Shown here one piece after another: positions 1 to 64,000 of a stretch of 64,000 bases of DNA (positions are counted from its first letter, which is position 1; every line of letters begins with the position of its first letter). The translations under genes were made by a program, and so were the position numbers. Under the pieces are notes generated by a model that made no database searches, was not told the origin of the DNA, and saw nothing but the letters and a program-made list of their open reading frames with translations. The DNA comes from Saccharofermentans sp. (lineage in GTDB: Bacteria > Bacillota > Clostridia > Saccharofermentanales > Saccharofermentanaceae), in NCBI GenBank assembly GCA_024683485.1, contig JAIKYD010000003.1, positions 1 through 64,000 on the forward strand, given 5' to 3'.

Positions 1-941
1 GCGCGTGTCTCGAAAAGATCGTTGTGGTGGGTCGAAGTACCGTGAGCATTGATGTAGTCAATGTCAGAGGGCTTTATTCCGGCTTCCCTCATGGCGATTA
101 TCATTGCCTCGCCTGCACCGCTTCCGTCTTCTGCAGGTGAAGTGATGTGATAAGCATCACATGTGGCACCGTATCCCACGATCTCCGCAAGAATGTTGGC
201 GCCTCTTGCCTTGGCATGCTCATAGTTCTCGAGAACGAGTACGCCGGATCCCTCACCGATAACAAAACCGTCTCTGTCCTTGTCGAACGGTCTTGAAGCT
301 GTTTCCGGATCTTCGTTTGTCGAAAGAGCTGTAAGGGCAGCGAAGCCCTGAACTCCGGTCTTGCAGACTGCCGCTTCACATCCGCCGGTGACCATAACAT
401 CAGCATCACCGAACTTGATCGCCTTGAATGCGTCCCCGATCGAGTGAAGACCTGTTGCGCAGGCGGTTACGACACAAGTGTTGATACCCTTCATTCCATA
501 CATGATAGCAATGTTGGCTGATGCCATGTTGGCGATCATCATCGGAATATACATCGGAGCTATCTTTCCGCTCTTCTCGTATCTAACCTGCTCTCTCTCG
601 TGAGCCTGCATCGAACCGATACCGGAACTTACGATAACACCTACTCTGTAAGGGTCCTCCTTCTCCATATCTAGCCCTGACTGCTCTACAGCTTCCTTTG
701 CTGCAGCGACTGCAAAATGAGCGAAAGGCTCCATGCGCTTCATCGTCTTGAAGTCCATATACTGCAGGGGATCAAAATCCTTTACTTCGCAGGCGATCTT
801 AACCTTTGAACTGCTTGTATCGTATTTGGTTATCGGTGCTGTTGCCGCCTTGCCTTTCTTAAGTCCTTCCCAGAAAGACTCAACATTTTTGCCTAAAGGT
901 GTGATCGCACCCATACCGGTTACTACGACTCTGTTTGCCAT
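1..941 (-). CDS. fabF: beta-ketoacyl-ACP synthase II (partial, runs off left edge)
   Basis: Minus-strand reading gives MANRVVVTGMGAITPLGKNVESFWEGL... with the KS nucleophile motif VVTACATGLHSIGDAF and ...YINAHGTSTHHND; not in the ORF track because it has no in-window stop. Confidence 0.93.
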   Translation of the reverse strand, partial: MANRVVVTGMGAITPLGKNVESFWEGLKKGKAATAPITKYDTSSSKVKIACEVKDFDPLQYMDFKTMKRMEPFAHFAVAAAKEAVEQSGLDMEKEDPYRVGVIVSSGIGSMQAHEREQVRYEKSGKIAPMYIPMMIANMASANIAIMYGMKGINTCVVTACATGLHSIGDAFKAIKFGDADVMVTGGCEAAVCKTGVQGFAALTALSTNEDPETASRPFDKDRDGFVIGEGSGVLVLENYEHAKARGANILAEIVGYGATCDAYHITSPAEDGSGAGEAMIIAMREAGIKPSDIDYINAHGTSTHHNDLFETR

Positions 942-1045
942 TAATAAATTCTCCGTGATTCTTGTTTTCGATAATGCCTGACAGGCATTTAAAGAAGATC
1001 CTGCAGGACCTGAATGTGTATCAGGAACAGCAGTTCCCCTGTTAA

Positions 1046-1792
1046 TTACATATGCATTCCGCCGTCAACGCTCAATACCTGGCCTGTGATGTAAGAAGCA
1101 TCATCAGAGCAGAGGAAGTTAACTGCGTTAGCGATGTCTTCAGGCTGACCGTATCTCTTGAGAGGGATCATTTCGAAGATCGCATTCTTCTGCTTGTCAG
1201 TGAGAACAGCTGTCATGGGAGTCTCAACATATCCGGGAGCGATAGCATTGAACGTGATGTTTCTTGAAGCGAACTCTCTGGCACAAGACTTTGTAACTCC
1301 AATAACTCCTGCCTTTGAAGCAGAATAGTTGACTTGTCCTGCCTGTCCCTCGATGCCTACGATAGAAGAAATACTTACGACTCTTCCCTCTCTCTTCTTC
1401 ATCATGACCGGTGTGCAGTGCTTGATGAAATTGAAAGTACCCTTAAGGTTTACTGCGATGACCGCATCAAAATTCTCTTCTGTCATCTTGAGGAGCAGAC
1501 TGTCTCTTGTGATGCCTGCGTTGTTTACGAGGATATAAATACCACCGAAATCTTCAGCAATCTGGGCAACAGTCTCGCCTACCTTCTCAAAATCAGCGAC
1601 ATTGCACTGATAAGATTTCGCTTCAACACCCAGCGCCTTGACCTCTTCCTCACAATCGCTGCTCATCTCGAGGGGGCAGGCATCAACGATAGCGATGTTA
1701 TAGCCGCTTTTCGCGAGCTTTACTGCGATCGCTCTTCCGATTCCTCTGGAAGCGCCGGTAACGATAGCTGTTTTACGTGTATTCTCTGACAT
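1046..1792 (-). CDS. fabG: 3-oxoacyl-ACP reductase
   Basis: SDR: TGASRGIGRAIA, NNAG, YSASK; C-terminal ITGQVLSVDGGMHM; located between fabD and fabF. Confidence 0.95.
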   Translation of the reverse strand: MSENTRKTAIVTGASRGIGRAIAVKLAKSGYNIAIVDACPLEMSSDCEEEVKALGVEAKSYQCNVADFEKVGETVAQIAEDFGGIYILVNNAGITRDSLLLKMTEENFDAVIAVNLKGTFNFIKHCTPVMMKKREGRVVSISSIVGIEGQAGQVNYSASKAGVIGVTKSCAREFASRNITFNAIAPGYVETPMTAVLTDKQKNAIFEMIPLKRYGQPEDIANAVNFLCSDDASYITGQVLSVDGGMHM

Positions 1793-1810
1793 GATCTTTA
1801 CCTCCTTGAA

Positions 1811-2728
1811 TCAGCCTAGTTTTTCCAATAATGATTCCACATCTTCAGGAGTGGAAACACCGATTACCTTGATCGAAGGGACCGTCTTTCTTACAAATCC
1901 TGCGATAGTCTTTCCGGGACCGACTTCGATTATCGTATCAACACCCATCTTCTCGAGTTCATAAAGTGTCTGCTCCCACCTTACCGGGCTTGACACCTGT
2001 GCCTGGAGAAGATCCTTGATCTGCGACTTGTCTGTTATCTTCGAAGCATTTGCATTTGCGAAATAAGGGATCTTAAGATCGTTCATGCATACATTCTCAA
2101 GTTCTTTTCCGAGCTCGTCGCCTGCACCCTTAAGAAGCGGTGAATGGAAAGGTCCTGAGACATTAAGCTCAACCACTTTTTTCGCGCCTGCCTCTTCGAG
2201 CTTGGGCATTGCCTCATGTACTGCTTCCTTTTTGCCCGTGATGACGATCTGTCCGGGGCAGTTGAAGTTTGCCGGCCAGCATCCATCGATCTTGTCCGTT
2301 ACGCTTTCGATAGTCTCAGCGTCCAGACCGATAACTGCCGCCATTGTGCCTTCACCTGCAGGAACAGCATTAGACATGAGTCTACCCCTGATCCTTGTAA
2401 GTCTTACAGCATCCTCAAAACCCAGAGCACCTGCAACATAAAGGCTGCAGTATTCTCCGAGCGACAGGCCTGCCGTTACGTCAGGCTTGATGCCTGCTTC
2501 AAGAAGCGCGTCTGTGATGATGCAGCATGCGGTAACAAGTGCGGGCTGCGTGAATTCCGTTATATTAATGTCTTCGTTGGGCTCGAAAAGCAGTTTGTTC
2601 ATATCGATCCCTGAAGCTTCAGAAGCTTTGGTGATCATGTTCTGATAGCGGCTGTCTGCCTTAACAAAGCCCTCCGCCATTCCGACCTGCTGAACTCCCT
2701 GTCCCGGATAACAAAATGCGATACTCAT
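1811..2728 (-). CDS. fabD: malonyl-CoA:ACP transacylase
   Basis: CYPGQGVQQVGM, AGLSLGEYCSL nucleophile elbow, GPFHSPLL. Confidence 0.95.
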   Translation of the reverse strand: MSIAFCYPGQGVQQVGMAEGFVKADSRYQNMITKASEASGIDMNKLLFEPNEDINITEFTQPALVTACCIITDALLEAGIKPDVTAGLSLGEYCSLYVAGALGFEDAVRLTRIRGRLMSNAVPAGEGTMAAVIGLDAETIESVTDKIDGCWPANFNCPGQIVITGKKEAVHEAMPKLEEAGAKKVVELNVSGPFHSPLLKGAGDELGKELENVCMNDLKIPYFANANASKITDKSQIKDLLQAQVSSPVRWEQTLYELEKMGVDTIIEVGPGKTIAGFVRKTVPSIKVIGVSTPEDVESLLEKLG

Positions 2729-3660
2729 TATGCTTCAAGTTTCCTTCCTAAAAGCTGATCTGCCTGTTCAAACATTGATTCAATGATGACTTTGGCAGGT
2801 CTTATCTCATTGACAAGACCTGCGATCTGTCCTGCCATGAATGTTCCTTCCTTTGTGTCGCCTTCAACGACTGCCTTGCGGAGACTTCCGACTGTAAGTC
2901 CTTCCAGTTCCTCGAAAGTAACTCCGTTCTGCTCCATCTCAAGATACTTGTTTGAAAGCGCATTTCTGATCTGCCTTACAGGGTGGCCGTAGGTTCTTCC
3001 GGTAACTCTTGTTGAGTTATCCTTTGCCCTGATGACCATATCCTTATAGTTCTCATGAACATTGACTTCGTCGCATGCACAGAACACGGTTCCGCACTGA
3101 ACGCCTTCAGCACCGAGCATAACAGCTGCCGCAACGCCTCTTCCGTCAGCAATACCGCCTGCAGCAATAACAGGAATGGATACCGCATCAACCACCTGGG
3201 GAACCAGAGTCATTGTCGTTGCCTCACCGATATGTCCGCCGGACTCTGTGCCCTCAGCGATAACAGCGTCAGCGCCGCACTGCTGCATTCTTTTCGCGAG
3301 AGCAACGCCCGCAATGACAGGAATAACGATGATGCCTGCTTCCTTCCACATTGCCATATACTTTTCAGGTGAACCTGCACCCGTTGTAACGACCTTTACC
3401 TTCTCTTCGGCAATTACCTTTGCGATCTCGGGAGCTCTGGGATTCATGAGCATGAGATTTACGCCAAACGGCTTATCTGTTGCTTCACGGCACTTTTTGA
3501 TCTGGTCACGGAGCCAGTTCTCATCCGCTCCGCCGACACCGATAATGCCGAGACCGCCTGCCTCTGATACTGCAGCTGCAATGTGCCAGTCTGCAACCCA
3601 GGCCATTCCGCCCTGGAAGATAGGATATTTAATGCCAATCAGATCTGTGATTCTTGTCAT
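2728..3660 (-). CDS. fabK: enoyl-ACP reductase II (FMN, FabK type)
   Basis: Nitronate monooxygenase/FabK fold: KYPIFQGGMAWVA, AEGTESGGHIGE, IPVIAAGGIADGRG; in fab operon. Confidence 0.92.
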   Translation of the reverse strand: MTRITDLIGIKYPIFQGGMAWVADWHIAAAVSEAGGLGIIGVGGADENWLRDQIKKCREATDKPFGVNLMLMNPRAPEIAKVIAEEKVKVVTTGAGSPEKYMAMWKEAGIIVIPVIAGVALAKRMQQCGADAVIAEGTESGGHIGEATTMTLVPQVVDAVSIPVIAAGGIADGRGVAAAVMLGAEGVQCGTVFCACDEVNVHENYKDMVIRAKDNSTRVTGRTYGHPVRQIRNALSNKYLEMEQNGVTFEELEGLTVGSLRKAVVEGDTKEGTFMAGQIAGLVNEIRPAKVIIESMFEQADQLLGRKLEA

Positions 3661-3692
3661 GTTCCGGAGTCTCCTTTATTTTTTGAAAACGA

Positions 3693-4670
3693 TTAATAAA
3701 CGATGTAGTTAGCGTCCCATGTGAGGCCGGCTCCGAAGCTTGCGAGCACGAGTTTCATGCCCGGCTTGAGCCTGCCGTCCTGCTTCATCTCGGTAAGGAG
3801 CATAGGGATGCTTGCAGAAGATACATTGCCGTACTTGCTGATGTTCATGGGAAATCTTTCGCGCGGGATGCCGAGTTTCTTTGCAGTAGCTTCGATGATC
3901 CTTGCGTTTGCCTGGTGAAGGATGAAATAATCTACGTCATTCTCAAGATCGAAACTGAACTTCTCTGCAAGATCTTTAATGATCTGCGGAACTTCAGTAA
4001 CTGCGAACTTGAATACTTCTCTTCCCTGCATTGCGAAAGAAGTTAATTCCTTAAAGCCTTCCTCTTCCCATCTGTCGGGCTGTCTTGCTGCCTGGCATGT
4101 AAGGCAGTCGCTTCTGTATCCTGAGGATCTCATGATGAACTCATTGCGCTTGATATCTTCAGCCTTAAGAACTGCAGCACCTGCGCCGTCACCGAAAAGG
4201 ATGCATGTTCCTCTGTCCTCAAAGTTTGCGAAATTTGAATTGCACTCAGTACCGATTACAAGAGCAAGCTTGGAGTTTCCTGTCTCAATAAAGCTCTGAA
4301 CGGTGTTGTAAGCTACAATGAATCCGGGGCAAGCGCATACTACGTCGAAGCATCCGCAGTTCTCGGATACACCGAGTTCTCTCTGAACGATGCAAGATAA
4401 AGCAGGTATAACTGTGTCTGAAGTCGTGGATGCCGTAACGATGAAATCAATGTCCTTAGGATCGATCCCCGCATCTTCAACAGCCTTTTTCGCTGCTTCA
4501 ACAGCCATTGTGGACGGTTTCTCAGTTATGTGATCCGCGATATGTCTTTCCTTTATTCCGGTACGCTCGGTAATCCACTCGTCACTCGTATCAAGGAACT
4601 TGGCAAAGTCGTCATTTGTAACGACTTTCTTCGGGACATAAGATCCGAGTCCTATAAATCTGCCTGTCAT
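3693..4670 (-). CDS. fabH: 3-oxoacyl-ACP synthase III
   Basis: GLGSYVPKKVVTNDDFA, DVVCACPGFIVAYNT, FILHQANARI, KYGNVSSASIP. Confidence 0.95.
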   Translation of the reverse strand: MTGRFIGLGSYVPKKVVTNDDFAKFLDTSDEWITERTGIKERHIADHITEKPSTMAVEAAKKAVEDAGIDPKDIDFIVTASTTSDTVIPALSCIVQRELGVSENCGCFDVVCACPGFIVAYNTVQSFIETGNSKLALVIGTECNSNFANFEDRGTCILFGDGAGAAVLKAEDIKRNEFIMRSSGYRSDCLTCQAARQPDRWEEEGFKELTSFAMQGREVFKFAVTEVPQIIKDLAEKFSFDLENDVDYFILHQANARIIEATAKKLGIPRERFPMNISKYGNVSSASIPMLLTEMKQDGRLKPGMKLVLASFGAGLTWDANYIVY

Positions 4671-4737
4671 TATTAGAACCTCTTTAAACTCTCTATATGC
4701 AAAACCTTATTTGGACATAGTTGTCCCTCAGGCTGAA

Positions 4738-4803
4738 TAGTTTGATTGTCAAAGTATCCCACAACGGTATTGCTTTTGTCAAGCGTTTTGATAATCAAAC
4801 TAT
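4738..4803 (-). promoter_or_regulatory. fabH promoter with two FabT-like palindromic operators
   Basis: TAGTTTGATTGTCAAAGTA (4738-4756) and the inverse-oriented GTTTTGATAATCAAACTA (about 4785-4803), both matching AGTTTGATTRTCAAA; on the minus strand they flank TTGACA (4777-4782)-18 nt-GATACT (4753-4758). Confidence 0.75.
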
Positions 4804-4882
4804 TTTGCGAAATGCGTTGTTTACTGGGAATTCCGCTGTAATCACCACTGCAGTTTTATCCTGTTTTTCCGTCCAAGGATGG

Positions 4883-5617
4883 TTACTTCTCAAACCGGCT
4901 TGCTGCCCAGCCGCCCTCATTCATATGCGAACTCGTCAACGTCTCAAAGCCCGTAGGTGACAGTATCGGGATCTGAAGTTTCCTGATGGTCTCAGCGCTT
5001 ATCTTATAATCGTTTTCACAGTATTCGGTCCCTGCCCTCTTGACCTCATCAAGATAAACCCGGATCTGCCTTTTTGCCCTTCCGGTCATGAATATCTCAC
5101 CCATGGCGCAGAGGATCGCAGTATATCTGTCCCTGCCTCCGCAGATCAGATCGTACTGCGCAAGAAGAGCCGGGTAAACCGGTTCAAGTTCGACATATCC
5201 ACAGGAACTGATAATTACGAACTTCTTTTCGAAAATCGAATCATCCCTCATCTTGTTAAAGGTCTGCCCGTCATCAGACAATGAACCCATGTAAGGCTCG
5301 GCCAGGGACAGACAGCGGTCTGTCACAGCCTTAAGCTGTGAAGGCATGCCGTAAAAATACAAAGGAAAGCTCTCGATGATGACATCCGACTCCTTGATTG
5401 CGGAAATGATTTCCGCCATATCATCCTTAATTGCACACGTGCCGTCCTTGGATGCCCAGCAGGCAAAACAGCCTCTGCAGGGCTTGATATCCTTTGCATA
5501 AATATCTATCTTCTTCACATCCGTGCCTTCGGGAAAACCGGACACGAACGCATTCGTTACATTGAGCGTATTGCTTCTTTCGAGTTTTGGACTGCCGTTA
5601 AGGATAAGTACTTTCAT
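4883..5617 (-). CDS. NADPH-dependent FMN reductase / flavodoxin-fold protein with Cys motif
   Basis: MKVLILNGSPKLERSNT..., CRGCFACW; flavodoxin-like fold typical of iron-sulfur flavoprotein/WrbA-like reductases. Confidence 0.8.
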   Translation of the reverse strand: MKVLILNGSPKLERSNTLNVTNAFVSGFPEGTDVKKIDIYAKDIKPCRGCFACWASKDGTCAIKDDMAEIISAIKESDVIIESFPLYFYGMPSQLKAVTDRCLSLAEPYMGSLSDDGQTFNKMRDDSIFEKKFVIISSCGYVELEPVYPALLAQYDLICGGRDRYTAILCAMGEIFMTGRAKRQIRVYLDEVKRAGTEYCENDYKISAETIRKLQIPILSPTGFETLTSSHMNEGGWAASRFEK

Positions 5618-5651
5618 CTGATCATTACCATGCCCCGAAAATTTACCCGCA

Positions 5652-6386
5652 TCAGAGGCTCAGACCTCCGTCGAGCACGATCACCTGACCGGTCATATAA
5701 GCAAAAGCTCCCGTAAGGAGGCTCGCAACACAATCCGCAACATCCTCAGCAGTGCCGAAACGCTTCATGGGAACAGCATCAAGATACTTCTCAGCCAGAT
5801 CCCCCGGAATGGACTTGATCATGTCCGTGCCGATAAAGCCGGGAGCTACCGCATTGACCTGGATCCCGTAAGGCGCAAGTTCTTTGGCCATTGTCTGCGT
5901 CAGTGAGTTGACTGCACCCTTTGTCGCACTGTAAACGCACTGGCCGGGAACCGCCAGGACGGAACTTACAGAAGAAACGTTGATTATCTTTCCGCTCTTC
6001 TGTGAGCACATCTTAAGACTAGCAGCCTGTGCGCAGTTTATATATCCCTTGATATTGATATCAAGACTTCTGTCCAGTGATTCCTGCCTGATCATGAGAA
6101 GATATGCATCATCAACAACACCGGCATTATTGATCAGGACATCAATAGTCTCAAAGTTCTTCTTGATATCCTTGAACATAGCTTTGACCTGTGCGATATC
6201 TGACGTATCCGCTTTATATATCTCGCAGCGGACACCTTTGGCTGTTATCTCCTCCTGAGCAGCTTTGGCAGCTTCGTCATTGCTCGCATAATTAAGCGCT
6301 ATGTCATAACCCTCCGAGGCAAGCTTAAGCGATATCGCTTTGCCTATTCCTCTTGAACCGCCTGTGACAACTGCCGTTTTGCCCAT
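5652..6386 (-). CDS. FabG-like SDR ketoreductase (PKS-like cluster)
   Basis: TGGSRGIGKAIS, NNAG, SSVSSVLAVPGQCVYSATK, VIVLDGG. Confidence 0.88.
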   Translation of the reverse strand: MGKTAVVTGGSRGIGKAISLKLASEGYDIALNYASNDEAAKAAQEEITAKGVRCEIYKADTSDIAQVKAMFKDIKKNFETIDVLINNAGVVDDAYLLMIRQESLDRSLDINIKGYINCAQAASLKMCSQKSGKIINVSSVSSVLAVPGQCVYSATKGAVNSLTQTMAKELAPYGIQVNAVAPGFIGTDMIKSIPGDLAEKYLDAVPMKRFGTAEDVADCVASLLTGAFAYMTGQVIVLDGGLSL

Positions 6387-6405
6387 AATGTATTCCTTTC
6401 AGAAA

Positions 6406-8667
6406 TCACGCTTTGGTAAGCAATACTGCCGAGTAAAGCGCACTGGTTCCGAACGAGACAGCTATTCCCGTCTCTAATCTGCCTTCATAAATATCCTTGG
6501 CAAGCATCGCAAACTGCATCGAAGAAGATGCCGCTCTCGCTTCACCGTAATCCTTCTTTACAAGTTTGACTTCGATACCGTCTCCGAAGATCTTCTTATA
6601 GACTTCCATCTCGAATTCATCGACTTTCCTGATACCGTTTCCGAATCCATAGATACAGGACACATCCGAAGCCTTCATCCCTGCTTCGTCCAGAACGTTC
6701 TCAATAGCCTTTACGAGCGCCTTCTCTGAAAGCCTCAGATTGTCAGTCCTGTCACCCGAAGTATCTCTGGTTGAAGAGAAGCCTGCGATCTTGGCATAAC
6801 GCTTTGCTCCTCTTTCAGCGGCGCTTGAATCCTTCTCGATAACGCAGGTTACCGAGCCTTCACCCAAAGTCATGCCGCCTTCACCTGTAAAGCCCAGATC
6901 GAGGTATATCTCATCATCAATATCAGTGCATTCGTCTGTTCCCGATGCGAGCATAATGTTCTCATAACCGAACAATATCGCGCCTGCTGCAGCGCAGACA
7001 CTCTGGAGACCTGACTGGAATCCGTTTGCGATAGTAACGTTATAGCCCTTGATGCCGGTGGCAATCGAGAGATATCCGCCTGCTGCATTATAAACGGTGT
7101 TCGGGAAAGCAAAAGCACTTCCCTTATCGATGCCGTCCCTTATGATGCCCTTCTGGAAATTGGCGATCTCCGTCATCGGGCCGTCATTGGTTCCTATGCA
7201 GATTCCGATTATTCCCTCATTCTCGTCAGTAACGGTAATGCCGGCATCTTCCAAAGCCTTGATCCCGCTCAGAAGCTGGAGTTGTGATAATCTGTCGAGT
7301 TTTCTTAAGAACGCGGACTTGACGCCGTAAGCCTTGAAAATATCCGTATCAAGGTTTGCAATATAGTCACCGGTATCAGCATCAAATTCGCCGCTTACGA
7401 TCCCTATGCCTGTAACGTAAAGACTTTGCTTGGGGCATAAGAGATTAAGCACATTCGGATCTTTTGCGAAAACTATGCTCGCATTGTTGCCTCCGAAGGC
7501 AAAAGAATTCGACATCGCATACTTAATGTCCTTTTGACAGGGCTTATTGGCAATAAAGTTGATGTCACCTGACTTCTCTTCCAATACTTTAAGGTCTTCT
7601 TCTGAATATCCCGTCGTCGGAGGAAGCTTGCCTTCAGTAAGGGCTTTGACGGTGATGACCGCCTCAATAGCTCCTGCAGCTCCGAGGCAGTGTCCTGTCA
7701 TGGACTTCGTGGAACTTACATAAAGATCCTTGTTATCCTCGAAAACCGTTTTCAAAGAAAGGAATTCCGACTCATCATTTTTTGCCGTACCGGTACCGTG
7801 AGCATTTACGTAATCGATATCAGTAAACTTGAGACCGGAGTTCCTGACCGCGCGTGTGATAACGCTCATCTGGCCTTCACCGTCAGGTCTCGGGGCGGTT
7901 ATATGGTAAGCGTCCGAACTGACGCCGGAACCTAAGACATCACAGTATATTTTCGCGCCACGCTTAACAGCATGCTCGTAACTCTCAACGACAAGCACAC
8001 CGGCACCTTCGCCCAATGTGATCCCGTCACTGTGGTTGAAGGGGGAACAGTCGGAAGGGGCCAATGCCCTTAATGCGTGGAACCCTGAATATGCAAGAGA
8101 TGAGAAAGAATCGCACCCGCCTGCAAGGAAGATCTCACCCTTGCCGCCTCTTATGAGGTCTATGGCAAGAGCAATGCTCAGTGTACCTGCAGCACAGGCA
8201 TTTACTATATTGGCGGTTATTCCGCCGGCATTATAATAATCGGCGACATTGCCGGCAATAACAGAGGCAGGCATTGATTTAAGGTCGTCATATTCGCCCT
8301 TCTCGCCTTTTGCTTTCTGGCCGTAATATTTCTCAACACAGGCAGCTCCTGCGATACAGCTTCCGAGCAGTACACCTATCTCAGAAGCATCCTCGGAATT
8401 CATATCGATCCCGGCATCTTTTATTGCCTCTCCGGCCGCCTTTATACCCAGAGCGGTAGTCCTGTCGTATTTGCCGCCTGCCATTTCCATATCTGAAAGC
8501 TTTACTTCAGCTCCCTTATGCGAATAACAGTCGGAAGTATCAAAACTTGCCGCATCAGCAATACCGGATCTGCCTGTCAGCGCAGCTTCAAAGCATTCAT
8601 CGACATTATCACCGATAGCGCAGACAAGTCCTAATCCGGTGATAACGCAGCGCTTCTCGTTCAGCAT
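6406..8667 (-). CDS. fused ketosynthase (KS-alpha) and catalytically inactive KS (KS-beta/CLF-like)
   Basis: N-terminal KS has VNACAAGTLS, NAHGTGTAKND and SMTGHCLGAAGAIE (Cys-His-His). C-terminal half (from SLYVTGIGIV) has IANGFQSGLQS, YGFGNGIRKVDE and KKDYGEARAAS in the equivalent positions, so the triad is lost. Confidence 0.85.
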   Translation of the reverse strand: MLNEKRCVITGLGLVCAIGDNVDECFEAALTGRSGIADAASFDTSDCYSHKGAEVKLSDMEMAGGKYDRTTALGIKAAGEAIKDAGIDMNSEDASEIGVLLGSCIAGAACVEKYYGQKAKGEKGEYDDLKSMPASVIAGNVADYYNAGGITANIVNACAAGTLSIALAIDLIRGGKGEIFLAGGCDSFSSLAYSGFHALRALAPSDCSPFNHSDGITLGEGAGVLVVESYEHAVKRGAKIYCDVLGSGVSSDAYHITAPRPDGEGQMSVITRAVRNSGLKFTDIDYVNAHGTGTAKNDESEFLSLKTVFEDNKDLYVSSTKSMTGHCLGAAGAIEAVITVKALTEGKLPPTTGYSEEDLKVLEEKSGDINFIANKPCQKDIKYAMSNSFAFGGNNASIVFAKDPNVLNLLCPKQSLYVTGIGIVSGEFDADTGDYIANLDTDIFKAYGVKSAFLRKLDRLSQLQLLSGIKALEDAGITVTDENEGIIGICIGTNDGPMTEIANFQKGIIRDGIDKGSAFAFPNTVYNAAGGYLSIATGIKGYNVTIANGFQSGLQSVCAAAGAILFGYENIMLASGTDECTDIDDEIYLDLGFTGEGGMTLGEGSVTCVIEKDSSAAERGAKRYAKIAGFSSTRDTSGDRTDNLRLSEKALVKAIENVLDEAGMKASDVSCIYGFGNGIRKVDEFEMEVYKKIFGDGIEVKLVKKDYGEARAASSSMQFAMLAKDIYEGRLETGIAVSFGTSALYSAVLLTKA

Positions 8668-8669
8668 CT

Positions 8670-8927
8670 TCAGTCCTCTTTATGTGCTTCAACGAATGCG
8701 GCAAGTGTCTCGATCGAACGGAAATCCTCTTTTGTGGCACCTGAACCTGAGAGATCTACTCCGAAGAGATTCTCGATTCCGACAATGATCTCAATGGAAT
8801 CGATGGAATCAAGTCCTATATCCTCACCGAAAAGCTCGGAATCATACTCGAGCTCGTCCTCAGGGATCCTGAGTCTTTCAACAAGCATCCCCTTGATTTT
8901 CTCGGCTATCTCATTATTCATCTCCAT
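8670..8927 (-). CDS. acyl carrier protein
   Basis: ...DIGLDSIDSIEIIVGIENLFGVDL phosphopantetheine site; GAGGAGG Shine-Dalgarno precedes ATG at about 8927, so the ORF-track start at 8939 is probably 4 codons early. Confidence 0.9.
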   Translation of the reverse strand: MEMNNEIAEKIKGMLVERLRIPEDELEYDSELFGEDIGLDSIDSIEIIVGIENLFGVDLSGSGATKEDFRSIETLAAFVEAHKED

Positions 8928-8972
8928 AATCCTCCTCAATATATTAAAAAGAAATTTTATCCGCTAATAACC

Positions 8973-9605
8973 TTACACTAAGTTGCCCTGTTTTTCCAAC
9001 GAAACGGAATAAAAGTGCAAAATCACGTTAAAGCGTCTCAACTCTGTTATCGACATCCTGCATTTATATCCCCATGAAGATACCCATAGCGTGTCCCCGT
9101 CAATATCTGTGATCGTAACCCAGTGGAATCCTATCATCGTCTTATGTCCGTCAGGCAATTCCACAGCCACGTTGTTGAACGGCGCAGTAACGAGCATTAC
9201 CAGCGGATCCCCGCCCTTCAGATAATCAGGTATCTTCTTATACCACTTGAACCTGAAAGGCTTGACCTTTACCGAAAGGCCTTCCTTGACTCCGAGCTTT
9301 TTCACGCCCTTCCTGAACCTCGATGCACTTACACCAAAGCTCCCGAGAAACTCTTTGCCAAACAGTTTTCTCGGTTCCATGTTCTTGCCGACAGTAATAG
9401 GTCTTATGTAGTCCTTGGCATCAAAGAACCTCTCGAAATACTCTTCCCTCGGCATCCTCTCCTCGCCTTTCAGGCGCATGATCGCATCAAGACCTGCGAT
9501 TATCCCGCAGCCGCTGTTAAGCAGCATTTTGTCAGGAAGCCACATCTGGCTTCCTCCGAAAGATTCAAGTCCGTATTTATCGATTATCTTGGGCGGCACA
9601 CTCAT
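8973..9605 (-). CDS. papain/C39-like cysteine-peptidase-fold protein
   Basis: MLLNSGCGIIAGLDAIM (Cys), TMIGFHWVTITDID (His) and LWVSSWGYK resemble C39/papain-like motifs; family assignment is by motif only. Confidence 0.5.
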   Translation of the reverse strand: MSVPPKIIDKYGLESFGGSQMWLPDKMLLNSGCGIIAGLDAIMRLKGEERMPREEYFERFFDAKDYIRPITVGKNMEPRKLFGKEFLGSFGVSASRFRKGVKKLGVKEGLSVKVKPFRFKWYKKIPDYLKGGDPLVMLVTAPFNNVAVELPDGHKTMIGFHWVTITDIDGDTLWVSSWGYKCRMSITELRRFNVILHFYSVSLEKQGNLV

Positions 9606-10444
9606 CTCAAAAGCACCTCACACCATGCTCCCTCAACAGGCATTCCCGGAAGCTCGACAGCTCCCGCATCCGTAAGTCTCTTCCTGCTCTCGTAAACTTC
9701 ACCTTTTTGCGGAACCGGTGCCATAAAGCACTGGATGCCTTTGCCGGTCCATTCTTTTACAAGAGGCTCAAGAGCAACAGGGGCCGTTCCCGAGTGATTA
9801 CAGCAGATAAGGACTCTGTCAAACCCTTTCTCAGGAATGACAGGATCAGGCATTGCGGGAATAACAAGTATCTTTGGCAATCTTTCCTTCGAGAAAAAGT
9901 CCGAATGATCCTTTATCTCCAGCGAGCTGCAGTCACGGTATTCCGTGTAGATCCCGTTAATGTCCGGAGATACTATGTGACTTGCCCTGTAAAGCTTCGG
10001 TATCCTGTCAAAGTTTCTGAACGCAACACCGCTCTTACCCTTCTCGAGGCAATTAACAGCAAACAAAAGGTTGTATCCTGCCTCCTCCGGGTCAACATCA
10101 GGTGATCTTAACGAACCCGTTATTACAAAAGGGATTATAAGCGGTGATAACACCCTGTATGCGAGCTGTGCGAAAAAAGCACATGTATCAGTTCCGTGCG
10201 TAATAAGTATCCCGTCATATCTGGATCCGGATGCCTCATCAATGATCTGCTTCAGCGCCTTGCGGTAATCCTCAGCAGTAGCATTCTCCGAAGAATACCT
10301 GTCAAACTCCGGAAAGACATACTCATTCTCAGATGAGTATTCGAGCAAAAAATCCTGAACAAAAGAGGGGGCTCCAAGCTTGACCGTTCCGTCAGACAAG
10401 GACGATGAGATCGTTCCCCCGAGCATGGCTACTAATATCCGCAT
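9602..10444 (-). CDS. type I asparaginase-family protein
   Basis: MRILVAMLGGTISS, GILITHGTDTCAFFA, VITGSLRSPDVDPEEAGYNL. Confidence 0.85.
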   Translation of the reverse strand: MRILVAMLGGTISSSLSDGTVKLGAPSFVQDFLLEYSSENEYVFPEFDRYSSENATAEDYRKALKQIIDEASGSRYDGILITHGTDTCAFFAQLAYRVLSPLIIPFVITGSLRSPDVDPEEAGYNLLFAVNCLEKGKSGVAFRNFDRIPKLYRASHIVSPDINGIYTEYRDCSSLEIKDHSDFFSKERLPKILVIPAMPDPVIPEKGFDRVLICCNHSGTAPVALEPLVKEWTGKGIQCFMAPVPQKGEVYESRKRLTDAGAVELPGMPVEGAWCEVLLR

Positions 10445-10511
10445 ATCCCTTTCCTTCTAAAGCCCATTTAGAGTAAAATTACTCATAATATTATAATTCA
10501 CGAGGTTGCTT

Positions 10512-11273
10512 ATGAGAATAGCGAGCTGGAACGTAAACGGAATAAGGGCAGTTGCAAACAAGGGTTTCAGGGAAAGCCTCGGAAAGATCGATGCAGATAT
10601 AATAGGCATCCAGGAGATCAAGGCTCTTCCGGAACAGCTGGGTCCGGAGATAACAGATATTCCGGGATATAAAAGCTGGTTTTATTCCGCAGAGCGCAAG
10701 GGATATTCAGGCACCGCTCTGTATTCAAGGATCGAACCTGCCAATGTGGAATTTGGGTTTGGCGTTGATGAGTTCGACCATGAAGGCAGAGTCATAAAAG
10801 CGGATTTCGGGGACTTTGTCCTTTTCAACATATACTTCCCCAACGGTGGCCGTGGCGATGACTATGTCAAGTTCAAGCTAAGGTTCTACGACTGTTTCCT
10901 GGATCAGGTTGACAGCATCAAGGCATCCGGCAAAGAGGTCATCTGCTGCGGAGATGTCAACACCGCACATAAGGAGATCGACCTGTCCAACCCCAAGGCA
11001 AACTCCAAGATCTCAGGATTCCTTCCCGAGGAACGTGCATATATGGACAAGTTCATCGAGAGAGGCCTGACTGACACATTCAGAATGCTCCATCCCGATG
11101 ATAAGGAATGCTATACCTGGTGGTCATATAAGACCGCTGCAAGAGAGCGGAACGTCGGCTGGAGAATAGACTATTTCTTCACTACAGACGGTTTGAATTC
11201 ACGGGTAAAGGAATCAAATATGATGACTGACATCATGGGTTCGGATCACTGCCCCATTTATCTGGATATCTGA
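10512..11273 (+). CDS. xthA: exodeoxyribonuclease III
   Basis: MRIASWNVNGIRA, IIGIQEIKA, WRIDYFF, GSDHCPIYLDI; ATG at 10512 with GAGG upstream. Confidence 0.93.
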   Translation: MRIASWNVNGIRAVANKGFRESLGKIDADIIGIQEIKALPEQLGPEITDIPGYKSWFYSAERKGYSGTALYSRIEPANVEFGFGVDEFDHEGRVIKADFGDFVLFNIYFPNGGRGDDYVKFKLRFYDCFLDQVDSIKASGKEVICCGDVNTAHKEIDLSNPKANSKISGFLPEERAYMDKFIERGLTDTFRMLHPDDKECYTWWSYKTAARERNVGWRIDYFFTTDGLNSRVKESNMMTDIMGSDHCPIYLDI

Positions 11274-11280
11274 CAACTGA

Positions 11281-14200
11281 TCAGTCCTGCGAGTTGTTTT
11301 CGCGCTTGTCCATCGTATTCTCAGTCATAATACTGCCGTTGATGTCAAGCTTGGTCAGAGATCCGGTGACCTTGAAATCCATCTCTTCCACATATCGCGG
11401 AACATCGAGGTTGGTAAAGATACTGCCTTCCGTTTTGGAATTGGATATCCTGATCCTGACTTTCTTGTCCATACCCCTGTAGATGCCGGCCTGCTTGCCG
11501 CCAAGATCGACTCTTAACGATACATGATCGATGGTAATGTTCGTAGGTGCCGCGGTGCCGGAACCAAATGCCGTGATATCGTGTGCCTTGGAGGCCATAT
11601 TAATGGTGGCACTGTATATGCTTATCTGCAGTTTCTCACTGTGCTTTGAACCAACCATGATAATATCATTTCCGTTAAAATCCATCTTCATGGAAGAGTG
11701 TTCGATCATCATGTCACATCTTCCCATAAGAGAACCGATTCCGACTGCATTAAGCGCGACACTTGTCATCTCAAGATAACAGTTGCTTATTATCGGATCG
11801 ATATCGCCTGAGATGGATCCTATTCCGACAGAGGTCTGACCCATTAGGTTGATCTTGTACATTCCTCTTCTGACGGTCAGATGTCCGCCAAGACCGCTGC
11901 CGATCGCAACGCTCTTATTGGCATTTACAGATATCTCTATTCTTCCGTCCTGATCGAAAACAAGATCTCCGTGATATGAATCCATATCATTTCCGATACC
12001 GAATGTTTCAACTCCGGTAGTATTTATCGAGAGATTTCCGGTACCTTCAAATGTAAGCATTGCCTTGGGAGATACCTTTATTCCTCCGCCGCTCAAATAG
12101 TTATCACCGGTAAGGGAGAGAACGACTTCGCAGTCATCACCTATCGTAATCGCCGCATCATGCATCCTGCCCGTAAAAGCGCAGTTCTCGATAGCTATCT
12201 TTCCTTTATATCCGTTCTCGATCTCAATATTAATAGCAGCATCATCTCTGGGCACGCCCAGTATATGCAGATCCCTGTGGGTAACATGACCCGATGTAAC
12301 ATGGATAGTGTTATAGCCTTCTTTAACAAGAAGCGGTAAGGAGATCCTTGCTTCTCTTCCGGCAACATAATCCCTTCTCGTACGGTTCTTAGCCTTGCCA
12401 GAACTGTACTTGACGATCTCTTCTTTGACCGGGGAAGAGATTTCTTTAATGATATTCTCGGAAGGGCGGGCCGTGTAATAACCCTGGATAAGATCGACAC
12501 CGAGATTGATAACTGTCTCGATCTCCTCTGTTGTCTCTATTCCTTCGGCAAGCGCAAGGATATTGTTATCATGCGAGAATTCGATGATATCCTTTACAAA
12601 ATGCTGTTTCTGCGGTGAATCCTGGATATTGGCAAGAAGGGCCCTGTCGATCTTAACATAATTCGGCATATATCTGAGAAGATTGCTGACATTGGAATAA
12701 CCGGTTCCATAGTCATCTACCGCTGTCTCAAAGCCAAAACTCTGATACTCCTTCTTCATGTCAGCCAATTCCATGTCGTCCATCTCGGATTGCTCCGTAA
12801 ACTCAACAACAAGCCTGCCTGCCAGATCTTTTGACAACTCATGGATATTCTCCATATCCTCTTTCTTGAGGCGCTGGCCCGGAATCGAGTTAATGAATAT
12901 CTTGGCATCCGGATTAAACTTGTCAGCATGCGATTTGACATAACTAAGGACATTGTGGAAAGTCGCATATTCGATATCGTAAAGCCTGTCAAAGAAACCT
13001 GCATACTTGATAACGAGCAACGGCTGAACATAAGGAACCGTATCGGCTCTCATCAAAGCCTCGTACGCATATATCTCACCGGTACGGGCATCAACGATCG
13101 GCTGGAAGTGATAATTGATCCTGTTCTTATCGAGAATATCGTTAATGATCCTTGCTTCCTCGATCTGAGAGGCATCAAAGCCATCTGCATTCATCTTCTG
13201 GAGGTTTATCTTCTGCCCGTTCTTTCTGGACAGCGCAACACTTACGACACTCTCGTAATCAGCTCTGGTCCTGGGCATTCCTTCAGCAGTTCCATAATAA
13301 ACCTCAAGTTTTCTCCTGCCTTCCCCGAGTGATGAATTATAAGCATCTATTTTTTTATAGAGTTCCTTCACCCGGTCTTCCATGAGTAACAACGCGTCTT
13401 CCGTTTCCGGCATAACTTCAAGTGCAACCATTTCGCCATTACCCATGCAGTAAACACGGCCTTGCGGGAATACCTCCTCCAGGTAATTGCCCATGCTTAC
13501 GATCGCATCATCGCCGGCGGTTCTTCCGTTATCATTGTTGATCTTTGCAAGATTCTTTATATCGATCGCCAAAGCTCCGATCTTCTCGCCCTCTCTGAGC
13601 GGGTTCATGATGATGATGTCTTCAGTCTGTTTTAAGAAACCGTTATAGTTGTAAATACCGGTAAGCGGATCTCTTACAAGACTTGCCTCAAGTTTCTTAT
13701 TTATGGCAACAAGCTCATCATATCTCCTGAAGTTCTCAAGTCCTCGCATTATGCTGTGGAGCCAGAACCTGTAAGACCTCTTATATGACCTGGGTTCCGT
13801 AAAGGACAGGACAGCATAACCGAAAGTCGATTCCTCGAAATGCAGCGGTGTAAAGAAGAATGCCTCAGGCTTCATCCTGTCGCTTTCGAGTCTCGGAATG
13901 AGGACATCCCTGTCAAAATATACACCATCGCTGACACGGTCCAGACCCATTTCTTCCGGACGGCAGGCAATAACATGCATCATCTTTCTCGTGAAGAATT
14001 TGTCGGTACATGACAGACCTTCGGGCGAGAGCCTGGAGTCTTCTATAGCACCGGCCAGAGCTTTGGCTTTCTCCTGCCATTTGTCATTGAGACATATACT
14101 GAAACTCTCAAAATCACGGATCTGGAATATATATGAGAAAGTGGTCTTCATAAGACCGTCGAAATCATTCTGGATAACCAGATCCTCATCAAGATGGTTG

Positions 14201-15144
14201 AAAGACGAGAAAACGCTGTTATGCGAAGTATCTGTATCCCAAACCTTGCGGAGCTTGGTCTCATACTGGACTTTATCCTCGCTGCATCCGCAGGTCCTTC
14301 CATAGAAGAACTCCCCGTTATCCGTGAAAGGCTCTGTCTCACGCCCTTCCATATAATTGAACAGCTTGTCGGCAGTATAACTTCCCATGGATTTGGCCGG
14401 TAACTTCAGTGAAGTCACAGGCTTCGGGGAATATCTTCCCTCCTCGTTAGAGTCATAACCCACAACAGCAATATCTTCAGGGATCCTGATTCCGCCTGCC
14501 TCAAGAGCTTTTGCAAGTCCGATGGCCATACAGTCATTGGCGCATGCAATTGCCTGTGGAAGGTTTCCGCCTTTCTTTACAAGCCGGTCACCCAGACTCT
14601 CGCCACTTGTATACCAGAAGTCACCATAAAAAACTCTGTCCCTTCCAACCGTCAGACCGTGCTCGGTCATGGCATCCATAAAAGCCTGAAGCCTCTGCTT
14701 CGAATAATGATGCCAGGCCTTACCTGTGAGAAATGCGATATCAGTATATCCGTGATCTTCAATAAGATGGTTGATAAGGATCTTTATAGCTTCATAGTGG
14801 TTCGGGAAGACCGACGGGAAATATTTGCTTTCCTTGTCAATAAAGACAACTGGACATTTGCAGCGGTTATGGATTATCTCTTCCAGGCTGTCAGAAAGAC
14901 CGGGAGACTGGAGTGTATCCGCCATTACCGCGACGGCATCAAACTGCTCAAACGGAATAAGCGAGAATATCGAAGTCTCGCCTACTTCCCTTCCGAGATT
15001 ATTCTGATATTTGAGATAACTGCTGAACACAAGGACATCGCTGTTATTTTCAAAAGCCTTGCCGATAAAGCCCTCGATAAACTGAGCCTGATAATATTCA
15101 TCAGCCTGAGCTACAAGTAAAGCTATTCTTTTGCGTTCAGCCAT
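11281..15144 (-). CDS. LacI-type periplasmic-binding-like sensor - degenerate GGDEF - EAL - beta-helix-like C-terminal domain
   Basis: N-terminus RIALLVAQADEYYQAQFIEGF...VAVVGYDSNEEGRYSPKPVTSLKLP (Peripla_BP_3-like); GGDEF site reads GNGEM; EAL domain has YEALMRAD, EFTEQSE, AVDDYGTGYSN, LAEGIET, IQGYY; C-terminal ~330 aa is repetitive Gly/Ser/Asn/Ile beta-rich sequence. Confidence 0.82.
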   Translation of the reverse strand: MAERKRIALLVAQADEYYQAQFIEGFIGKAFENNSDVLVFSSYLKYQNNLGREVGETSIFSLIPFEQFDAVAVMADTLQSPGLSDSLEEIIHNRCKCPVVFIDKESKYFPSVFPNHYEAIKILINHLIEDHGYTDIAFLTGKAWHHYSKQRLQAFMDAMTEHGLTVGRDRVFYGDFWYTSGESLGDRLVKKGGNLPQAIACANDCMAIGLAKALEAGGIRIPEDIAVVGYDSNEEGRYSPKPVTSLKLPAKSMGSYTADKLFNYMEGRETEPFTDNGEFFYGRTCGCSEDKVQYETKLRKVWDTDTSHNSVFSSFNHLDEDLVIQNDFDGLMKTTFSYIFQIRDFESFSICLNDKWQEKAKALAGAIEDSRLSPEGLSCTDKFFTRKMMHVIACRPEEMGLDRVSDGVYFDRDVLIPRLESDRMKPEAFFFTPLHFEESTFGYAVLSFTEPRSYKRSYRFWLHSIMRGLENFRRYDELVAINKKLEASLVRDPLTGIYNYNGFLKQTEDIIIMNPLREGEKIGALAIDIKNLAKINNDNGRTAGDDAIVSMGNYLEEVFPQGRVYCMGNGEMVALEVMPETEDALLLMEDRVKELYKKIDAYNSSLGEGRRKLEVYYGTAEGMPRTRADYESVVSVALSRKNGQKINLQKMNADGFDASQIEEARIINDILDKNRINYHFQPIVDARTGEIYAYEALMRADTVPYVQPLLVIKYAGFFDRLYDIEYATFHNVLSYVKSHADKFNPDAKIFINSIPGQRLKKEDMENIHELSKDLAGRLVVEFTEQSEMDDMELADMKKEYQSFGFETAVDDYGTGYSNVSNLLRYMPNYVKIDRALLANIQDSPQKQHFVKDIIEFSHDNNILALAEGIETTEEIETVINLGVDLIQGYYTARPSENIIKEISSPVKEEIVKYSSGKAKNRTRRDYVAGREARISLPLLVKEGYNTIHVTSGHVTHRDLHILGVPRDDAAINIEIENGYKGKIAIENCAFTGRMHDAAITIGDDCEVVLSLTGDNYLSGGGIKVSPKAMLTFEGTGNLSINTTGVETFGIGNDMDSYHGDLVFDQDGRIEISVNANKSVAIGSGLGGHLTVRRGMYKINLMGQTSVGIGSISGDIDPIISNCYLEMTSVALNAVGIGSLMGRCDMMIEHSSMKMDFNGNDIIMVGSKHSEKLQISIYSATINMASKAHDITAFGSGTAAPTNITIDHVSLRVDLGGKQAGIYRGMDKKVRIRISNSKTEGSIFTNLDVPRYVEEMDFKVTGSLTKLDINGSIMTENTMDKRENNSQD

Positions 15145-15291
15145 GAACGACCCCTGCCTGCAAATCCGTATTTTTCAATTTATGATAGTCTAATTGGCAG
15201 AAATGCGAAAAGCAACAAAACCTCGATTTGTTCTCACATTACAGGTTGAAAGTTTACATTCTGTCAATAAACCTTGTGTTTTTCTGCCCCG

Positions 15292-16302
15292 TCAAGCCAG
15301 GACTCTGTCCACAGGAGCATATCCGGTAGTCTTTCTGAACTTGACATTGCTCTCAAAACTCTCCAGACAATCAGAAGGATCGATACGCTCAAAATTCAAT
15401 GTTGCAAGAGCATCCCTCTTGATCTTTACAGAGCATACCGTTACTTCCTCGTCATTGCCGGTGGCAGGATTAAGAACCTTGTCCACAGCATGGATAATGA
15501 CCTGCTGAACAGGAAGAAGCGCAAATGTGTCTCTTGCGACTCTCAGCATCGTGCTGGATACATAGTCCTGAACCAGCTCATAGTATGCTGATTTGCTGAA
15601 ATCCTTCATGACGATCTCGCCGCTTGCCTTCATATCCGGATACTGTGTCGGGATAATGCTGTCCGACTTGACCTGGAATTCGATCTCCATCATCTTCGGA
15701 TCATCAGTACCGACTTCAAAACCGCTGCCGTATTCAAGAAGATCATCAAAAGGTCCAACCTGCTCTATAACCCTGAAATATGCATCAATATCACCTGCCA
15801 GAACGCTCTGTGCGAAAGGCTGGAGTTCCTTTATCTGACCGGATACAGCGCCATTGGCTACTGCTTCCCAGTCAATGTATCCGTCAGACTGCTTATGTAT
15901 AGACTTGAGAGCCTCGATGCCTGCTGCAAATTCCTCAAGCTGCGCCTTGGACTGGGCAATGAGCTCCTCATTGACCTGTTTTGCTGCAGGAGCCGCTTTT
16001 GCCGCCTTCGCTGAAGAACCCTTGGAGGAAGCCTTTGTCTCAGAGGCCTTGCCGCTTCCCTTCTTGCCCTTGGATGCCGTCTCTTTATTTCCGGTCAGAC
16101 CGCCGACCAGATTCTTAACGTTATTAGTCTTTGTGTAATAAATGCCTGTTCCCGGAATGCCGACCGTGGTCCTTGCCTGGCCCTTAAGATTAACGGACTG
16201 TCTGAATCCGCTCTTGCCGAACGATACACTAGGTCCTGATTTGCTCAGATTAAGCTTCAAGCCCTTGCCCAAAGAGATGGATTTGCGGAAATTAAGTCCC
16301 AT
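15292..16302 (-). CDS. DUF4236-like N-terminal domain protein
   Basis: N-terminus MGLNFRKSISLGKGLKLNLSKSGPSVSFGKSG...TVGIPGTGIYYTKT resembles the DUF4236 pattern. Confidence 0.75.
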   Translation of the reverse strand: MGLNFRKSISLGKGLKLNLSKSGPSVSFGKSGFRQSVNLKGQARTTVGIPGTGIYYTKTNNVKNLVGGLTGNKETASKGKKGSGKASETKASSKGSSAKAAKAAPAAKQVNEELIAQSKAQLEEFAAGIEALKSIHKQSDGYIDWEAVANGAVSGQIKELQPFAQSVLAGDIDAYFRVIEQVGPFDDLLEYGSGFEVGTDDPKMMEIEFQVKSDSIIPTQYPDMKASGEIVMKDFSKSAYYELVQDYVSSTMLRVARDTFALLPVQQVIIHAVDKVLNPATGNDEEVTVCSVKIKRDALATLNFERIDPSDCLESFESNVKFRKTTGYAPVDRVLA

Positions 16303-16424
16303 ATGCAGTGCCTCCGATGATAAAATGTTAAAGCAATTTTACCACAATTAACAAGACTTTACTTTTATTAGAGATTTTCTATCTGAAACCCAACAAATTC
16401 TCTCATTTCAGATAGCCGGTGCAA

Positions 16425-16464
16425 TACAAAAAGAGCTGCCTCATTTAATCATGAGACAGCCCCT
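16425..16464 (-). terminator. Rho-independent terminator after sufB
   Basis: Minus strand GGGCTGTCTCATGATTAAATGAGGCAGCTCTTTTTGT: stem-loop followed by U-run. Confidence 0.75.
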
Positions 16465-16490
16465 CATTGAAACATCAAAATATCACGCGT

Positions 16491-17408
16491 TTATCTTAAG
16501 AAACCCTCAATGATCTTCTGCTCAGCTTCCTGTTCACTGAGGCCCAGAGTCATGAGCTTTGTTATCTGCTCACCTGCGATCTTGCCGATAGCTGCCTCGT
16601 GGATCAGTGATGCGTCAACACATGTAGCCTTAAGCTTAGGTGTTGCAACAATAACACCCTTGTCCATGATGATGGAGTCGCATTCGGCATGTCCATGACA
16701 CAAAGAATTACCTGCAATATCGATAACCACGTCCTGCTCGGATTCACCTTTCGCAACGCCTCTGCTTATGATATCGCATGAGGAATTCTCACCGTTAAGA
16801 GCAACCACTATCTCTGCTTTTGCCGTCTGGTCGAAGTTTGTAAGGATCTTGTCGTGCATAATGAGTGTCGCACCGGGACCAACATCTGCCTTTGTGATCC
16901 TGTATGTATCATTGATCCCTGCAATCTGCGAAGTGTCCATATCCATCGATGAACCTTCTTCGAGATAAACAACTGACGTGGGGTTCATAAATCTTTTGCC
17001 CGTACCGGTTCCCTCACCGTAGTGCTTCTCGACATATTTTACTTTTGAATTCTTGCCGATATGGAATGTATGGATTCCGTCGTGCTGGCTGTCATGACCA
17101 CCGCAGTTGCTGATGCCGCAACCTGCGATAATTGTTACATCGCAATCCTCACCGACAAAAAAGTCGTTATAAACGCACTCCTTGTGACCTGACATGCTGA
17201 TGATAACAGGAATGTGGCAGGACTCGTTCTTTGTACCGTCCTTGAAATATACATTGATGCCGTCACCTGATTCCCTTGATTCAATCTGGATATTGGCAGT
17301 GGAGTTCCTTGCTTCGCTCTTTCCGTTGCTCCTGATATTAAAGGCACCGACCGGAAGACTGTCGAGTTCAGCTACCTCTTTAAGCATTCTCTTCTCAAGA
17401 TCATCCAT
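16491..17408 (-). CDS. SufB/SufD-family Fe-S assembly scaffold (short form)
   Basis: SufBD-like: MSGHKECVYNDFFVGEDCDVTIIAGCGISNCG...HTFHIGKNSKVKYVEKHYGEG, VDASLIHEAAIGKIAGEQITKLMTLGLSEQEAEQKIIEGFLR; start MDDLEKRM at 17408. Confidence 0.9.
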   Translation of the reverse strand: MDDLEKRMLKEVAELDSLPVGAFNIRSNGKSEARNSTANIQIESRESGDGINVYFKDGTKNESCHIPVIISMSGHKECVYNDFFVGEDCDVTIIAGCGISNCGGHDSQHDGIHTFHIGKNSKVKYVEKHYGEGTGTGKRFMNPTSVVYLEEGSSMDMDTSQIAGINDTYRITKADVGPGATLIMHDKILTNFDQTAKAEIVVALNGENSSCDIISRGVAKGESEQDVVIDIAGNSLCHGHAECDSIIMDKGVIVATPKLKATCVDASLIHEAAIGKIAGEQITKLMTLGLSEQEAEQKIIEGFLR

Positions 17409-18129
17409 TGCAGACACCTTCTTTCTGCGAATATGCGCAGCCACAGCCGTAGCGTCCCATATTGAGCTCGCTCATTATCTTTGCTGACTCGTCGTACCTG
17501 TCAACCACACCGTCTTTGAGATAGATGATCTTGTCAGATATCTCAAGAATCCTCTCCTGATGGCTGATTATCATGATATTTCCGTTAGTAACCCTTCTCA
17601 GATTCTCAAAGACCCTGATCAGGCTCTGGAAACTCCAAAGGTCGATCCCGGCCTCCGGTTCATCGAAAAGACTGAGCTTGCCGCCCCTTGCAGCAGCCAT
17701 GGCAATCTCTATACGTTTCATCTCACCGCCCGAGAGTGTATCGTTGATCTCCCTGTTCAGGTAATCCTTGGCGCAAAGGCCTACTGCTGACAGATATTTG
17801 CAGTCTTTGGTAACGTCAACACCCTCGCCTGCCGCAATGCCCAGGAGGTCCTTTACCTTAAGGCCCTTGAATCTTACAGGCTGCTGGAAAGCGAAGCTTA
17901 TTCCCATATTCGCGCGCTCGTTGACCGGAAGGTCCGTAATGTCCTGTCCGTCAAAGATGATCCTGCCCGAAGTGGGAGTAATAATACCCATTATGATCTT
18001 CAGCAAAGTGGACTTACCGCTGCCGTTAGGGCCTGTTATCGCAACGAATTTGTCATCTATCTCGAGATTTATATCTTTAAGGATGTCCTTGTCATCGGCA
18101 TGAAAACTGATGTTCTGCAATTCAAGCAT
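17401..18129 (-). CDS. sufC: Fe-S cluster assembly ATPase SufC
   Basis: GPNGSGKSTLLKIIMG Walker A, LSGGEMKRIEIAMA signature, SLFDEPEAGIDLWS; adjacent SufB. Confidence 0.93.
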   Translation of the reverse strand: MLELQNISFHADDKDILKDINLEIDDKFVAITGPNGSGKSTLLKIIMGIITPTSGRIIFDGQDITDLPVNERANMGISFAFQQPVRFKGLKVKDLLGIAAGEGVDVTKDCKYLSAVGLCAKDYLNREINDTLSGGEMKRIEIAMAAARGGKLSLFDEPEAGIDLWSFQSLIRVFENLRRVTNGNIMIISHQERILEISDKIIYLKDGVVDRYDESAKIMSELNMGRYGCGCAYSQKEGVCNG

Positions 18130-18194
18130 ATGAACTTCCTCCTTTATTTTTTAGCCAACTTACTTTATATGGTTTGGAATCATTTATCAATAGT

Positions 18195-18218
18195 TATTTT
18201 CGACATATGTCGAAAATA
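18195..18218. promoter_or_regulatory. 24-bp perfect palindrome in sufC/glmS divergent region
   Basis: TATTTTCGACATATGTCGAAAATA, 12 of 12 bases self-complementary around the centre. Confidence 0.6.
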
Positions 18219-18331
18219 TTTTGTAAACATTCATCATACTTAATGGAAATGATTATCATACCCACAGAGTTTTTATACAGCAATTCTTATATATGTTAAA
18301 ATACCTCAATTAACGTAAGGAGAATCTTTAT

Positions 18332-20182
18332 ATGTGTGGAATCGTTGGTTACACAGGTAAGAAAAAGGCAGCTCCTATCCTTCTGGACGGTCTTGCTAAG
18401 CTCGAGTACAGAGGTTACGACTCAGCCGGTCTCTCGGTAAGGGACGGTGACAAAAATCCGGTCGTAGTCAAAGCAAAAGGAAGACTTAAGGTCCTCGCAG
18501 AGAAAACTGACGGCGGTGCAGCGCTCAAGGGAACCTGCGGAATCGGCCACACAAGATGGGCAACCCATGGCGAACCCACCGAGAACAATGCCCACCCGCA
18601 CATCGTAGACGACTACAACGTAGTAGGCGTACATAACGGCATCATCGAGAACTACCAGGAACTCCGTGACAAGATGATCCGTAAGGGATACAAATTCTAC
18701 TCGGAAACAGATACCGAAGTTGCAATCAAGACTATCGATTACTACTACAAGAAATACACGCACGATCCCATCGAAGCACTCGCCAAGACAATGGTGCGTG
18801 TAAGAGGCTCATACGCTCTTGCAGTAATGTTCAAGGATCATCCGGGCAAGATCTTTGTAGCACGCAAGGATTCACCCATGATAATCGGCTACGACAAGGA
18901 TTCCGCCTATGTCGCATCTGATGTTCCCGCAATCCTCAAGTACACCAGAAAAGTCTATTACATCAATGATCTCGAGATGGCTTGTCTCGAAGCCGGCAAC
19001 GTCACTTTCTATAACCTCGACGGTGATGCCATCGAGAAGGTACCCTCCGAGATCGACTGGGATGCTGAATCTGCCGAGAAAGGTGGCTTCGAGCACTTCA
19101 TGATGAAGGAGATCCACGAGCAGCCCAAGGCTGTCTCCGACACCCTGAACTCAGTCATAGTTCCTGACGGCGACGCCTTCAGGATCGATATTTCCTCAAC
19201 AAACCTCACCGATGAGGATATCAAAAGCTTTGACCAGATCTACATCGTGGCATGCGGCTCCGCTTATCACGTCGGCACATGCACACAATATATTATGGAA
19301 AATCTTGCCCAGATTCCTGTAAGATGCGAGCTTTCTTCCGAATTCAGATACAGGACAATGCCTCTCAGCAAGAATTCCCTGGCGATCATCATCAGCCAGT
19401 CCGGCGAGACCGCAGATTCCCTCGCGGCATTGAGAGAAGCCAAAGAGAAAGGCATCAAGACACTTGCCATCGTCAATGTCGTAGGTTCTTCGATCTCCCG
19501 TGAAGCGGACTATGTCCTCTATACACTTGCAGGACCTGAGATCTCCGTTGCTACGACCAAGGCATATTCGGCGCAGCTCGCAGCCTGCTATGCCCTCTCT
19601 ATCAAATTCGCCCTCACCAAAGGCGCCATCACTCCGGAATACACCCAGGAACTCCTTGCAGAACTTATGTCTATTCCTGCAAAGATCAACAAAGTCCTGG
19701 AAGACAAAGAGCGTCTTCAGTGGTTTGCCTCAAAACTCGCAGCCCAAAAGGATATTTTCTTCATTGGCCGCGGCATCGATTATGCTATCTGCCTTGAAGG
19801 CAGCCTTAAGATGAAAGAGATCTCCTACATTCATAGCGAAGCATATGCGGCAGGCGAACTCAAGCACGGTACGATAAGCCTCATAGAGGAAGGCACCTTT
19901 GTCATCGGCGTGCTTACACAGAGCAGCCTTTACGAGAAGACACTGAGCAACCTTGTCGAGACCAAGACGCGCGGCGCTTATCTCATGGCACTGACTTCTT
20001 TCGGAAACTACGCAATCGAGGATTCAGCAGACTTCGTGGTCTATGTTCCCAAGATCAACGAGCTCTTCTCGGCATCACTCGCTGTCGTTCCTCTCCAGCT
20101 CCTCGGTTACTACGTCTCCTGCGCAAGAGGTCTGGATGTCGACAAACCCCGCAACCTCGCGAAAAGTGTTACGGTAGAGTAA
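18332..20182 (+). CDS. glmS: glutamine-fructose-6-phosphate aminotransferase
   Basis: MCGIVGYTGKKKAAPILLDGLAKLEYRGYDSAG...; two SIS domains; C-terminus DKPRNLAKSVTVE. Confidence 0.97.
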   Translation: MCGIVGYTGKKKAAPILLDGLAKLEYRGYDSAGLSVRDGDKNPVVVKAKGRLKVLAEKTDGGAALKGTCGIGHTRWATHGEPTENNAHPHIVDDYNVVGVHNGIIENYQELRDKMIRKGYKFYSETDTEVAIKTIDYYYKKYTHDPIEALAKTMVRVRGSYALAVMFKDHPGKIFVARKDSPMIIGYDKDSAYVASDVPAILKYTRKVYYINDLEMACLEAGNVTFYNLDGDAIEKVPSEIDWDAESAEKGGFEHFMMKEIHEQPKAVSDTLNSVIVPDGDAFRIDISSTNLTDEDIKSFDQIYIVACGSAYHVGTCTQYIMENLAQIPVRCELSSEFRYRTMPLSKNSLAIIISQSGETADSLAALREAKEKGIKTLAIVNVVGSSISREADYVLYTLAGPEISVATTKAYSAQLAACYALSIKFALTKGAITPEYTQELLAELMSIPAKINKVLEDKERLQWFASKLAAQKDIFFIGRGIDYAICLEGSLKMKEISYIHSEAYAAGELKHGTISLIEEGTFVIGVLTQSSLYEKTLSNLVETKTRGAYLMALTSFGNYAIEDSADFVVYVPKINELFSASLAVVPLQLLGYYVSCARGLDVDKPRNLAKSVTVE

Positions 20183-20205
20183 TAACCAAAATAAATAACA
20201 CCACT

Positions 20206-20245
20206 AAGGCTGTCTCATGCTTTTGGGACAGCCTTTATGTTTTAT
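20206..20245 (+). terminator. glmS terminator
   Basis: AAGGCTGTCTCATGCTTTTGGGACAGCCTTTATGTTTT stem-loop plus T-rich tail. Confidence 0.75.
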
Positions 20246-20383
20246 TAATGTCTGGGGAATAAGTTCTGCAAAAAGTCCCAGCATTGACAGGTACTAATCT
20301 GAATCACATCGATAAAAGACGCACCCTCTGTCATTCCAACATCAGATGCGTCTGTTTTAGTTTTCAATTATGCGCCTGCACGA

Positions 20384-20650
20384 TCATGCATACCCGAGCC
20401 ATGCACCTGTCGAACTGAACTTGCTCTTTTTACCTCCGACGTTAACTGTGCCTGTTACCATAGCTCCTGTGTCCATCATAGTAATACCAGTTATTCCCTT
20501 CCTGCTTCCAGGTTGACTTTAGCTTTGGTACAGGAGTAGGTGTAACTGTTGGTTTCTTCGTCGGAGTTGCTGTCGGCTTCTTTGTCGGTGTTGCCGTCGG
20601 CTTCTTCGTAGGATTCGGCGAAGGATTTGTTACCCTAATCGTATTTTATT
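20384..20650 (-). pseudogene. 3' remnant of a Thr/Pro-linker, cell-wall-binding-repeat protein
   Basis: Minus strand reads NPSPNPTKKPTATPTKKPTATPTKKPTVTPTPVPKLKSTWKQEGNNWYYYD, then after a +1 shift MDTGAMVTGTVNVGGKKSKFSSTGAWLGYA*; in-frame TAA TAA immediately upstream and no start codon region. Confidence 0.75.
20551..20625 (-). repeat. 24-nt tandem repeat encoding TKKPTATP
   Basis: About three imperfect copies of (c/t)ttctt(c/t)gtcggngttgc(t/c)gtcgg on the + strand. Confidence 0.75.
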
Positions 20651-20804
20651 AGAGTATTAAATCCCCGACACATAAACTATGAATATTTTAGCAGACAATT
20701 TTACCAAGCATTATCCAACGAAATATAGATCTGCAACACTAAATCAGCGTTTCAGTTATTTACTTATTGATTATCTAAAATATCAAGGTCTTTAATATGA
20801 TTGC

Positions 20805-22484
20805 ATGCGAGTCTATAATACTGTCATGAGCAAACACAGACCTTACATTTTTATGACGCAGGACAAGCTGATCGACCTCTGCAGATATGACACCGGCTGG
20901 GTCGAGACTGTCGGTGGTGACGATATTGACGCATATCCGGAATCAGGCTTTGACGTCCAGTGCGAAAATGATTATCCGATGCTTCTGCCGGATCTTAAGA
21001 CCGCGCTTACGCATTTCGAAGAGGAAAAGACATCTTTCAGGGATTTTACATATGACTGGTGGTGTCCAATAACCACATACTTCTACGAGGATCTATGCCT
21101 CGATGAACTTTTGGGTCCCGATCCCGATAATATATCCGAATGCCAGCTGCCCCCGCTTCCTGAGACCGATGAGGAAATGATCATCACTATTTTCATCAGG
21201 ATAGCCCGTGTAGCCGATTCAGTTGATGACAGGGACAGATTCCCGGAAGGGACTGCTTCCGCTATCCTCAATATTCCCATGCTCCTTGAACTGATCGAGA
21301 ACTACGAGGATAACAAGGATCTTCCGCCTGAAGAGCGCACATATTCAGACGAGCAGATGCTCGTTTTCCTGGGGCATTGGGACAATGCCCTGCTCTTGGC
21401 TGATGCTTCAGAAGATGTCATTAACCACTTTGTGAATTTCACTGACATCCTTTGCGAGAAACATGTTTTCGAGGCTCTCAAGATCAAGGCATTTGCCTGC
21501 AACGGCGGAAATACTGCATTCTCCTGTGACTACAAGGAATCGGTAAGGCTCCTTACCATTCTTCTCAAGGAATTCGGTCTGGGTTATGCCGCAAATGCTC
21601 TGGGCTTCATTTACTATGATGGCAAACTCACAGGAAAACCCGAGTACGACAAGGCATTTGCCTATTTCGCGATTGCTTCGAACTACAATATTACTGAAGC
21701 CAAACTCAAATTCGCAGATATGTTGCTCCTTGGAGAAGCAGGCAATCCGGATCCCATCCTCGCATATAACATCTATCTTCAGGTGTATCACGATGCAAGG
21801 GTAAGATTCGAATCAGGAGACTTTAATGCCAACCTGCCTGAGAGCGCTATAAGGATCGCCAAAGCTCTGAAGCTCTTCCCTGATCAGAAGACCAAGAGAC
21901 TGAAGCTCCTTCTTGAAGCGACCTATTCCTCGTTCGTAAGACATCAGACGAATAAACTTCATACGGATCTTGAGTTCTCGAGGGAAATCCATGCTGAGAT
22001 TGACAAAGCAATCAACGAATTCACTGACAAGGATTCCATTAAGATCAATTCAGGCAATCAGAAGCTGGGAAACATTGACGTATCAGACGTTTTCGATGAT
22101 TTTACGGGACCTCCGTTTCCTGCCTATTACACTGTCAATGTCAAGAAGCTTAAGAGCAAAAAGTACAAGTTCACTTTAAAGCGCCATTCTATTTTCCCCG
22201 GCGCAGATGCCCCGCTGTCATTATCCGTTCAGCCCTGGTTCCTCAGCTGCGGCCTTTATGACACGCTCGTTTTCTCGATCCCTGAGGAATACGGAAACGA
22301 TGCAGTCGATTATCTGGCTGACTCGGGTGACACAGGTACATTTGACAAACTTCTCGTCAGAAATGAATGTGATTCGGAAACTTCATATTTCACTTTCATA
22401 AGAAACGGAAGCATCGTCCTCGGGTTTACCGCTAAGAAGATCACATTCAACAAACCCGTAATCAAGTATATGAAGAATAAGTAA
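20805..22484 (+). CDS. Sel1-repeat-like protein of unknown function
   Basis: LGFIYYDGKLTGKPEYDKAFAYFAIASNYNITEAKLKFADMLLLG matches Sel1/TPR-like spacing; rest unrecognised. True start could be the internal ATG at 20826. Confidence 0.55.
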   Translation: MRVYNTVMSKHRPYIFMTQDKLIDLCRYDTGWVETVGGDDIDAYPESGFDVQCENDYPMLLPDLKTALTHFEEEKTSFRDFTYDWWCPITTYFYEDLCLDELLGPDPDNISECQLPPLPETDEEMIITIFIRIARVADSVDDRDRFPEGTASAILNIPMLLELIENYEDNKDLPPEERTYSDEQMLVFLGHWDNALLLADASEDVINHFVNFTDILCEKHVFEALKIKAFACNGGNTAFSCDYKESVRLLTILLKEFGLGYAANALGFIYYDGKLTGKPEYDKAFAYFAIASNYNITEAKLKFADMLLLGEAGNPDPILAYNIYLQVYHDARVRFESGDFNANLPESAIRIAKALKLFPDQKTKRLKLLLEATYSSFVRHQTNKLHTDLEFSREIHAEIDKAINEFTDKDSIKINSGNQKLGNIDVSDVFDDFTGPPFPAYYTVNVKKLKSKKYKFTLKRHSIFPGADAPLSLSVQPWFLSCGLYDTLVFSIPEEYGNDAVDYLADSGDTGTFDKLLVRNECDSETSYFTFIRNGSIVLGFTAKKITFNKPVIKYMKNK

Positions 22485-22629
22485 CTGAGTGTTTTGGCAA
22501 CTAGCGCTTACTGATTCCCAGAAAAATATCTCATATCTGTGAATAATGATTGATCCGAAAGCGTACGGTAATATCCTTTCTTCCGTTAAGAATGTGAAAG
22601 ATAAATCCGCATAAAACACAAGTTCCTAT

Positions 22630-22667
22630 TTGTGCATTGCATATGTTATAATTAGTGCAACGCACAA
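22630..22667. promoter_or_regulatory. inverted-repeat operator around a -10 element
   Basis: TTGTGCATTGCA (22630-22641) / TGCAACGCACAA (22656-22667): 11 of 12 positions complementary, enclosing TATAAT. Confidence 0.6.
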
Positions 22668-22684
22668 GCATGGAGATTATAATC

Positions 22685-22891
22685 ATGGATTGCAAGACAA
22701 AGATAAAAGAGCTTCGTGAAATGACCGGAATGAACAGAACTGAGTTTTGTGATTACTTCCAAATTCCATATGGCACAGTTACAGATTGGGAACGGGATTA
22801 CCGTCATGCACCAGAGTATGTTCTCCGTCTTCTGGAATATTACATCCGCATGGAGAATCTAATTAAGGATAAAAAGGACGAGACAAAGTAA
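22685..22891 (+). CDS. small HTH (XRE/Cro-type) regulator
   Basis: MDCKTKIKELREMTGMNRTEFCDYFQIPYGTVTDWERDYRHAPEYVLRLLEYYIRMENL; ATG at 22685. Confidence 0.75.
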   Translation: MDCKTKIKELREMTGMNRTEFCDYFQIPYGTVTDWERDYRHAPEYVLRLLEYYIRMENLIKDKKDETK

Positions 22892-23018
22892 TCGCCTCGA
22901 ATTATACAAGGTTAGAAAGGGAACATTAATATGGTTAACAAACCCATTAAAGATACTATTCACGCTATAGGATTTAATTAGTATATATACCACTGATTAC
23001 GAGAATGAGTTTATCTCA

Positions 23019-23780
23019 TTGACAGATATCGCCAAATACAAGAGTTCCAATCCAAATGATGTAATTAAAAACTGGATGAGAGGAAGAGAGACCTTGGAGT
23101 TTCTCGGTTTATGGGAAAGATTACACAATCCGGGATTTAAACCCGTCGAATTCGACGGGTTTAGAAATGAAGCCGGACTAAATGCATTTACCATGTCTCC
23201 AACAAAGTGGATTGAAGGCGTAAATGCTATAGGAATTGTTACTAAGGCCGGACGATATGGCGGTACTTATGCGCATTCTGATATCGCACTTGAGTTTGCA
23301 TCATGGGTGTCTGCCGAGTTCAAACTTTATATCATGAAAGACTACCAGCGATTGAAACGAGATGAAAGCAGCAGGCTGTCTTTTTCTTGGAACCTTCATC
23401 GCGAGATTGCCAAGCTCAATTATCGTGTTCAAACAGATGCAATCAAAGATAACCTGATTCCACGGGAACTAACAAAAAAGCAGATTTCGTATAAATATGC
23501 TAGCGAAGCAGATATGCTTAATGTTGCTCTTTTTGGCAAGACTGCAAAAGAATGGCAGGATGATAATCAAGATAAAACTGGCAATATGAGAGATTATGCT
23601 ACGCTAAACCAACTTCTTGTTTTGGCTAATATGGAAAGTTATAACGCCATCCTTATTGAACAAGGTAAGCAGATGTCAGAACGTCTGGTTCTGATAAGAG
23701 AGCAAGCTGTTAAACAACTTCAGACTCTCGAACAGGTAAGTCTGGATAACCTGCCCAAGTTTATAGAAGGAACCCAGTAA
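23019..23780 (+). CDS. KilA-N domain protein
   Basis: SLTDIAKYKSSNPNDVIKNWMRGRETLEFLGLWERLHNPGFKPVEFDGFRNEAGLNAFTMSPTKWIEGVNAIGIVTKAGRYGGTYAHSDIALEFASWVS; N-terminus may be frameshifted (see findings). Confidence 0.85.
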   Translation: MTDIAKYKSSNPNDVIKNWMRGRETLEFLGLWERLHNPGFKPVEFDGFRNEAGLNAFTMSPTKWIEGVNAIGIVTKAGRYGGTYAHSDIALEFASWVSAEFKLYIMKDYQRLKRDESSRLSFSWNLHREIAKLNYRVQTDAIKDNLIPRELTKKQISYKYASEADMLNVALFGKTAKEWQDDNQDKTGNMRDYATLNQLLVLANMESYNAILIEQGKQMSERLVLIREQAVKQLQTLEQVSLDNLPKFIEGTQ

Positions 23781-23783
23781 ACC

Positions 23784-24860
23784 CTAATTCTCCCCCAATA
23801 ACTTCTGATAGGAAGCTATCGTATCTTTCATGATCACACTCCAGGAGAAGTTATCTTCAACAAAAGCCCTGGCATTTAAAGATTTGTCAGCAAGCGAATC
23901 CCGGTCTGAGATCACTCTTCTGATGCATTCAGCAACGCTGTCACTGTCAGTCTCGGCCATCCAGCCGCAGTTGTTGTCTCTGATCTTCTCGCCAAGATTC
24001 GTACCCCTCGTAACAATGCAGGGCAGCCCGTAACTCAGTGCTTCAAGTATTCCTCCCGGCATGCCTTCATGACGCGAAGTCTGCACGAAAACATCACTTT
24101 CAAGCAGTTTCTTCTCTTTATCACTGCCAACTATCTCGTGATGGAGAGTAACGACCTCACCTACTCCAAGCGATGAGATAAGGCTTTCCATATGCGCATA
24201 TCTTCCGGCATAGTCCGGGCCGTATATATCAAGCGTAACATTGTTACTTTTCATCTGATCCATGCATTTGCTGACTGCCTCAAGAAGAATATCCAGTCCT
24301 TTAACGTGGGCATCAAGACGGCCTATATAAAGCAATTTCAGACCTTCCTTGCTGAATGACTCCTTTTTCTGCTCCGGAATTGCAACACCGTTGGTTGCAA
24401 TTATCTTCCTGCGCCCGAAGTCAGTAGCATCATATTCCTCTTTGGACAGGCACTGCAAAGCCAGCGCCCTGTCAGTAAACCTGTTGAACAGGAGAATGTT
24501 AGCAGCGGTCTTCTTCAGGCGTTTCTCTTTCTGAGCTTCCCTGCGGAGTTCGCCATGAGGGATGATGATGTATGGTATGCCCTTTTTCTCAAGATATTTC
24601 CCGATGCCCAGGTGCTCTTTCCGGTAGCATTCCTGAAAAACAACCAGGTCAGGCTTATTGAATGGTTCCGGCATCTTATCGATATCAAAAGAATCCATCG
24701 CAGGAATCTGGGTTATAGGGGCATCCGTCCTGCTGTCTCTCGAGTTGTAAAGTGCAACCTGATGACCGAGCTTTGCCTGCTCGATAAGGTACTGCGGCAT
24801 TACGACGCAGACACCGCTGAAAGGATCGAAGTTGATGGAGCAAATATGCAATATGATCAT
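23784..24860 (-). CDS. glycosyltransferase family 4
   Basis: MIILHICSINFDPFSGVCVVMPQYLIEQAKLGH..., LLYIGRLDAHVKGLDILLEA, EGMPGGILEALSYGLPCIVT; likely start at 24860. Confidence 0.9.
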   Translation of the reverse strand: MIILHICSINFDPFSGVCVVMPQYLIEQAKLGHQVALYNSRDSRTDAPITQIPAMDSFDIDKMPEPFNKPDLVVFQECYRKEHLGIGKYLEKKGIPYIIIPHGELRREAQKEKRLKKTAANILLFNRFTDRALALQCLSKEEYDATDFGRRKIIATNGVAIPEQKKESFSKEGLKLLYIGRLDAHVKGLDILLEAVSKCMDQMKSNNVTLDIYGPDYAGRYAHMESLISSLGVGEVVTLHHEIVGSDKEKKLLESDVFVQTSRHEGMPGGILEALSYGLPCIVTRGTNLGEKIRDNNCGWMAETDSDSVAECIRRVISDRDSLADKSLNARAFVEDNFSWSVIMKDTIASYQKLLGEN

Positions 24861-24861
24861 G

Positions 24862-25686
24862 TTAACTCTTCCTGTGAAGCATCTTTTTGAATATCCACCC
24901 GCGCAGTCGTCCCGGGACCAGGGCAACGATAAACTGGATAATTATGGTTGAAACATAATCAAGCCATGAGATATAGCCCGTGGCATAGACCATTTTCCTG
25001 CCGGTCCTGTATTTCTTGAAGTAAGACCATCCGCCTCTTCTGTCAAACATGTCCTTGCCGATCCTTGCATAAACCAGAGAATCGTCGATGTTCATGCATT
25101 TCGCGCCATTCTTCATCATGCGCACCCAGAGATATGTATCTTCCATAAGCGGACACGACTGGTAATTCCCCGCGTCAAGGACCGCCTTTTTCTTATACAT
25201 AACGGTCATGTGGTTAAAGGAATCGCGTTTTCTCTGATATTTCTTTATCTCATCATCGGTCAGGGGAACGATCCTTTTCGCTACAATGGTATCAGGGGTA
25301 TCCTCAAACTCGTCTATATGGCTTCCGGCAATATCGAGTTCAGGATCTTGGGCAAATTCAGCAAGTTGCTTCTCAAACCGGTCTTCCCTTGCGATATCAT
25401 CAGTATCCATTCTGGCAATAATCTCATTCGAACACGCAGGAACGCCTGCCTGAAGCGCAAGTCCGAGACCCTGGTTAACGGGCAGCGGAACACGCTTTAT
25501 AAGTCCGGGATGCTCTTTCTCATATCTGTTCAGGACAGCATATAATTCGTCAGTAAGAGGACCGTCTTCAACGACAAGCCACTCATCCGCCTGAACCGTC
25601 TGCCTCAAGAGACTTTGAAAGCACTCTTCAACATATTCCGGCTTCTCTTTATAGTAGAGTGACATCAAAACGCTAAAGGCTGCCAT
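24862..25686 (-). CDS. glycosyltransferase family 2
   Basis: FSVLMSLYYKEKPEYVEECFQSLLRQT..., ARMDTDDIAREDRFEKQL. Confidence 0.9.
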   Translation of the reverse strand: MAAFSVLMSLYYKEKPEYVEECFQSLLRQTVQADEWLVVEDGPLTDELYAVLNRYEKEHPGLIKRVPLPVNQGLGLALQAGVPACSNEIIARMDTDDIAREDRFEKQLAEFAQDPELDIAGSHIDEFEDTPDTIVAKRIVPLTDDEIKKYQRKRDSFNHMTVMYKKKAVLDAGNYQSCPLMEDTYLWVRMMKNGAKCMNIDDSLVYARIGKDMFDRRGGWSYFKKYRTGRKMVYATGYISWLDYVSTIIIQFIVALVPGRLRGWIFKKMLHRKS

Positions 25687-25692
25687 ATATTC

Positions 25693-26448
25693 TCAGATAA
25701 ATAAAACTTCGCTGTGGATCGGTTCTCTATTGTCAACGGGCGGGGGCGTCATATAATCCCCGTAGAATTCGGTCAGCACTTTATCCGCGCCCTTGAATCC
25801 GTAGAATTCGGAATCCTCAAACTTGTATTTTACAAGCGGGAAAAGGCCTTCATCTTCAATATATTTCCGTTCAGACATAAAGGCAATTATATCCTTGTCA
25901 GGATCACCTTTAAATGTCTTGTGGGCTTCAATATCCCCACGCAGTTTCTCCATCCGGATGTTATATTCCTTATCACTGATCAATCCCTTGGATCTTCTGC
26001 GCTCGATATATTTCCTGTTCTCTTCATCAACGAACTCCCACCAGCCGGCTTCCTTCATTCTCCTGCATCTGTAAAGATCGACATGCAGTCCCTTATGCTG
26101 ATACTCATCATCCTGTGGATATCTTGCATGCGTTGTTATGGAATTTAAATCCTTAACATGAGCCCAGGCGTGGAAATAAAGCGGTTCGGACTTTGCATCC
26201 TCAAGGAACATATCGTCCGGAAGTTCATTTCTTAGGTATTCTATTGCCTCATCATATGTATCATCGAAAAGCCAGAGGTCAAAATCATCGTCCCACGGTA
26301 TAAAACCCTGGTGCCTGACAGCACCGAGCAGTGTTCCGTAAGCAATCGAATATGGCATGTCATGTGCTTCAAGAATGCTGATGACAGCCTTGGCAACGTG
26401 ATACAGTCTCCCGTGTATCATTTCAGGTGTGGCACTAATCTTTGTCAT
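25693..26448 (-). CDS. LicD-family phosphotransferase
   Basis: YSIAYGTLLGAVRHQGFIPWDDDFDLWLF is the LicD signature. Confidence 0.9.
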   Translation of the reverse strand: MTKISATPEMIHGRLYHVAKAVISILEAHDMPYSIAYGTLLGAVRHQGFIPWDDDFDLWLFDDTYDEAIEYLRNELPDDMFLEDAKSEPLYFHAWAHVKDLNSITTHARYPQDDEYQHKGLHVDLYRCRRMKEAGWWEFVDEENRKYIERRRSKGLISDKEYNIRMEKLRGDIEAHKTFKGDPDKDIIAFMSERKYIEDEGLFPLVKYKFEDSEFYGFKGADKVLTEFYGDYMTPPPVDNREPIHSEVLFI

Positions 26449-27467
26449 ACCCTGTCACCATACATCTTCTCGTAATAGTTCTGGTATTCACCGCTGATGA
26501 TCTCTTCCCACCAGTCACGGTTATCAAGATACCATTTGATAGTCTTTTTGATACCGTCGGCAAACTTCGTCTCAGGAAGCCAGCCGAGTTCATTGTGGAT
26601 CTTTGTGGGATCTATCGCATAACGCATATCGTGGCCTTTGCGGTCGGTAACATACGTGATCAGCGATTCGGGCTTGCCCAGTTCCTTGCAGATGAGTTTG
26701 ACGATATCTATATTCCTCATCTCGTTGTGTCCGCCAACGTTATATACCTCGCCTACGGTTCCGTTGTGGATTATCAGGTCGATAGCCCTGCAGTGGTCCT
26801 CGACATAGAGCCAGTCACGGACATTCAAACCCTCGCCGTAAACCGGAAGCGGCTTGTCGTTGAGGCAGTTCGCGATCATAAGAGGAATGAGTTTCTCCGG
26901 GAAATGATAAGGACCGTAGTTGTTTGAACAGCGTGAGATCGTCACAGGCAAACCGAAGGTGCGGTGATATGCCATAACGAGAAGATCTGCACCGGCCTTT
27001 GATGAGCTGTAGGGTGAACTGGTATGAAGAGGTGTCTCCTCCGTAAAGAACAGATCAGGACGGTCAAGCGGAAGATCTCCGTAAACCTCATCTGTTGATA
27101 CCTGATGATATCTCTTGATACCGTATTTCCTGCATGCATCCATAAGGACACTGGTACCGATGATATTTGTCTGAAGGAAGATCGAAGGATCTTCAATGCT
27201 TCTGTCAACATGGCTCTCAGCAGCGAAATTTACAACAATATCAGGATGTTCCTCTTCAAAAAGCTTATAAACGCCTTCCCTGTCACAGATATCCAGTTTG
27301 ACGAATCTGAAATTTGGTTTATCCATCACACTCTTTAAAGTGGAAAGATTGCCGGCATAAGTCAGCTTGTCAAGACAGATGATCCTGTAATCAGGATGGG
27401 CATCAAGCATATGAAAAACGAAGTTTGAACCTATAAATCCTGCTCCGCCGGTTACGATAATTACCAT
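26445..27467 (-). CDS. rfbB: dTDP-glucose 4,6-dehydratase
   Basis: VTGGAGFIGSNFVFHML, FAAESHVDRSIEDP, STDEVYGDL, SPYSSSKAGADLLVMAYHRTFGLP. Confidence 0.93.
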   Translation of the reverse strand: MVIIVTGGAGFIGSNFVFHMLDAHPDYRIICLDKLTYAGNLSTLKSVMDKPNFRFVKLDICDREGVYKLFEEEHPDIVVNFAAESHVDRSIEDPSIFLQTNIIGTSVLMDACRKYGIKRYHQVSTDEVYGDLPLDRPDLFFTEETPLHTSSPYSSSKAGADLLVMAYHRTFGLPVTISRCSNNYGPYHFPEKLIPLMIANCLNDKPLPVYGEGLNVRDWLYVEDHCRAIDLIIHNGTVGEVYNVGGHNEMRNIDIVKLICKELGKPESLITYVTDRKGHDMRYAIDPTKIHNELGWLPETKFADGIKKTIKWYLDNRDWWEEIISGEYQNYYEKMYGDRV

Positions 27468-27613
27468 ACTGTTCTCCTGCTAAATAAATAATTATTTGAC
27501 TGCACTAAGTAATTTTATACTACTCGTCCTGATAAACAAGTTGCCCTGATGAGAGATAAATCATTCTCCTGGCGGTTCCGTCTATGCAAAATACATAGAA
27601 TACTTTTCAAAGA

Positions 27614-28729
27614 TCATGTTTTCGAGAGGCTTAAGATAATCCCGCAGATCCTGTCAACATCCTCAAGCGCAAGATCAGCATAGATAGGAAGCGTCAGTAC
27701 GCGTTTGGAAATATCAAGGGCAACCGGTGTGGCTTCAGGATCAAACCTTCCCTTATAACAGTCAAAGGCTGTCGTAATCGGATAGAAATACTTTCTTGCG
27801 AAGACTTTATTATCCTCAAGTTCCTTATAAACCTCGTCCCTGTCTGCACCGAATACTGCCTTGTCAAAAACAGCCGGGAAATAAGCATAATTTGGAGTAA
27901 CATCCTCCTGTGCAGGACAAAGCGTCAGACCTTCTTTTCCTCCCAGAAGTTCTCTGTATCTCGCATAGACAGCACTGCGCTTTTTTATCTCATCCGCAAG
28001 ATGTCTTAAGTTGCAGATTCCCATTGCCGCGCAAAACTCATTCATCTTGGCATTGCCGCCGACATATGCGACCTCTTCAGGTCCGTGAATACCAAAATTC
28101 TTAAGATCCTTGAGGCGCTGCTCCAGCGAATCATCGTGATAACAGACGGCTCCGCCCTCAATGGTGTTAAAGACTTTTGTTGCATGGAAACTGAACATTG
28201 ACGCATCACCAAAGCCGGCAACGCTCTTTCCCTTGTATGAGACAGCAAAAGCATGAGCAGCATCGTAGATTACTTTAAGCTCATGTTTTCCGGCAATCTC
28301 AGCGATCTTCTCAACATCACAGATATTTCCGTAAACATGCACCGGAAGAATGGCAACGGTCTTTTCCGTGATAAGCTCTTCTATCTTGTCCGCATCGATC
28401 GTATAAGTAACAGGATCGATGTCGCAGAATACAGGAGTATATCCGCTTCTTACGATCGCATGTGTTGTGGAGGCAAAAGTAAAAGGTGAAGTAATGATCT
28501 CTCCGCCCTTCGGAAGACCAAGAGCCTCCAGGATATTCTCCAAAGCGAGGTGACCGTTGCAGTAGAGCGCAACGTGCTTAACACCGAGCATAGACTCCAG
28601 TTCCGCCTGAAACTGCTTATGCTTTACACCCATGTTAGTAAGCCAGTGGGAATCCCACAATTCCTTTATCTCATTTGTGTATTCCTCTATATCAGGCATC
28701 GAGGATCTCGTTACCAGTATCTCATCCAT
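27614..28729 (-). CDS. DegT/DnrJ/EryC1/StrS aminotransferase
   Basis: GGEIITSPFTFASTTHAI, VIYDAAHAFAVSYKGKSVAGFGDASMFSFHATKVFNTIEGGAV. Confidence 0.92.
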   Translation of the reverse strand: MDEILVTRSSMPDIEEYTNEIKELWDSHWLTNMGVKHKQFQAELESMLGVKHVALYCNGHLALENILEALGLPKGGEIITSPFTFASTTHAIVRSGYTPVFCDIDPVTYTIDADKIEELITEKTVAILPVHVYGNICDVEKIAEIAGKHELKVIYDAAHAFAVSYKGKSVAGFGDASMFSFHATKVFNTIEGGAVCYHDDSLEQRLKDLKNFGIHGPEEVAYVGGNAKMNEFCAAMGICNLRHLADEIKKRSAVYARYRELLGGKEGLTLCPAQEDVTPNYAYFPAVFDKAVFGADRDEVYKELEDNKVFARKYFYPITTAFDCYKGRFDPEATPVALDISKRVLTLPIYADLALEDVDRICGIILSLSKT

Positions 28730-28730
28730 A

Positions 28731-30017
28731 TCACATTCTCCAATCGATCAGGCTCTCTATCATATCAAGATCATAGACAGGAATGCCCAGTTTATCATGA
28801 ACATCTTTGCGCTTCGAGAAAGCATCATCAATAAAGATCACATCTTTGCCTGTTATATAATCACTCTTGTTGTGATCAGCAGGTATATGAATTATCTCTG
28901 CGAACAGGTCTTTGGATATCTTAAATCTCTCAAGTGAATCATAGATATCTTTCTCGTGCATAGTAAGCAGCACTACAGGGATGCCCTTGTTAAAGCACTG
29001 GTAAACAAAGGCCAGTGCCATTATGTTGACTTTGTCATCCAGATAAAGCGTATCATCAAAATCAAGATACACCTTATCGTACTTTACACTCGTCTGATAG
29101 CGGCTTATAAAGGCACGGTCAAGCAGGATATCCTGATTATTATTGATAATATCGACATCATATCCCAGCAAATCGAAAATCGTGAGCATAGGATAATTGA
29201 TCCCGAGATTTCTGGTCGTTCCCATCGTTCCGGGAATCCTCGGGGATATCTCAAGGAGCCTGTATTCACCCGAAGTATTGCGCTTCAGCTGGAAGAACCA
29301 TGCACCGCTGAAGACCATCTTCGAATTGATCTTCTCCGCAATGATCTTTACCTGCTCATCAAGCGGAATGATCCTGCTGCGGACAGCAATTCCGGATCTG
29401 ATACGTTCTCTCCTTCTTATGATCGAAGACCTGAGCACACCGTTCCTGTCAGTAAAGCAGTCAACAGTATATTCATCTCCGGGAAGATACTCGCAGATAA
29501 CATACTGCTCATCACCCGACAGCAGAAGGTCCAGTTCTTCACGCGATGTGACCTTCATTGCACCTTCTGCTCCCTGTCCAACGGCAGGTTTGCAGAAAAC
29601 AGGATATTTATCGATATCATCAGCTGAAGGATAAGTTCTCGGAATGAAATCCTCATCTTTGAAGAACTCATAAGTTTTTGTCTTTGAACGGCATGTATCA
29701 ACAGTTTCCAGCGGGGAAGTGACAACTTTTGCATGGAGCTTGTCCTGCGCCTGTGTCAAAGCCAGGCACGCACTGTCATGGGCAGGATATATGAGGTCGA
29801 TACCGTATTCATCGATCACCTTGTTAAAGGCATCGACAAATCCCGGATCACTCGGATAAGGCACTCCTTCAATGTAGTTTTTGAATACAAATTCGGCATG
29901 GCAAGATATGCTGCTGCATCCATACAGTTCAACAAACTTGGAATATTTCAATGCATTATGTATCTCGAATGCGATCTCCGTTCCGGCCGGAAATATGAGC
30001 ACCTTCTGCTTCATCAT
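28731..30017 (-). CDS. ATP-grasp ligase fused to HAD-type domain
   Basis: N-terminal ATP-grasp (PVFCKPAVGQGAEGAMKV, CEYLPGDEYTVDCF, LLEISPRIPG) followed by VYLDFDDTLYLDD...VIFIDDAFSKRKDV (HAD). Confidence 0.82.
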   Translation of the reverse strand: MMKQKVLIFPAGTEIAFEIHNALKYSKFVELYGCSSISCHAEFVFKNYIEGVPYPSDPGFVDAFNKVIDEYGIDLIYPAHDSACLALTQAQDKLHAKVVTSPLETVDTCRSKTKTYEFFKDEDFIPRTYPSADDIDKYPVFCKPAVGQGAEGAMKVTSREELDLLLSGDEQYVICEYLPGDEYTVDCFTDRNGVLRSSIIRRRERIRSGIAVRSRIIPLDEQVKIIAEKINSKMVFSGAWFFQLKRNTSGEYRLLEISPRIPGTMGTTRNLGINYPMLTIFDLLGYDVDIINNNQDILLDRAFISRYQTSVKYDKVYLDFDDTLYLDDKVNIMALAFVYQCFNKGIPVVLLTMHEKDIYDSLERFKISKDLFAEIIHIPADHNKSDYITGKDVIFIDDAFSKRKDVHDKLGIPVYDLDMIESLIDWRM

Positions 30018-31474
30018 TAACTCTGCTCCTTCTTACCAATAATACTCTTTATCACATCCAACAGATAGTCAAAACTCTCCATTTTGAACAGCTTCGCACC
30101 AAGAGTATATATTGCAACGCCAAGCGGGACCTGTATTGCAAGTGTGATATATTCGTTCATTCCGAGGAATCCCACACAGTAGACTATCCCTCCCATTACC
30201 CAGGCAAGTATTATCGAAGGAAGGATATCTTTGAGCTGTTCCAGATAACCGTAGTTTATGAGTTTCTTATTCGGCCAGGAATTTATGATCTGGCATATAA
30301 AGTCACTTACGAGCAATGACAGCGTGATCGCAAAGACTCCGTACCACATCGATATCAGGAGAAGTGATATTCCGACTATCTTCTTGATGACCTCGAGCTT
30401 AAGGAATATATCACTTCTTCCAAGAGCCTTTATCGCATTGAGGTTGGACGTATGGATCGGATAGAAGGTATAACTGATGCACAGGATCACCATATACGGC
30501 ACCAATGGCAGCCAGACATCCGGAAGGATTACCTTGACAATGGAAGTAGAGCAGCATGCAAGACCTGCCATCATTGGAGCCATCAGGAAGATACTCGTCT
30601 TCATGGCCCTTCGCGTCATGCTCTTTACGCGTTCCTTATCATCCTGAACGCCTGACATTGCGGGGAAAAGAACACTGTCTATGGATGTGTTGATATTCGC
30701 AGTAATGAATCCGGGGAACTGGTTTGCCCTGTCATAGAACGCCAGATCCTCTTCTGTATATTTCTTGCCGATGATGAGCGCACGGAGCTGGGTATAGCCT
30801 GTATCCAGGAGACTCGATAACAGAAGCTTCCAGCCGTATCCGAACAGAACTTTAAGTCTCTTGAACGAGAAATAAAACTCTGGTTTCCACTTTACAGTTA
30901 TCCACAATATGATGGTATCGATCGCAGTATTTGAGACCGATTGGATAACCAGTGCCCACATGCCGTATCCCTTGAGGGCAAGAATGATCCCGGCAACAGC
31001 CGCAAATATGGTTCCGCCCAGAGTCGAGAAGAAAAATCTCTTGAACATAAGGTTTTTAGAGACATAGGCTATCTGAACATTCTTGACTCCGGAGATAATG
31101 ATCGTAAGACCAAGCACCCTTATGATGGGAGTAAGTGACGGATCCTCATAGAAATTTGCAAACAGAGGTGCAGTAAAGAACAGAAGCGTGTACAGGATTG
31201 CACAGAAAACGATATTGAAAAAGAATACCGTCGAGAAATCCTTGTTGTCGGAGTCTTTTTTCTGGATCAGTGCATTTCCCAGACCGCTGTCAACAAATAC
31301 CTGAAGGATCGTAATAACTACAAGAACCAATGCAATTGATCCGAACAGATCGGGATCCAGCACATTAGCCAGGACCAGGGATACTATAAGCTCTACGCCC
31401 TTTGCTCCGACACGCTCAAACAGTCTCCAAAGGAAACTGTTCATTACCTTGTTGCCTGTAACGCCCTTCTCCAT
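30017..31474 (-). CDS. Wzx-type oligosaccharide flippase
   Basis: Multi-TM MATE/MOP-like: NSFLWRLFERVGAKGVELIVSLVLANVLDPDLFGSIALVLVV..., within glycan cluster. Confidence 0.88.
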   Translation of the reverse strand: MEKGVTGNKVMNSFLWRLFERVGAKGVELIVSLVLANVLDPDLFGSIALVLVVITILQVFVDSGLGNALIQKKDSDNKDFSTVFFFNIVFCAILYTLLFFTAPLFANFYEDPSLTPIIRVLGLTIIISGVKNVQIAYVSKNLMFKRFFFSTLGGTIFAAVAGIILALKGYGMWALVIQSVSNTAIDTIILWITVKWKPEFYFSFKRLKVLFGYGWKLLLSSLLDTGYTQLRALIIGKKYTEEDLAFYDRANQFPGFITANINTSIDSVLFPAMSGVQDDKERVKSMTRRAMKTSIFLMAPMMAGLACCSTSIVKVILPDVWLPLVPYMVILCISYTFYPIHTSNLNAIKALGRSDIFLKLEVIKKIVGISLLLISMWYGVFAITLSLLVSDFICQIINSWPNKKLINYGYLEQLKDILPSIILAWVMGGIVYCVGFLGMNEYITLAIQVPLGVAIYTLGAKLFKMESFDYLLDVIKSIIGKKEQS

Positions 31475-31479
31475 ACGCT

Positions 31480-32322
31480 TTACCTTTTAAACAGTATCAA
31501 AAGTCTCAGATGCACTCTGGAGAGAAACAGTCTGAAAAGCTTTTTGGATATGGTCTTGTGGTATTTTCTGCCGGTATCGGTATCGAGTTGTTTAAGCCCG
31601 GCCACAAGTTCTTTTATGAAGGCCAGGTTTGCCCTCCTGTTCTTCTCGGAAGAAACTGACCAGGAACCAGGCACCGACACACGGTAAACCGACATATTAT
31701 CAGGAAGATAAAGCATTCCGCCTTTTATTGAACCGCTTATCTGATAGGTATAATCCAGAGGGCATACATCAACGAACTTTCTTCTCTCGGTAAGGATCTC
31801 TCTTCTTACAAGGATGGAGTTTGTAGATACAAATGCACCTCCGCCTTCAATAACTTTCTCAACGGGGATTACAGTCATTTCCTTTCCGTGTTCGACTGCT
31901 CCGGTTACAGTCCCGTCGGATGCATTGATGAGCGTTGATGCGTGCACACAGATATCTGTTTCAGGGTGAGATTCCAAAGCATCGTGCTGTTTCTGAAGCT
32001 TATCAGGATCAGTCCAGTAGTCATCACCCTCGCATAAAGCAATATATTTACCCTTTGAACGTCTCAGCTGAAATACATCCGTGATCCAGACATCTTTTGA
32101 ATACTGATTTTCTTTCTGATAGATGGGCTTGATTATATCCGGATATTTCGCTTCGTATTCACGGATGATGTCCGCGGTGTTATCAGTCGATGCATCATCA
32201 TGAATCAGGACCTCATACTTAAAGCCCGTTCTCTGCATCACAAAACCGTCCAGCGCGTCCCTGATGTACTTGCCGTGGTTATATGCGTTGCATATTATGC
32301 TTACTTCGACATCACTGTTCAT
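31480..32322 (-). CDS. glycosyltransferase family 2
   Basis: VSIICNAYNHGKYIRDALDGFVMQRTGFKYEVLIHDDASTDNT..., LCEGDDYWTDPDKLQKQ. Confidence 0.92.
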   Translation of the reverse strand: MNSDVEVSIICNAYNHGKYIRDALDGFVMQRTGFKYEVLIHDDASTDNTADIIREYEAKYPDIIKPIYQKENQYSKDVWITDVFQLRRSKGKYIALCEGDDYWTDPDKLQKQHDALESHPETDICVHASTLINASDGTVTGAVEHGKEMTVIPVEKVIEGGGAFVSTNSILVRREILTERRKFVDVCPLDYTYQISGSIKGGMLYLPDNMSVYRVSVPGSWSVSSEKNRRANLAFIKELVAGLKQLDTDTGRKYHKTISKKLFRLFLSRVHLRLLILFKR

Positions 32323-32338
32323 TCAGTTCTTTCTCCGA

Positions 32339-33469
32339 TCAGTTGCCGGCGGAAGAATTCAGGTAATCCATGAAATTCTCTTTGTTCTCAAGTGCTGTAG
32401 TGGTCGGTCTTCCAAGATCTTCTCTTGCCCCGATCGAGCACTTGACTTCAATAAGGCTCAGTTCATTCCTTTTTTTCGCTGATTCAAGTTCCTTATCGAG
32501 ATCATCGAAATTATCAACGCTGACAGCGTTTGGATATCCGCATGCTTTGGCAACCGCCACAATATCAATGGAGTCCGCAACGGTCGGCATTCCGCCTACA
32601 GTCTCATGTGCACTGTTGTTAATGACGACATGAATAAGATTTGAAGGTTTATTTGCACCCAGAACCGCCATGGATCCCATGTGCATAAGAACTGCACCGT
32701 CACCGTCCACGCACCAGATCCTCATGTCAGGTTTGTTGATGGCAACTCCCAGAGCAATAGATGATGAATGACCCATTGATCCGACTGTCAGGAAGTCATA
32801 CTTGTGTGACTGCCCGTTCGCTACCCTGGTCTCGAAAAGTTCTCTTGAAGCCTTGCCCGTCGTTGAAACGATCGGATCCTCACCTGAGGCCTTCACGATA
32901 TGCTGGATAATCTCTTCACGGACCATTTTGTTCTCATTCTTGTATTCGACTTTGCCGTCAAATGTAAGGGCTCCCTTGCGGATAACAAAAGCAACATCTT
33001 TGCCCTTTGCAAGGATATCCCTGAAGCCTGCCATAGCAGCTTCTGCTTCTTCATCAGTTGTGTCTTTTCCAATGATAAATGTTGCTATATCCATATCCTC
33101 AAGGAGTTTGACTGTTACCTCACCCTGATAGATATGCTGCGGCTCATCGTGTATGCCAGGCTCACCGCGCCAGCCTACGATAAAGACCATAGGGATCGCA
33201 TAGACCTTGTCATTTAAGAGTGACGCAACAGGATTAATGATGTTGCCCTCACCTGAATTCTGCATATAAACAACCGGAACTTTGCCTGTGGCAAGGTGGT
33301 AGCCTGCTGCCAGAGCCGTGCAGTTGCCCTCGTTTGCGGCGATCACATGATGATGCGGATCTATCCCGTATTCAGCCATCAGATAATTGCAAAGAGCTTT
33401 CAGCTGGCTGTCCGGAACTCCCGAATAGAAATCAGCACCTATTATCTCTACAAGTTTTTCAACCTTCAT
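32339..33469 (-). CDS. aepY: phosphonopyruvate decarboxylase (ThDP-dependent)
   Basis: FYSGVPDSQLKALCNYL, ANEGNCTALAAGYHLATGKVPVVYMQNSGEGN, IWCVDGDGAVLMHMGSMA, NNSAHETVGGMPT. Confidence 0.93.
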   Translation of the reverse strand: MKVEKLVEIIGADFYSGVPDSQLKALCNYLMAEYGIDPHHHVIAANEGNCTALAAGYHLATGKVPVVYMQNSGEGNIINPVASLLNDKVYAIPMVFIVGWRGEPGIHDEPQHIYQGEVTVKLLEDMDIATFIIGKDTTDEEAEAAMAGFRDILAKGKDVAFVIRKGALTFDGKVEYKNENKMVREEIIQHIVKASGEDPIVSTTGKASRELFETRVANGQSHKYDFLTVGSMGHSSSIALGVAINKPDMRIWCVDGDGAVLMHMGSMAVLGANKPSNLIHVVINNSAHETVGGMPTVADSIDIVAVAKACGYPNAVSVDNFDDLDKELESAKKRNELSLIEVKCSIGAREDLGRPTTTALENKENFMDYLNSSAGN

Positions 33470-33493
33470 ATTCTTCTCCGATTCCGTTCTTTA

Positions 33494-34789
33494 TCACAAC
33501 TCATCGATTAATGTGATTATATCTTTGATAGACATAAGTCTGTCATCGACCTCTTTAGCCCTGTGGTATCTCAGGATATCCTCAGCCGTTTTCTGCATTG
33601 CAGGGAACGCACTCCTTGTAAGCTGATTTGCGTAAATAACTATATTTACACCGTGCTGGGCAAGTTCTTCCTCAGTAATGATATTAAAGCTCGACGGAAC
33701 AACAACGATAGGAGTCTCCTTATTATCTGCCCTGAACTTGTCACAGAACTCCAGGATCTCAGCAGGATCCTTCTTTCTGCTGTGGATCATTATGCCATCG
33801 GCACCAGCCGCAACGAATGCATGTGCACGTTCAAGCGCATCCTCCATTCCCTGCTCGAGGATAAGACTCTCGATCCTTGCAATGATCATGAAATCATCCG
33901 TAAGCTGTGCTTTCTTTCCTGCAGCGATCTTGGCACTCATCTCTTCGATGGTAGCCTGAGTCTGCTTGACCTCGGTACCGAAGAGCGAATTCTTCTTAAG
34001 ACCTTTCTTGTCCTCAATGATAACTGCCGACACGCCCATTCTCTCCAGTGAACGGACAGTATATACGAAATGCTCTGTAAGTCCGCCTGTATCACCGTCA
34101 AAGATTATCGGCTTTGTCGTAACTTCGGTAATATCGTCTATCGTTCTGAATCTTGATGTCATATCAACGAGTTCGATATCAGGTTTGCCCTTTGCAGTGG
34201 AATCGCAGAGCGATGAGATCCACATGGCATCGAACTGGTCGAGTCTGCCGTCATGCTCAACTATGGTCTTCTCAACGATAAGACCGGTAAGACCGCTGTG
34301 TGCCTCCATCGCCTTGACGATAGGTGTGAGATGGATCAGCTGGCGAAGACGCTTTCTTCTGTACTCAGGCATGGCCAGCTTTTCCCTGAGCTGCATATCG
34401 ATCTTCCTGACCTTCTCGTTGTATGTGTAGGGAATGTCGACCATTTCCCCTCCATACGCTTCAATAAGACCCTTAACATGGTCATATATCGACTTCTCAG
34501 GACCTTCTTTCCAGTTGTCACCATGAAGGACATAGTCAGGCTTTATAAGAGCGATGACGTCGTCATACAGCATGTCATTCTGGATCACGACTTCATCCAC
34601 ACCCTCTATGCTCCTGTAAAGCTTAAGCCTTTCCTCCTGGCTTATGGTCGGGAATTTGTTATAGCGGATCGATGCCTCATCAGAAAGACAGCCGATTATA
34701 ACGCGGCCTCTCTTCTTAGCCTCGTTGATGATGTTCAAATGACCTTCGTGAATGACATCCGTGCAAAAACATGTATAAGCAGTCTTCAT
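33494..34789 (-). CDS. aepX: N-terminal HxGH nucleotidyltransferase fused to phosphoenolpyruvate mutase
   Basis: N-term CTDVIHEGHLNIINEAKKRG (HxGH cytidylyltransferase); C-term PEP mutase signature IIEDKKGLKKNSLFG (EDKxxxxxNS), FDGDTGG. Confidence 0.93.
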   Translation of the reverse strand: MKTAYTCFCTDVIHEGHLNIINEAKKRGRVIIGCLSDEASIRYNKFPTISQEERLKLYRSIEGVDEVVIQNDMLYDDVIALIKPDYVLHGDNWKEGPEKSIYDHVKGLIEAYGGEMVDIPYTYNEKVRKIDMQLREKLAMPEYRRKRLRQLIHLTPIVKAMEAHSGLTGLIVEKTIVEHDGRLDQFDAMWISSLCDSTAKGKPDIELVDMTSRFRTIDDITEVTTKPIIFDGDTGGLTEHFVYTVRSLERMGVSAVIIEDKKGLKKNSLFGTEVKQTQATIEEMSAKIAAGKKAQLTDDFMIIARIESLILEQGMEDALERAHAFVAAGADGIMIHSRKKDPAEILEFCDKFRADNKETPIVVVPSSFNIITEEELAQHGVNIVIYANQLTRSAFPAMQKTAEDILRYHRAKEVDDRLMSIKDIITLIDEL

Positions 34790-34799
34790 ATCATTTTCC

Positions 34800-35933
34800 T
34801 CAATTCTTGTAAGTTACGGGGATCTGAACTCCGGTCGATTCAAGGGCTTCCCTGAATACAACAAAGAAATCTTTGATATCATCTTCGTCTATAGCACCGA
34901 GAGAGCAAAGACGGAAAGTATTAGTAGTGCTGATCTTTCCGGGATAAATCGTAAATCCTCTCTCATAGCAGTAATCGTGAACCTTCTCAAAGCTCCAGTT
35001 GGGATCATCAGGATAGATGGCAGATGATACTAATCCGGCTCTCCATTCAGGTTTGATGACCTGTTTGAAACCAAGTTCATCAAGGCCGTTGTTTATGGCA
35101 TTGAACACGCGTGTGTGGCGTGCCCATTTCGCTTCCTCACCCTCGTTCCAGTATTCCTTAAGCGCCTGGATAGTCGCATATATCGTCTGTACCGGAGGCG
35201 TGAAATGCATCTCGCCTGTCTTCTCAAAGCATTCGTACTGCAGATAAAGATTGCAGTAGTAACTTCTCTTCGGGAAGTCTTTGGATGCTTCGATGATTGC
35301 CCTGTTTCCAACAACAAAAGAAAGTCCCGTAAACGACATCAAACCCTTCTGAGCAGATGCCATACAGAAATCGATGTTGTCTTCCTCAATATTAATAGGT
35401 CTCATGGCATAGGTCGATGTGGTATCAACCGTGAATATTGCATTGTACTTGTGAACAAGAGCACCTATCTCTCTTATGGGATTCAGTATGCCTGTTCCGG
35501 TCTCATTGTGTGTTGTGTGAACCAGCCCGATATCGGGATTCTCTTTCAGTGTCTTCTCGACAACATCAAGGTCAGGTCTCTCATCCACAGGGAACTTCAG
35601 ATCGATATAAGGAAGGCCGTAATACTGACATATCTCGACCGCCCTTGAGGAATAAGCGCCGTTGTTGATAACAAGGACCTTCTTTCCTTCAGGCAGCAGG
35701 CTGTTGACGCATATGTCGATGTTAATAGTGCCTGAACCGCAGAACAGCACGCTCGTATATTTCTCAAGATCCCCGTGAACAATTTTGACGAGGTCTTCAC
35801 GGATTCCCTTCATAAGTCCGGCAAATTCTTTCTCGCGCGGACAGATATCAGGAACGACCTGGGCATACTTTACCGTATCCGTTGTCGTGGACGGACCGGG
35901 ATTAAGAAGGATATTTCTCTTTACTGGATCCAT
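34800..35933 (-). CDS. 2-aminoethylphosphonate-pyruvate transaminase-type class V aminotransferase
   Basis: ILLNPGPSTTTDTVKYAQVVPDICPREKEF, THNETGTGILNPI, MASAQKGLMSFTGLSFVV. Confidence 0.92.
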   Translation of the reverse strand: MDPVKRNILLNPGPSTTTDTVKYAQVVPDICPREKEFAGLMKGIREDLVKIVHGDLEKYTSVLFCGSGTINIDICVNSLLPEGKKVLVINNGAYSSRAVEICQYYGLPYIDLKFPVDERPDLDVVEKTLKENPDIGLVHTTHNETGTGILNPIREIGALVHKYNAIFTVDTTSTYAMRPINIEEDNIDFCMASAQKGLMSFTGLSFVVGNRAIIEASKDFPKRSYYCNLYLQYECFEKTGEMHFTPPVQTIYATIQALKEYWNEGEEAKWARHTRVFNAINNGLDELGFKQVIKPEWRAGLVSSAIYPDDPNWSFEKVHDYCYERGFTIYPGKISTTNTFRLCSLGAIDEDDIKDFFVVFREALESTGVQIPVTYKN

Positions 35934-35948
35934 TTTCGTTACACTCCA

Positions 35949-36839
35949 TCAAACATCATATGTGGGATCTATCTTCTTGAGTTCCTTGAAGGTATCTATC
36001 TCAACGATATCCTCATCAAAGCACTCCCGTACTTCCACTGCATAATTCTTCTTCCTGTAAACAAGAGGGACCTGTTCCCAGTATCTCTCCTTGCCGCCTG
36101 GTGTCGAGAACACATCGGGAATATCCTTGGCAAGCTTCTTTCCGTCCTCTTCATTCCAGTAGCTTATGCCAACCATCTGCCAGCAGTCTTCCCCGCCAAC
36201 TTTCTCTTCAACGATAACTCCGTCCTTGACCTCAAAACACCAGTCATCCGTGCGGTCTTTTCTGATGGCAAGGAAGTCTGAAGTATAGTGATATTTCGTG
36301 ATTATCTTGTGATTTGATAAGAGCAGGTCTGCCTCAAAAACATAGGCGTTGGAAAGCAGTTCCTTTGCAATCATGGAAGAGCTTATGTTATTTGCCTCAT
36401 TATAAACGGGATTCTCAAGGAACCTGATCATAGGATACTTGTAAAGAAGCTGATCGAACTGCTCCGCAAGATATCCGCGGACAATATAGATCTCTTCGAT
36501 ACCGGCTTCAAGACAGGCATCGATAAGGTGATCGATGATCCTTGTGCCCTTTACTCTGACAAGCGGCTTGGGAGTATTAAAGGTTATGGGAACAAGCCTG
36601 GAACCGAATCCTGCCGCGATAAAGATGGCTCGCTTCGCTCTGTAAGGTTCAAGAGCGTTCATTCCGTCTGCAGTAATGCTGCCATTTGAAACAAGTCCTG
36701 CATCCGTGAGTTCCTTGACCGCCCTGTTGACCGTACCGAGGCTGTGGCCTGTAAGTTTTTCAATGTCTCTCTGCGTTAAAGGACCGGATTCCAAAGCCAT
36801 CCTCTCCAACACGTCAAACTGTTTTCTAGTAAGATTCAT
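35949..36839 (-). CDS. winged-HTH domain fused to LicC/PntC-like nucleotidyltransferase
   Basis: HTH: TRKQFDVLERMALESGPLTQRDIEKLTGHSLGTVNRAVKELTDAGLV; NTase: AIFIAAGFGSRLVPITFNTPKPLVRVKGTRIIDHLIDACLEAGI. Confidence 0.88.
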   Translation of the reverse strand: MNLTRKQFDVLERMALESGPLTQRDIEKLTGHSLGTVNRAVKELTDAGLVSNGSITADGMNALEPYRAKRAIFIAAGFGSRLVPITFNTPKPLVRVKGTRIIDHLIDACLEAGIEEIYIVRGYLAEQFDQLLYKYPMIRFLENPVYNEANNISSSMIAKELLSNAYVFEADLLLSNHKIITKYHYTSDFLAIRKDRTDDWCFEVKDGVIVEEKVGGEDCWQMVGISYWNEEDGKKLAKDIPDVFSTPGGKERYWEQVPLVYRKKNYAVEVRECFDEDIVEIDTFKELKKIDPTYDV

Positions 36840-36864
36840 AATAACTCCTGATGTTTAATATTGA

Positions 36865-36929
36865 CACATTATCGCACCGATATTGAACACACGTCAATCT
36901 TTTTAATATAAATGCCACATTACTGCACC
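36865..36929. promoter_or_regulatory. direct repeats CACATTAYYGCACC upstream of the HTH-nucleotidyltransferase
   Basis: CACATTATCGCACC (36865-36878) and CACATTACTGCACC (36916-36929), 51-bp period; the first overlaps a minus-strand GATAAT -10 candidate. Confidence 0.5.
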
Positions 36930-36975
36930 ATGTTAATCCGCAGGATATTGCAATTTGGAAGGTTGAATGTATAAT

Positions 36976-37115
36976 TTGAGGCGTCCAAGGCGGAGTGTGA
37001 TTCTCCGACCGGCGGTAAGCGTCATAGCGCAAGCCCGCAAGCCTCATAAATCATTAAGGTGAGGTTGACCCGGTGGGATTCCGGGGCCGACGGTAAAGTC
37101 CGGAAGAAAGGAAGT
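36976..37115 (+). ncRNA. FMN riboswitch (RFN element)
   Basis: Conserved blocks GGCGGAGTGTGATTCTCCGACCGGCGGTAA...AGCCCGCAAGCC...CGGTGGGATTCCGGGGCCGACGGTAAAGTCCGGAAGAAAG. Confidence 0.95.
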
Positions 37116-37124
37116 GTATTTTCT

Positions 37125-37784
37125 ATGACTGAAACCCATGTAACCGTTAAGACGGATTCCCGTTCTGCACGCAAGATCATGATCCGCAGGATCGCTGCCT
37201 GCGCCATTCTGACAGCGATGGCTGTTCTGCTTATGTATCTTGAGATTCCGCTCCCGTTTATGCCGGTATTCCTTAAGTTTGATTTCGCCGAACTTCCGGT
37301 TCTTATCGGAACATTTGCACTGGGTCCCGTCTGGGGGATCGTGATCGAGCTTCTCAAGAACCTGATCCACCTGCCTGTTACACAGACCATGGGTATCGGT
37401 GAGCTGTCGAACTTCATCACCGGGGTTATCTATGTCGGAACAGCAGGTCTCATTTACCGCAAATTCCGCACCAAAAAAGGCGCAGCAGCCTCAATGGCCA
37501 TAGCAACACTTGTACTTGCCATAGTCTCAGTACCCGTCAACGCTTTCATCACTCTTCCCTTATACGGTTCCATAATGAACTTCCCCATTGAAGCCATCAT
37601 CGGAATGAGTGCTGATGCAAACCCGCTCGTTAAGGACAAGATCTCTCTCCTACTGGCCGTGTTCGTTCCTTTTAACCTTTTCAAGGGAACTGTTGTCGGA
37701 ATCATCACATTCTTCGTTTATAAGCCGATCTCCAAACTTATCAACAGGACTTACGACGAGACACACATTAAAGAGAAAGCCTGA
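37125..37784 (+). CDS. ribU: riboflavin ECF transporter S component
   Basis: RibU-like membrane protein (LEIPLPFMPVFLKFDFAELPVLIGTFALGPVWGIVIELLKNLIH) directly after the FMN riboswitch; ATG at 37125 preferred over ORF-track start inside the riboswitch. Confidence 0.93.
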   Translation: MTETHVTVKTDSRSARKIMIRRIAACAILTAMAVLLMYLEIPLPFMPVFLKFDFAELPVLIGTFALGPVWGIVIELLKNLIHLPVTQTMGIGELSNFITGVIYVGTAGLIYRKFRTKKGAAASMAIATLVLAIVSVPVNAFITLPLYGSIMNFPIEAIIGMSADANPLVKDKISLLLAVFVPFNLFKGTVVGIITFFVYKPISKLINRTYDETHIKEKA

Positions 37785-37884
37785 ACTAAGGACATCAGCT
37801 GTTCTGATCAGACATTAAGACAGGCTGAGGTGTGATCTATACTCAGTTAATTCCTTTGGTGACAGTGAAATAGTTTTTATACTA

Positions 37885-40521
37885 TTATCCCTGTTCACCA
37901 TTATCAACTGTGCCTGATTTTTCGACACTACCATTTACAGCTGTCTTTCTCTTTTTATGATCAACAACGATTAATACAACGCAGCCAATAAAAGCTGTTC
38001 CAAACAGATACAAGCCATAGTCAAGCCATGCCGGGAAGAATCTTAATTCATATGTGTGGGAACCTTCAGGCGCATTTACAGACATGAACAGATCCAAAGT
38101 TTTTTCTATATCAGCCTTCTGTCCGTCGATGTAACAGGTCCAGCCTTCGTCCCAGGGGATCGTGAACAGGATCACCTGGCCTTCTGATGCTGTAAAAGAA
38201 CCCTTCAGGCAAGTTTCTTTCTCAACATTTACAGAGATGTCTCTTGCATTCAATTCTTTTGCATATCCGGCGACCAGGCTGTTATCTGCCACTGCATATA
38301 CCATTTTGGATCCAAAACTCATAAGGGCGTCCCCAGGCTTCTGACCCTCTCCGACCGTCTGTGTATCGGTTACAGTATCTCCTTCCTGATAATAGCCGAT
38401 ATATTTCATGGTCAGTTCACTGCTTCCGTTTGAAGAATCAGGAACAGAAGTATCACAACGGTATATAGGACCAGTTTTCGATGCAACAAATGAAGCTTCA
38501 ATATATGCTTCACCGGAAGCATCATACTGGACACCATTGCGTATTTCTTCACTTGTGACAGTCATTAATCCTTCAGGATCCTGATATGTAAAAGTAACAT
38601 CGTCCTGAATGGTAAAGATATCTCCGTCAAGCCCGGTCATGCTCTTCCAGACATCGTTTAGATTCTCGAACACATTATTTCCCATCTCAATGCTCTCTAT
38701 CTCACGGTTTGACAGAACAGCAATTTCCAGAGCATTCTCATTTAAATAAATGTAATTTTCTCCGGCAGCAGATATCTGTGCATAATCTTTTTCTTCAGTG
38801 ATATCTTCACGTGAGGCGGTAATATACTTCAGACCAAGAAGAGCGTCAGTTGCAGCCGGTGCACCGGTCTGGTACCAGTGCCTCATACTGTGCCAGTTTA
38901 TTCCCAGCCTGTTAAGCTGCTGATGAATAAACTTCCTGTCTCCGGGACCGGAATGGGTAACTCCGTTATAACCATACTGAACAGGATCAGAAGAATAGCC
39001 GCCAAGATCCGTTTTGTCTTTTTCCATCCGGAAGAAACCGCTGTCAAACGATCTGATCGCATCCACAGAACCACTGGCGGACTCGAGATTTGCCAGATAC
39101 TGCGTCTGATCCATTTCCCATTCTCTGACATTCAATATTGATATTGCAAAATTGGCAAAAAGGTTCATCGACAACGGCAGGACAAGCAGCGCCGTCAGAT
39201 AAACTTTTTTCTGGCTGCGCTTCTTGTAAAACTTATAGATGACATACATCGTAAGCATCAGCGCAAGATCCAATACCACTAATCCGCCGCTTATAAATTC
39301 ATAGCTGACAGAGAATATAACTACTGTTGAGGCCAGAATGATAAGCCCGCATTTTCTGATGTCTTCCCCGTCCAGTTCATCAATATATCCGAATTCCTCG
39401 GCTGCCAGCAGTATCAGAAAGAATGTGAAAACAAATGAGTATCTGTAATTGAACCAGTTGGTGTGCGTGCCGCCGTGCATCAGTTTTGTGAATACAGAAA
39501 CATAGAAGGTCAACAGATAGAAGCCAAGAACAAAGCCTGCGGCCTTTCTCCTGCGGATGTCTATCTTCCTGTTGATAAAGAACAGAATGACCAGACAGAC
39601 CACAAGAATCCCGCAGAATATGAACGGCAGACCATCTTCTAATTCATCGCAGCTGTTTGCTCCGGAAAAGAGTTTTGAGAATATCTGGATAAAAGGCATA
39701 TTCTCATCGAAAAGCAATCCTCCCTTATCCTGATCGATACGCCCTCCTGAATATGCTTTTATCGCCGGCATCCACACCGGAGCAGCAAGCAATCCTGCAA
39801 TCACAGATGATATTGACCACTTAAGGATAATGCTCTTTCTGTCGCATTCAGACGTATACAGATATGCCCCGAAAATAATTACCGAAGCAACACACAGCAT
39901 AAACCCGAAGTAGAAACTGAAGAATATCGATAAAGCCAGGGAAACGATATAAAGAAGCGGTGATCTGCCTCTGAAGATCTTCCTGAGTCCTAAAGCTATC
40001 AGAGGAAGGAACTGGGGGCCGATGAAGAAGAAGAAATGGAAGCAGTAAGCCACATTAAAACCCATGAGGGCATAACTTGTGGAAAACAGCAGATTGCTTA
40101 GATCATGCCCTCTTACATCAGCCAGCAAAAGATACATTGTCACGCCGCAGATGCAGATATTGATAACCGTTATCCACGTGAAGTATTCCGTCATATTCTC
40201 CGGCGTTGCAAAGAAAGTGAGAAGCGTAACCGGTGTTATTCCGCCCCAGGCCAAAAGGCTCCATTCATTTCCTCCGAGGCCGTTCTTAAAAGAATAAAAG
40301 AGGTTCTCCTGCCCGTGCAGAATCCTGCTGAAATTGGAGAAACTTCTTACATAAAGCGTCCCGTCACTTATGGCCAGATTATGGCTGCCAAAAGGTGTTA
40401 TCCCAAGAACAAACAGTGCGGCTATGACAAGAATACATGGAAGCAGAAAAGAGAGAAGCAAATAAATGACTTTGCCGTCTCCGGTCTTTATCTTCAATTT
40501 TTCATCCGTAAATGATTCCAT
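37885..40521 (-). CDS. YfhO-family membrane protein
   Basis: Multi-TM with C-terminal ...TIPWDEGWTCYIDGQKADIEKTLDLFMSVNAPEGSHTYELRFFPAWLDYGLYLF, typical of YfhO. Confidence 0.88.
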   Translation of the reverse strand: MESFTDEKLKIKTGDGKVIYLLLSFLLPCILVIAALFVLGITPFGSHNLAISDGTLYVRSFSNFSRILHGQENLFYSFKNGLGGNEWSLLAWGGITPVTLLTFFATPENMTEYFTWITVINICICGVTMYLLLADVRGHDLSNLLFSTSYALMGFNVAYCFHFFFFIGPQFLPLIALGLRKIFRGRSPLLYIVSLALSIFFSFYFGFMLCVASVIIFGAYLYTSECDRKSIILKWSISSVIAGLLAAPVWMPAIKAYSGGRIDQDKGGLLFDENMPFIQIFSKLFSGANSCDELEDGLPFIFCGILVVCLVILFFINRKIDIRRRKAAGFVLGFYLLTFYVSVFTKLMHGGTHTNWFNYRYSFVFTFFLILLAAEEFGYIDELDGEDIRKCGLIILASTVVIFSVSYEFISGGLVVLDLALMLTMYVIYKFYKKRSQKKVYLTALLVLPLSMNLFANFAISILNVREWEMDQTQYLANLESASGSVDAIRSFDSGFFRMEKDKTDLGGYSSDPVQYGYNGVTHSGPGDRKFIHQQLNRLGINWHSMRHWYQTGAPAATDALLGLKYITASREDITEEKDYAQISAAGENYIYLNENALEIAVLSNREIESIEMGNNVFENLNDVWKSMTGLDGDIFTIQDDVTFTYQDPEGLMTVTSEEIRNGVQYDASGEAYIEASFVASKTGPIYRCDTSVPDSSNGSSELTMKYIGYYQEGDTVTDTQTVGEGQKPGDALMSFGSKMVYAVADNSLVAGYAKELNARDISVNVEKETCLKGSFTASEGQVILFTIPWDEGWTCYIDGQKADIEKTLDLFMSVNAPEGSHTYELRFFPAWLDYGLYLFGTAFIGCVVLIVVDHKKRKTAVNGSVEKSGTVDNGEQG

Positions 40522-40548
40522 CGAAGGCTGCTCCTGAATTTTCCGGAA

Positions 40549-41436
40549 TTATCTTCTTCCAACCGCATTCTCAGCGATAATCCCTATTGACTTGACCGAT
40601 TGGGGCCACTCGGGATGCGCTATGGGAAAGACGTGATGCATCTTAAGATCGCCTTCATTTTTCGCCTCATAGTATAGAGCATTATCAAAATGTTCTTTAA
40701 ATGCCCTGTCCTGCTCACGAAGGAAATCTTCTTCACCGGTGATTATCGCTATCCTGAGATCGCTGTCCCGTTCCGCGATCAGACCGAGATCATACGCGTA
40801 GTCAGGAAGGCGCTGCGTATCTGTGCGGTCATCGATGCGGTTCTCAAAATATAACCCCGGAAAACCCTTTGGATGGTTCTGGATCCCGGGACAGATAAGT
40901 CCTGCGGATTCGACTGTACCTTTGGGTTTCTCGAAAACCCACATCCTGTGTGCTATATGTCTGCTCCTGGCAGCAATAGCCACCATGTAAGCAAGATATC
41001 CTCCCGCTGAATCACCAACGGTGTGAAACTTTTTGAACCCGTACTTTATATAAACAAAATTGATCGCTTTGAATATCTCCGTAATTATCTGCGGGAGTTC
41101 AGCTTCCGGCATTAACGTATAGTCAACATTGACAACGGGGATTCCGGCTTTGATCGCCAGATGCATGCCGAAATTCTGATCAAGTTTCTTGAACCCGTAA
41201 ACAAAAGCACCGCCGTGGATCAGTATGAAGCATTCTCTCGCGCCGACACAGCCGAACGGTGTATAGACATCCAGTTTGAGAGGCTTGGGGCCGTCCTTGT
41301 AAGTAATGTCCATCTCCGTTTTGCATCCCGCAGGAAAAACCTCATTCTCAAGTCTGGGCGTATCAAAAGCCGTACAGTTCCTGATAAAGATCTGCCTTTC
41401 CTTCTCTGCTTTGTGCCGGATGAAAGAGTTGAACAA
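40549..41436 (-). CDS. alpha/beta hydrolase (esterase/lipase type)
   Basis: ILIHGGAFVYG oxyanion motif, VGDSAGGYLAYM nucleophile elbow. Confidence 0.88.
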   Translation of the reverse strand: MFNSFIRHKAEKERQIFIRNCTAFDTPRLENEVFPAGCKTEMDITYKDGPKPLKLDVYTPFGCVGARECFILIHGGAFVYGFKKLDQNFGMHLAIKAGIPVVNVDYTLMPEAELPQIITEIFKAINFVYIKYGFKKFHTVGDSAGGYLAYMVAIAARSRHIAHRMWVFEKPKGTVESAGLICPGIQNHPKGFPGLYFENRIDDRTDTQRLPDYAYDLGLIAERDSDLRIAIITGEEDFLREQDRAFKEHFDNALYYEAKNEGDLKMHHVFPIAHPEWPQSVKSIGIIAENAVGRR

Positions 41437-41456
41437 GGGAAGCCTCCTTCCTTATG

Positions 41457-42881
41457 TCACTTCTTTTTAAAAGAAATGGGCTTTGTCCTCGGTGTTACCA
41501 GACCTAATATGATCCAGAAATAAGGTGCAACGTTCATAACACTGCTGCTAATGAGTGCCTGTGAAATATAAGCAACAAACACACCGAAGAAGATCCACAA
41601 AAGACTGCGTCTGACGTCATTCTTCTCACTGAATATTGCCTTAACTGAACTTACAGTAGCATAGATAAGAAGCGCCAAATAGTTGATGAGTGCAAATACA
41701 CCCTGAGTTGCAAGTGTGTGGATATATTCTGAGTGACCCTTACTCTGAACATACATACCTTTTTGCCAGCCGGGCTGTTCCCTGAATGCTTCCGCAAGAT
41801 TATCGAGTCCGATACCGGTGAGCCAGTGGCGGGGAACACTTGAGAGTGCCGCTCTCCAGATATCACCTCTTCCGTTGCCGAAGTCACCTGTCTGAGTTAT
41901 CGATGTTGTATCTTCAACAGTCTGCTCCAGCTTATCGGTGATAGATGATTCCAATATGATATTGAGAATGATCACCGCAATGTATCCGATGATCATTGTG
42001 ATGAAGTCGATCGTGATCTGTCTCAATGAATCCTTATCGATAGCGCCTTTGTTCATAACGATAAGAGAAACGATATACATCAGGATCATGGCTCCGAGTC
42101 CGACCCAGGCAAGACGTGCCATGCTTGAGATCATTGTATAGAACATGAGAATTGACAATGCGAAGAAAACCCACTTTGCCGCTTTCTTTTTGAAGAGTTT
42201 TGAGCTCATTATAAACAGTCCTGAAGTGGCTGCTGTAAGAACACAGGAAAGCGTTCCGTAGAAATTGGTATTCTGAAGCAATCCGTATGCTGCCGTATAA
42301 CCCGGACGGTCAGCCTCGTACAGACAGTAAGCTATCTCTATTCCGCGTGTCTGAAGGAATGCGACCGTTCCCTGGATAAGTGCAACGATTGCATAAGTGA
42401 ATATGATTTTCCTGCGGAGTTTGGTATCTTCGATCATGGAACCGGCATAGAAAAGCCCATAGTAGCAGAGGAAATGCAGCGGGTGTTCCATATAGTATCT
42501 GAAACCGTCAGAGAACACTCCAAAATTCTTCGAGCAGAACATCGATACAAGCATAAAGAACATAAGCGTAAAGTAGAAGATGTCTGCCACATAAAGTTTG
42601 AACTTGCCGGACACTGCTCTGGATATAAAAGAGAGAACAACAAAGGCAGTCAGGATGATGCCGAATAACCCGACAATATAAGGCTGGCAGTAGGAAGGAT
42701 ACATAAACCTGAAAGCCTTGATTTTGGAACTCTTCAGAACCTCATTAATGATCTCTGCCACCGGCAGGAACACGAGCAGTACCATTGATATATAACAGAA
42801 CACTTTGTCGGAAGCGATCTTAGCAAGCACGGGTGTTTTTGCTTTTACTTCTCCAGTCATCTCCATACCTCTTGTACACAA
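41457..42881 (-). CDS. O-antigen ligase/polymerase (Wzy/WaaL)-like membrane protein
   Basis: Multi-TM protein with loop ...GRGDIWRAALSSVPRHWLTGIGLDNLAEAF...SKGHSEYIHTLATQGVFAL. Confidence 0.82.
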   Translation of the reverse strand: MCTRGMEMTGEVKAKTPVLAKIASDKVFCYISMVLLVFLPVAEIINEVLKSSKIKAFRFMYPSYCQPYIVGLFGIILTAFVVLSFISRAVSGKFKLYVADIFYFTLMFFMLVSMFCSKNFGVFSDGFRYYMEHPLHFLCYYGLFYAGSMIEDTKLRRKIIFTYAIVALIQGTVAFLQTRGIEIAYCLYEADRPGYTAAYGLLQNTNFYGTLSCVLTAATSGLFIMSSKLFKKKAAKWVFFALSILMFYTMISSMARLAWVGLGAMILMYIVSLIVMNKGAIDKDSLRQITIDFITMIIGYIAVIILNIILESSITDKLEQTVEDTTSITQTGDFGNGRGDIWRAALSSVPRHWLTGIGLDNLAEAFREQPGWQKGMYVQSKGHSEYIHTLATQGVFALINYLALLIYATVSSVKAIFSEKNDVRRSLLWIFFGVFVAYISQALISSSVMNVAPYFWIILGLVTPRTKPISFKKK

Positions 42882-42997
42882 AACATTTATTTATCTAAAT
42901 TATTATAAAGAACTTGCATTTCTTTTGAAAGTGCGTAAACATTCACGCTGTTACTTGTTATATAATTGTCACGAAAATCAAAAATGGAGATTCTGAT

Positions 42998-43897
42998 ATG
43001 TCACAAGACTTGCCCCGCGAACATTTATCAAAACTCGTCGCATCCTTTATGACCTATTCCGCAGGACACCTTCCTGACGATGTAAAAACACGCCTTGCAC
43101 AGATGAAAGAGATCGAGAATGAGGGATTCTCACCGGACATCTATAACGTAATGGAAAAGAATATGCAGCTTGCGGATTCTTTGAAAAGGCCATCGTGCCA
43201 GGATACCGGTATTCCACAGTTTTTCGCGCGCGTCGGATCGGGATGGCCCTATATGGACATCATTGAAGATGCGCTGATCGATGCTGTCAGGGAAGCTACA
43301 GCTTCGGCTCCGTTGAGACCCAATGCTGTCGAGGTCTTCGACGAGAAGAACACAGGCAACAACATAGGAACCCACAGTCCCTGGATCGACTGGGAGATCG
43401 TAAAGGACAGCAATGAACTTGAACTCTATTTCTATATGGCCGGAGGCGGATGCTCGCTGCCCGGATTCTCAAAAGTACTTATGCCCCTTGAAGGATACGA
43501 GGGCATCGCAAAAGCGGTTTTCGAGCAGATGACGACATACGGCGTAAATGCCTGCCCTCCCTGCCTCGTAGGCATCGGTATCGCCGGTTCTTCCGAAGTG
43601 GCTGCCAAGCTTTCCAAAAAGGCGCTCTTAAGACAGGTCGGTTCACACAACCCCAATCCAAAGGCTGCAGAGATGGAGAAGCTCCTCGAAGATGGACTCA
43701 ACTCCATAGGACTCGGCCCCGGCGGATTTGGCGGCAAACTTTCTGTCATGGGCGTAAACATCGAGCAGGCATCAAGACACCCCGCAACACTTGCGATGGG
43801 TATGTCCACAGCATGCTGGGCTCACAGAAGAGCCGGGATCAGGATAAAGCCTGATTTCACCTACGATTTCTTCACACACAAGGGGGCAGTCTTATGA
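42998..43897 (+). CDS. class I fumarate hydratase / L(+)-tartrate dehydratase alpha subunit
   Basis: KRPSCQDTGIPQFFARVG, EVFDEKNTGNNIGTHSPWIDWE, AGGGCSLPGFSKVLMP. Confidence 0.9.
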   Translation: MSQDLPREHLSKLVASFMTYSAGHLPDDVKTRLAQMKEIENEGFSPDIYNVMEKNMQLADSLKRPSCQDTGIPQFFARVGSGWPYMDIIEDALIDAVREATASAPLRPNAVEVFDEKNTGNNIGTHSPWIDWEIVKDSNELELYFYMAGGGCSLPGFSKVLMPLEGYEGIAKAVFEQMTTYGVNACPPCLVGIGIAGSSEVAAKLSKKALLRQVGSHNPNPKAAEMEKLLEDGLNSIGLGPGGFGGKLSVMGVNIEQASRHPATLAMGMSTACWAHRRAGIRIKPDFTYDFFTHKGAVL

Positions 43898-44517
43898 GCA
43901 CTTTTGAATTTAAAACACCCGTATCTGATGAAGATATCAGGAAGGTTCACATAGGTGACGTTATTTACCTCACAGGCGACATAGTCACAGGAAGAGATGA
44001 CGTTCATCACAGGGTAGTTATCTCCGGAAAAGAAGCACCTGTTGATCTTAAAGGCAAAGCGATATTCCACGCAGGTCCCATCATGAAGAAGATCTCAGCT
44101 GAAGGCGAACCTGATAAATACAAGGTCATCAGCGTCGGTCCAACCACTTCCATGCGTATGGAAAAGGCCCAGGCTGAATTCCTTGAGAAAACCGGTGTCA
44201 AGATCATAATCGGAAAAGGCGGAATGGGGCCAAAGACCACTCAGGGATGCATGGACAGCTGTGCCATTCACACCATTTTTCCCGGCGGATGTGCTGTTGT
44301 GGCAGCTGAAGAAGTCGTTGATGTTGAAGGTGTTGAGTGGCTCGATCTGGGTATGCCGGAAGCAATGTGGAGACTTAAAGCGGAACATTTCGGACCCCTC
44401 ATCGTATCGATAGATTCATATGGAAACAATCTTATCGAGAACAACAAAAAGGAATTCAACACAAAGAGAGAACAGGCTTTGGAGAACCTCAAAGGCAAAC
44501 TGTCCTTCATGGAATAA
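43894..44517 (+). CDS. class I fumarate hydratase / L(+)-tartrate dehydratase beta subunit
   Basis: GDVIYLTGDIVTGRDDVHHR, GPTTSMRME, IIGKGGMGPKTTQGCMDSCAIHTIFPGGCAV. Confidence 0.92.
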   Translation: MSTFEFKTPVSDEDIRKVHIGDVIYLTGDIVTGRDDVHHRVVISGKEAPVDLKGKAIFHAGPIMKKISAEGEPDKYKVISVGPTTSMRMEKAQAEFLEKTGVKIIIGKGGMGPKTTQGCMDSCAIHTIFPGGCAVVAAEEVVDVEGVEWLDLGMPEAMWRLKAEHFGPLIVSIDSYGNNLIENNKKEFNTKREQALENLKGKLSFME

Positions 44518-44519
44518 AT

Positions 44520-45236
44520 ATGTCTCCAAAGGTGCCTGCATCAACAATAAAATATCCAGATCTTAAAGCGCTCGTAAAAGAAGGCGTTAAACTTCTGATC
44601 TTCGATCTTGACGGTACGCTTCTTGATTCAATGAGCGTCTGGCATGATGTTGACAGGGAATTCCTTGGCCGCTACGGCTATGAAGTCACCCCTGAATATA
44701 CCGATGTCGTAAAAAGAGCATCAATAGAGGACGCTGCAAGATATACCCAGACCAGATACCGCATTCCCCTAACCTGGCAGGAGATCGCCGGCACGTGGGA
44801 ATCTATGGTCTATGATTTTTACAGATCGGAAGTAAACCTCAAAAAAGGAACCAGAGAATATCTGGAACAGGCAAAAAGGCTTGGTTTTCCGTTAAGCGTA
44901 ACAACTGCCCTGTCACGCAAAAATGCAGATGCGGCTTTGACGCACACAGGTGTAAGAAACATGTTCGACTGCGTGATAACGCTTGAGGACCTTGGAGGCA
45001 GGATCGATAAGAGCTCTCCGGATATCTTTCTCCGTGTAACGGACTACATTTCCGCACATGGGACCAAAGTCGAACCTTATCAGGCGGTAGTTTTCGATGA
45101 TGTCAGCGAAGCCATAAAGGGTGCAAGATCAGGCGGCTTTAAGACCTGCGCGGTATATGATGATATCGGCTGCGGAGGTCCCGGTATGTGGGAGCACTTC
45201 GCAGCCGTGTGTGACTTCTCTGTATATGAATTCTGA
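44520..45236 (+). CDS. HAD-family hydrolase
   Basis: LIFDLDGTLLDSMSVWHDVDREFLGRYG. Confidence 0.88.
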   Translation: MSPKVPASTIKYPDLKALVKEGVKLLIFDLDGTLLDSMSVWHDVDREFLGRYGYEVTPEYTDVVKRASIEDAARYTQTRYRIPLTWQEIAGTWESMVYDFYRSEVNLKKGTREYLEQAKRLGFPLSVTTALSRKNADAALTHTGVRNMFDCVITLEDLGGRIDKSSPDIFLRVTDYISAHGTKVEPYQAVVFDDVSEAIKGARSGGFKTCAVYDDIGCGGPGMWEHFAAVCDFSVYEF

Positions 45237-45326
45237 ACGGTTCTTTTATTCCCTCCTTTTCCTTTACCCCCTATAATCTACGGCCTTAACTCAGATTCCA
45301 TTTACAGAATTTCTATGCTTGTTGGA

Positions 45327-46436
45327 TTATTCTTTTGTGGTCTCTTTACTTTCTTCCTTCTTATCCTCCTTTGTATCTTTCTTATCTTCAGATTTCTTTT
45401 CTGCCTCTTTTGCCTGAGCTTCCTTTGCAGCAAGAGCCTTTGCCCTTCTTGCTCTTCTCTTCTTGCGTGCTGAGAATACGATGATAAGAACAACTACTGC
45501 AATTATTGTCAGGAAGATAATTCCAGGGATTACCGCGATGATGCCTAACAGGAGATCCTCGAAGAACTCAACTGTGTTCTCCCACATATCCTCGAACTGC
45601 TTCATTACCCTCTCGCCGTATGTTACAACGTGAGCTTCCTCAACTTCCTTCTCCTCAAGAACTTCCTGCAAAGTAAGTGTTAATGTTGCATACTGAACCT
45701 GATTCTCGAGTACTCTGATCCTTGATTCTGAACTCTCAATCTGGTATCTGACATCCGTGAGTCTGTTCTGAAGGATGATGATCGTATCGAGATCTTCAGC
45801 CTTCGAGAGGAGTTCCATAAGCTGATCGTACTCAACTCTAAGGGATTCTATTCTTGACTTTGTATCAACATATTCAAGAGTTACGTCAGATGTTCCCTCG
45901 TTTGAGGACGTTACAGTGCAGCTGCTGCCGACTGTTGCGATAAGAGCATCAAGTTTGTCTGCAGGAACGCGCACCGTGTATACTCCCGTGCGGAGATCTT
46001 TGTTGTTGCCTGTTCCGCGCATCGATGAGTACTCGATGTAGCCTCCGAAAGCCTTGACCTGACTTTCTACATTAGATGCAACCTCAACATAATTTGTAGT
46101 CTCGGCTGTGATGGAAACAGTCCTTATCAGGAGTCGTCCCTTTGACGGATCGATATTGACGTCACCGACCGTGTCAGGAGCGCCGGATACAATACCGCCA
46201 CTGCTTTCCTCATAGTATTCCTCATATTCGTAATCACCCATTTCATCCGGGTAACTGTTCACAAATCCCATGTCGCCTTTCAGGGTATCTCCGGCTGCAT
46301 ATTGCACTTCAGGAACCGCTTCGTTATGTGAACGGTCCGCCTCATTATTTTTCGTGCCGGAAGAGCATCCTGCTATCATTGATACTGCAAGAAGACCTGC
46401 GGTCATTGCTGCTAAAACTCTCTTTTTCATGTTCAT
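45327..46436 (-). CDS. DUF4349-domain lipoprotein/membrane protein
   Basis: Lipobox-like MKKRVLAAMTAGLLAVSMIAGCSSG; DUF4349 pattern RLLIRTVSITAETTNYVEVASNVESQVKAFGGYIEYS; C-terminal TM; start reassigned to about 46436. Confidence 0.85.
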   Translation of the reverse strand: MNMKKRVLAAMTAGLLAVSMIAGCSSGTKNNEADRSHNEAVPEVQYAAGDTLKGDMGFVNSYPDEMGDYEYEEYYEESSGGIVSGAPDTVGDVNIDPSKGRLLIRTVSITAETTNYVEVASNVESQVKAFGGYIEYSSMRGTGNNKDLRTGVYTVRVPADKLDALIATVGSSCTVTSSNEGTSDVTLEYVDTKSRIESLRVEYDQLMELLSKAEDLDTIIILQNRLTDVRYQIESSESRIRVLENQVQYATLTLTLQEVLEEKEVEEAHVVTYGERVMKQFEDMWENTVEFFEDLLLGIIAVIPGIIFLTIIAVVVLIIVFSARKKRRARRAKALAAKEAQAKEAEKKSEDKKDTKEDKKEESKETTKE

Positions 46437-46561
46437 TCCCTCCGTTTGGACATATGTCTTGTCCTGCGTTCTTACCTTAGATACAGACGGGATCCGCGAA
46501 ATGTTGCACCTTGGCAAAACTTTTTTCCAAGCATGTTATCCCGTCAGTTCTTCCACAGGCA

Positions 46562-47683
46562 ATGAAAATTCCAAGTGATATACTTACTTCTATGGATATC
46601 TCTATGACAGAACATGACCTCTGGGAATACCTTGCCAAAGAACGCCGCCCGATAGCCCTGTACGGCACGGGTGACGGTGCTGACAAGATCATTGCCGTGC
46701 TGGACCGGTACGGACTTAAAGATCTCGTTGGTTCTGTTTTCGCAAGCGACGGATTTGTAAGGGACAGAATGTTCCACGGCTTCAAAGTCACATCTTTTGA
46801 CGGCTGCTGCAAAGCTTTAGAGGGGCAGGATTTCATTGTCCTAGTCTGTTTCGGCTCATCGAGACCGGAAGTCCTTGCCCGCGTGGATGAGATTGCTTCT
46901 GAAAGGGAACTCTATGTTCCGGACGTTCCTGTTTACGGAAATGTGCTGTTCAACCGTGAATTCTACGAAGAGAATATTGCTGCCATTGAAGAGGTTTATC
47001 CGCATCTGTCAGATGAGATCTCACGCAATTGCTACATCAGTTACATCAATTATAAACTGACAGGCAACATAAAATATCTTGCTCAATGCGAATCAGATCC
47101 CGACGATGAGTATACGCTCATAAACACCATATCCGGCGGCTGTTTTATAGATCTCGGAGCATACTGCGGTGATACGCTGAAGCGTTATCTTTATAAGTTC
47201 CCATGCATGAAGACAGCAATTGCCGCCGAACCGGAACCGCATTCATTTAAAAAACTGAAAGCCTGCGCGGAAGTTCTTGAGTCTGAAGGCTTTAATATCA
47301 CATGCATCAATGCATTAGTTGGCAGAAGAACGGGGACGGAACAAGTATCAACCGCAAGAGGGCGCGGAACAAGAGCATTGCCCAACAGCAACGTCGAATT
47401 AAAGAACACCCGTCCGATCGATGTGGTGACCGTTGATTCTTTGGACTGCGGAAAAGCAGGCTTTATCAAGTTCGATATTGAGGGATCGGAAGCAGAAGCA
47501 ATCGAAGGTGCCAGAGAAACAATATTAAGAGACCGCCCCGTCATGAAGATCGCCTGTTATCACAGGAGCGAGGATGTTTTCGCGCTTGTAAAGAAAGTCC
47601 TTGAGATCAGAAATGACTATAAAGTCTATATGCGGCACACAAGATGCATCCCCGGCTGGGATACGGATTTCTATTTTGTTTGA
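46562..47683 (+). CDS. FkbM-family methyltransferase
   Basis: CFIDLGAYCGDTLKRYLYKFPCMKTAIAAEPEP..., VDSLDCGKAGFIKFDIEGSEAEAIEGARETI. Confidence 0.85.
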   Translation: MKIPSDILTSMDISMTEHDLWEYLAKERRPIALYGTGDGADKIIAVLDRYGLKDLVGSVFASDGFVRDRMFHGFKVTSFDGCCKALEGQDFIVLVCFGSSRPEVLARVDEIASERELYVPDVPVYGNVLFNREFYEENIAAIEEVYPHLSDEISRNCYISYINYKLTGNIKYLAQCESDPDDEYTLINTISGGCFIDLGAYCGDTLKRYLYKFPCMKTAIAAEPEPHSFKKLKACAEVLESEGFNITCINALVGRRTGTEQVSTARGRGTRALPNSNVELKNTRPIDVVTVDSLDCGKAGFIKFDIEGSEAEAIEGARETILRDRPVMKIACYHRSEDVFALVKKVLEIRNDYKVYMRHTRCIPGWDTDFYFV

Positions 47684-47693
47684 TGAGGAAAAG

Positions 47694-48236
47694 ATGAAGA
47701 TACTTATCGTAAGTGATTCACACGGAACAAACGGACCGTTACGGACAGTAATTATGCGCGAGAATCCTGACATGCTGATCCATCTTGGCGACACGGAATA
47801 TTCCCTGTCAGAGATAGCAGGCTGGGCAGGATCGCCCAAAACACCCTGCGTCTTCGTCAGAGGCAACTGCGACATCCCGTCACACGGCCGGGAATCAGCA
47901 AGGGATGTTGCCGTCTTTGATCTCAAAGGTCACAGGATCTACTGCACTCACGGCCATCGTCAGCGCGTAAATTACGGCCTTTTGACATTGTCACTCTCAG
48001 CTCAGGAACAAAACTGCGATATATGTATGTTTGGTCACACCCATGTCCCCTATGACAGTTACGGGGATGCAATATCGGCTTTTGACAGATTCTATGACAC
48101 AGGGAACCCGTCAGGTCCGCGCATACTTAATCCGGGCTCAGTCTCATTGCCACGCGGCGGTTCAAAGCGCGGCTACATGATAATGGAGATGGAAGAAGAC
48201 GGCAGATATGAAGTCTATTACCGGACGGTAGATTAA
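47694..48236 (+). CDS. YfcE-type metallophosphoesterase
   Basis: MKILIVSDSHGTNGPLR, IHLGDTEYS, VRGNCD, THGHRQRV, FGHTHVPYD, LNPGSVSLPRGG. Confidence 0.92.
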   Translation: MKILIVSDSHGTNGPLRTVIMRENPDMLIHLGDTEYSLSEIAGWAGSPKTPCVFVRGNCDIPSHGRESARDVAVFDLKGHRIYCTHGHRQRVNYGLLTLSLSAQEQNCDICMFGHTHVPYDSYGDAISAFDRFYDTGNPSGPRILNPGSVSLPRGGSKRGYMIMEMEEDGRYEVYYRTVD

Positions 48237-48275
48237 ATATAGCTTAGCCTCAGACTAGACTGATGTCACAGTCCC

Positions 48276-50174
48276 TTATTTATCCATATTTGCAATGACG
48301 TGCATAACTATATGGAATATCCTGGTGATGCCGCCGGAACAGTCACCCTTCTCGACCGCGTTGCTGATAAGCATGGGATTATCGGTACCTATTACATCGA
48401 CATCACAACTGATGAGATACTGAACCGTATCATCAAGATCGACTGTCCAGCAGAACACCTTCTTCCCTTCAGCATGCATCCTGCGCACAAGTTCAGGTGT
48501 GACATAAGACTCTTCGATGGAAATGTTGTCGGTATATTCGATATCCTCCAGTTCTCCAAGACCGATAAAAATGCAGTAAGCCTTTGTTATTGTCGGATCG
48601 AGTTCCATGATGCGCTTTATCCTTGATGCATCCTGGGCAATTACCATGACGTTGTCATGCATTCCCGTTTTATTGATGACTTCCAGGACGTGTTCCTCAA
48701 AATCAACATCATCAGGATTACCTTTGAGCTCGACCTGAACATGCATCTCATTCTCTTTTGCAAAAGTAAGGACCTCTTCAAGTGTGGGCACTGTGACATG
48801 TTCATAATTCCCGGGCATCCAGGACCCGAACTCACATTTCTTCAATTCATCAAAAGTGCAGTCATGGATTGAAAGATTCTGGCCTGTAACCCTTTTTATC
48901 GTTGAATCATGATTGCAGACTATTACCCCGTCCGATGTCTGATGGACATCAAGTTCGATCCACTGGAGATTCTCACTGGCGGCAAGTTCAAATGCGGCCA
49001 TAGTATTCTCAGGAGCATTAACATTATCGCCGCGGTGTGCACAGACAAGAGGCATTTCCACATCTTCGAACAGGAATGAATATCTGTTGATCCAATAGAT
49101 TGGCGTTACCGTAGCAAACACTGCAAGCGCAGCAAGGAAGATAATAACACCCTTTTTCGAAGCCTTCTTGGATTTGAAAGCATCTTTCGAGAGTGTGAGC
49201 ATCATATCCTTCTCATCCACATAACGGTAGAACAATACGGCAAGTGCGGAATTGTTAACCGCCGGTGAGATAAGGCTCTTTAAGATCTGCCTGAGCACAT
49301 AAGTGTACGTGCCGACATTCTCGGCCTTTAAGACTATGTTGTTGCTGTTGCCGAACATCCAGCTGGCAACTTCATTCCAGTTGATGATTATGATGGAAGA
49401 CACAGAATTGATCGTGAAATTCAGAATGATCATAAGAAGGATCAGCGTCAGCAAAATCTCTCCGAAATGTCCTTTCCCGAGATGTCTTGATTCTTTGCAG
49501 CTCTTGATGAAGGATGTCTTCTGCATAACAAAACTGTTTATCGAGAAAAGATAAACCGTAAGGAACAGTACGATAAACAGATATGCCACTCTGTATACAA
49601 CATTGAGACTTCTGGTATATTCGATCGTCTGGTTGACAAAGCCAGGCAGGATCAGTTTGAATGTCGAACTTGCAAGCGGAAAGACCTTAGTCATCGGGAA
49701 AAGCACCAGGATAAAAACTATCAGAAGCCAGTTCTTGGGATGAAGAGCTTTTCTGCAGGCCCTGAGCCCTGCCGCAAACATACTGAAAAGATTTGTGCTT
49801 CGCCCAGCCTGCCCCATCGAAAAGGCATGCAGGAGACCCGCGATCTCAAACAGCGAGAACAATGTGATAATGATCAGGAAAATAATGATCATGATGATCG
49901 ACAACGGATTCAGCAGCACCTGCCTGAGATTTGAAGGGACAATATATGTTACCCCGCTGACCTTCATCATAAGCTGAACGAGAAGGTCTCTTAACAAAGA
50001 TGTGGCCATGACCGTAAATACTGAACAGAGCAGGACGAATATCATTACTTCCTTGAAGCTCTGCCTGAACAGGAGCCAGACATTCAGTAAGAAAAGACGG
50101 AAACCCGAAAAAAATTCCACTGTCTGTGTCTTAATATGGTTCAGTAATTTTTTTCCGGATAACGGAACAGACAT
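48276..50174 (-). CDS. glycerophosphodiester phosphodiesterase with N-terminal membrane domain
   Basis: C-terminal PLVCAHRGDNVNAPENTMAAFELAASENLQWIELDVHQTSDGVIVCNHD; N-terminal multi-TM. Confidence 0.92.
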   Translation of the reverse strand: MSVPLSGKKLLNHIKTQTVEFFSGFRLFLLNVWLLFRQSFKEVMIFVLLCSVFTVMATSLLRDLLVQLMMKVSGVTYIVPSNLRQVLLNPLSIIMIIIFLIIITLFSLFEIAGLLHAFSMGQAGRSTNLFSMFAAGLRACRKALHPKNWLLIVFILVLFPMTKVFPLASSTFKLILPGFVNQTIEYTRSLNVVYRVAYLFIVLFLTVYLFSINSFVMQKTSFIKSCKESRHLGKGHFGEILLTLILLMIILNFTINSVSSIIIINWNEVASWMFGNSNNIVLKAENVGTYTYVLRQILKSLISPAVNNSALAVLFYRYVDEKDMMLTLSKDAFKSKKASKKGVIIFLAALAVFATVTPIYWINRYSFLFEDVEMPLVCAHRGDNVNAPENTMAAFELAASENLQWIELDVHQTSDGVIVCNHDSTIKRVTGQNLSIHDCTFDELKKCEFGSWMPGNYEHVTVPTLEEVLTFAKENEMHVQVELKGNPDDVDFEEHVLEVINKTGMHDNVMVIAQDASRIKRIMELDPTITKAYCIFIGLGELEDIEYTDNISIEESYVTPELVRRMHAEGKKVFCWTVDLDDTVQYLISCDVDVIGTDNPMLISNAVEKGDCSGGITRIFHIVMHVIANMDK

Positions 50175-50190
50175 AATCTACGCTTTATCC

Positions 50191-51942
50191 TCAGGCTTTG
50201 TATTTCTTGACGTACTCCTGATACTTCTTCTCATCTTTGTCCTTACGCTGTTTAAAGTCATGCATGTATGTATCGGGATCGGTTGCCTCTGCCGATTTGA
50301 ATCTGTACGCGATAGCAGCAATATTAAGGCTGTGTTCCGCGATCCTTACACAACTGTAGAGGATGTCGTTAAATACGAATCCCTGTTCAGTCGTGCATAC
50401 ACCGGCTGCAAGCCTCTCAACGTGATTTGCCTTGAACCTGTCGCACATCTCGCTTATGACGATCCTCAGAGGTCCTATATCTTCTGCATGTGCAGCATCA
50501 GTTGAGAGATAACAGTCAAGAGCCATCGTATAGATATCATGTACAGCAGGTATTACCCTGTTAAGTTCCGCTCTCGCCGCATCAGAGAATTCAAGATGCT
50601 TGGTCTCGATCTCTTCAGCCGAATCAGACAGATAGTTGGCATGGTCGGCAATTCTTTCAACTTCACCTATCGCCTGCAGGATCCTTGATGACCTGTTCTT
50701 ATCTTCAACGCTCAGGTGCTGTGTAGTCGTAAGCTTCATGAGATACGAGCCCAGAAGGTCCTCAAATCCGTCAACACGCTCCTCGTTCTTCTTGATGAAA
50801 TCGAAGTCGTTCGTGTTGTATCCGTTCAGGAGCATATTCATCGATTTGTCGAGACCGTCTTTTGCCTTGCCGACCATGTTGATCATCATGTTGCGGCACT
50901 CACCGACGGCGATCGGAGGTGTGAGCATAAGACGCTCGTCAAGCTTGAACTCCTGCTCCTCGTCTGTCTCTTTGACAATAAGATGTGCGATCTTTACAAG
51001 GAGTTTGCTGAACGGGAACAAAATAACAGTATTTGCAATATTGAATATTGAGTGGATCGCAGCAACGCCCACGATACTTACGGTGTTGTCCATAAAACCA
51101 AAATCAAATACCGCATTTACGCTATAGAAAACAATGAGCCAGATGACAGTTCCGAGAAGCTTGATCGTGACATGGATGACCGTAACTCTCTTTGCATCCC
51201 TGTTAACGCCTATGGAAGACAGAATGGCCGTCATGCAGGTTCCGATATTGGCACCCATGACAAGCGGGATAGCCATGCCGTATGTCAGCTGACCGGTCAT
51301 TGAGATACTCTGCAGGATACCGATCGCAGCTGCGGAACTCTGGATTATGCCTGTTACGACCGCACCGGACAGGACGCCGAGCAGAGGATTCTTGAACGCA
51401 GTCATGATGGATACAAAGCTTTCCATCTCCTTGAGGGGCTCCATAGAGGCCGACATCATAGTCATTCCCTGCATAAGGATGGAGAATCCGACGAGCATCG
51501 AACCGATGTCCTTGTGGCGCTGCTTTTTGGCAACCATGATGAGTATTATTCCAAGGAGCGCGAAAATAAGCGAGAAGCACGAAGGCTTTAATAATTTGAG
51601 GAATATATTGTCACCGCTGTCGATGCCGGCAAGGGACAGGATCCATGCGGTAAGTGTTGTTCCGATATCAGATCCGAAGATAACACCTACAGTCTGAGGC
51701 AGTTCCATAATGCCCGAGTTGACGAATCCGACGAGCATGACTGTCATTGCGGAGGAGGACTGGATGGCGATCGTTATCACCGCACCCACGGCAAGACCTT
51801 TAAATTTGTTGTCCGTTGCTTTATTAAGCAGTTTCTCGAGCCTGCCGCCGGCAGTCTTCTTCAAAGACTCGGAAAGGAGCCTCATTCCGTAAAGGAAGAA
51901 TGCAAGGCCTCCGAAAAGAGTTACAAACGAGAAAATGTCCAT
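50191..51942 (-). CDS. Na+/phosphate cotransporter with PhoU-like domain
   Basis: FGGLAFFLYGMRLLSESLKKTAGGRLEKLL, QSSSAMTVMLVGFVNSG, GANIGTCMTA; PhoU-like C-term; start reassigned to 51942. Confidence 0.92.
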   Translation of the reverse strand: MDIFSFVTLFGGLAFFLYGMRLLSESLKKTAGGRLEKLLNKATDNKFKGLAVGAVITIAIQSSSAMTVMLVGFVNSGIMELPQTVGVIFGSDIGTTLTAWILSLAGIDSGDNIFLKLLKPSCFSLIFALLGIILIMVAKKQRHKDIGSMLVGFSILMQGMTMMSASMEPLKEMESFVSIMTAFKNPLLGVLSGAVVTGIIQSSAAAIGILQSISMTGQLTYGMAIPLVMGANIGTCMTAILSSIGVNRDAKRVTVIHVTIKLLGTVIWLIVFYSVNAVFDFGFMDNTVSIVGVAAIHSIFNIANTVILFPFSKLLVKIAHLIVKETDEEQEFKLDERLMLTPPIAVGECRNMMINMVGKAKDGLDKSMNMLLNGYNTNDFDFIKKNEERVDGFEDLLGSYLMKLTTTQHLSVEDKNRSSRILQAIGEVERIADHANYLSDSAEEIETKHLEFSDAARAELNRVIPAVHDIYTMALDCYLSTDAAHAEDIGPLRIVISEMCDRFKANHVERLAAGVCTTEQGFVFNDILYSCVRIAEHSLNIAAIAYRFKSAEATDPDTYMHDFKQRKDKDEKKYQEYVKKYKA

Positions 51943-52097
51943 ATCTTCCTCCGTTCCAAAACCTGATACAAAAGAATTGTAACGCCTGTATTTTAACGTC
52001 AAAAAAGGAATATGTAAAACGATAGTCATTACATATTCCTTTATATTGATGAGTATCTATATATTTATTTCAGCCTTTATTTCAGGCTGATCATGCA

Positions 52098-53783
52098 TCA
52101 TTTTCTTCCGAGGACAGAAGGCAGGATCAAAGACACCAGTAATCCTATGCCGATGTTTATTACCGCTCCGATGGTAACTGCCAATGCAATGTGGCCTAAG
52201 AACACACCGATCAACACAGCAGCCGCAGATGGTGTAAGACCAAAGTAGAAAAACATCATCTGAACTATAACCGAAATCGTCTGTGCCTGATCCTTAGGAA
52301 GGGACAGCGAGATAAGTGTTCCAACCACAGTTGCAAAGAAGCTAATCGAGAGGATAAACAGGAACCATGCTGCAACACTAAGCGGATCAGCACCGAGGAT
52401 TACTGCTGACACAACTATAGGAAGCGAGAGGTCGATCGCAGTAACGGCAAGGCATCCGAGGAGCGAATATAGGATCTTCGTATAATGCTTCTCAGGAATA
52501 AGCATAAAGAAATCACGTGACGTGTCTTCCCTGATCGGATCGCCCAAAGTCCTGTAGAATGCCATTATTCCGAGCACAGCGGCGGGGATAAAGAAAGCAT
52601 CATCAAGCGGTGCGGTCCTTGCGAGCCATGCTGCCACTCCGGCGATTACCGTATAAACGATCATCGTAGTGGAGAAAAACTTCAATTTTGCAAATCTGAA
52701 TCTGTTAAAGACAGCTTTGTAGAAGAATACATTTGCGCCATTTCCGTAGCTGAATCCTTCCCTGTCGATCTTGCCTTTGCGTTCTTTCTCTCTCTTGGCA
52801 ACAACACCCTTTGATGCCATCTTGGCACTTTCGAGCATTTCAGCCTTATGTTCTGCCGCAAACATTGCATCCTCATAGAAATCAGCCTTCATCTTCCAGA
52901 TGAAAAGAATGAGTACTGCACATGCTGCAATAAAAAGTCCAAGATAGACCAGCGACATCATGGTGTCACCGGTAATAGCATAATAAGAGATACCTCTGAG
53001 CCAGCCCCAAAAAGGAACCCAGTGTGTCAGGGGATTTGCAAAATATGCGAAAAGCGCCTCAACCACGCTCATCTTGTTGGCAAATGTAAATACAGCAAAC
53101 CCTATTGCGATTGCACCATAAACAACAGCAAGGAAATTCTTGATATTGCCTGTGCCGTTCTTCATTTTCGATGTAATCGTATAGAAAACGACCTGCACCA
53201 GAGTGCTGAACACAAGGATCATTGCATATACGATAACGAGCGATATGGCACCCCAGACTCCCAGACCTATATTCATTATCAGGTTTGGAAGTTGGAACAG
53301 CATGAACAGCGAGATAAACAAAGATGTCCCGAGTGTGCTTATAAGTCTGAACATAAGCACAGACTGCGGCTTCATCGGTGATGCAAAGAGCATCGGAACA
53401 TCTGCCGGAAGGAAGATCTTGCTGGAGTTCTGTGCGTTCAGGATATTGGTGGCCAGCAAAAGCAGGAAAAGGGCCGATATGGCAAGATCGATAACCTGCT
53501 CTTTAGTCAGGTTATATCTTTCCATGATCCTGCTGAAACGCCACTCATCCATCGCTGAATCAATATCCTCATCGAGAATGATCTCTTCATCATCTTCAAC
53601 AGACTCAGTGGCAACTGTATTGCCAACTGTGTCAGGCTCCTTCATTGAGCTGATGACGGAACCGATAAGTCCCATCAGGCAGCCGAATATCATCATGACA
53701 ACGATGATGGCGACCCACGTCTTCATCAGCTTCTTAACGGTGTTAAGGAGAGTATGGGTAAAATAGTAGAAAAACAGTCTCAT
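52098..53783 (-). CDS. ABC exporter permease
   Basis: Multi-TM; overlaps by 4 nt with ATPase gene. Confidence 0.75.
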   Translation of the reverse strand: MRLFFYYFTHTLLNTVKKLMKTWVAIIVVMMIFGCLMGLIGSVISSMKEPDTVGNTVATESVEDDEEIILDEDIDSAMDEWRFSRIMERYNLTKEQVIDLAISALFLLLLATNILNAQNSSKIFLPADVPMLFASPMKPQSVLMFRLISTLGTSLFISLFMLFQLPNLIMNIGLGVWGAISLVIVYAMILVFSTLVQVVFYTITSKMKNGTGNIKNFLAVVYGAIAIGFAVFTFANKMSVVEALFAYFANPLTHWVPFWGWLRGISYYAITGDTMMSLVYLGLFIAACAVLILFIWKMKADFYEDAMFAAEHKAEMLESAKMASKGVVAKREKERKGKIDREGFSYGNGANVFFYKAVFNRFRFAKLKFFSTTMIVYTVIAGVAAWLARTAPLDDAFFIPAAVLGIMAFYRTLGDPIREDTSRDFFMLIPEKHYTKILYSLLGCLAVTAIDLSLPIVVSAVILGADPLSVAAWFLFILSISFFATVVGTLISLSLPKDQAQTISVIVQMMFFYFGLTPSAAAVLIGVFLGHIALAVTIGAVINIGIGLLVSLILPSVLGRK

Positions 53784-54523
53784 TGCTGCGGTTCTCCTTC
53801 TCCGCTTACGGATGACTTGTCTATACCTTCCGTAACTTCGAAGAACAGATCTTCAAGAGTCTTTCCGCTCTCATCGACTTCGCTTCTAGTAACGTTTGCG
53901 CGGATCTGACCGTTCTGCATTATTATGGTCCTGTCCCAGAGCATATCCACACTGTCGATGATGTGCGTGCTTATGAGCATCGTCTTGCCAGACCTGCGCA
54001 TCTCCTCGATATAATTCTTAAGTTCCTTTATGGCGTGGGGATCAAGACCCAGCAAAGGCTCGTCGAGCAGGATGATATCAGGATCCGGAAGAAGTCCGAG
54101 ACAGAGATTAAGCTTCTGCTGCATACCTTTGGAGAGCTCGTCACCGAACTTCTTGCGCTTATCGTCAAGCTCGAAACGCTCGAGCAGAGTATTGATCCGG
54201 TCTTTATAATCAGTCAGTTTATACGCTCTTGCTATGAACTCCATGTGCTCGATGACCGTGAGTGTCGGATAAAGCGACGGCATCTCGGGAATGTATCCCA
54301 GGACCTTCCTCGCTTCAACCGTTTTGTTGTTTATACCGTTAACGGTTATCTCGCCCTGATATTTCAGGAAGCCTATGATAGATTTGATGATCGTGCTCTT
54401 TCCGGCGCCGTTAGGTCCCAAAAGAACAGTGAGCGTTCCCGGCTCAAGCGTGAAAGACACATCATTGACTGCAACATTCTTACCGTAACGCTTGGTTACG
54501 TTCTTAACTTCAAGCATTTCCAT
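53780..54523 (-). CDS. ABC transporter ATP-binding protein
   Basis: LGPNGAGKSTIIKSIIGFL, LSKGMQQKLNLCLGLL, ILLDEPLLGLDPHAI. Confidence 0.93.
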   Translation of the reverse strand: MEMLEVKNVTKRYGKNVAVNDVSFTLEPGTLTVLLGPNGAGKSTIIKSIIGFLKYQGEITVNGINNKTVEARKVLGYIPEMPSLYPTLTVIEHMEFIARAYKLTDYKDRINTLLERFELDDKRKKFGDELSKGMQQKLNLCLGLLPDPDIILLDEPLLGLDPHAIKELKNYIEEMRRSGKTMLISTHIIDSVDMLWDRTIIMQNGQIRANVTRSEVDESGKTLEDLFFEVTEGIDKSSVSGEGEPQQ

Positions 54524-54720
54524 TACCCCCGTAATATACTTCGCCTAGTTTGCCATTCGGGACTGACCATTTCAATAGAATCCGCTCAAGATTAAGGAAG
54601 CGTTAAGGGTTCAGGACCGGATATATATCTAATATCTTTGATTTAATAATCAGACAACCTGTTCATTCTTTATGCTATTATCTTATATAGTGCGAATTAT
54701 GGTTTCCGGGGTGATCTTTT

Positions 54721-57081
54721 ATGGCGAAGTGGATAATCGTTGTTGATGACGACACTGCCAATCTCAAGATGGCAGGTCATATCCTCAGCAAGAACAATAT
54801 GCGTGTTACAGCTCTCAAATCAGGCAGCTCGTTTCTTGAATATGTAAATGAGAACGGAATGCCTGATCTGGTCCTTCTTGATATCAAGATGCCGGTTATG
54901 GACGGTTTTGAGACTTTGGGGAAGTTAAGGCAGCTTGAGGAGCAGAAGGGACTCATGAAGACGCCCGTCATTTTCCTTACGGCTGACGAGGATGTCGATA
55001 CCGAGACAAGAGGCTTTGAGGTAGGTGTATCCGACTTTATCAGAAAGCCTTTCAATCCTGATGTTCTTCTCAGGAGGATCGACAACATCATGTCGAACTC
55101 CCAGGAGATGCAGAGCCTTAAGAGCGAGGCAACGATCGATAAACTGACAGGATTCCTGAACAAGGGTGCCACAGGTGTGGAGCTTTCAAGGATGTGTTCC
55201 GAGAAGTCCGGATGCCTTATGATGATCGATCTCGATTCATTTAAACTCGTAAACGATATATATGGACATGAGATGGGCGACAAAGTCCTCATTGCCTGTG
55301 CCGACATCATCCGCAGCTCGGTTCCGGCCGGAAGCAAATGCGGAAGGATCGGCGGTGATGAGTTTACGGCATTTGCCACAGGCGTTACCACGGAAAAAGC
55401 TGTTGCAGATATAACCTCCAGGATCAATGAAGAGATTACAAGGAGAGCAAAAGAACTGATGGGTGATGACATGAGCATCCCCCTTGGCGCATCAGTGGGC
55501 GGTATCTTTGTCCCGAGATATGGCAATGATTATAATGCCCTGCTGAAGCTTGCGGACAAATCTCTTTACACAGTAAAGAAGAACGGCAAACACGGCTACG
55601 GTCTTTACGATGACGATACGGAAAATGAGGGCGATGCTTCGGTCCATGATATACACGCGATCTCCGAGATCCTCGGCGAGCGTTCCATTCAGGATATCGC
55701 GCTCCAGCTTGATAAGGATTCATTCCCGCCCGTTTACCGGTATGTCATCAGATATATCATGAGGCACCACATCAATGCCTGCAAAGTTCTTTTTACTCTC
55801 GCTCCCGAGAACGGGAAAGCTGATGCGGAATTCTATGACGGAGTCGATGAATTCGGCAATCATATAAGAGGATCGCTCAGAAAATCCGATATCTTCATGA
55901 GGAACAACAAGAACCAGTATTTCGTTTTCCTTACTGATATCAGAGCGGATTCAGTCAACAAGGTCGTGGCTCATCTGATCGATAACTGGAACAACAAGAA
56001 GATATCCAATCTCATTATCACGCACGAGACTGAATTCATAGGAAACAGCAATGATCAGGTGAAGACTGACAAGGTCCGGAAAGTAGTCATTGTGGACGAT
56101 GACGTTATCAATCTTCAGGTTGCAGGCAAGATCCTGAGTTCTGCCGGAATGCATGTTGTGGCATTAAGATCTGCCGAGGCGCTTTTCGATTATCTCGGAA
56201 AAGAAGCTGAAATGCCCAACCTGATCCTTCTCGACGTTAAGATGCCCGGAATGGGCGGCTTCGAGGCTATAAAGAAACTTCATTCCCTTGAGACATCCGC
56301 TTCGAAGATCCCTGTTATCTTCCTTACAGCCGATGAGAGCGAAGGCGCTGAACGTGAAGGCCTGCAGTTAGGTGCAATGGACTTCATAAGAAAGCCTTTC
56401 GTTCCCGAGGTCCTCACGCTCCGCGTAAACAACCTTATCGAACTCGTAACGCTGCAGAAGCAGCTTCACTATGAGGTCGAACAGAAGACACGCGAGAACA
56501 AGGATCTCTTCGTCCAGGTTGTAAGTGCCCTTACGGCTGCTATTGATACCAAGGACGTATATACGAGAGGTCACGCGAGCAGAGTTGCCGTTTATTCCAG
56601 AATGATCGCTAAAAGGCTGGGCTATTCGGATGCAAGACAGGACGAGATCTACATGATCGCCATCCTTCACGATGTCGGCAAGATCGGTATTCCGGACCAT
56701 GTGCTGAACAAGCCCGGCAAGCTAACCGAGGAAGAATTTGAGCTTATAAAGAAACACTCGATAATGGGTGCTGCTATCCTTAGAAACATTGAGAATAATC
56801 CGAGGTTTGAACTGGGTGCAAAACACCATCACGAGAAATACGACGGAACCGGATATCCTTCCGGCCTGAAGGGTGATGCCATTCCTGAAGAGGCAAGGAT
56901 CATCGCGGTAGCTGATGCTTATGATGCCATGTCGAGCGACAGGAGTTACAGATCCCACCTGACCCAGGAAATGATCAAGGAAGAGATCAAAAACGGAATG
57001 GGGGTTCAGTTCGATCCGAAGTTAGCTGAGATCATGATAGAGATCATCGAAGAAGACAAAGATTATAAGTTCAGAGGATAA
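54721..57081 (+). CDS. REC-GGDEF-(degenerate GGDEF-like)-REC-HD-GYP protein
   Basis: REC LLDIKMPVMDGFE; RIGGDEFTAF; second GGDEF-like stretch KSDIFMRNNKNQYFVFLTD; REC LLDVKMPGMGGFE; HDVGKIGIPDHVLNKPGKL ... KYDGTGYPSGLKG. Confidence 0.9.
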   Translation: MAKWIIVVDDDTANLKMAGHILSKNNMRVTALKSGSSFLEYVNENGMPDLVLLDIKMPVMDGFETLGKLRQLEEQKGLMKTPVIFLTADEDVDTETRGFEVGVSDFIRKPFNPDVLLRRIDNIMSNSQEMQSLKSEATIDKLTGFLNKGATGVELSRMCSEKSGCLMMIDLDSFKLVNDIYGHEMGDKVLIACADIIRSSVPAGSKCGRIGGDEFTAFATGVTTEKAVADITSRINEEITRRAKELMGDDMSIPLGASVGGIFVPRYGNDYNALLKLADKSLYTVKKNGKHGYGLYDDDTENEGDASVHDIHAISEILGERSIQDIALQLDKDSFPPVYRYVIRYIMRHHINACKVLFTLAPENGKADAEFYDGVDEFGNHIRGSLRKSDIFMRNNKNQYFVFLTDIRADSVNKVVAHLIDNWNNKKISNLIITHETEFIGNSNDQVKTDKVRKVVIVDDDVINLQVAGKILSSAGMHVVALRSAEALFDYLGKEAEMPNLILLDVKMPGMGGFEAIKKLHSLETSASKIPVIFLTADESEGAEREGLQLGAMDFIRKPFVPEVLTLRVNNLIELVTLQKQLHYEVEQKTRENKDLFVQVVSALTAAIDTKDVYTRGHASRVAVYSRMIAKRLGYSDARQDEIYMIAILHDVGKIGIPDHVLNKPGKLTEEEFELIKKHSIMGAAILRNIENNPRFELGAKHHHEKYDGTGYPSGLKGDAIPEEARIIAVADAYDAMSSDRSYRSHLTQEMIKEEIKNGMGVQFDPKLAEIMIEIIEEDKDYKFRG

Positions 57082-57086
57082 TCACT

Positions 57087-59642
57087 ATGCGCAAGGACAA
57101 AGAAAAAAACGACCTGTTCCAGTCTTCCCATCTAACGCTTCTAATAAGTTATACGATCTTTGCCATAATACTTTGCGTTGAATCACTTCTTCTGGGATGG
57201 GAGAGATGGGCCCTCCTGATAATCATTGTCGGCATAACCACAGCCTGGGTGCTCCATATCAGGCATAACACCCCGCCTGCCGTCCGTATCTGGGTCTATG
57301 CGATCCTCATGATGGGCTGCTATTTCTTCTATGGAATCCATGAGACGAGCACATTTGACCTGGCACTGGTAATGGCTGCCATCATCATGCTCAATACCAT
57401 GACCGGAAAGAAGCCGCTGATCACACTTTGCCAGTTCACTTACTATGTGACAATGGCTTATGAACTGATCAATATGATCATTAACGGCGAGAACTTTGAT
57501 GTGCTCCTTATCACGCGTTCAATACTCCATATCTGCATGGTCTATTTCATCGGAAGATTTGCGAAGATCATCATCGACAAATGGATGCAGGTCATGAAGC
57601 ATTCCGAGGGCGAGGTCGAACAGCTCACAGAGGCTACGGAACACCTCAACGACTTCCTCGCGAACGTGTCACACGAATTAAGAACTCCGGTAAATGCCAT
57701 TATCGGACTTACCACTCTTTGTATAGATAAATCAAAGCACCGCGAGATCCAGGGTGATCTCATTGCGGTAAGGGATGCAGGCCGCAAGGTTGCCGATCAG
57801 ATCGGTGATATCCTCGACTATTCCGAGATCGACCGTAAGAAGGCTGTCTGCAACAACGAGGACTATATGCTCTCCTCCGTTCTTCACGACCTCGTTACCG
57901 ATGTCAAGCAGTATAAATCCAAGAATGTCGAGCTTATCATCGATGTTGACCCTTCTATCCCCGCAGTCATGAACACCGATGTCGCAAAGCTCAAGAAGAT
58001 ACTTAAAGCGCTTATTACCAACGGTCTTAAATACACCCAGAAAGGCGGTGTGTATGTCAGGATCACGACCATTAACCACGAGTACGGTATCAACCTGAAC
58101 ATCGAAGTCACTGATACCGGTAAAGGCATGACCGATTATGAGCTGGAGAAAGTTTACGACAGTTTCTATCAGGCTGATTCCAGCCGTACCCGTCAGGGCG
58201 GCGGTCTTGGACTGGGTCTTGCCATAACATCAGGATTTGTCTCCCTCCTCGGAGGATTCATGACGATCGAGAGCAAGCCGGATGTCGGCACGACTGTCAA
58301 TGTCAGTATCCCCCAGCGTGTTGTCGATCCTTTGAGCTGCATGTCTGTCGCATCGCCTGATAAGCTCTGTCTCGGTGCCTTCCTGCATTTCGAGAAATAT
58401 GATCATCCGGCAGTCAGGGATTACTACAATTCCATGGTTCTCAATATCGTTAAGGGCCTGGGCGTCCAGATGCACCGCGTTAACAATGCTGACAACCTTA
58501 AACTGTTAAGAGACTCCGTTCACCTGACACACCTCTTCATAGCAGAGGAAGAATATAACGATAATGTGGACCTCATTGAGGAACTCGCGAAAAGCATGGT
58601 CGTAGCGGTAGTGGCAAACGAAGGCGTCGTCCTGCCCAGGAACACTCATGTCAAAGTCCTCGAGAAACCCTTCTACTGCTTCCCTGTCGTCTCCATACTA
58701 AACTCCACTGTTGACTCCAAGGAAGAGCGCGTAAAGAAGATGCGCTGCGACGGCGTCAGGGCTCTCGTTGTTGATGACGAGTCCATGAACCTCGTAGTTG
58801 CAAAGAGTATCTTCGGAAGATACGGCATGAAGGTCTTCACCGTGACATCGGGCCAGGAATCCATTGATATCTGCCGCGAGAAAGTTTTCGACATCATATT
58901 CATGGATCACATGATGAGCGGAATGGACGGTGTCGAAGCAATGAAGCGTATCAGGACTGACGTGGCAGGCCTCAACGGATCGATCCCGATAGTTGCGCTT
59001 ACTGCAAATGCCATGAGTTCAGCTAAACAGATGTTCCTGTCGGAGGGATTTGACGGCTTCGTCAGCAAACCGGTCGAGATCGATGAGCTTGAGCGTGTAT
59101 TAAGACAGGTTCTGCCTAAGTCGTCAGTAACATATATCGACAATGACGGTGAAGCCGTTGAAGAACCTGAACCTGAGATTGTTGAGAAAGCCGTAGATGA
59201 GCCTTCCGGTGAAAGGGATTTTATGACTGAGCTCCGTAAGAGCGGGATCGATACCGATGCCGGGCTCAAATACTGTGTCGGTGATAAGGATTTCTACAAA
59301 TCCCTCCTGGTACAGTTCGCAACGGAATCGCCCGACAAGATCGGTTCGATGAAGAAGTACTATACGGCTCACGACTGGCATAACTACGAGATCCTCGTTC
59401 ATGCTTTGAAGAGCACATCCAAGATGATAGGAATCGCAGAACTTTCCGAGAAGGCCAAATCACTCGAGATGGCAGCTAAATCAAACGAGGAGAACTATAT
59501 CCTCGAGAACCACGACTCAATGATCCGCGATTACGGACGGATAACCGGGGATATCAGGGACCAGTTACTGTCTGAGGAGAAAGACAGCGATGATGATGTC
59601 TTCGAGTTTGAACCTGAAAGTGACGGAGGTGATAAGGTATGA
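57087..59642 (+). CDS. hybrid histidine kinase, HK-REC-HPt
   Basis: NVSHELRTPVNAIIG (H box), GGGLGLGLAI (G box), IIFMDHMMSGMDG (REC), VHALKSTSKMIG (HPt). Confidence 0.9.
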   Translation: MRKDKEKNDLFQSSHLTLLISYTIFAIILCVESLLLGWERWALLIIIVGITTAWVLHIRHNTPPAVRIWVYAILMMGCYFFYGIHETSTFDLALVMAAIIMLNTMTGKKPLITLCQFTYYVTMAYELINMIINGENFDVLLITRSILHICMVYFIGRFAKIIIDKWMQVMKHSEGEVEQLTEATEHLNDFLANVSHELRTPVNAIIGLTTLCIDKSKHREIQGDLIAVRDAGRKVADQIGDILDYSEIDRKKAVCNNEDYMLSSVLHDLVTDVKQYKSKNVELIIDVDPSIPAVMNTDVAKLKKILKALITNGLKYTQKGGVYVRITTINHEYGINLNIEVTDTGKGMTDYELEKVYDSFYQADSSRTRQGGGLGLGLAITSGFVSLLGGFMTIESKPDVGTTVNVSIPQRVVDPLSCMSVASPDKLCLGAFLHFEKYDHPAVRDYYNSMVLNIVKGLGVQMHRVNNADNLKLLRDSVHLTHLFIAEEEYNDNVDLIEELAKSMVVAVVANEGVVLPRNTHVKVLEKPFYCFPVVSILNSTVDSKEERVKKMRCDGVRALVVDDESMNLVVAKSIFGRYGMKVFTVTSGQESIDICREKVFDIIFMDHMMSGMDGVEAMKRIRTDVAGLNGSIPIVALTANAMSSAKQMFLSEGFDGFVSKPVEIDELERVLRQVLPKSSVTYIDNDGEAVEEPEPEIVEKAVDEPSGERDFMTELRKSGIDTDAGLKYCVGDKDFYKSLLVQFATESPDKIGSMKKYYTAHDWHNYEILVHALKSTSKMIGIAELSEKAKSLEMAAKSNEENYILENHDSMIRDYGRITGDIRDQLLSEEKDSDDDVFEFEPESDGGDKV

Positions 59643-62368
59643 GAGAGATGTTAAGGTATCTTTTCAAGCCGTCAAGCAACGATTCCGAGGCAATTAAGTC
59701 CGCTTACTATGAATCGGTAGGACCGACTCATGTAACGATGATCATATCGTTCCTCGCTGCGGCGATCTTCATGATACTCACGTTCGTATATCCCCCCTAT
59801 TTCGGAGGTACGACCGTCCTTTACCACCAGATCTGTTATGCATGGCTTCTTGTTGTCGTTATCATCTGGATGATCGGTGCACATCACGCAATGAAGGATT
59901 ATGCGGCCAGATACCGTACTGTATTTGCGCTTAACCATTTTATGGGCATATCGCTGTATGTATGGGTCATATCGCTCGTGGTCGTAAACTCACTGGCGCG
60001 CGGAACCTGCGACACCACCCTGTTCATGACAGTTGCCCTGGTAGTTCCTCTCTGCGTCTATTTCAATCCAATCGCTTATGTCATCATCGCCCTGTTATCA
60101 AACGCGACAATGGCGGCATTCCTGTATTTCATGGTAAGTTTAGGTTCGATCGAACCTAATGAGCTTGCCAATTTCTCCATTTTCTCGGTATTCCAGATCG
60201 TAATGGGCGTGATCATGTCCTACACGAGATACAGGCTGAACCAGCAGCTCGTTACCGCTGAACGCCAGCGTAAAGAGATCGAGATGCTCAACAAATCCCA
60301 GACCAGTTTCTTCTCCAACATGAGCCATGAGATAAGGACTCCTATCAACACGATAATCGGTCTCAACGAGATGATCCTCCGTGAGGATGTCAGCGAAGAG
60401 GTCGTCGAGGATGCTGTTAATATAAAGGCTGCCGGCAAGCTCCTGCTCAACCTCATCAACGATATCCTTGATATGAGCAAATTCCAGTCCGGACGCATGC
60501 AGCTCCTTATCGAGCCTTATCACACGGGAGACATGCTCTCCGATATCGTCGGCATGCTGTGGATCAGGGCAAAAGATAAGAAACTCGATTTCAACGTGGA
60601 TGTATCACCTGATATTCCCGCCGAGCTTATCGGTGATGAAGTCAGGATCAAGCAGATACTGATAAATGTAATAAACAATGCGATCAAATACACCAAAGAA
60701 GGCTCAGTTTCCCTCACAGTCCAGTGTGAGATGACAGACAGCAAGACCTGCAAGATGATCTACATGGTCTCGGATACCGGTATCGGCATTAAGTCTGAGG
60801 ATATCCCTTATCTGTTCTCTGCATTCAAGCGTGTTGATGAGACCGTCACCAAGCACATTGAGGGAACCGGTCTTGGTCTCTCGATCGTAAAACAGCTCGT
60901 TGACCTGATGGGCGGTAAGATTACTGTAAACAGCGTCTATAAGAAGGGCTCCACATTCATCATCGAGATCCCCCAGAGGGTCGAGAGAACGGGCTCTGTC
61001 GGCAAATATGATTTCGCCAAGGCAGGAAACTCAGGACGCAAGAAAGAATACCTTCCCAAGTTCGAAGCACCTCAGGCGCGCATCCTTGTCGTCGATGATA
61101 ATGAGGCAAATCTCATGGTCGTCAGCAAGCTCCTCCGTGACACCAAAGTCCGTATCGACACTGCCTCAAGCGGTGCCGAGGCTCTCAGAAAAACACTCAA
61201 CATCAAGTACGATGTCATCTTCATGGATCACCTGATGCCTGAGATGGACGGTATCGAATGCAGAAGAAGAGTCAAGGACCAGACAGGCGGAAGATGCCGT
61301 GAGTCAGCTATTGTCATCCTCACTGCAAATGCCGATGAGGAGAACAGAGCTCTCTATGAGCGTGAGAATTTCGACGGGTATCTCGCAAAACCTGTAAGCG
61401 GTGAAGCCCTTGAGAACGAGCTTTATAACCACCTGCCGCAGGAGATCGTCCATATCACCGGCAACAGAAGCGAGATCGCTGCGGAATCCATCTCCTGGAT
61501 GAACGGTTCCAAGAAGCGTAAGAGCATCGTCATCACTACAGAAAGTGTCGCCGACCTCTCACCCGAACTGATCGAGAAATACCAGATCCCTGTACTCCCC
61601 CACAAAGTGCGTACGGAAGAAGGTCTTTTCAAGGACGGCAAGGAGATCGAGACCCAGGGCATCCTCAAATACATGGAGGATCCTGATCACATGGTCCTTC
61701 CTATGGGGCCTACAGTACGTGAGGTCGAGGAGTTCTATGCAAAGCAGCTCGCTTATGCAAACAACATCATACATATTTCCATTTCGAGCAAGATAGAGCA
61801 CAGCGGATATAAGCCGGCCCTTGAGGCTTCAAAATCATTCGATAACGTCTTCGTAATCGATTCGGCCCACCTGTCGAGCGGTCAGGGCATAATGGCACTC
61901 GTTGCCTGCAGAATGGTTGAAGCCGGTCTTCCTCCCGAGCAGATCGTAAAAGAACTCGAGAACATGAAGAAGAAGATACACACAAGCTTCATCGTTGACA
62001 ATCTTGACTTCCTCGCGCGTGCAGGTCAGGTCGGCAACGGCACGGCCAACATCGTCAAATCTCTCATGGGACGTCCGGTCCTTGTCCTCCGCAAAGGCAA
62101 GATGGGCGTCGGCATGACCTACTTCGGTTCAAGGGAGACAGCCTGGAGAGCATATATCAACTCTGTTCTGTCACGCGGTTCGAACATCGATACCAGGGTC
62201 CTTTTTGTAACCTATGTAGGCATCACCAAGAAAGATACGGACTGGATCAAAGAACAGATCGAGAAGCATATGCATTTCGATGAGATCTACTTCAGACAGG
62301 CATCGCCTGCAATCGCCGTAAACTGCGGTCCCGGCACGTTCGGACTGCTTTATATGGAGAAAGAGTAA
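59639..62368 (+). CDS. hybrid histidine kinase HK-REC fused to C-terminal DegV domain
   Basis: NMSHEIRTPINTIIG, GTGLGLSIVKQLVDLMGG, IFMDHLMPEMDG, then KSIVITTESVADLSPELIEKYQIPVLPHKV...VFVIDSAHLSSGQGIMALVACRMVEAG...FIVDNLDFLARAGQVG...GRPVLVLRKGKMG (DegV/EDD fold). Confidence 0.9.
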   Translation: MREMLRYLFKPSSNDSEAIKSAYYESVGPTHVTMIISFLAAAIFMILTFVYPPYFGGTTVLYHQICYAWLLVVVIIWMIGAHHAMKDYAARYRTVFALNHFMGISLYVWVISLVVVNSLARGTCDTTLFMTVALVVPLCVYFNPIAYVIIALLSNATMAAFLYFMVSLGSIEPNELANFSIFSVFQIVMGVIMSYTRYRLNQQLVTAERQRKEIEMLNKSQTSFFSNMSHEIRTPINTIIGLNEMILREDVSEEVVEDAVNIKAAGKLLLNLINDILDMSKFQSGRMQLLIEPYHTGDMLSDIVGMLWIRAKDKKLDFNVDVSPDIPAELIGDEVRIKQILINVINNAIKYTKEGSVSLTVQCEMTDSKTCKMIYMVSDTGIGIKSEDIPYLFSAFKRVDETVTKHIEGTGLGLSIVKQLVDLMGGKITVNSVYKKGSTFIIEIPQRVERTGSVGKYDFAKAGNSGRKKEYLPKFEAPQARILVVDDNEANLMVVSKLLRDTKVRIDTASSGAEALRKTLNIKYDVIFMDHLMPEMDGIECRRRVKDQTGGRCRESAIVILTANADEENRALYERENFDGYLAKPVSGEALENELYNHLPQEIVHITGNRSEIAAESISWMNGSKKRKSIVITTESVADLSPELIEKYQIPVLPHKVRTEEGLFKDGKEIETQGILKYMEDPDHMVLPMGPTVREVEEFYAKQLAYANNIIHISISSKIEHSGYKPALEASKSFDNVFVIDSAHLSSGQGIMALVACRMVEAGLPPEQIVKELENMKKKIHTSFIVDNLDFLARAGQVGNGTANIVKSLMGRPVLVLRKGKMGVGMTYFGSRETAWRAYINSVLSRGSNIDTRVLFVTYVGITKKDTDWIKEQIEKHMHFDEIYFRQASPAIAVNCGPGTFGLLYMEKE

Positions 62369-62465
62369 GCTGATCTGGAAGAATACCTCCCGCTGATATC
62401 CATCAGTATCTGAAGGATATCTTGCAGGCAGTATTCAAAACGTTAACAGGAGTTTTCAGTTTGGT

Positions 62466-63731
62466 ATGGAGATATTCCGCGAAGAAAACTGGGACACATG
62501 GAGATCCGGCTGTTTTACTATGGCTGATTTCAAGAAACTATACGGTGAAAAGGACAGGTGGCTTCTTACCTGGACTGCTGTTCAAGGAAATGATCACGCC
62601 AGCAGGATAGCAATGCACAGGCTGGGTATTTCCGTGATTCCTGAAGTGCCTGTAAACACAGATGATGAAAAAGATGATCTGTACTTTCTCTATTTGGTGC
62701 TGAATGAGCAGGTCAAAAGGGAAAGTGATTTCCAGGTATTACGGAAAGCGGCCTTCTGCGCTCCGTTTCCAATGAACCGGTTTGCCTTCTGCCGCCTGAC
62801 CGGAGCAAGCTGGACCCCGGATGAACGCAAAGCTTACAGTTACCGCACCTACAGTTGCGGTCTGAAAAATAATGTGGTCTGGAAAGACATTGAGAATCTG
62901 TGCAGAGAGATGATCATCCGGAACGGACCGTTGTCGGAGATTGCCGGAAGGCGACTGGAGGAATTATCCGGCATAACTGATGCGGAGCTTGAACGGATGG
63001 CTTCAGAGAAGACCGAAAGGAGCTTTGACAACCCGTGGGAAGAATGGCTCCGCGTTACGATGCGTCCAAAGAAGGGTTATTCTGAAGAAGAAGATCTGGA
63101 ACTGAAAATCTGCGGAATTTTTGATGCCTTTGTCATGTTGCTTTATGAAAAGGAATTTCCCGGAGGGTCAGTCCGTTTCTGGCAGAAGATCCACGAAGAT
63201 GTCTTCAGTGAAAACATGAGAAACTGTTTAACATATGATTACAAACCAAAAGCTGACGTAATAGACACTGTTACTGATTTGCTTTCCATAGGCGGACGCC
63301 TTACACCTGATATGACACCTGATAAGATCAGCAAGATTGCCTGGTCGGTCTGTAAAAACAGCCGTCAGCACAGTTTTTTTCTCCATCTTGCCTACTGGTA
63401 CGGATTGGGTACGGAAGTAAATGATGATCTGGCTCTGAAAATGCTGTCGGATGCCGCTGACAGAGGACACATGTTCTCGTTCAACGACCTGGTAAATATC
63501 TATTCATCCGGAAAATACGTACACAAAAACGTCCGACTTGCGCTTGACTGGCAGGAAAAGAAAGTAGAACTTTGCAGGCAGCTGTATGAGGAGGACAAAA
63601 ACCCGGAAAGCGCATTAAAAGATTACGAGAACGCCATCAGAGAACTTGGTAGTCTGCTTATGAAGGAAGGCTATGCCAAGCGGGCCAAGCAGCAGTTCCG
63701 TAAAGCAGACCAGTTGGCAGAACAGGCATAA
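62466..63731 (+). CDS. Sel1-repeat-like protein of unknown function
   Basis: FLHLAYWYGLGTEVNDDLALKMLSDAADRGHMFSFNDLVNIYSSGKYVHKNVRLALDWQEK resembles Sel1 repeats. Confidence 0.6.
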   Translation: MEIFREENWDTWRSGCFTMADFKKLYGEKDRWLLTWTAVQGNDHASRIAMHRLGISVIPEVPVNTDDEKDDLYFLYLVLNEQVKRESDFQVLRKAAFCAPFPMNRFAFCRLTGASWTPDERKAYSYRTYSCGLKNNVVWKDIENLCREMIIRNGPLSEIAGRRLEELSGITDAELERMASEKTERSFDNPWEEWLRVTMRPKKGYSEEEDLELKICGIFDAFVMLLYEKEFPGGSVRFWQKIHEDVFSENMRNCLTYDYKPKADVIDTVTDLLSIGGRLTPDMTPDKISKIAWSVCKNSRQHSFFLHLAYWYGLGTEVNDDLALKMLSDAADRGHMFSFNDLVNIYSSGKYVHKNVRLALDWQEKKVELCRQLYEEDKNPESALKDYENAIRELGSLLMKEGYAKRAKQQFRKADQLAEQA

Positions 63732-63764
63732 ACAAACTATCATTCTTTTAATATGGCACAAAAA

Positions 63765-63806
63765 ACGGATGGAGCCCGGACCGGACTCCACCCGCCTTTG
63801 TTTTTT
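63765..63806. terminator. bidirectional terminator between convergent genes
   Basis: AAAAAACGGATGGAGCCCGGACCGGACTCCACCCGCCTTTGTTTTTT: stem TGGAGCCCGG/CCGGACTCCA flanked by A-run and T-run. Confidence 0.7.
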
Positions 63807-63834
63807 GGCCTATCAGGTTAATGCAGAAATTATA

Positions 63835-64000
63835 TCAATAATTCTCTGCGTTTATCTCAAAATAACTTTGTGGATGTGCACAAACGGGACAAACCTCAGG
63901 TGCCTTCTCTCCTACTACAATGTGACCGCAGTTTCTGCACTCCCAAACCTTAACCTCGCTCTTGGCAAAAACTTCCTGAGCCTCGACATTCTTAAGGAGC
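63835..64000 (-). CDS. rubrerythrin C-terminal rubredoxin domain (partial)
   Basis: Minus strand: ...LLKNVEAQEVFAKSEVKVWECRNCGHIVVGEKAPEVCPVCAHPQSYFEINAENY*; two CxxC. Confidence 0.85.
   Translation of the reverse strand, partial: LLKNVEAQEVFAKSEVKVWECRNCGHIVVGEKAPEVCPVCAHPQSYFEINAENY

Follow-up and report, generated by a model that had tools for sequence, protein, structure and literature searches.

The cluster that lies beside the housekeeping fatty acid genes in this Saccharofermentans genome raises the question of whether its 753-aa protein with two ketosynthase (KS) domains joins an active KS and an inactive chain-length factor (CLF) in one chain, and what acyl chain such a protein and its neighbors would make. 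The window, i.e., the whole stretch of 64,000 nucleotides that was analyzed, carries six closely packed genes on the minus strand at 4883-10444, and all of the ORFs are located as the preliminary description of this locus had claimed. The cluster and its surroundings are composed of the following features:

10490..10518, minus strand: promoter-like site for the six genes, with a TATAAT kept throughout the genus, divergent from xth
9602..10444, minus strand: asparaginase-like protein, 280 aa (Pfam Asparaginase, 3.7e-17; alignment with PDB 1wls; clade alignment)
8973..9605, minus strand: papain/C39-fold protein, 210 aa (alignment invariants; AF2; Foldseek against PDB)
8670..8927, minus strand: dedicated acyl carrier protein (ACP), ~85 aa, DSIDS motif (Pfam PP-binding, 3.5e-10; sequence)
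6406..8667, minus strand: predicted single-chain KS-CLF fusion, 753 aa (Pfam ketoacyl-synt, two copies; motifs; tree; AF2)
7447..8667, minus strand: N half of the fusion, active-type ketosynthase, Cys158-His290-His326 (alignment invariants; PDB match)
6409..7434, minus strand: C half of the fusion, catalytically dead CLF-like ketosynthase, F550-Q551, GFGNG, GEARAA (alignments; tree)
5652..6386, minus strand: FabG/FlxB-like ketoreductase (KR), 244 aa, YxxxK retained (Pfam adh_short/KR)
4883..5617, minus strand: flavodoxin-fold protein, iron-sulfur-flavoprotein-like, CX2CX2CX7C motif (Pfam Flavodoxin_2/FMN_red)
4741..4799, no strand: two FabT-type palindromes upstream of fabH, TTTGATTGTCAAA and TTTGATAATCAAA (plus-strand letters)
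1046..4670, minus strand: adjacent housekeeping fabH-fabK-fabD-fabG

Pfam searches with the six ORFs returned Asparaginase N-terminal, PP-binding, ketoacyl-synt in two copies, adh_short/KR and Flavodoxin_2/FMN_red, and no Pfam match was obtained for the papain/C39-like protein. The true start of the ACP is probably the ATG at 8927, which stands behind an AGGAGG, rather than the TTG at 8939 of the longer ORF. Comparison of the window with locus L039 gave dN/dS values of 0.04 for the KS half, 0.055 for the CLF half and 0.03-0.10 for the other five genes, with dS saturated; these low values indicate that all genes of the cluster are under purifying selection.

The N half of the fusion carries NACAAG, HGTGT and TGHCLGAAG exactly as had been quoted, and its best PDB sequence match is 9s5h_B (6e-82), from an entry with two KS chains. 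The aligned counterparts in the C half are NGFQSG, YGFGNG and YGEARAA. In an alignment of 15 fusions or split pairs (Bacillota and Streptomyces), all N halves have Cys-His-His and all C halves lack each of the three residues, which corresponds to the KS and the partner without an active-site Cys of type II polyketide synthases (PKSs); a discrete ACP, another property of these systems, is encoded at 8670-8927. At the site of the lost Cys, the C halves of 33 Saccharofermentans fusions have F, Y, N or S, followed by an invariant Gln; thus, the expectation of a Gln at or near the lost Cys holds for the neighboring (+1) position, but not for the Cys position itself, where the aligned aromatic CLFs have theirs. 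Unlike the separate polypeptides of type II PKSs, KS and CLF here share a single ORF in 78 of the 80 related loci that a GTDB scan gave, which come from independent assemblies, and a full-length fusion is present in 34 other genomes of the genus at 59-90% identity, which rules out a local read or assembly error. The two exceptions, L051 (= G050), interrupted within the KS near residues 348-355, and L107, look like frameshifts rather than natural splits.

Phylogenetic analysis placed the N and C halves on opposite sides of a branch with 97/89 support, and this branch sets the C halves apart from every active KS in the tree. The C half therefore does not cluster with active FabF/FabB, as expected of the CLF of a type II PKS, and its interpretation as an active FabF copy is rejected by this position together with the lost Cys, His and His. 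Both halves recovered the same clostridial clade (100/100 each) with matching internal order, and therefore have co-evolved. The C half groups with a CLF of the highly reducing type and with other fused C halves, and not clearly with aromatic CLFs, on long branches. Since the alignment behind the AF2 model of the fusion comprised 21 sequences of one genus and the confidence is low (pLDDT 66, pTM 0.76), no interface detail is claimed. Its best PDB match, extending across both domains, is the PfaC KS-CLF didomain 6riw (TMq 0.70, versus 0.41 for single FabF chains), and the fusion is accordingly modeled as an intramolecular KS:CLF pair resembling this covalent didomain. With the residue patterns, the tree and the fold match all pointing to an active KS and an inactive CLF-like half in one chain, as initially proposed, sequence and fold give good support to the prediction that the 753-aa protein is a single-chain KS-CLF heterodimer.

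The six-gene set is kept in 34/34 Saccharofermentans-type loci, which belong to one rumen genus. In the whole collection, the core ACP and KR occur in 79/80 loci and the flavoprotein in 74/80, most of the missing ones being on short or truncated contigs. Outside the rumen genus (Oscillospiraceae, Lachnospira eligens and Ruminococcus), the core consists of the ACP, the fusion, the KR and the Fe-S-type flavoprotein, and is found in L. eligens ATCC 27750, Ruminococcus bromii YE282 and Lachnoclostridium sp. MSJ-17. In these gut Clostridia it is accompanied by a FabZ-type dehydratase (DH), an Sfp-type PPTase and a PlsC acyltransferase, and in L. eligens additionally by FabD, AccD and PlsX, and the upstream asparaginase-like and papain-fold genes are absent. 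The six-gene neighborhood is thus fixed in Saccharofermentans-type loci but not general, and the presence of DH, PPTase and PlsC without the upstream pair in the relatives suggests that the window holds, in reduced or re-tooled form, what is a more complete highly reducing system elsewhere. A restriction of the fusion to the genus is ruled out by homologs elsewhere, including that of L. eligens, and a restriction to Clostridia by the fusions of Priestia, Bacillus and Streptomyces.

Conserved motifs are also found in the accessory proteins. A DSI/DSL motif is present in the ACPs of 33/33 relatives, and CX2CX2CX7C in the flavoproteins of 25/25 Saccharofermentans loci, 37/37 Oscillospiraceae-type loci and L. 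eligens. The AF2 model of the papain/C39-like protein (pLDDT 89.7) matched papain-like and C39 peptidase folds in the PDB, and Cys33, His161 and an SSWG resembling the papain NSWG are invariant in the alignment. Among the fold neighbors, as a weak match (TMq 0.41, 7% identity), is CtaG, a papain-fold protein from closthioamide biosynthesis, which is likewise a clostridial pathway with carrier proteins. We propose that the papain-fold protein may be an acyl transfer or release enzyme. The asparaginase-like protein retains Thr11 and Thr85-Asp86 and has His156 at the position of the catalytic Lys, which has been lost in the clade of the window and retained in the second clade of the genus. For the papain-fold, asparaginase-like and flavoprotein genes, we infer roles in the pathway.

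The cluster had been described as adjacent to but distinct from the housekeeping fab operon, and this is borne out by a -10 element of its own that is conserved across the genus and by FabT-type boxes that occur before fabH and not before the cluster. The FabT-type palindromes (4741..4799) mark a boundary outside the cluster. In the operon, fabF continues off the contig and is followed by fabZ on contig C113. The reported lack of a dedicated dehydratase or malonyltransferase is also correct: a dedicated KR is present (5652-6386), as in highly reducing type II PKSs, whereas the dedicated dehydratase found in the relatives is absent from the window, and the single FabZ of the genome is the housekeeping one adjoining fabF. 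Neither a dedicated dehydratase nor a dedicated PPTase was found in the genus of the window. The housekeeping fab genes are likely the source of malonyl-ACP.

Taken together, we estimate a probability of about 0.6 that the cluster encodes a highly reducing type II PKS, or a specialized acyl chain synthase, that is compact and free-standing. A rather unlikely alternative is a specialized branch of fatty acid synthase, in which housekeeping acyl-ACPs would be elongated by the fusion to a membrane fatty acid of an unusual kind (very long, unsaturated or 3-hydroxy), to be trimmed or transferred by the flavoprotein and the release enzyme. The location beside the fab operon, seen in those members of the genus whose flanks were examined, the housekeeping FabZ as the sole one available, and the PlsC of the relatives with the PlsX, AccD and FabD of L. 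eligens, which are typical of membrane lipid supply, are consistent with such a branch, but the separate promoter without FabT boxes, the ACP and KR of its own, the KS-CLF pair instead of a homodimeric KS, and the patchy presence of the fusion (35/86 genus relatives), unlike that of an essential lipid pathway, argue against it.

The Gln of the C half might alternatively be that of a priming domain of the malonyl-ACP decarboxylase-like (KSQ) type that supplies acetyl starters in cis, a role that we consider improbable. Although this Gln lies in the nucleophile elbow of 33/33 Saccharofermentans fusions and is retained in the aligned gut clostridial relatives, it is at +1 rather than at the Cys position, and no such Gln is found in the fused Priestia, Bacillus and Streptomyces halves. 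KSQ decarboxylases retain the catalytic His, HGTGT and GH motifs, and the C half has lost both catalytic His together with these motifs. Even more doubtful is an aromatic type II pathway like that of clostrubin or actinorhodin, since aromatases and cyclases were found neither in the cluster nor among the conserved neighbors of the relatives, the relatives have a DH, and the C halves are not clearly grouped with the aromatic CLFs in the tree, despite the presence of the minimal set of KS, CLF and ACP plus a KR.

In the favored highly reducing synthase, malonyl-ACP would be made on the cluster's own ACP by the neighboring housekeeping FabD and condensed iteratively by the KS, with the CLF half shaping the tunnel and setting chain length. 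The KR would reduce each keto group, and any dehydration would be carried out by the only FabZ of the genome. The Fe-S-type flavoprotein may perform a late redox step, and the papain-fold protein may act as an acyltransferase or thioesterase that unloads the chain from the ACP. Because the relatives' core has a FabZ-type dehydratase, a PPTase and PlsC, i.e., forms a highly reducing, lipid-linked system, the family most likely first made a polyunsaturated acyl chain, such as a polyene, that was attached to a glycerolipid; in the rumen genus, the DH, PPTase and PlsC genes would then have been dropped and the release step altered. The product class is likely a polyene or 3-hydroxyacyl chain, and an aromatic polyketide is unlikely. 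The original proposal of a compact polyketide or polyene-like assembly line finds partial support, as regards KS-CLF in one chain with its own ACP and KR, but a polyene is less certain in the window genus than in its relatives because no dedicated dehydratase or PPTase is found there.

Among known systems, the highly reducing type II PKS of ishigamide (Iga10/Iga11/Iga12, PDB 6kxd) has in common an active KS with an inactive CLF, a discrete ACP and a KR, and shares its FabZ-type DH with the relatives and not with the window, where, in addition, KS and CLF form one polypeptide. Both 6kxd chains, A and B, were detected by sequence with the fusion, and the KS half is closer in sequence to FabF than to 6kxd_A. 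PfaC of the PUFA synthases (6riw) shares the covalent KS-CLF arrangement, with the fold match obtained through a low-confidence model; however, it belongs to a type I multi-domain synthase (PfaA/PfaC) with tandem ACPs and DH domains, whereas the proteins here are discrete, show ~18% identity, have no DH domains in cis, and the fusion contains two KS-type domains only. Aryl polyene clusters, such as the Klebsiella plasmid example (L126), share the ACP, KS, CLF, KR, lysophospholipid acyltransferase and PPTase with the relatives. They differ from the present cluster, which has a fused KS-CLF, a single ACP and no LolA, MMPL transporter or thioesterase; the window also lacks the DH and acyltransferase that the other gut Clostridia have, and no aryl starter genes (ammonia lyase, AMP ligase) were seen among the six genes or the conserved neighbors of the relatives.

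Comparable architectures are KS-KS fusions of 776-809 aa clustered with an ACP, a KR and a FabZ-type DH in L. eligens (WP_041688922.1), Priestia megaterium (pBM500), Bacillus tropicus (pBEMB20-1) and Streptomyces sp. NBC_00335, all annotated merely as 'beta-ketoacyl synthase family protein'. The L. eligens fusion falls in the clade of the window with 100/100 support for both halves, and its locus differs by the added FabD, AccD and PlsX, as that of Priestia does by a GcvT-like gene and an MFS transporter. Celluxanthene/flavoaffinin, the yellow affinity substance of Clostridium thermocellum (PMC12144888, PMC11839114), represents polyene chemistry in anaerobic cellulolytic Clostridia, but its pathway is an iterative type I PKS with a different architecture, and Ruminococcus flavefaciens is reported to be without the cex cluster. 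Because that pathway is type I, homology to it is rejected. The covalent fusion is a real departure from separate KS and CLF but is not unprecedented: besides PfaC, there are annotated fusions in Priestia, Bacillus and Streptomyces. The gut clostridial cluster would represent a so far undescribed form of highly reducing type II PKS. No description of stand-alone KS-CLF fusions in Firmicutes was found in the open full-text literature, by which absence is not proven.

Strict gut anaerobes have yielded few polyketide-type pathways so far, and the core described here is widely conserved in gut Clostridia, where its annotation goes no further than generic ketoacyl synthase and genes for lipid attachment lie alongside. 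As a tentative extension, it is possible that the single-chain synthases of L. eligens from the human gut and of species from the rumen constitute a new family making lipid-anchored polyene acyl chains linked through PlsC/PlsX, and that in the Saccharofermentans branch, with the loss of the DH, the PPTase and the acyltransferase, a papain-fold acyl/amide transferase took over the release, so that the shared core yields another product there. A one-chain KS-CLF also provides a tidy test system for the control of chain length by the CLF, because stoichiometry and pairing are fixed. If the family reading is true, these clusters may be a candidate source of pigment, for example in R. flavefaciens with its reported lack of the celluxanthene cluster.

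The six ORFs of the preliminary description were confirmed in position, all on the minus strand and with very short or overlapping junctions:

4883-10444, minus strand: genes for an asparaginase-like protein, a papain/C39-fold protein, an ACP, a 753-aa KS-CLF fusion, a KR and a flavodoxin-fold protein

Pfam backed its domain assignments (asparaginase N-terminal, phosphopantetheine-binding, ketoacyl synthase, SDR/KR and flavodoxin fold). The 210-aa papain-fold protein gave no Pfam match, even at E 1, and its confident AF2 model (pLDDT 89.7) has C39-like peptidases, staphopains, PCAT peptidase domains and CtaG as fold neighbours in the PDB, where CtaG is named as a Ruminiclostridium cellulolyticum protein; CtaG has a role in closthioamide assembly. 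Cys33, His161 and an SSWG motif, which occupies the place of papain's NSWG, are invariant among 32 homologues. In the asparaginase-like protein, the Thr and Thr-Asp motifs are kept; the position aligned with the catalytic Lys holds His, Phe, Leu or a comparable residue in the window's clade and Lys in a second clade. All 63 flavoprotein copies carry CX2CX2CX4-9C (last spacing of seven residues in the window copy), a pattern shared with iron-sulfur flavoproteins.

The fusion is no local assembly error. Among 148 related genomes, it was found at full length in 34 of the 86 other genomes of the genus and split in one more; none of the 62 genomes sampled elsewhere in the family or order has it. 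A C-half profile scanned against one genome per GTDB species returned 275 stretches; 80 were retained, and 78 of these 80 encode both halves in one ORF; by the titles of these loci, the window's clade belongs with Saccharofermentans-like rumen bacteria. The computed selection on the cluster is purifying. Distant fusions occur in Priestia megaterium, Bacillus tropicus and Streptomyces sp. NBC_00335, and also in two other genomes of the class, each accompanied by ACP, KR and DH. Fusion of KS and CLF therefore recurs in type II settings; the arrangement is poorly described and carries no annotation beyond ketoacyl synthase. Ruminococcus bromii YE282 has two different fusion genes, on contigs C36 and C60 (790- and 776-aa frames; C-half profile 444 and 229 bits).

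The proposed pairing of an active with an inactive KS was borne out by an alignment that included FabF, FabB, aromatic KS-alpha, aromatic and highly reducing CLFs, aryl polyene KSs and NodE: Cys-His-His is present in all N halves, with Cys, HGTGT and GH invariant in 33 genus members, and all three residues are lost from all C halves. In gut clostridial C halves, Cys is replaced by F/S/A/V/I with Gln at +1, HGTGT by a GF(G/A/K)(N/D)G-type stretch, and GHxLGA by GEARAA or GESRAA. In the IQ-TREE phylogeny, a 97/89 branch separates active KSs and N halves from C halves and one highly reducing CLF, and the gut clostridial clade is supported at 100/100 for both halves with matching internal order. 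As the two aromatic CLFs lie on the KS side of that branch, which was drawn by midpoint, and several long branches were flagged, the deep placement of the C half is tentative. AF2 modelled the fusion with low confidence (pLDDT 66, pTM 0.76); by far the model's best PDB match is the PfaC KS-CLF didomain (6riw), over both halves (TMq 0.70, versus about 0.41 for single FabF chains), which supports, but does not prove, the suggested intramolecular KS:CLF interface. Of solved structures, PDB 9s5h matches the KS half best by sequence; its chains B and C are two different KSs (413 and 412 aa) that perhaps form a KS-CLF heterodimer.

Outside the genus, a conserved operon comprises a PlsC-type acyltransferase (35 loci; HX4D in 33), ACP, the fusion, KR, a FabZ-type dehydratase (32 loci), an Sfp-type PPTase (21 loci) and the flavodoxin-fold protein (37 loci); because the clustering behind the dehydratase and flavoprotein counts began at L069, the R. 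bromii locus, those two counts include a few members from loci of the genus. Lachnospira eligens ATCC 27750 carries its set (ACP, 797-aa fusion, KR, FabZ, FabD, AccD, flavodoxin and PlsX) on a 627-kb plasmid. In nine loci, including L097, L101, L103, L105, L106 and L110, the gene after the flavoprotein encodes a patatin-like phospholipase (PF01734 and DUF6363), a further hint of a lipid link. Loci L144 and L145 (genomes G342 and G382) hold a clostridial cluster of larger size, in which an 812-aa KS-KS fusion is joined by GcvT-like, ABC transporter, flavoprotein, glycosyltransferase-like, thioesterase-like, DH, ACP, KR, FabD and PPTase-like genes, resembling the P. megaterium pBM500 set.

Within the genus, the 16 loci examined together with their flanks keep the six-gene order, usually with xth on one side and fabH on the other. 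The expected recurrence of the whole neighbourhood held for Saccharofermentans-type loci, all 34 of which have the asparaginase-like and papain-fold genes, but not for the other kept loci, none of which has them. PlsC, DH and PPTase are missing from the genus cluster; each fusion-bearing genus genome has exactly one FabA/FabZ-domain gene, in agreement with the claim that no dehydratase is dedicated to the cluster, and mostly one PPTase-superfamily gene, AcpS-sized. This gene content implies that fatty acid synthesis must supply both phosphopantetheinylation and dehydration, unless dehydration does not occur and 3-hydroxyacyl chains are made. As the window's genome is just 82% complete, the argument from absence rests on near-complete relatives. 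Its sole FabA/FabZ-domain gene adjoins the other fabF piece near the end of contig C113 (L142:6164-8001), which probably joins the window's contig, C49, within fabF. Nearby genes (PqqD-like 84-aa protein, nucleotidyltransferase-like, signal-peptidase-like and ABC transporter) look like a small peptide-modification cluster. The genome's only PPTase-superfamily match is a 221-aa Sfp-size protein adjoining an NRPS-like ORF of at least 2046 aa on contig C122 (L143:2193-8999).

The cluster had been described as distinct from the adjoining fab operon, and its upstream sequence agrees. A conserved CCTCGTGAATTATAAT element lies in the gap common to the cluster and xth, and all eight loci checked have FabT-type palindromes (TTTGA-N3-TCAAA), for which FabT is the regulator, ahead of fabH and none before the cluster, so that the cluster is probably a separate transcription unit. 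Beside xth, and conserved in other genus members, lies the following gene (regions assigned by eye):

11281-15144, minus strand: 1287-aa protein with LacI-type sensor, GGDEF-like and EAL-like regions and a C-terminal repeat domain

Cellulolytic Clostridia have a celluxanthene pathway (PMC12144888, PMC11839114), which was rejected as a counterpart, being type I and of unrelated architecture. In the main text of a catalogue of type II PKS clusters, Firmicutes come up once and fusions never, and no account of a free-standing KS-CLF fusion from gut Clostridia turned up in full-text searches of the open literature. Covalent KS-CLF as such is already known from PfaC.

Domain content, loss of catalytic residues from the C half, co-conservation, purifying selection and the fold match are shown by the analysis, and a mechanism can be proposed around them. 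The KS would condense iteratively, with the dedicated ACP as carrier and FabD as the source of malonyl groups, the CLF half would set chain length, the KR would reduce and FabZ could optionally dehydrate; the flavoprotein may perform a redox step, and the papain-fold protein may release the chain. Because relatives carry DH and PlsC/PlsX, the ancestral product of the family was most likely a glycerolipid-linked acyl chain of polyene type; the product of the window cluster is less certain. The fused KS-CLF family is of interest for its wide distribution, its occurrence in culturable species and its unexplored chemistry.
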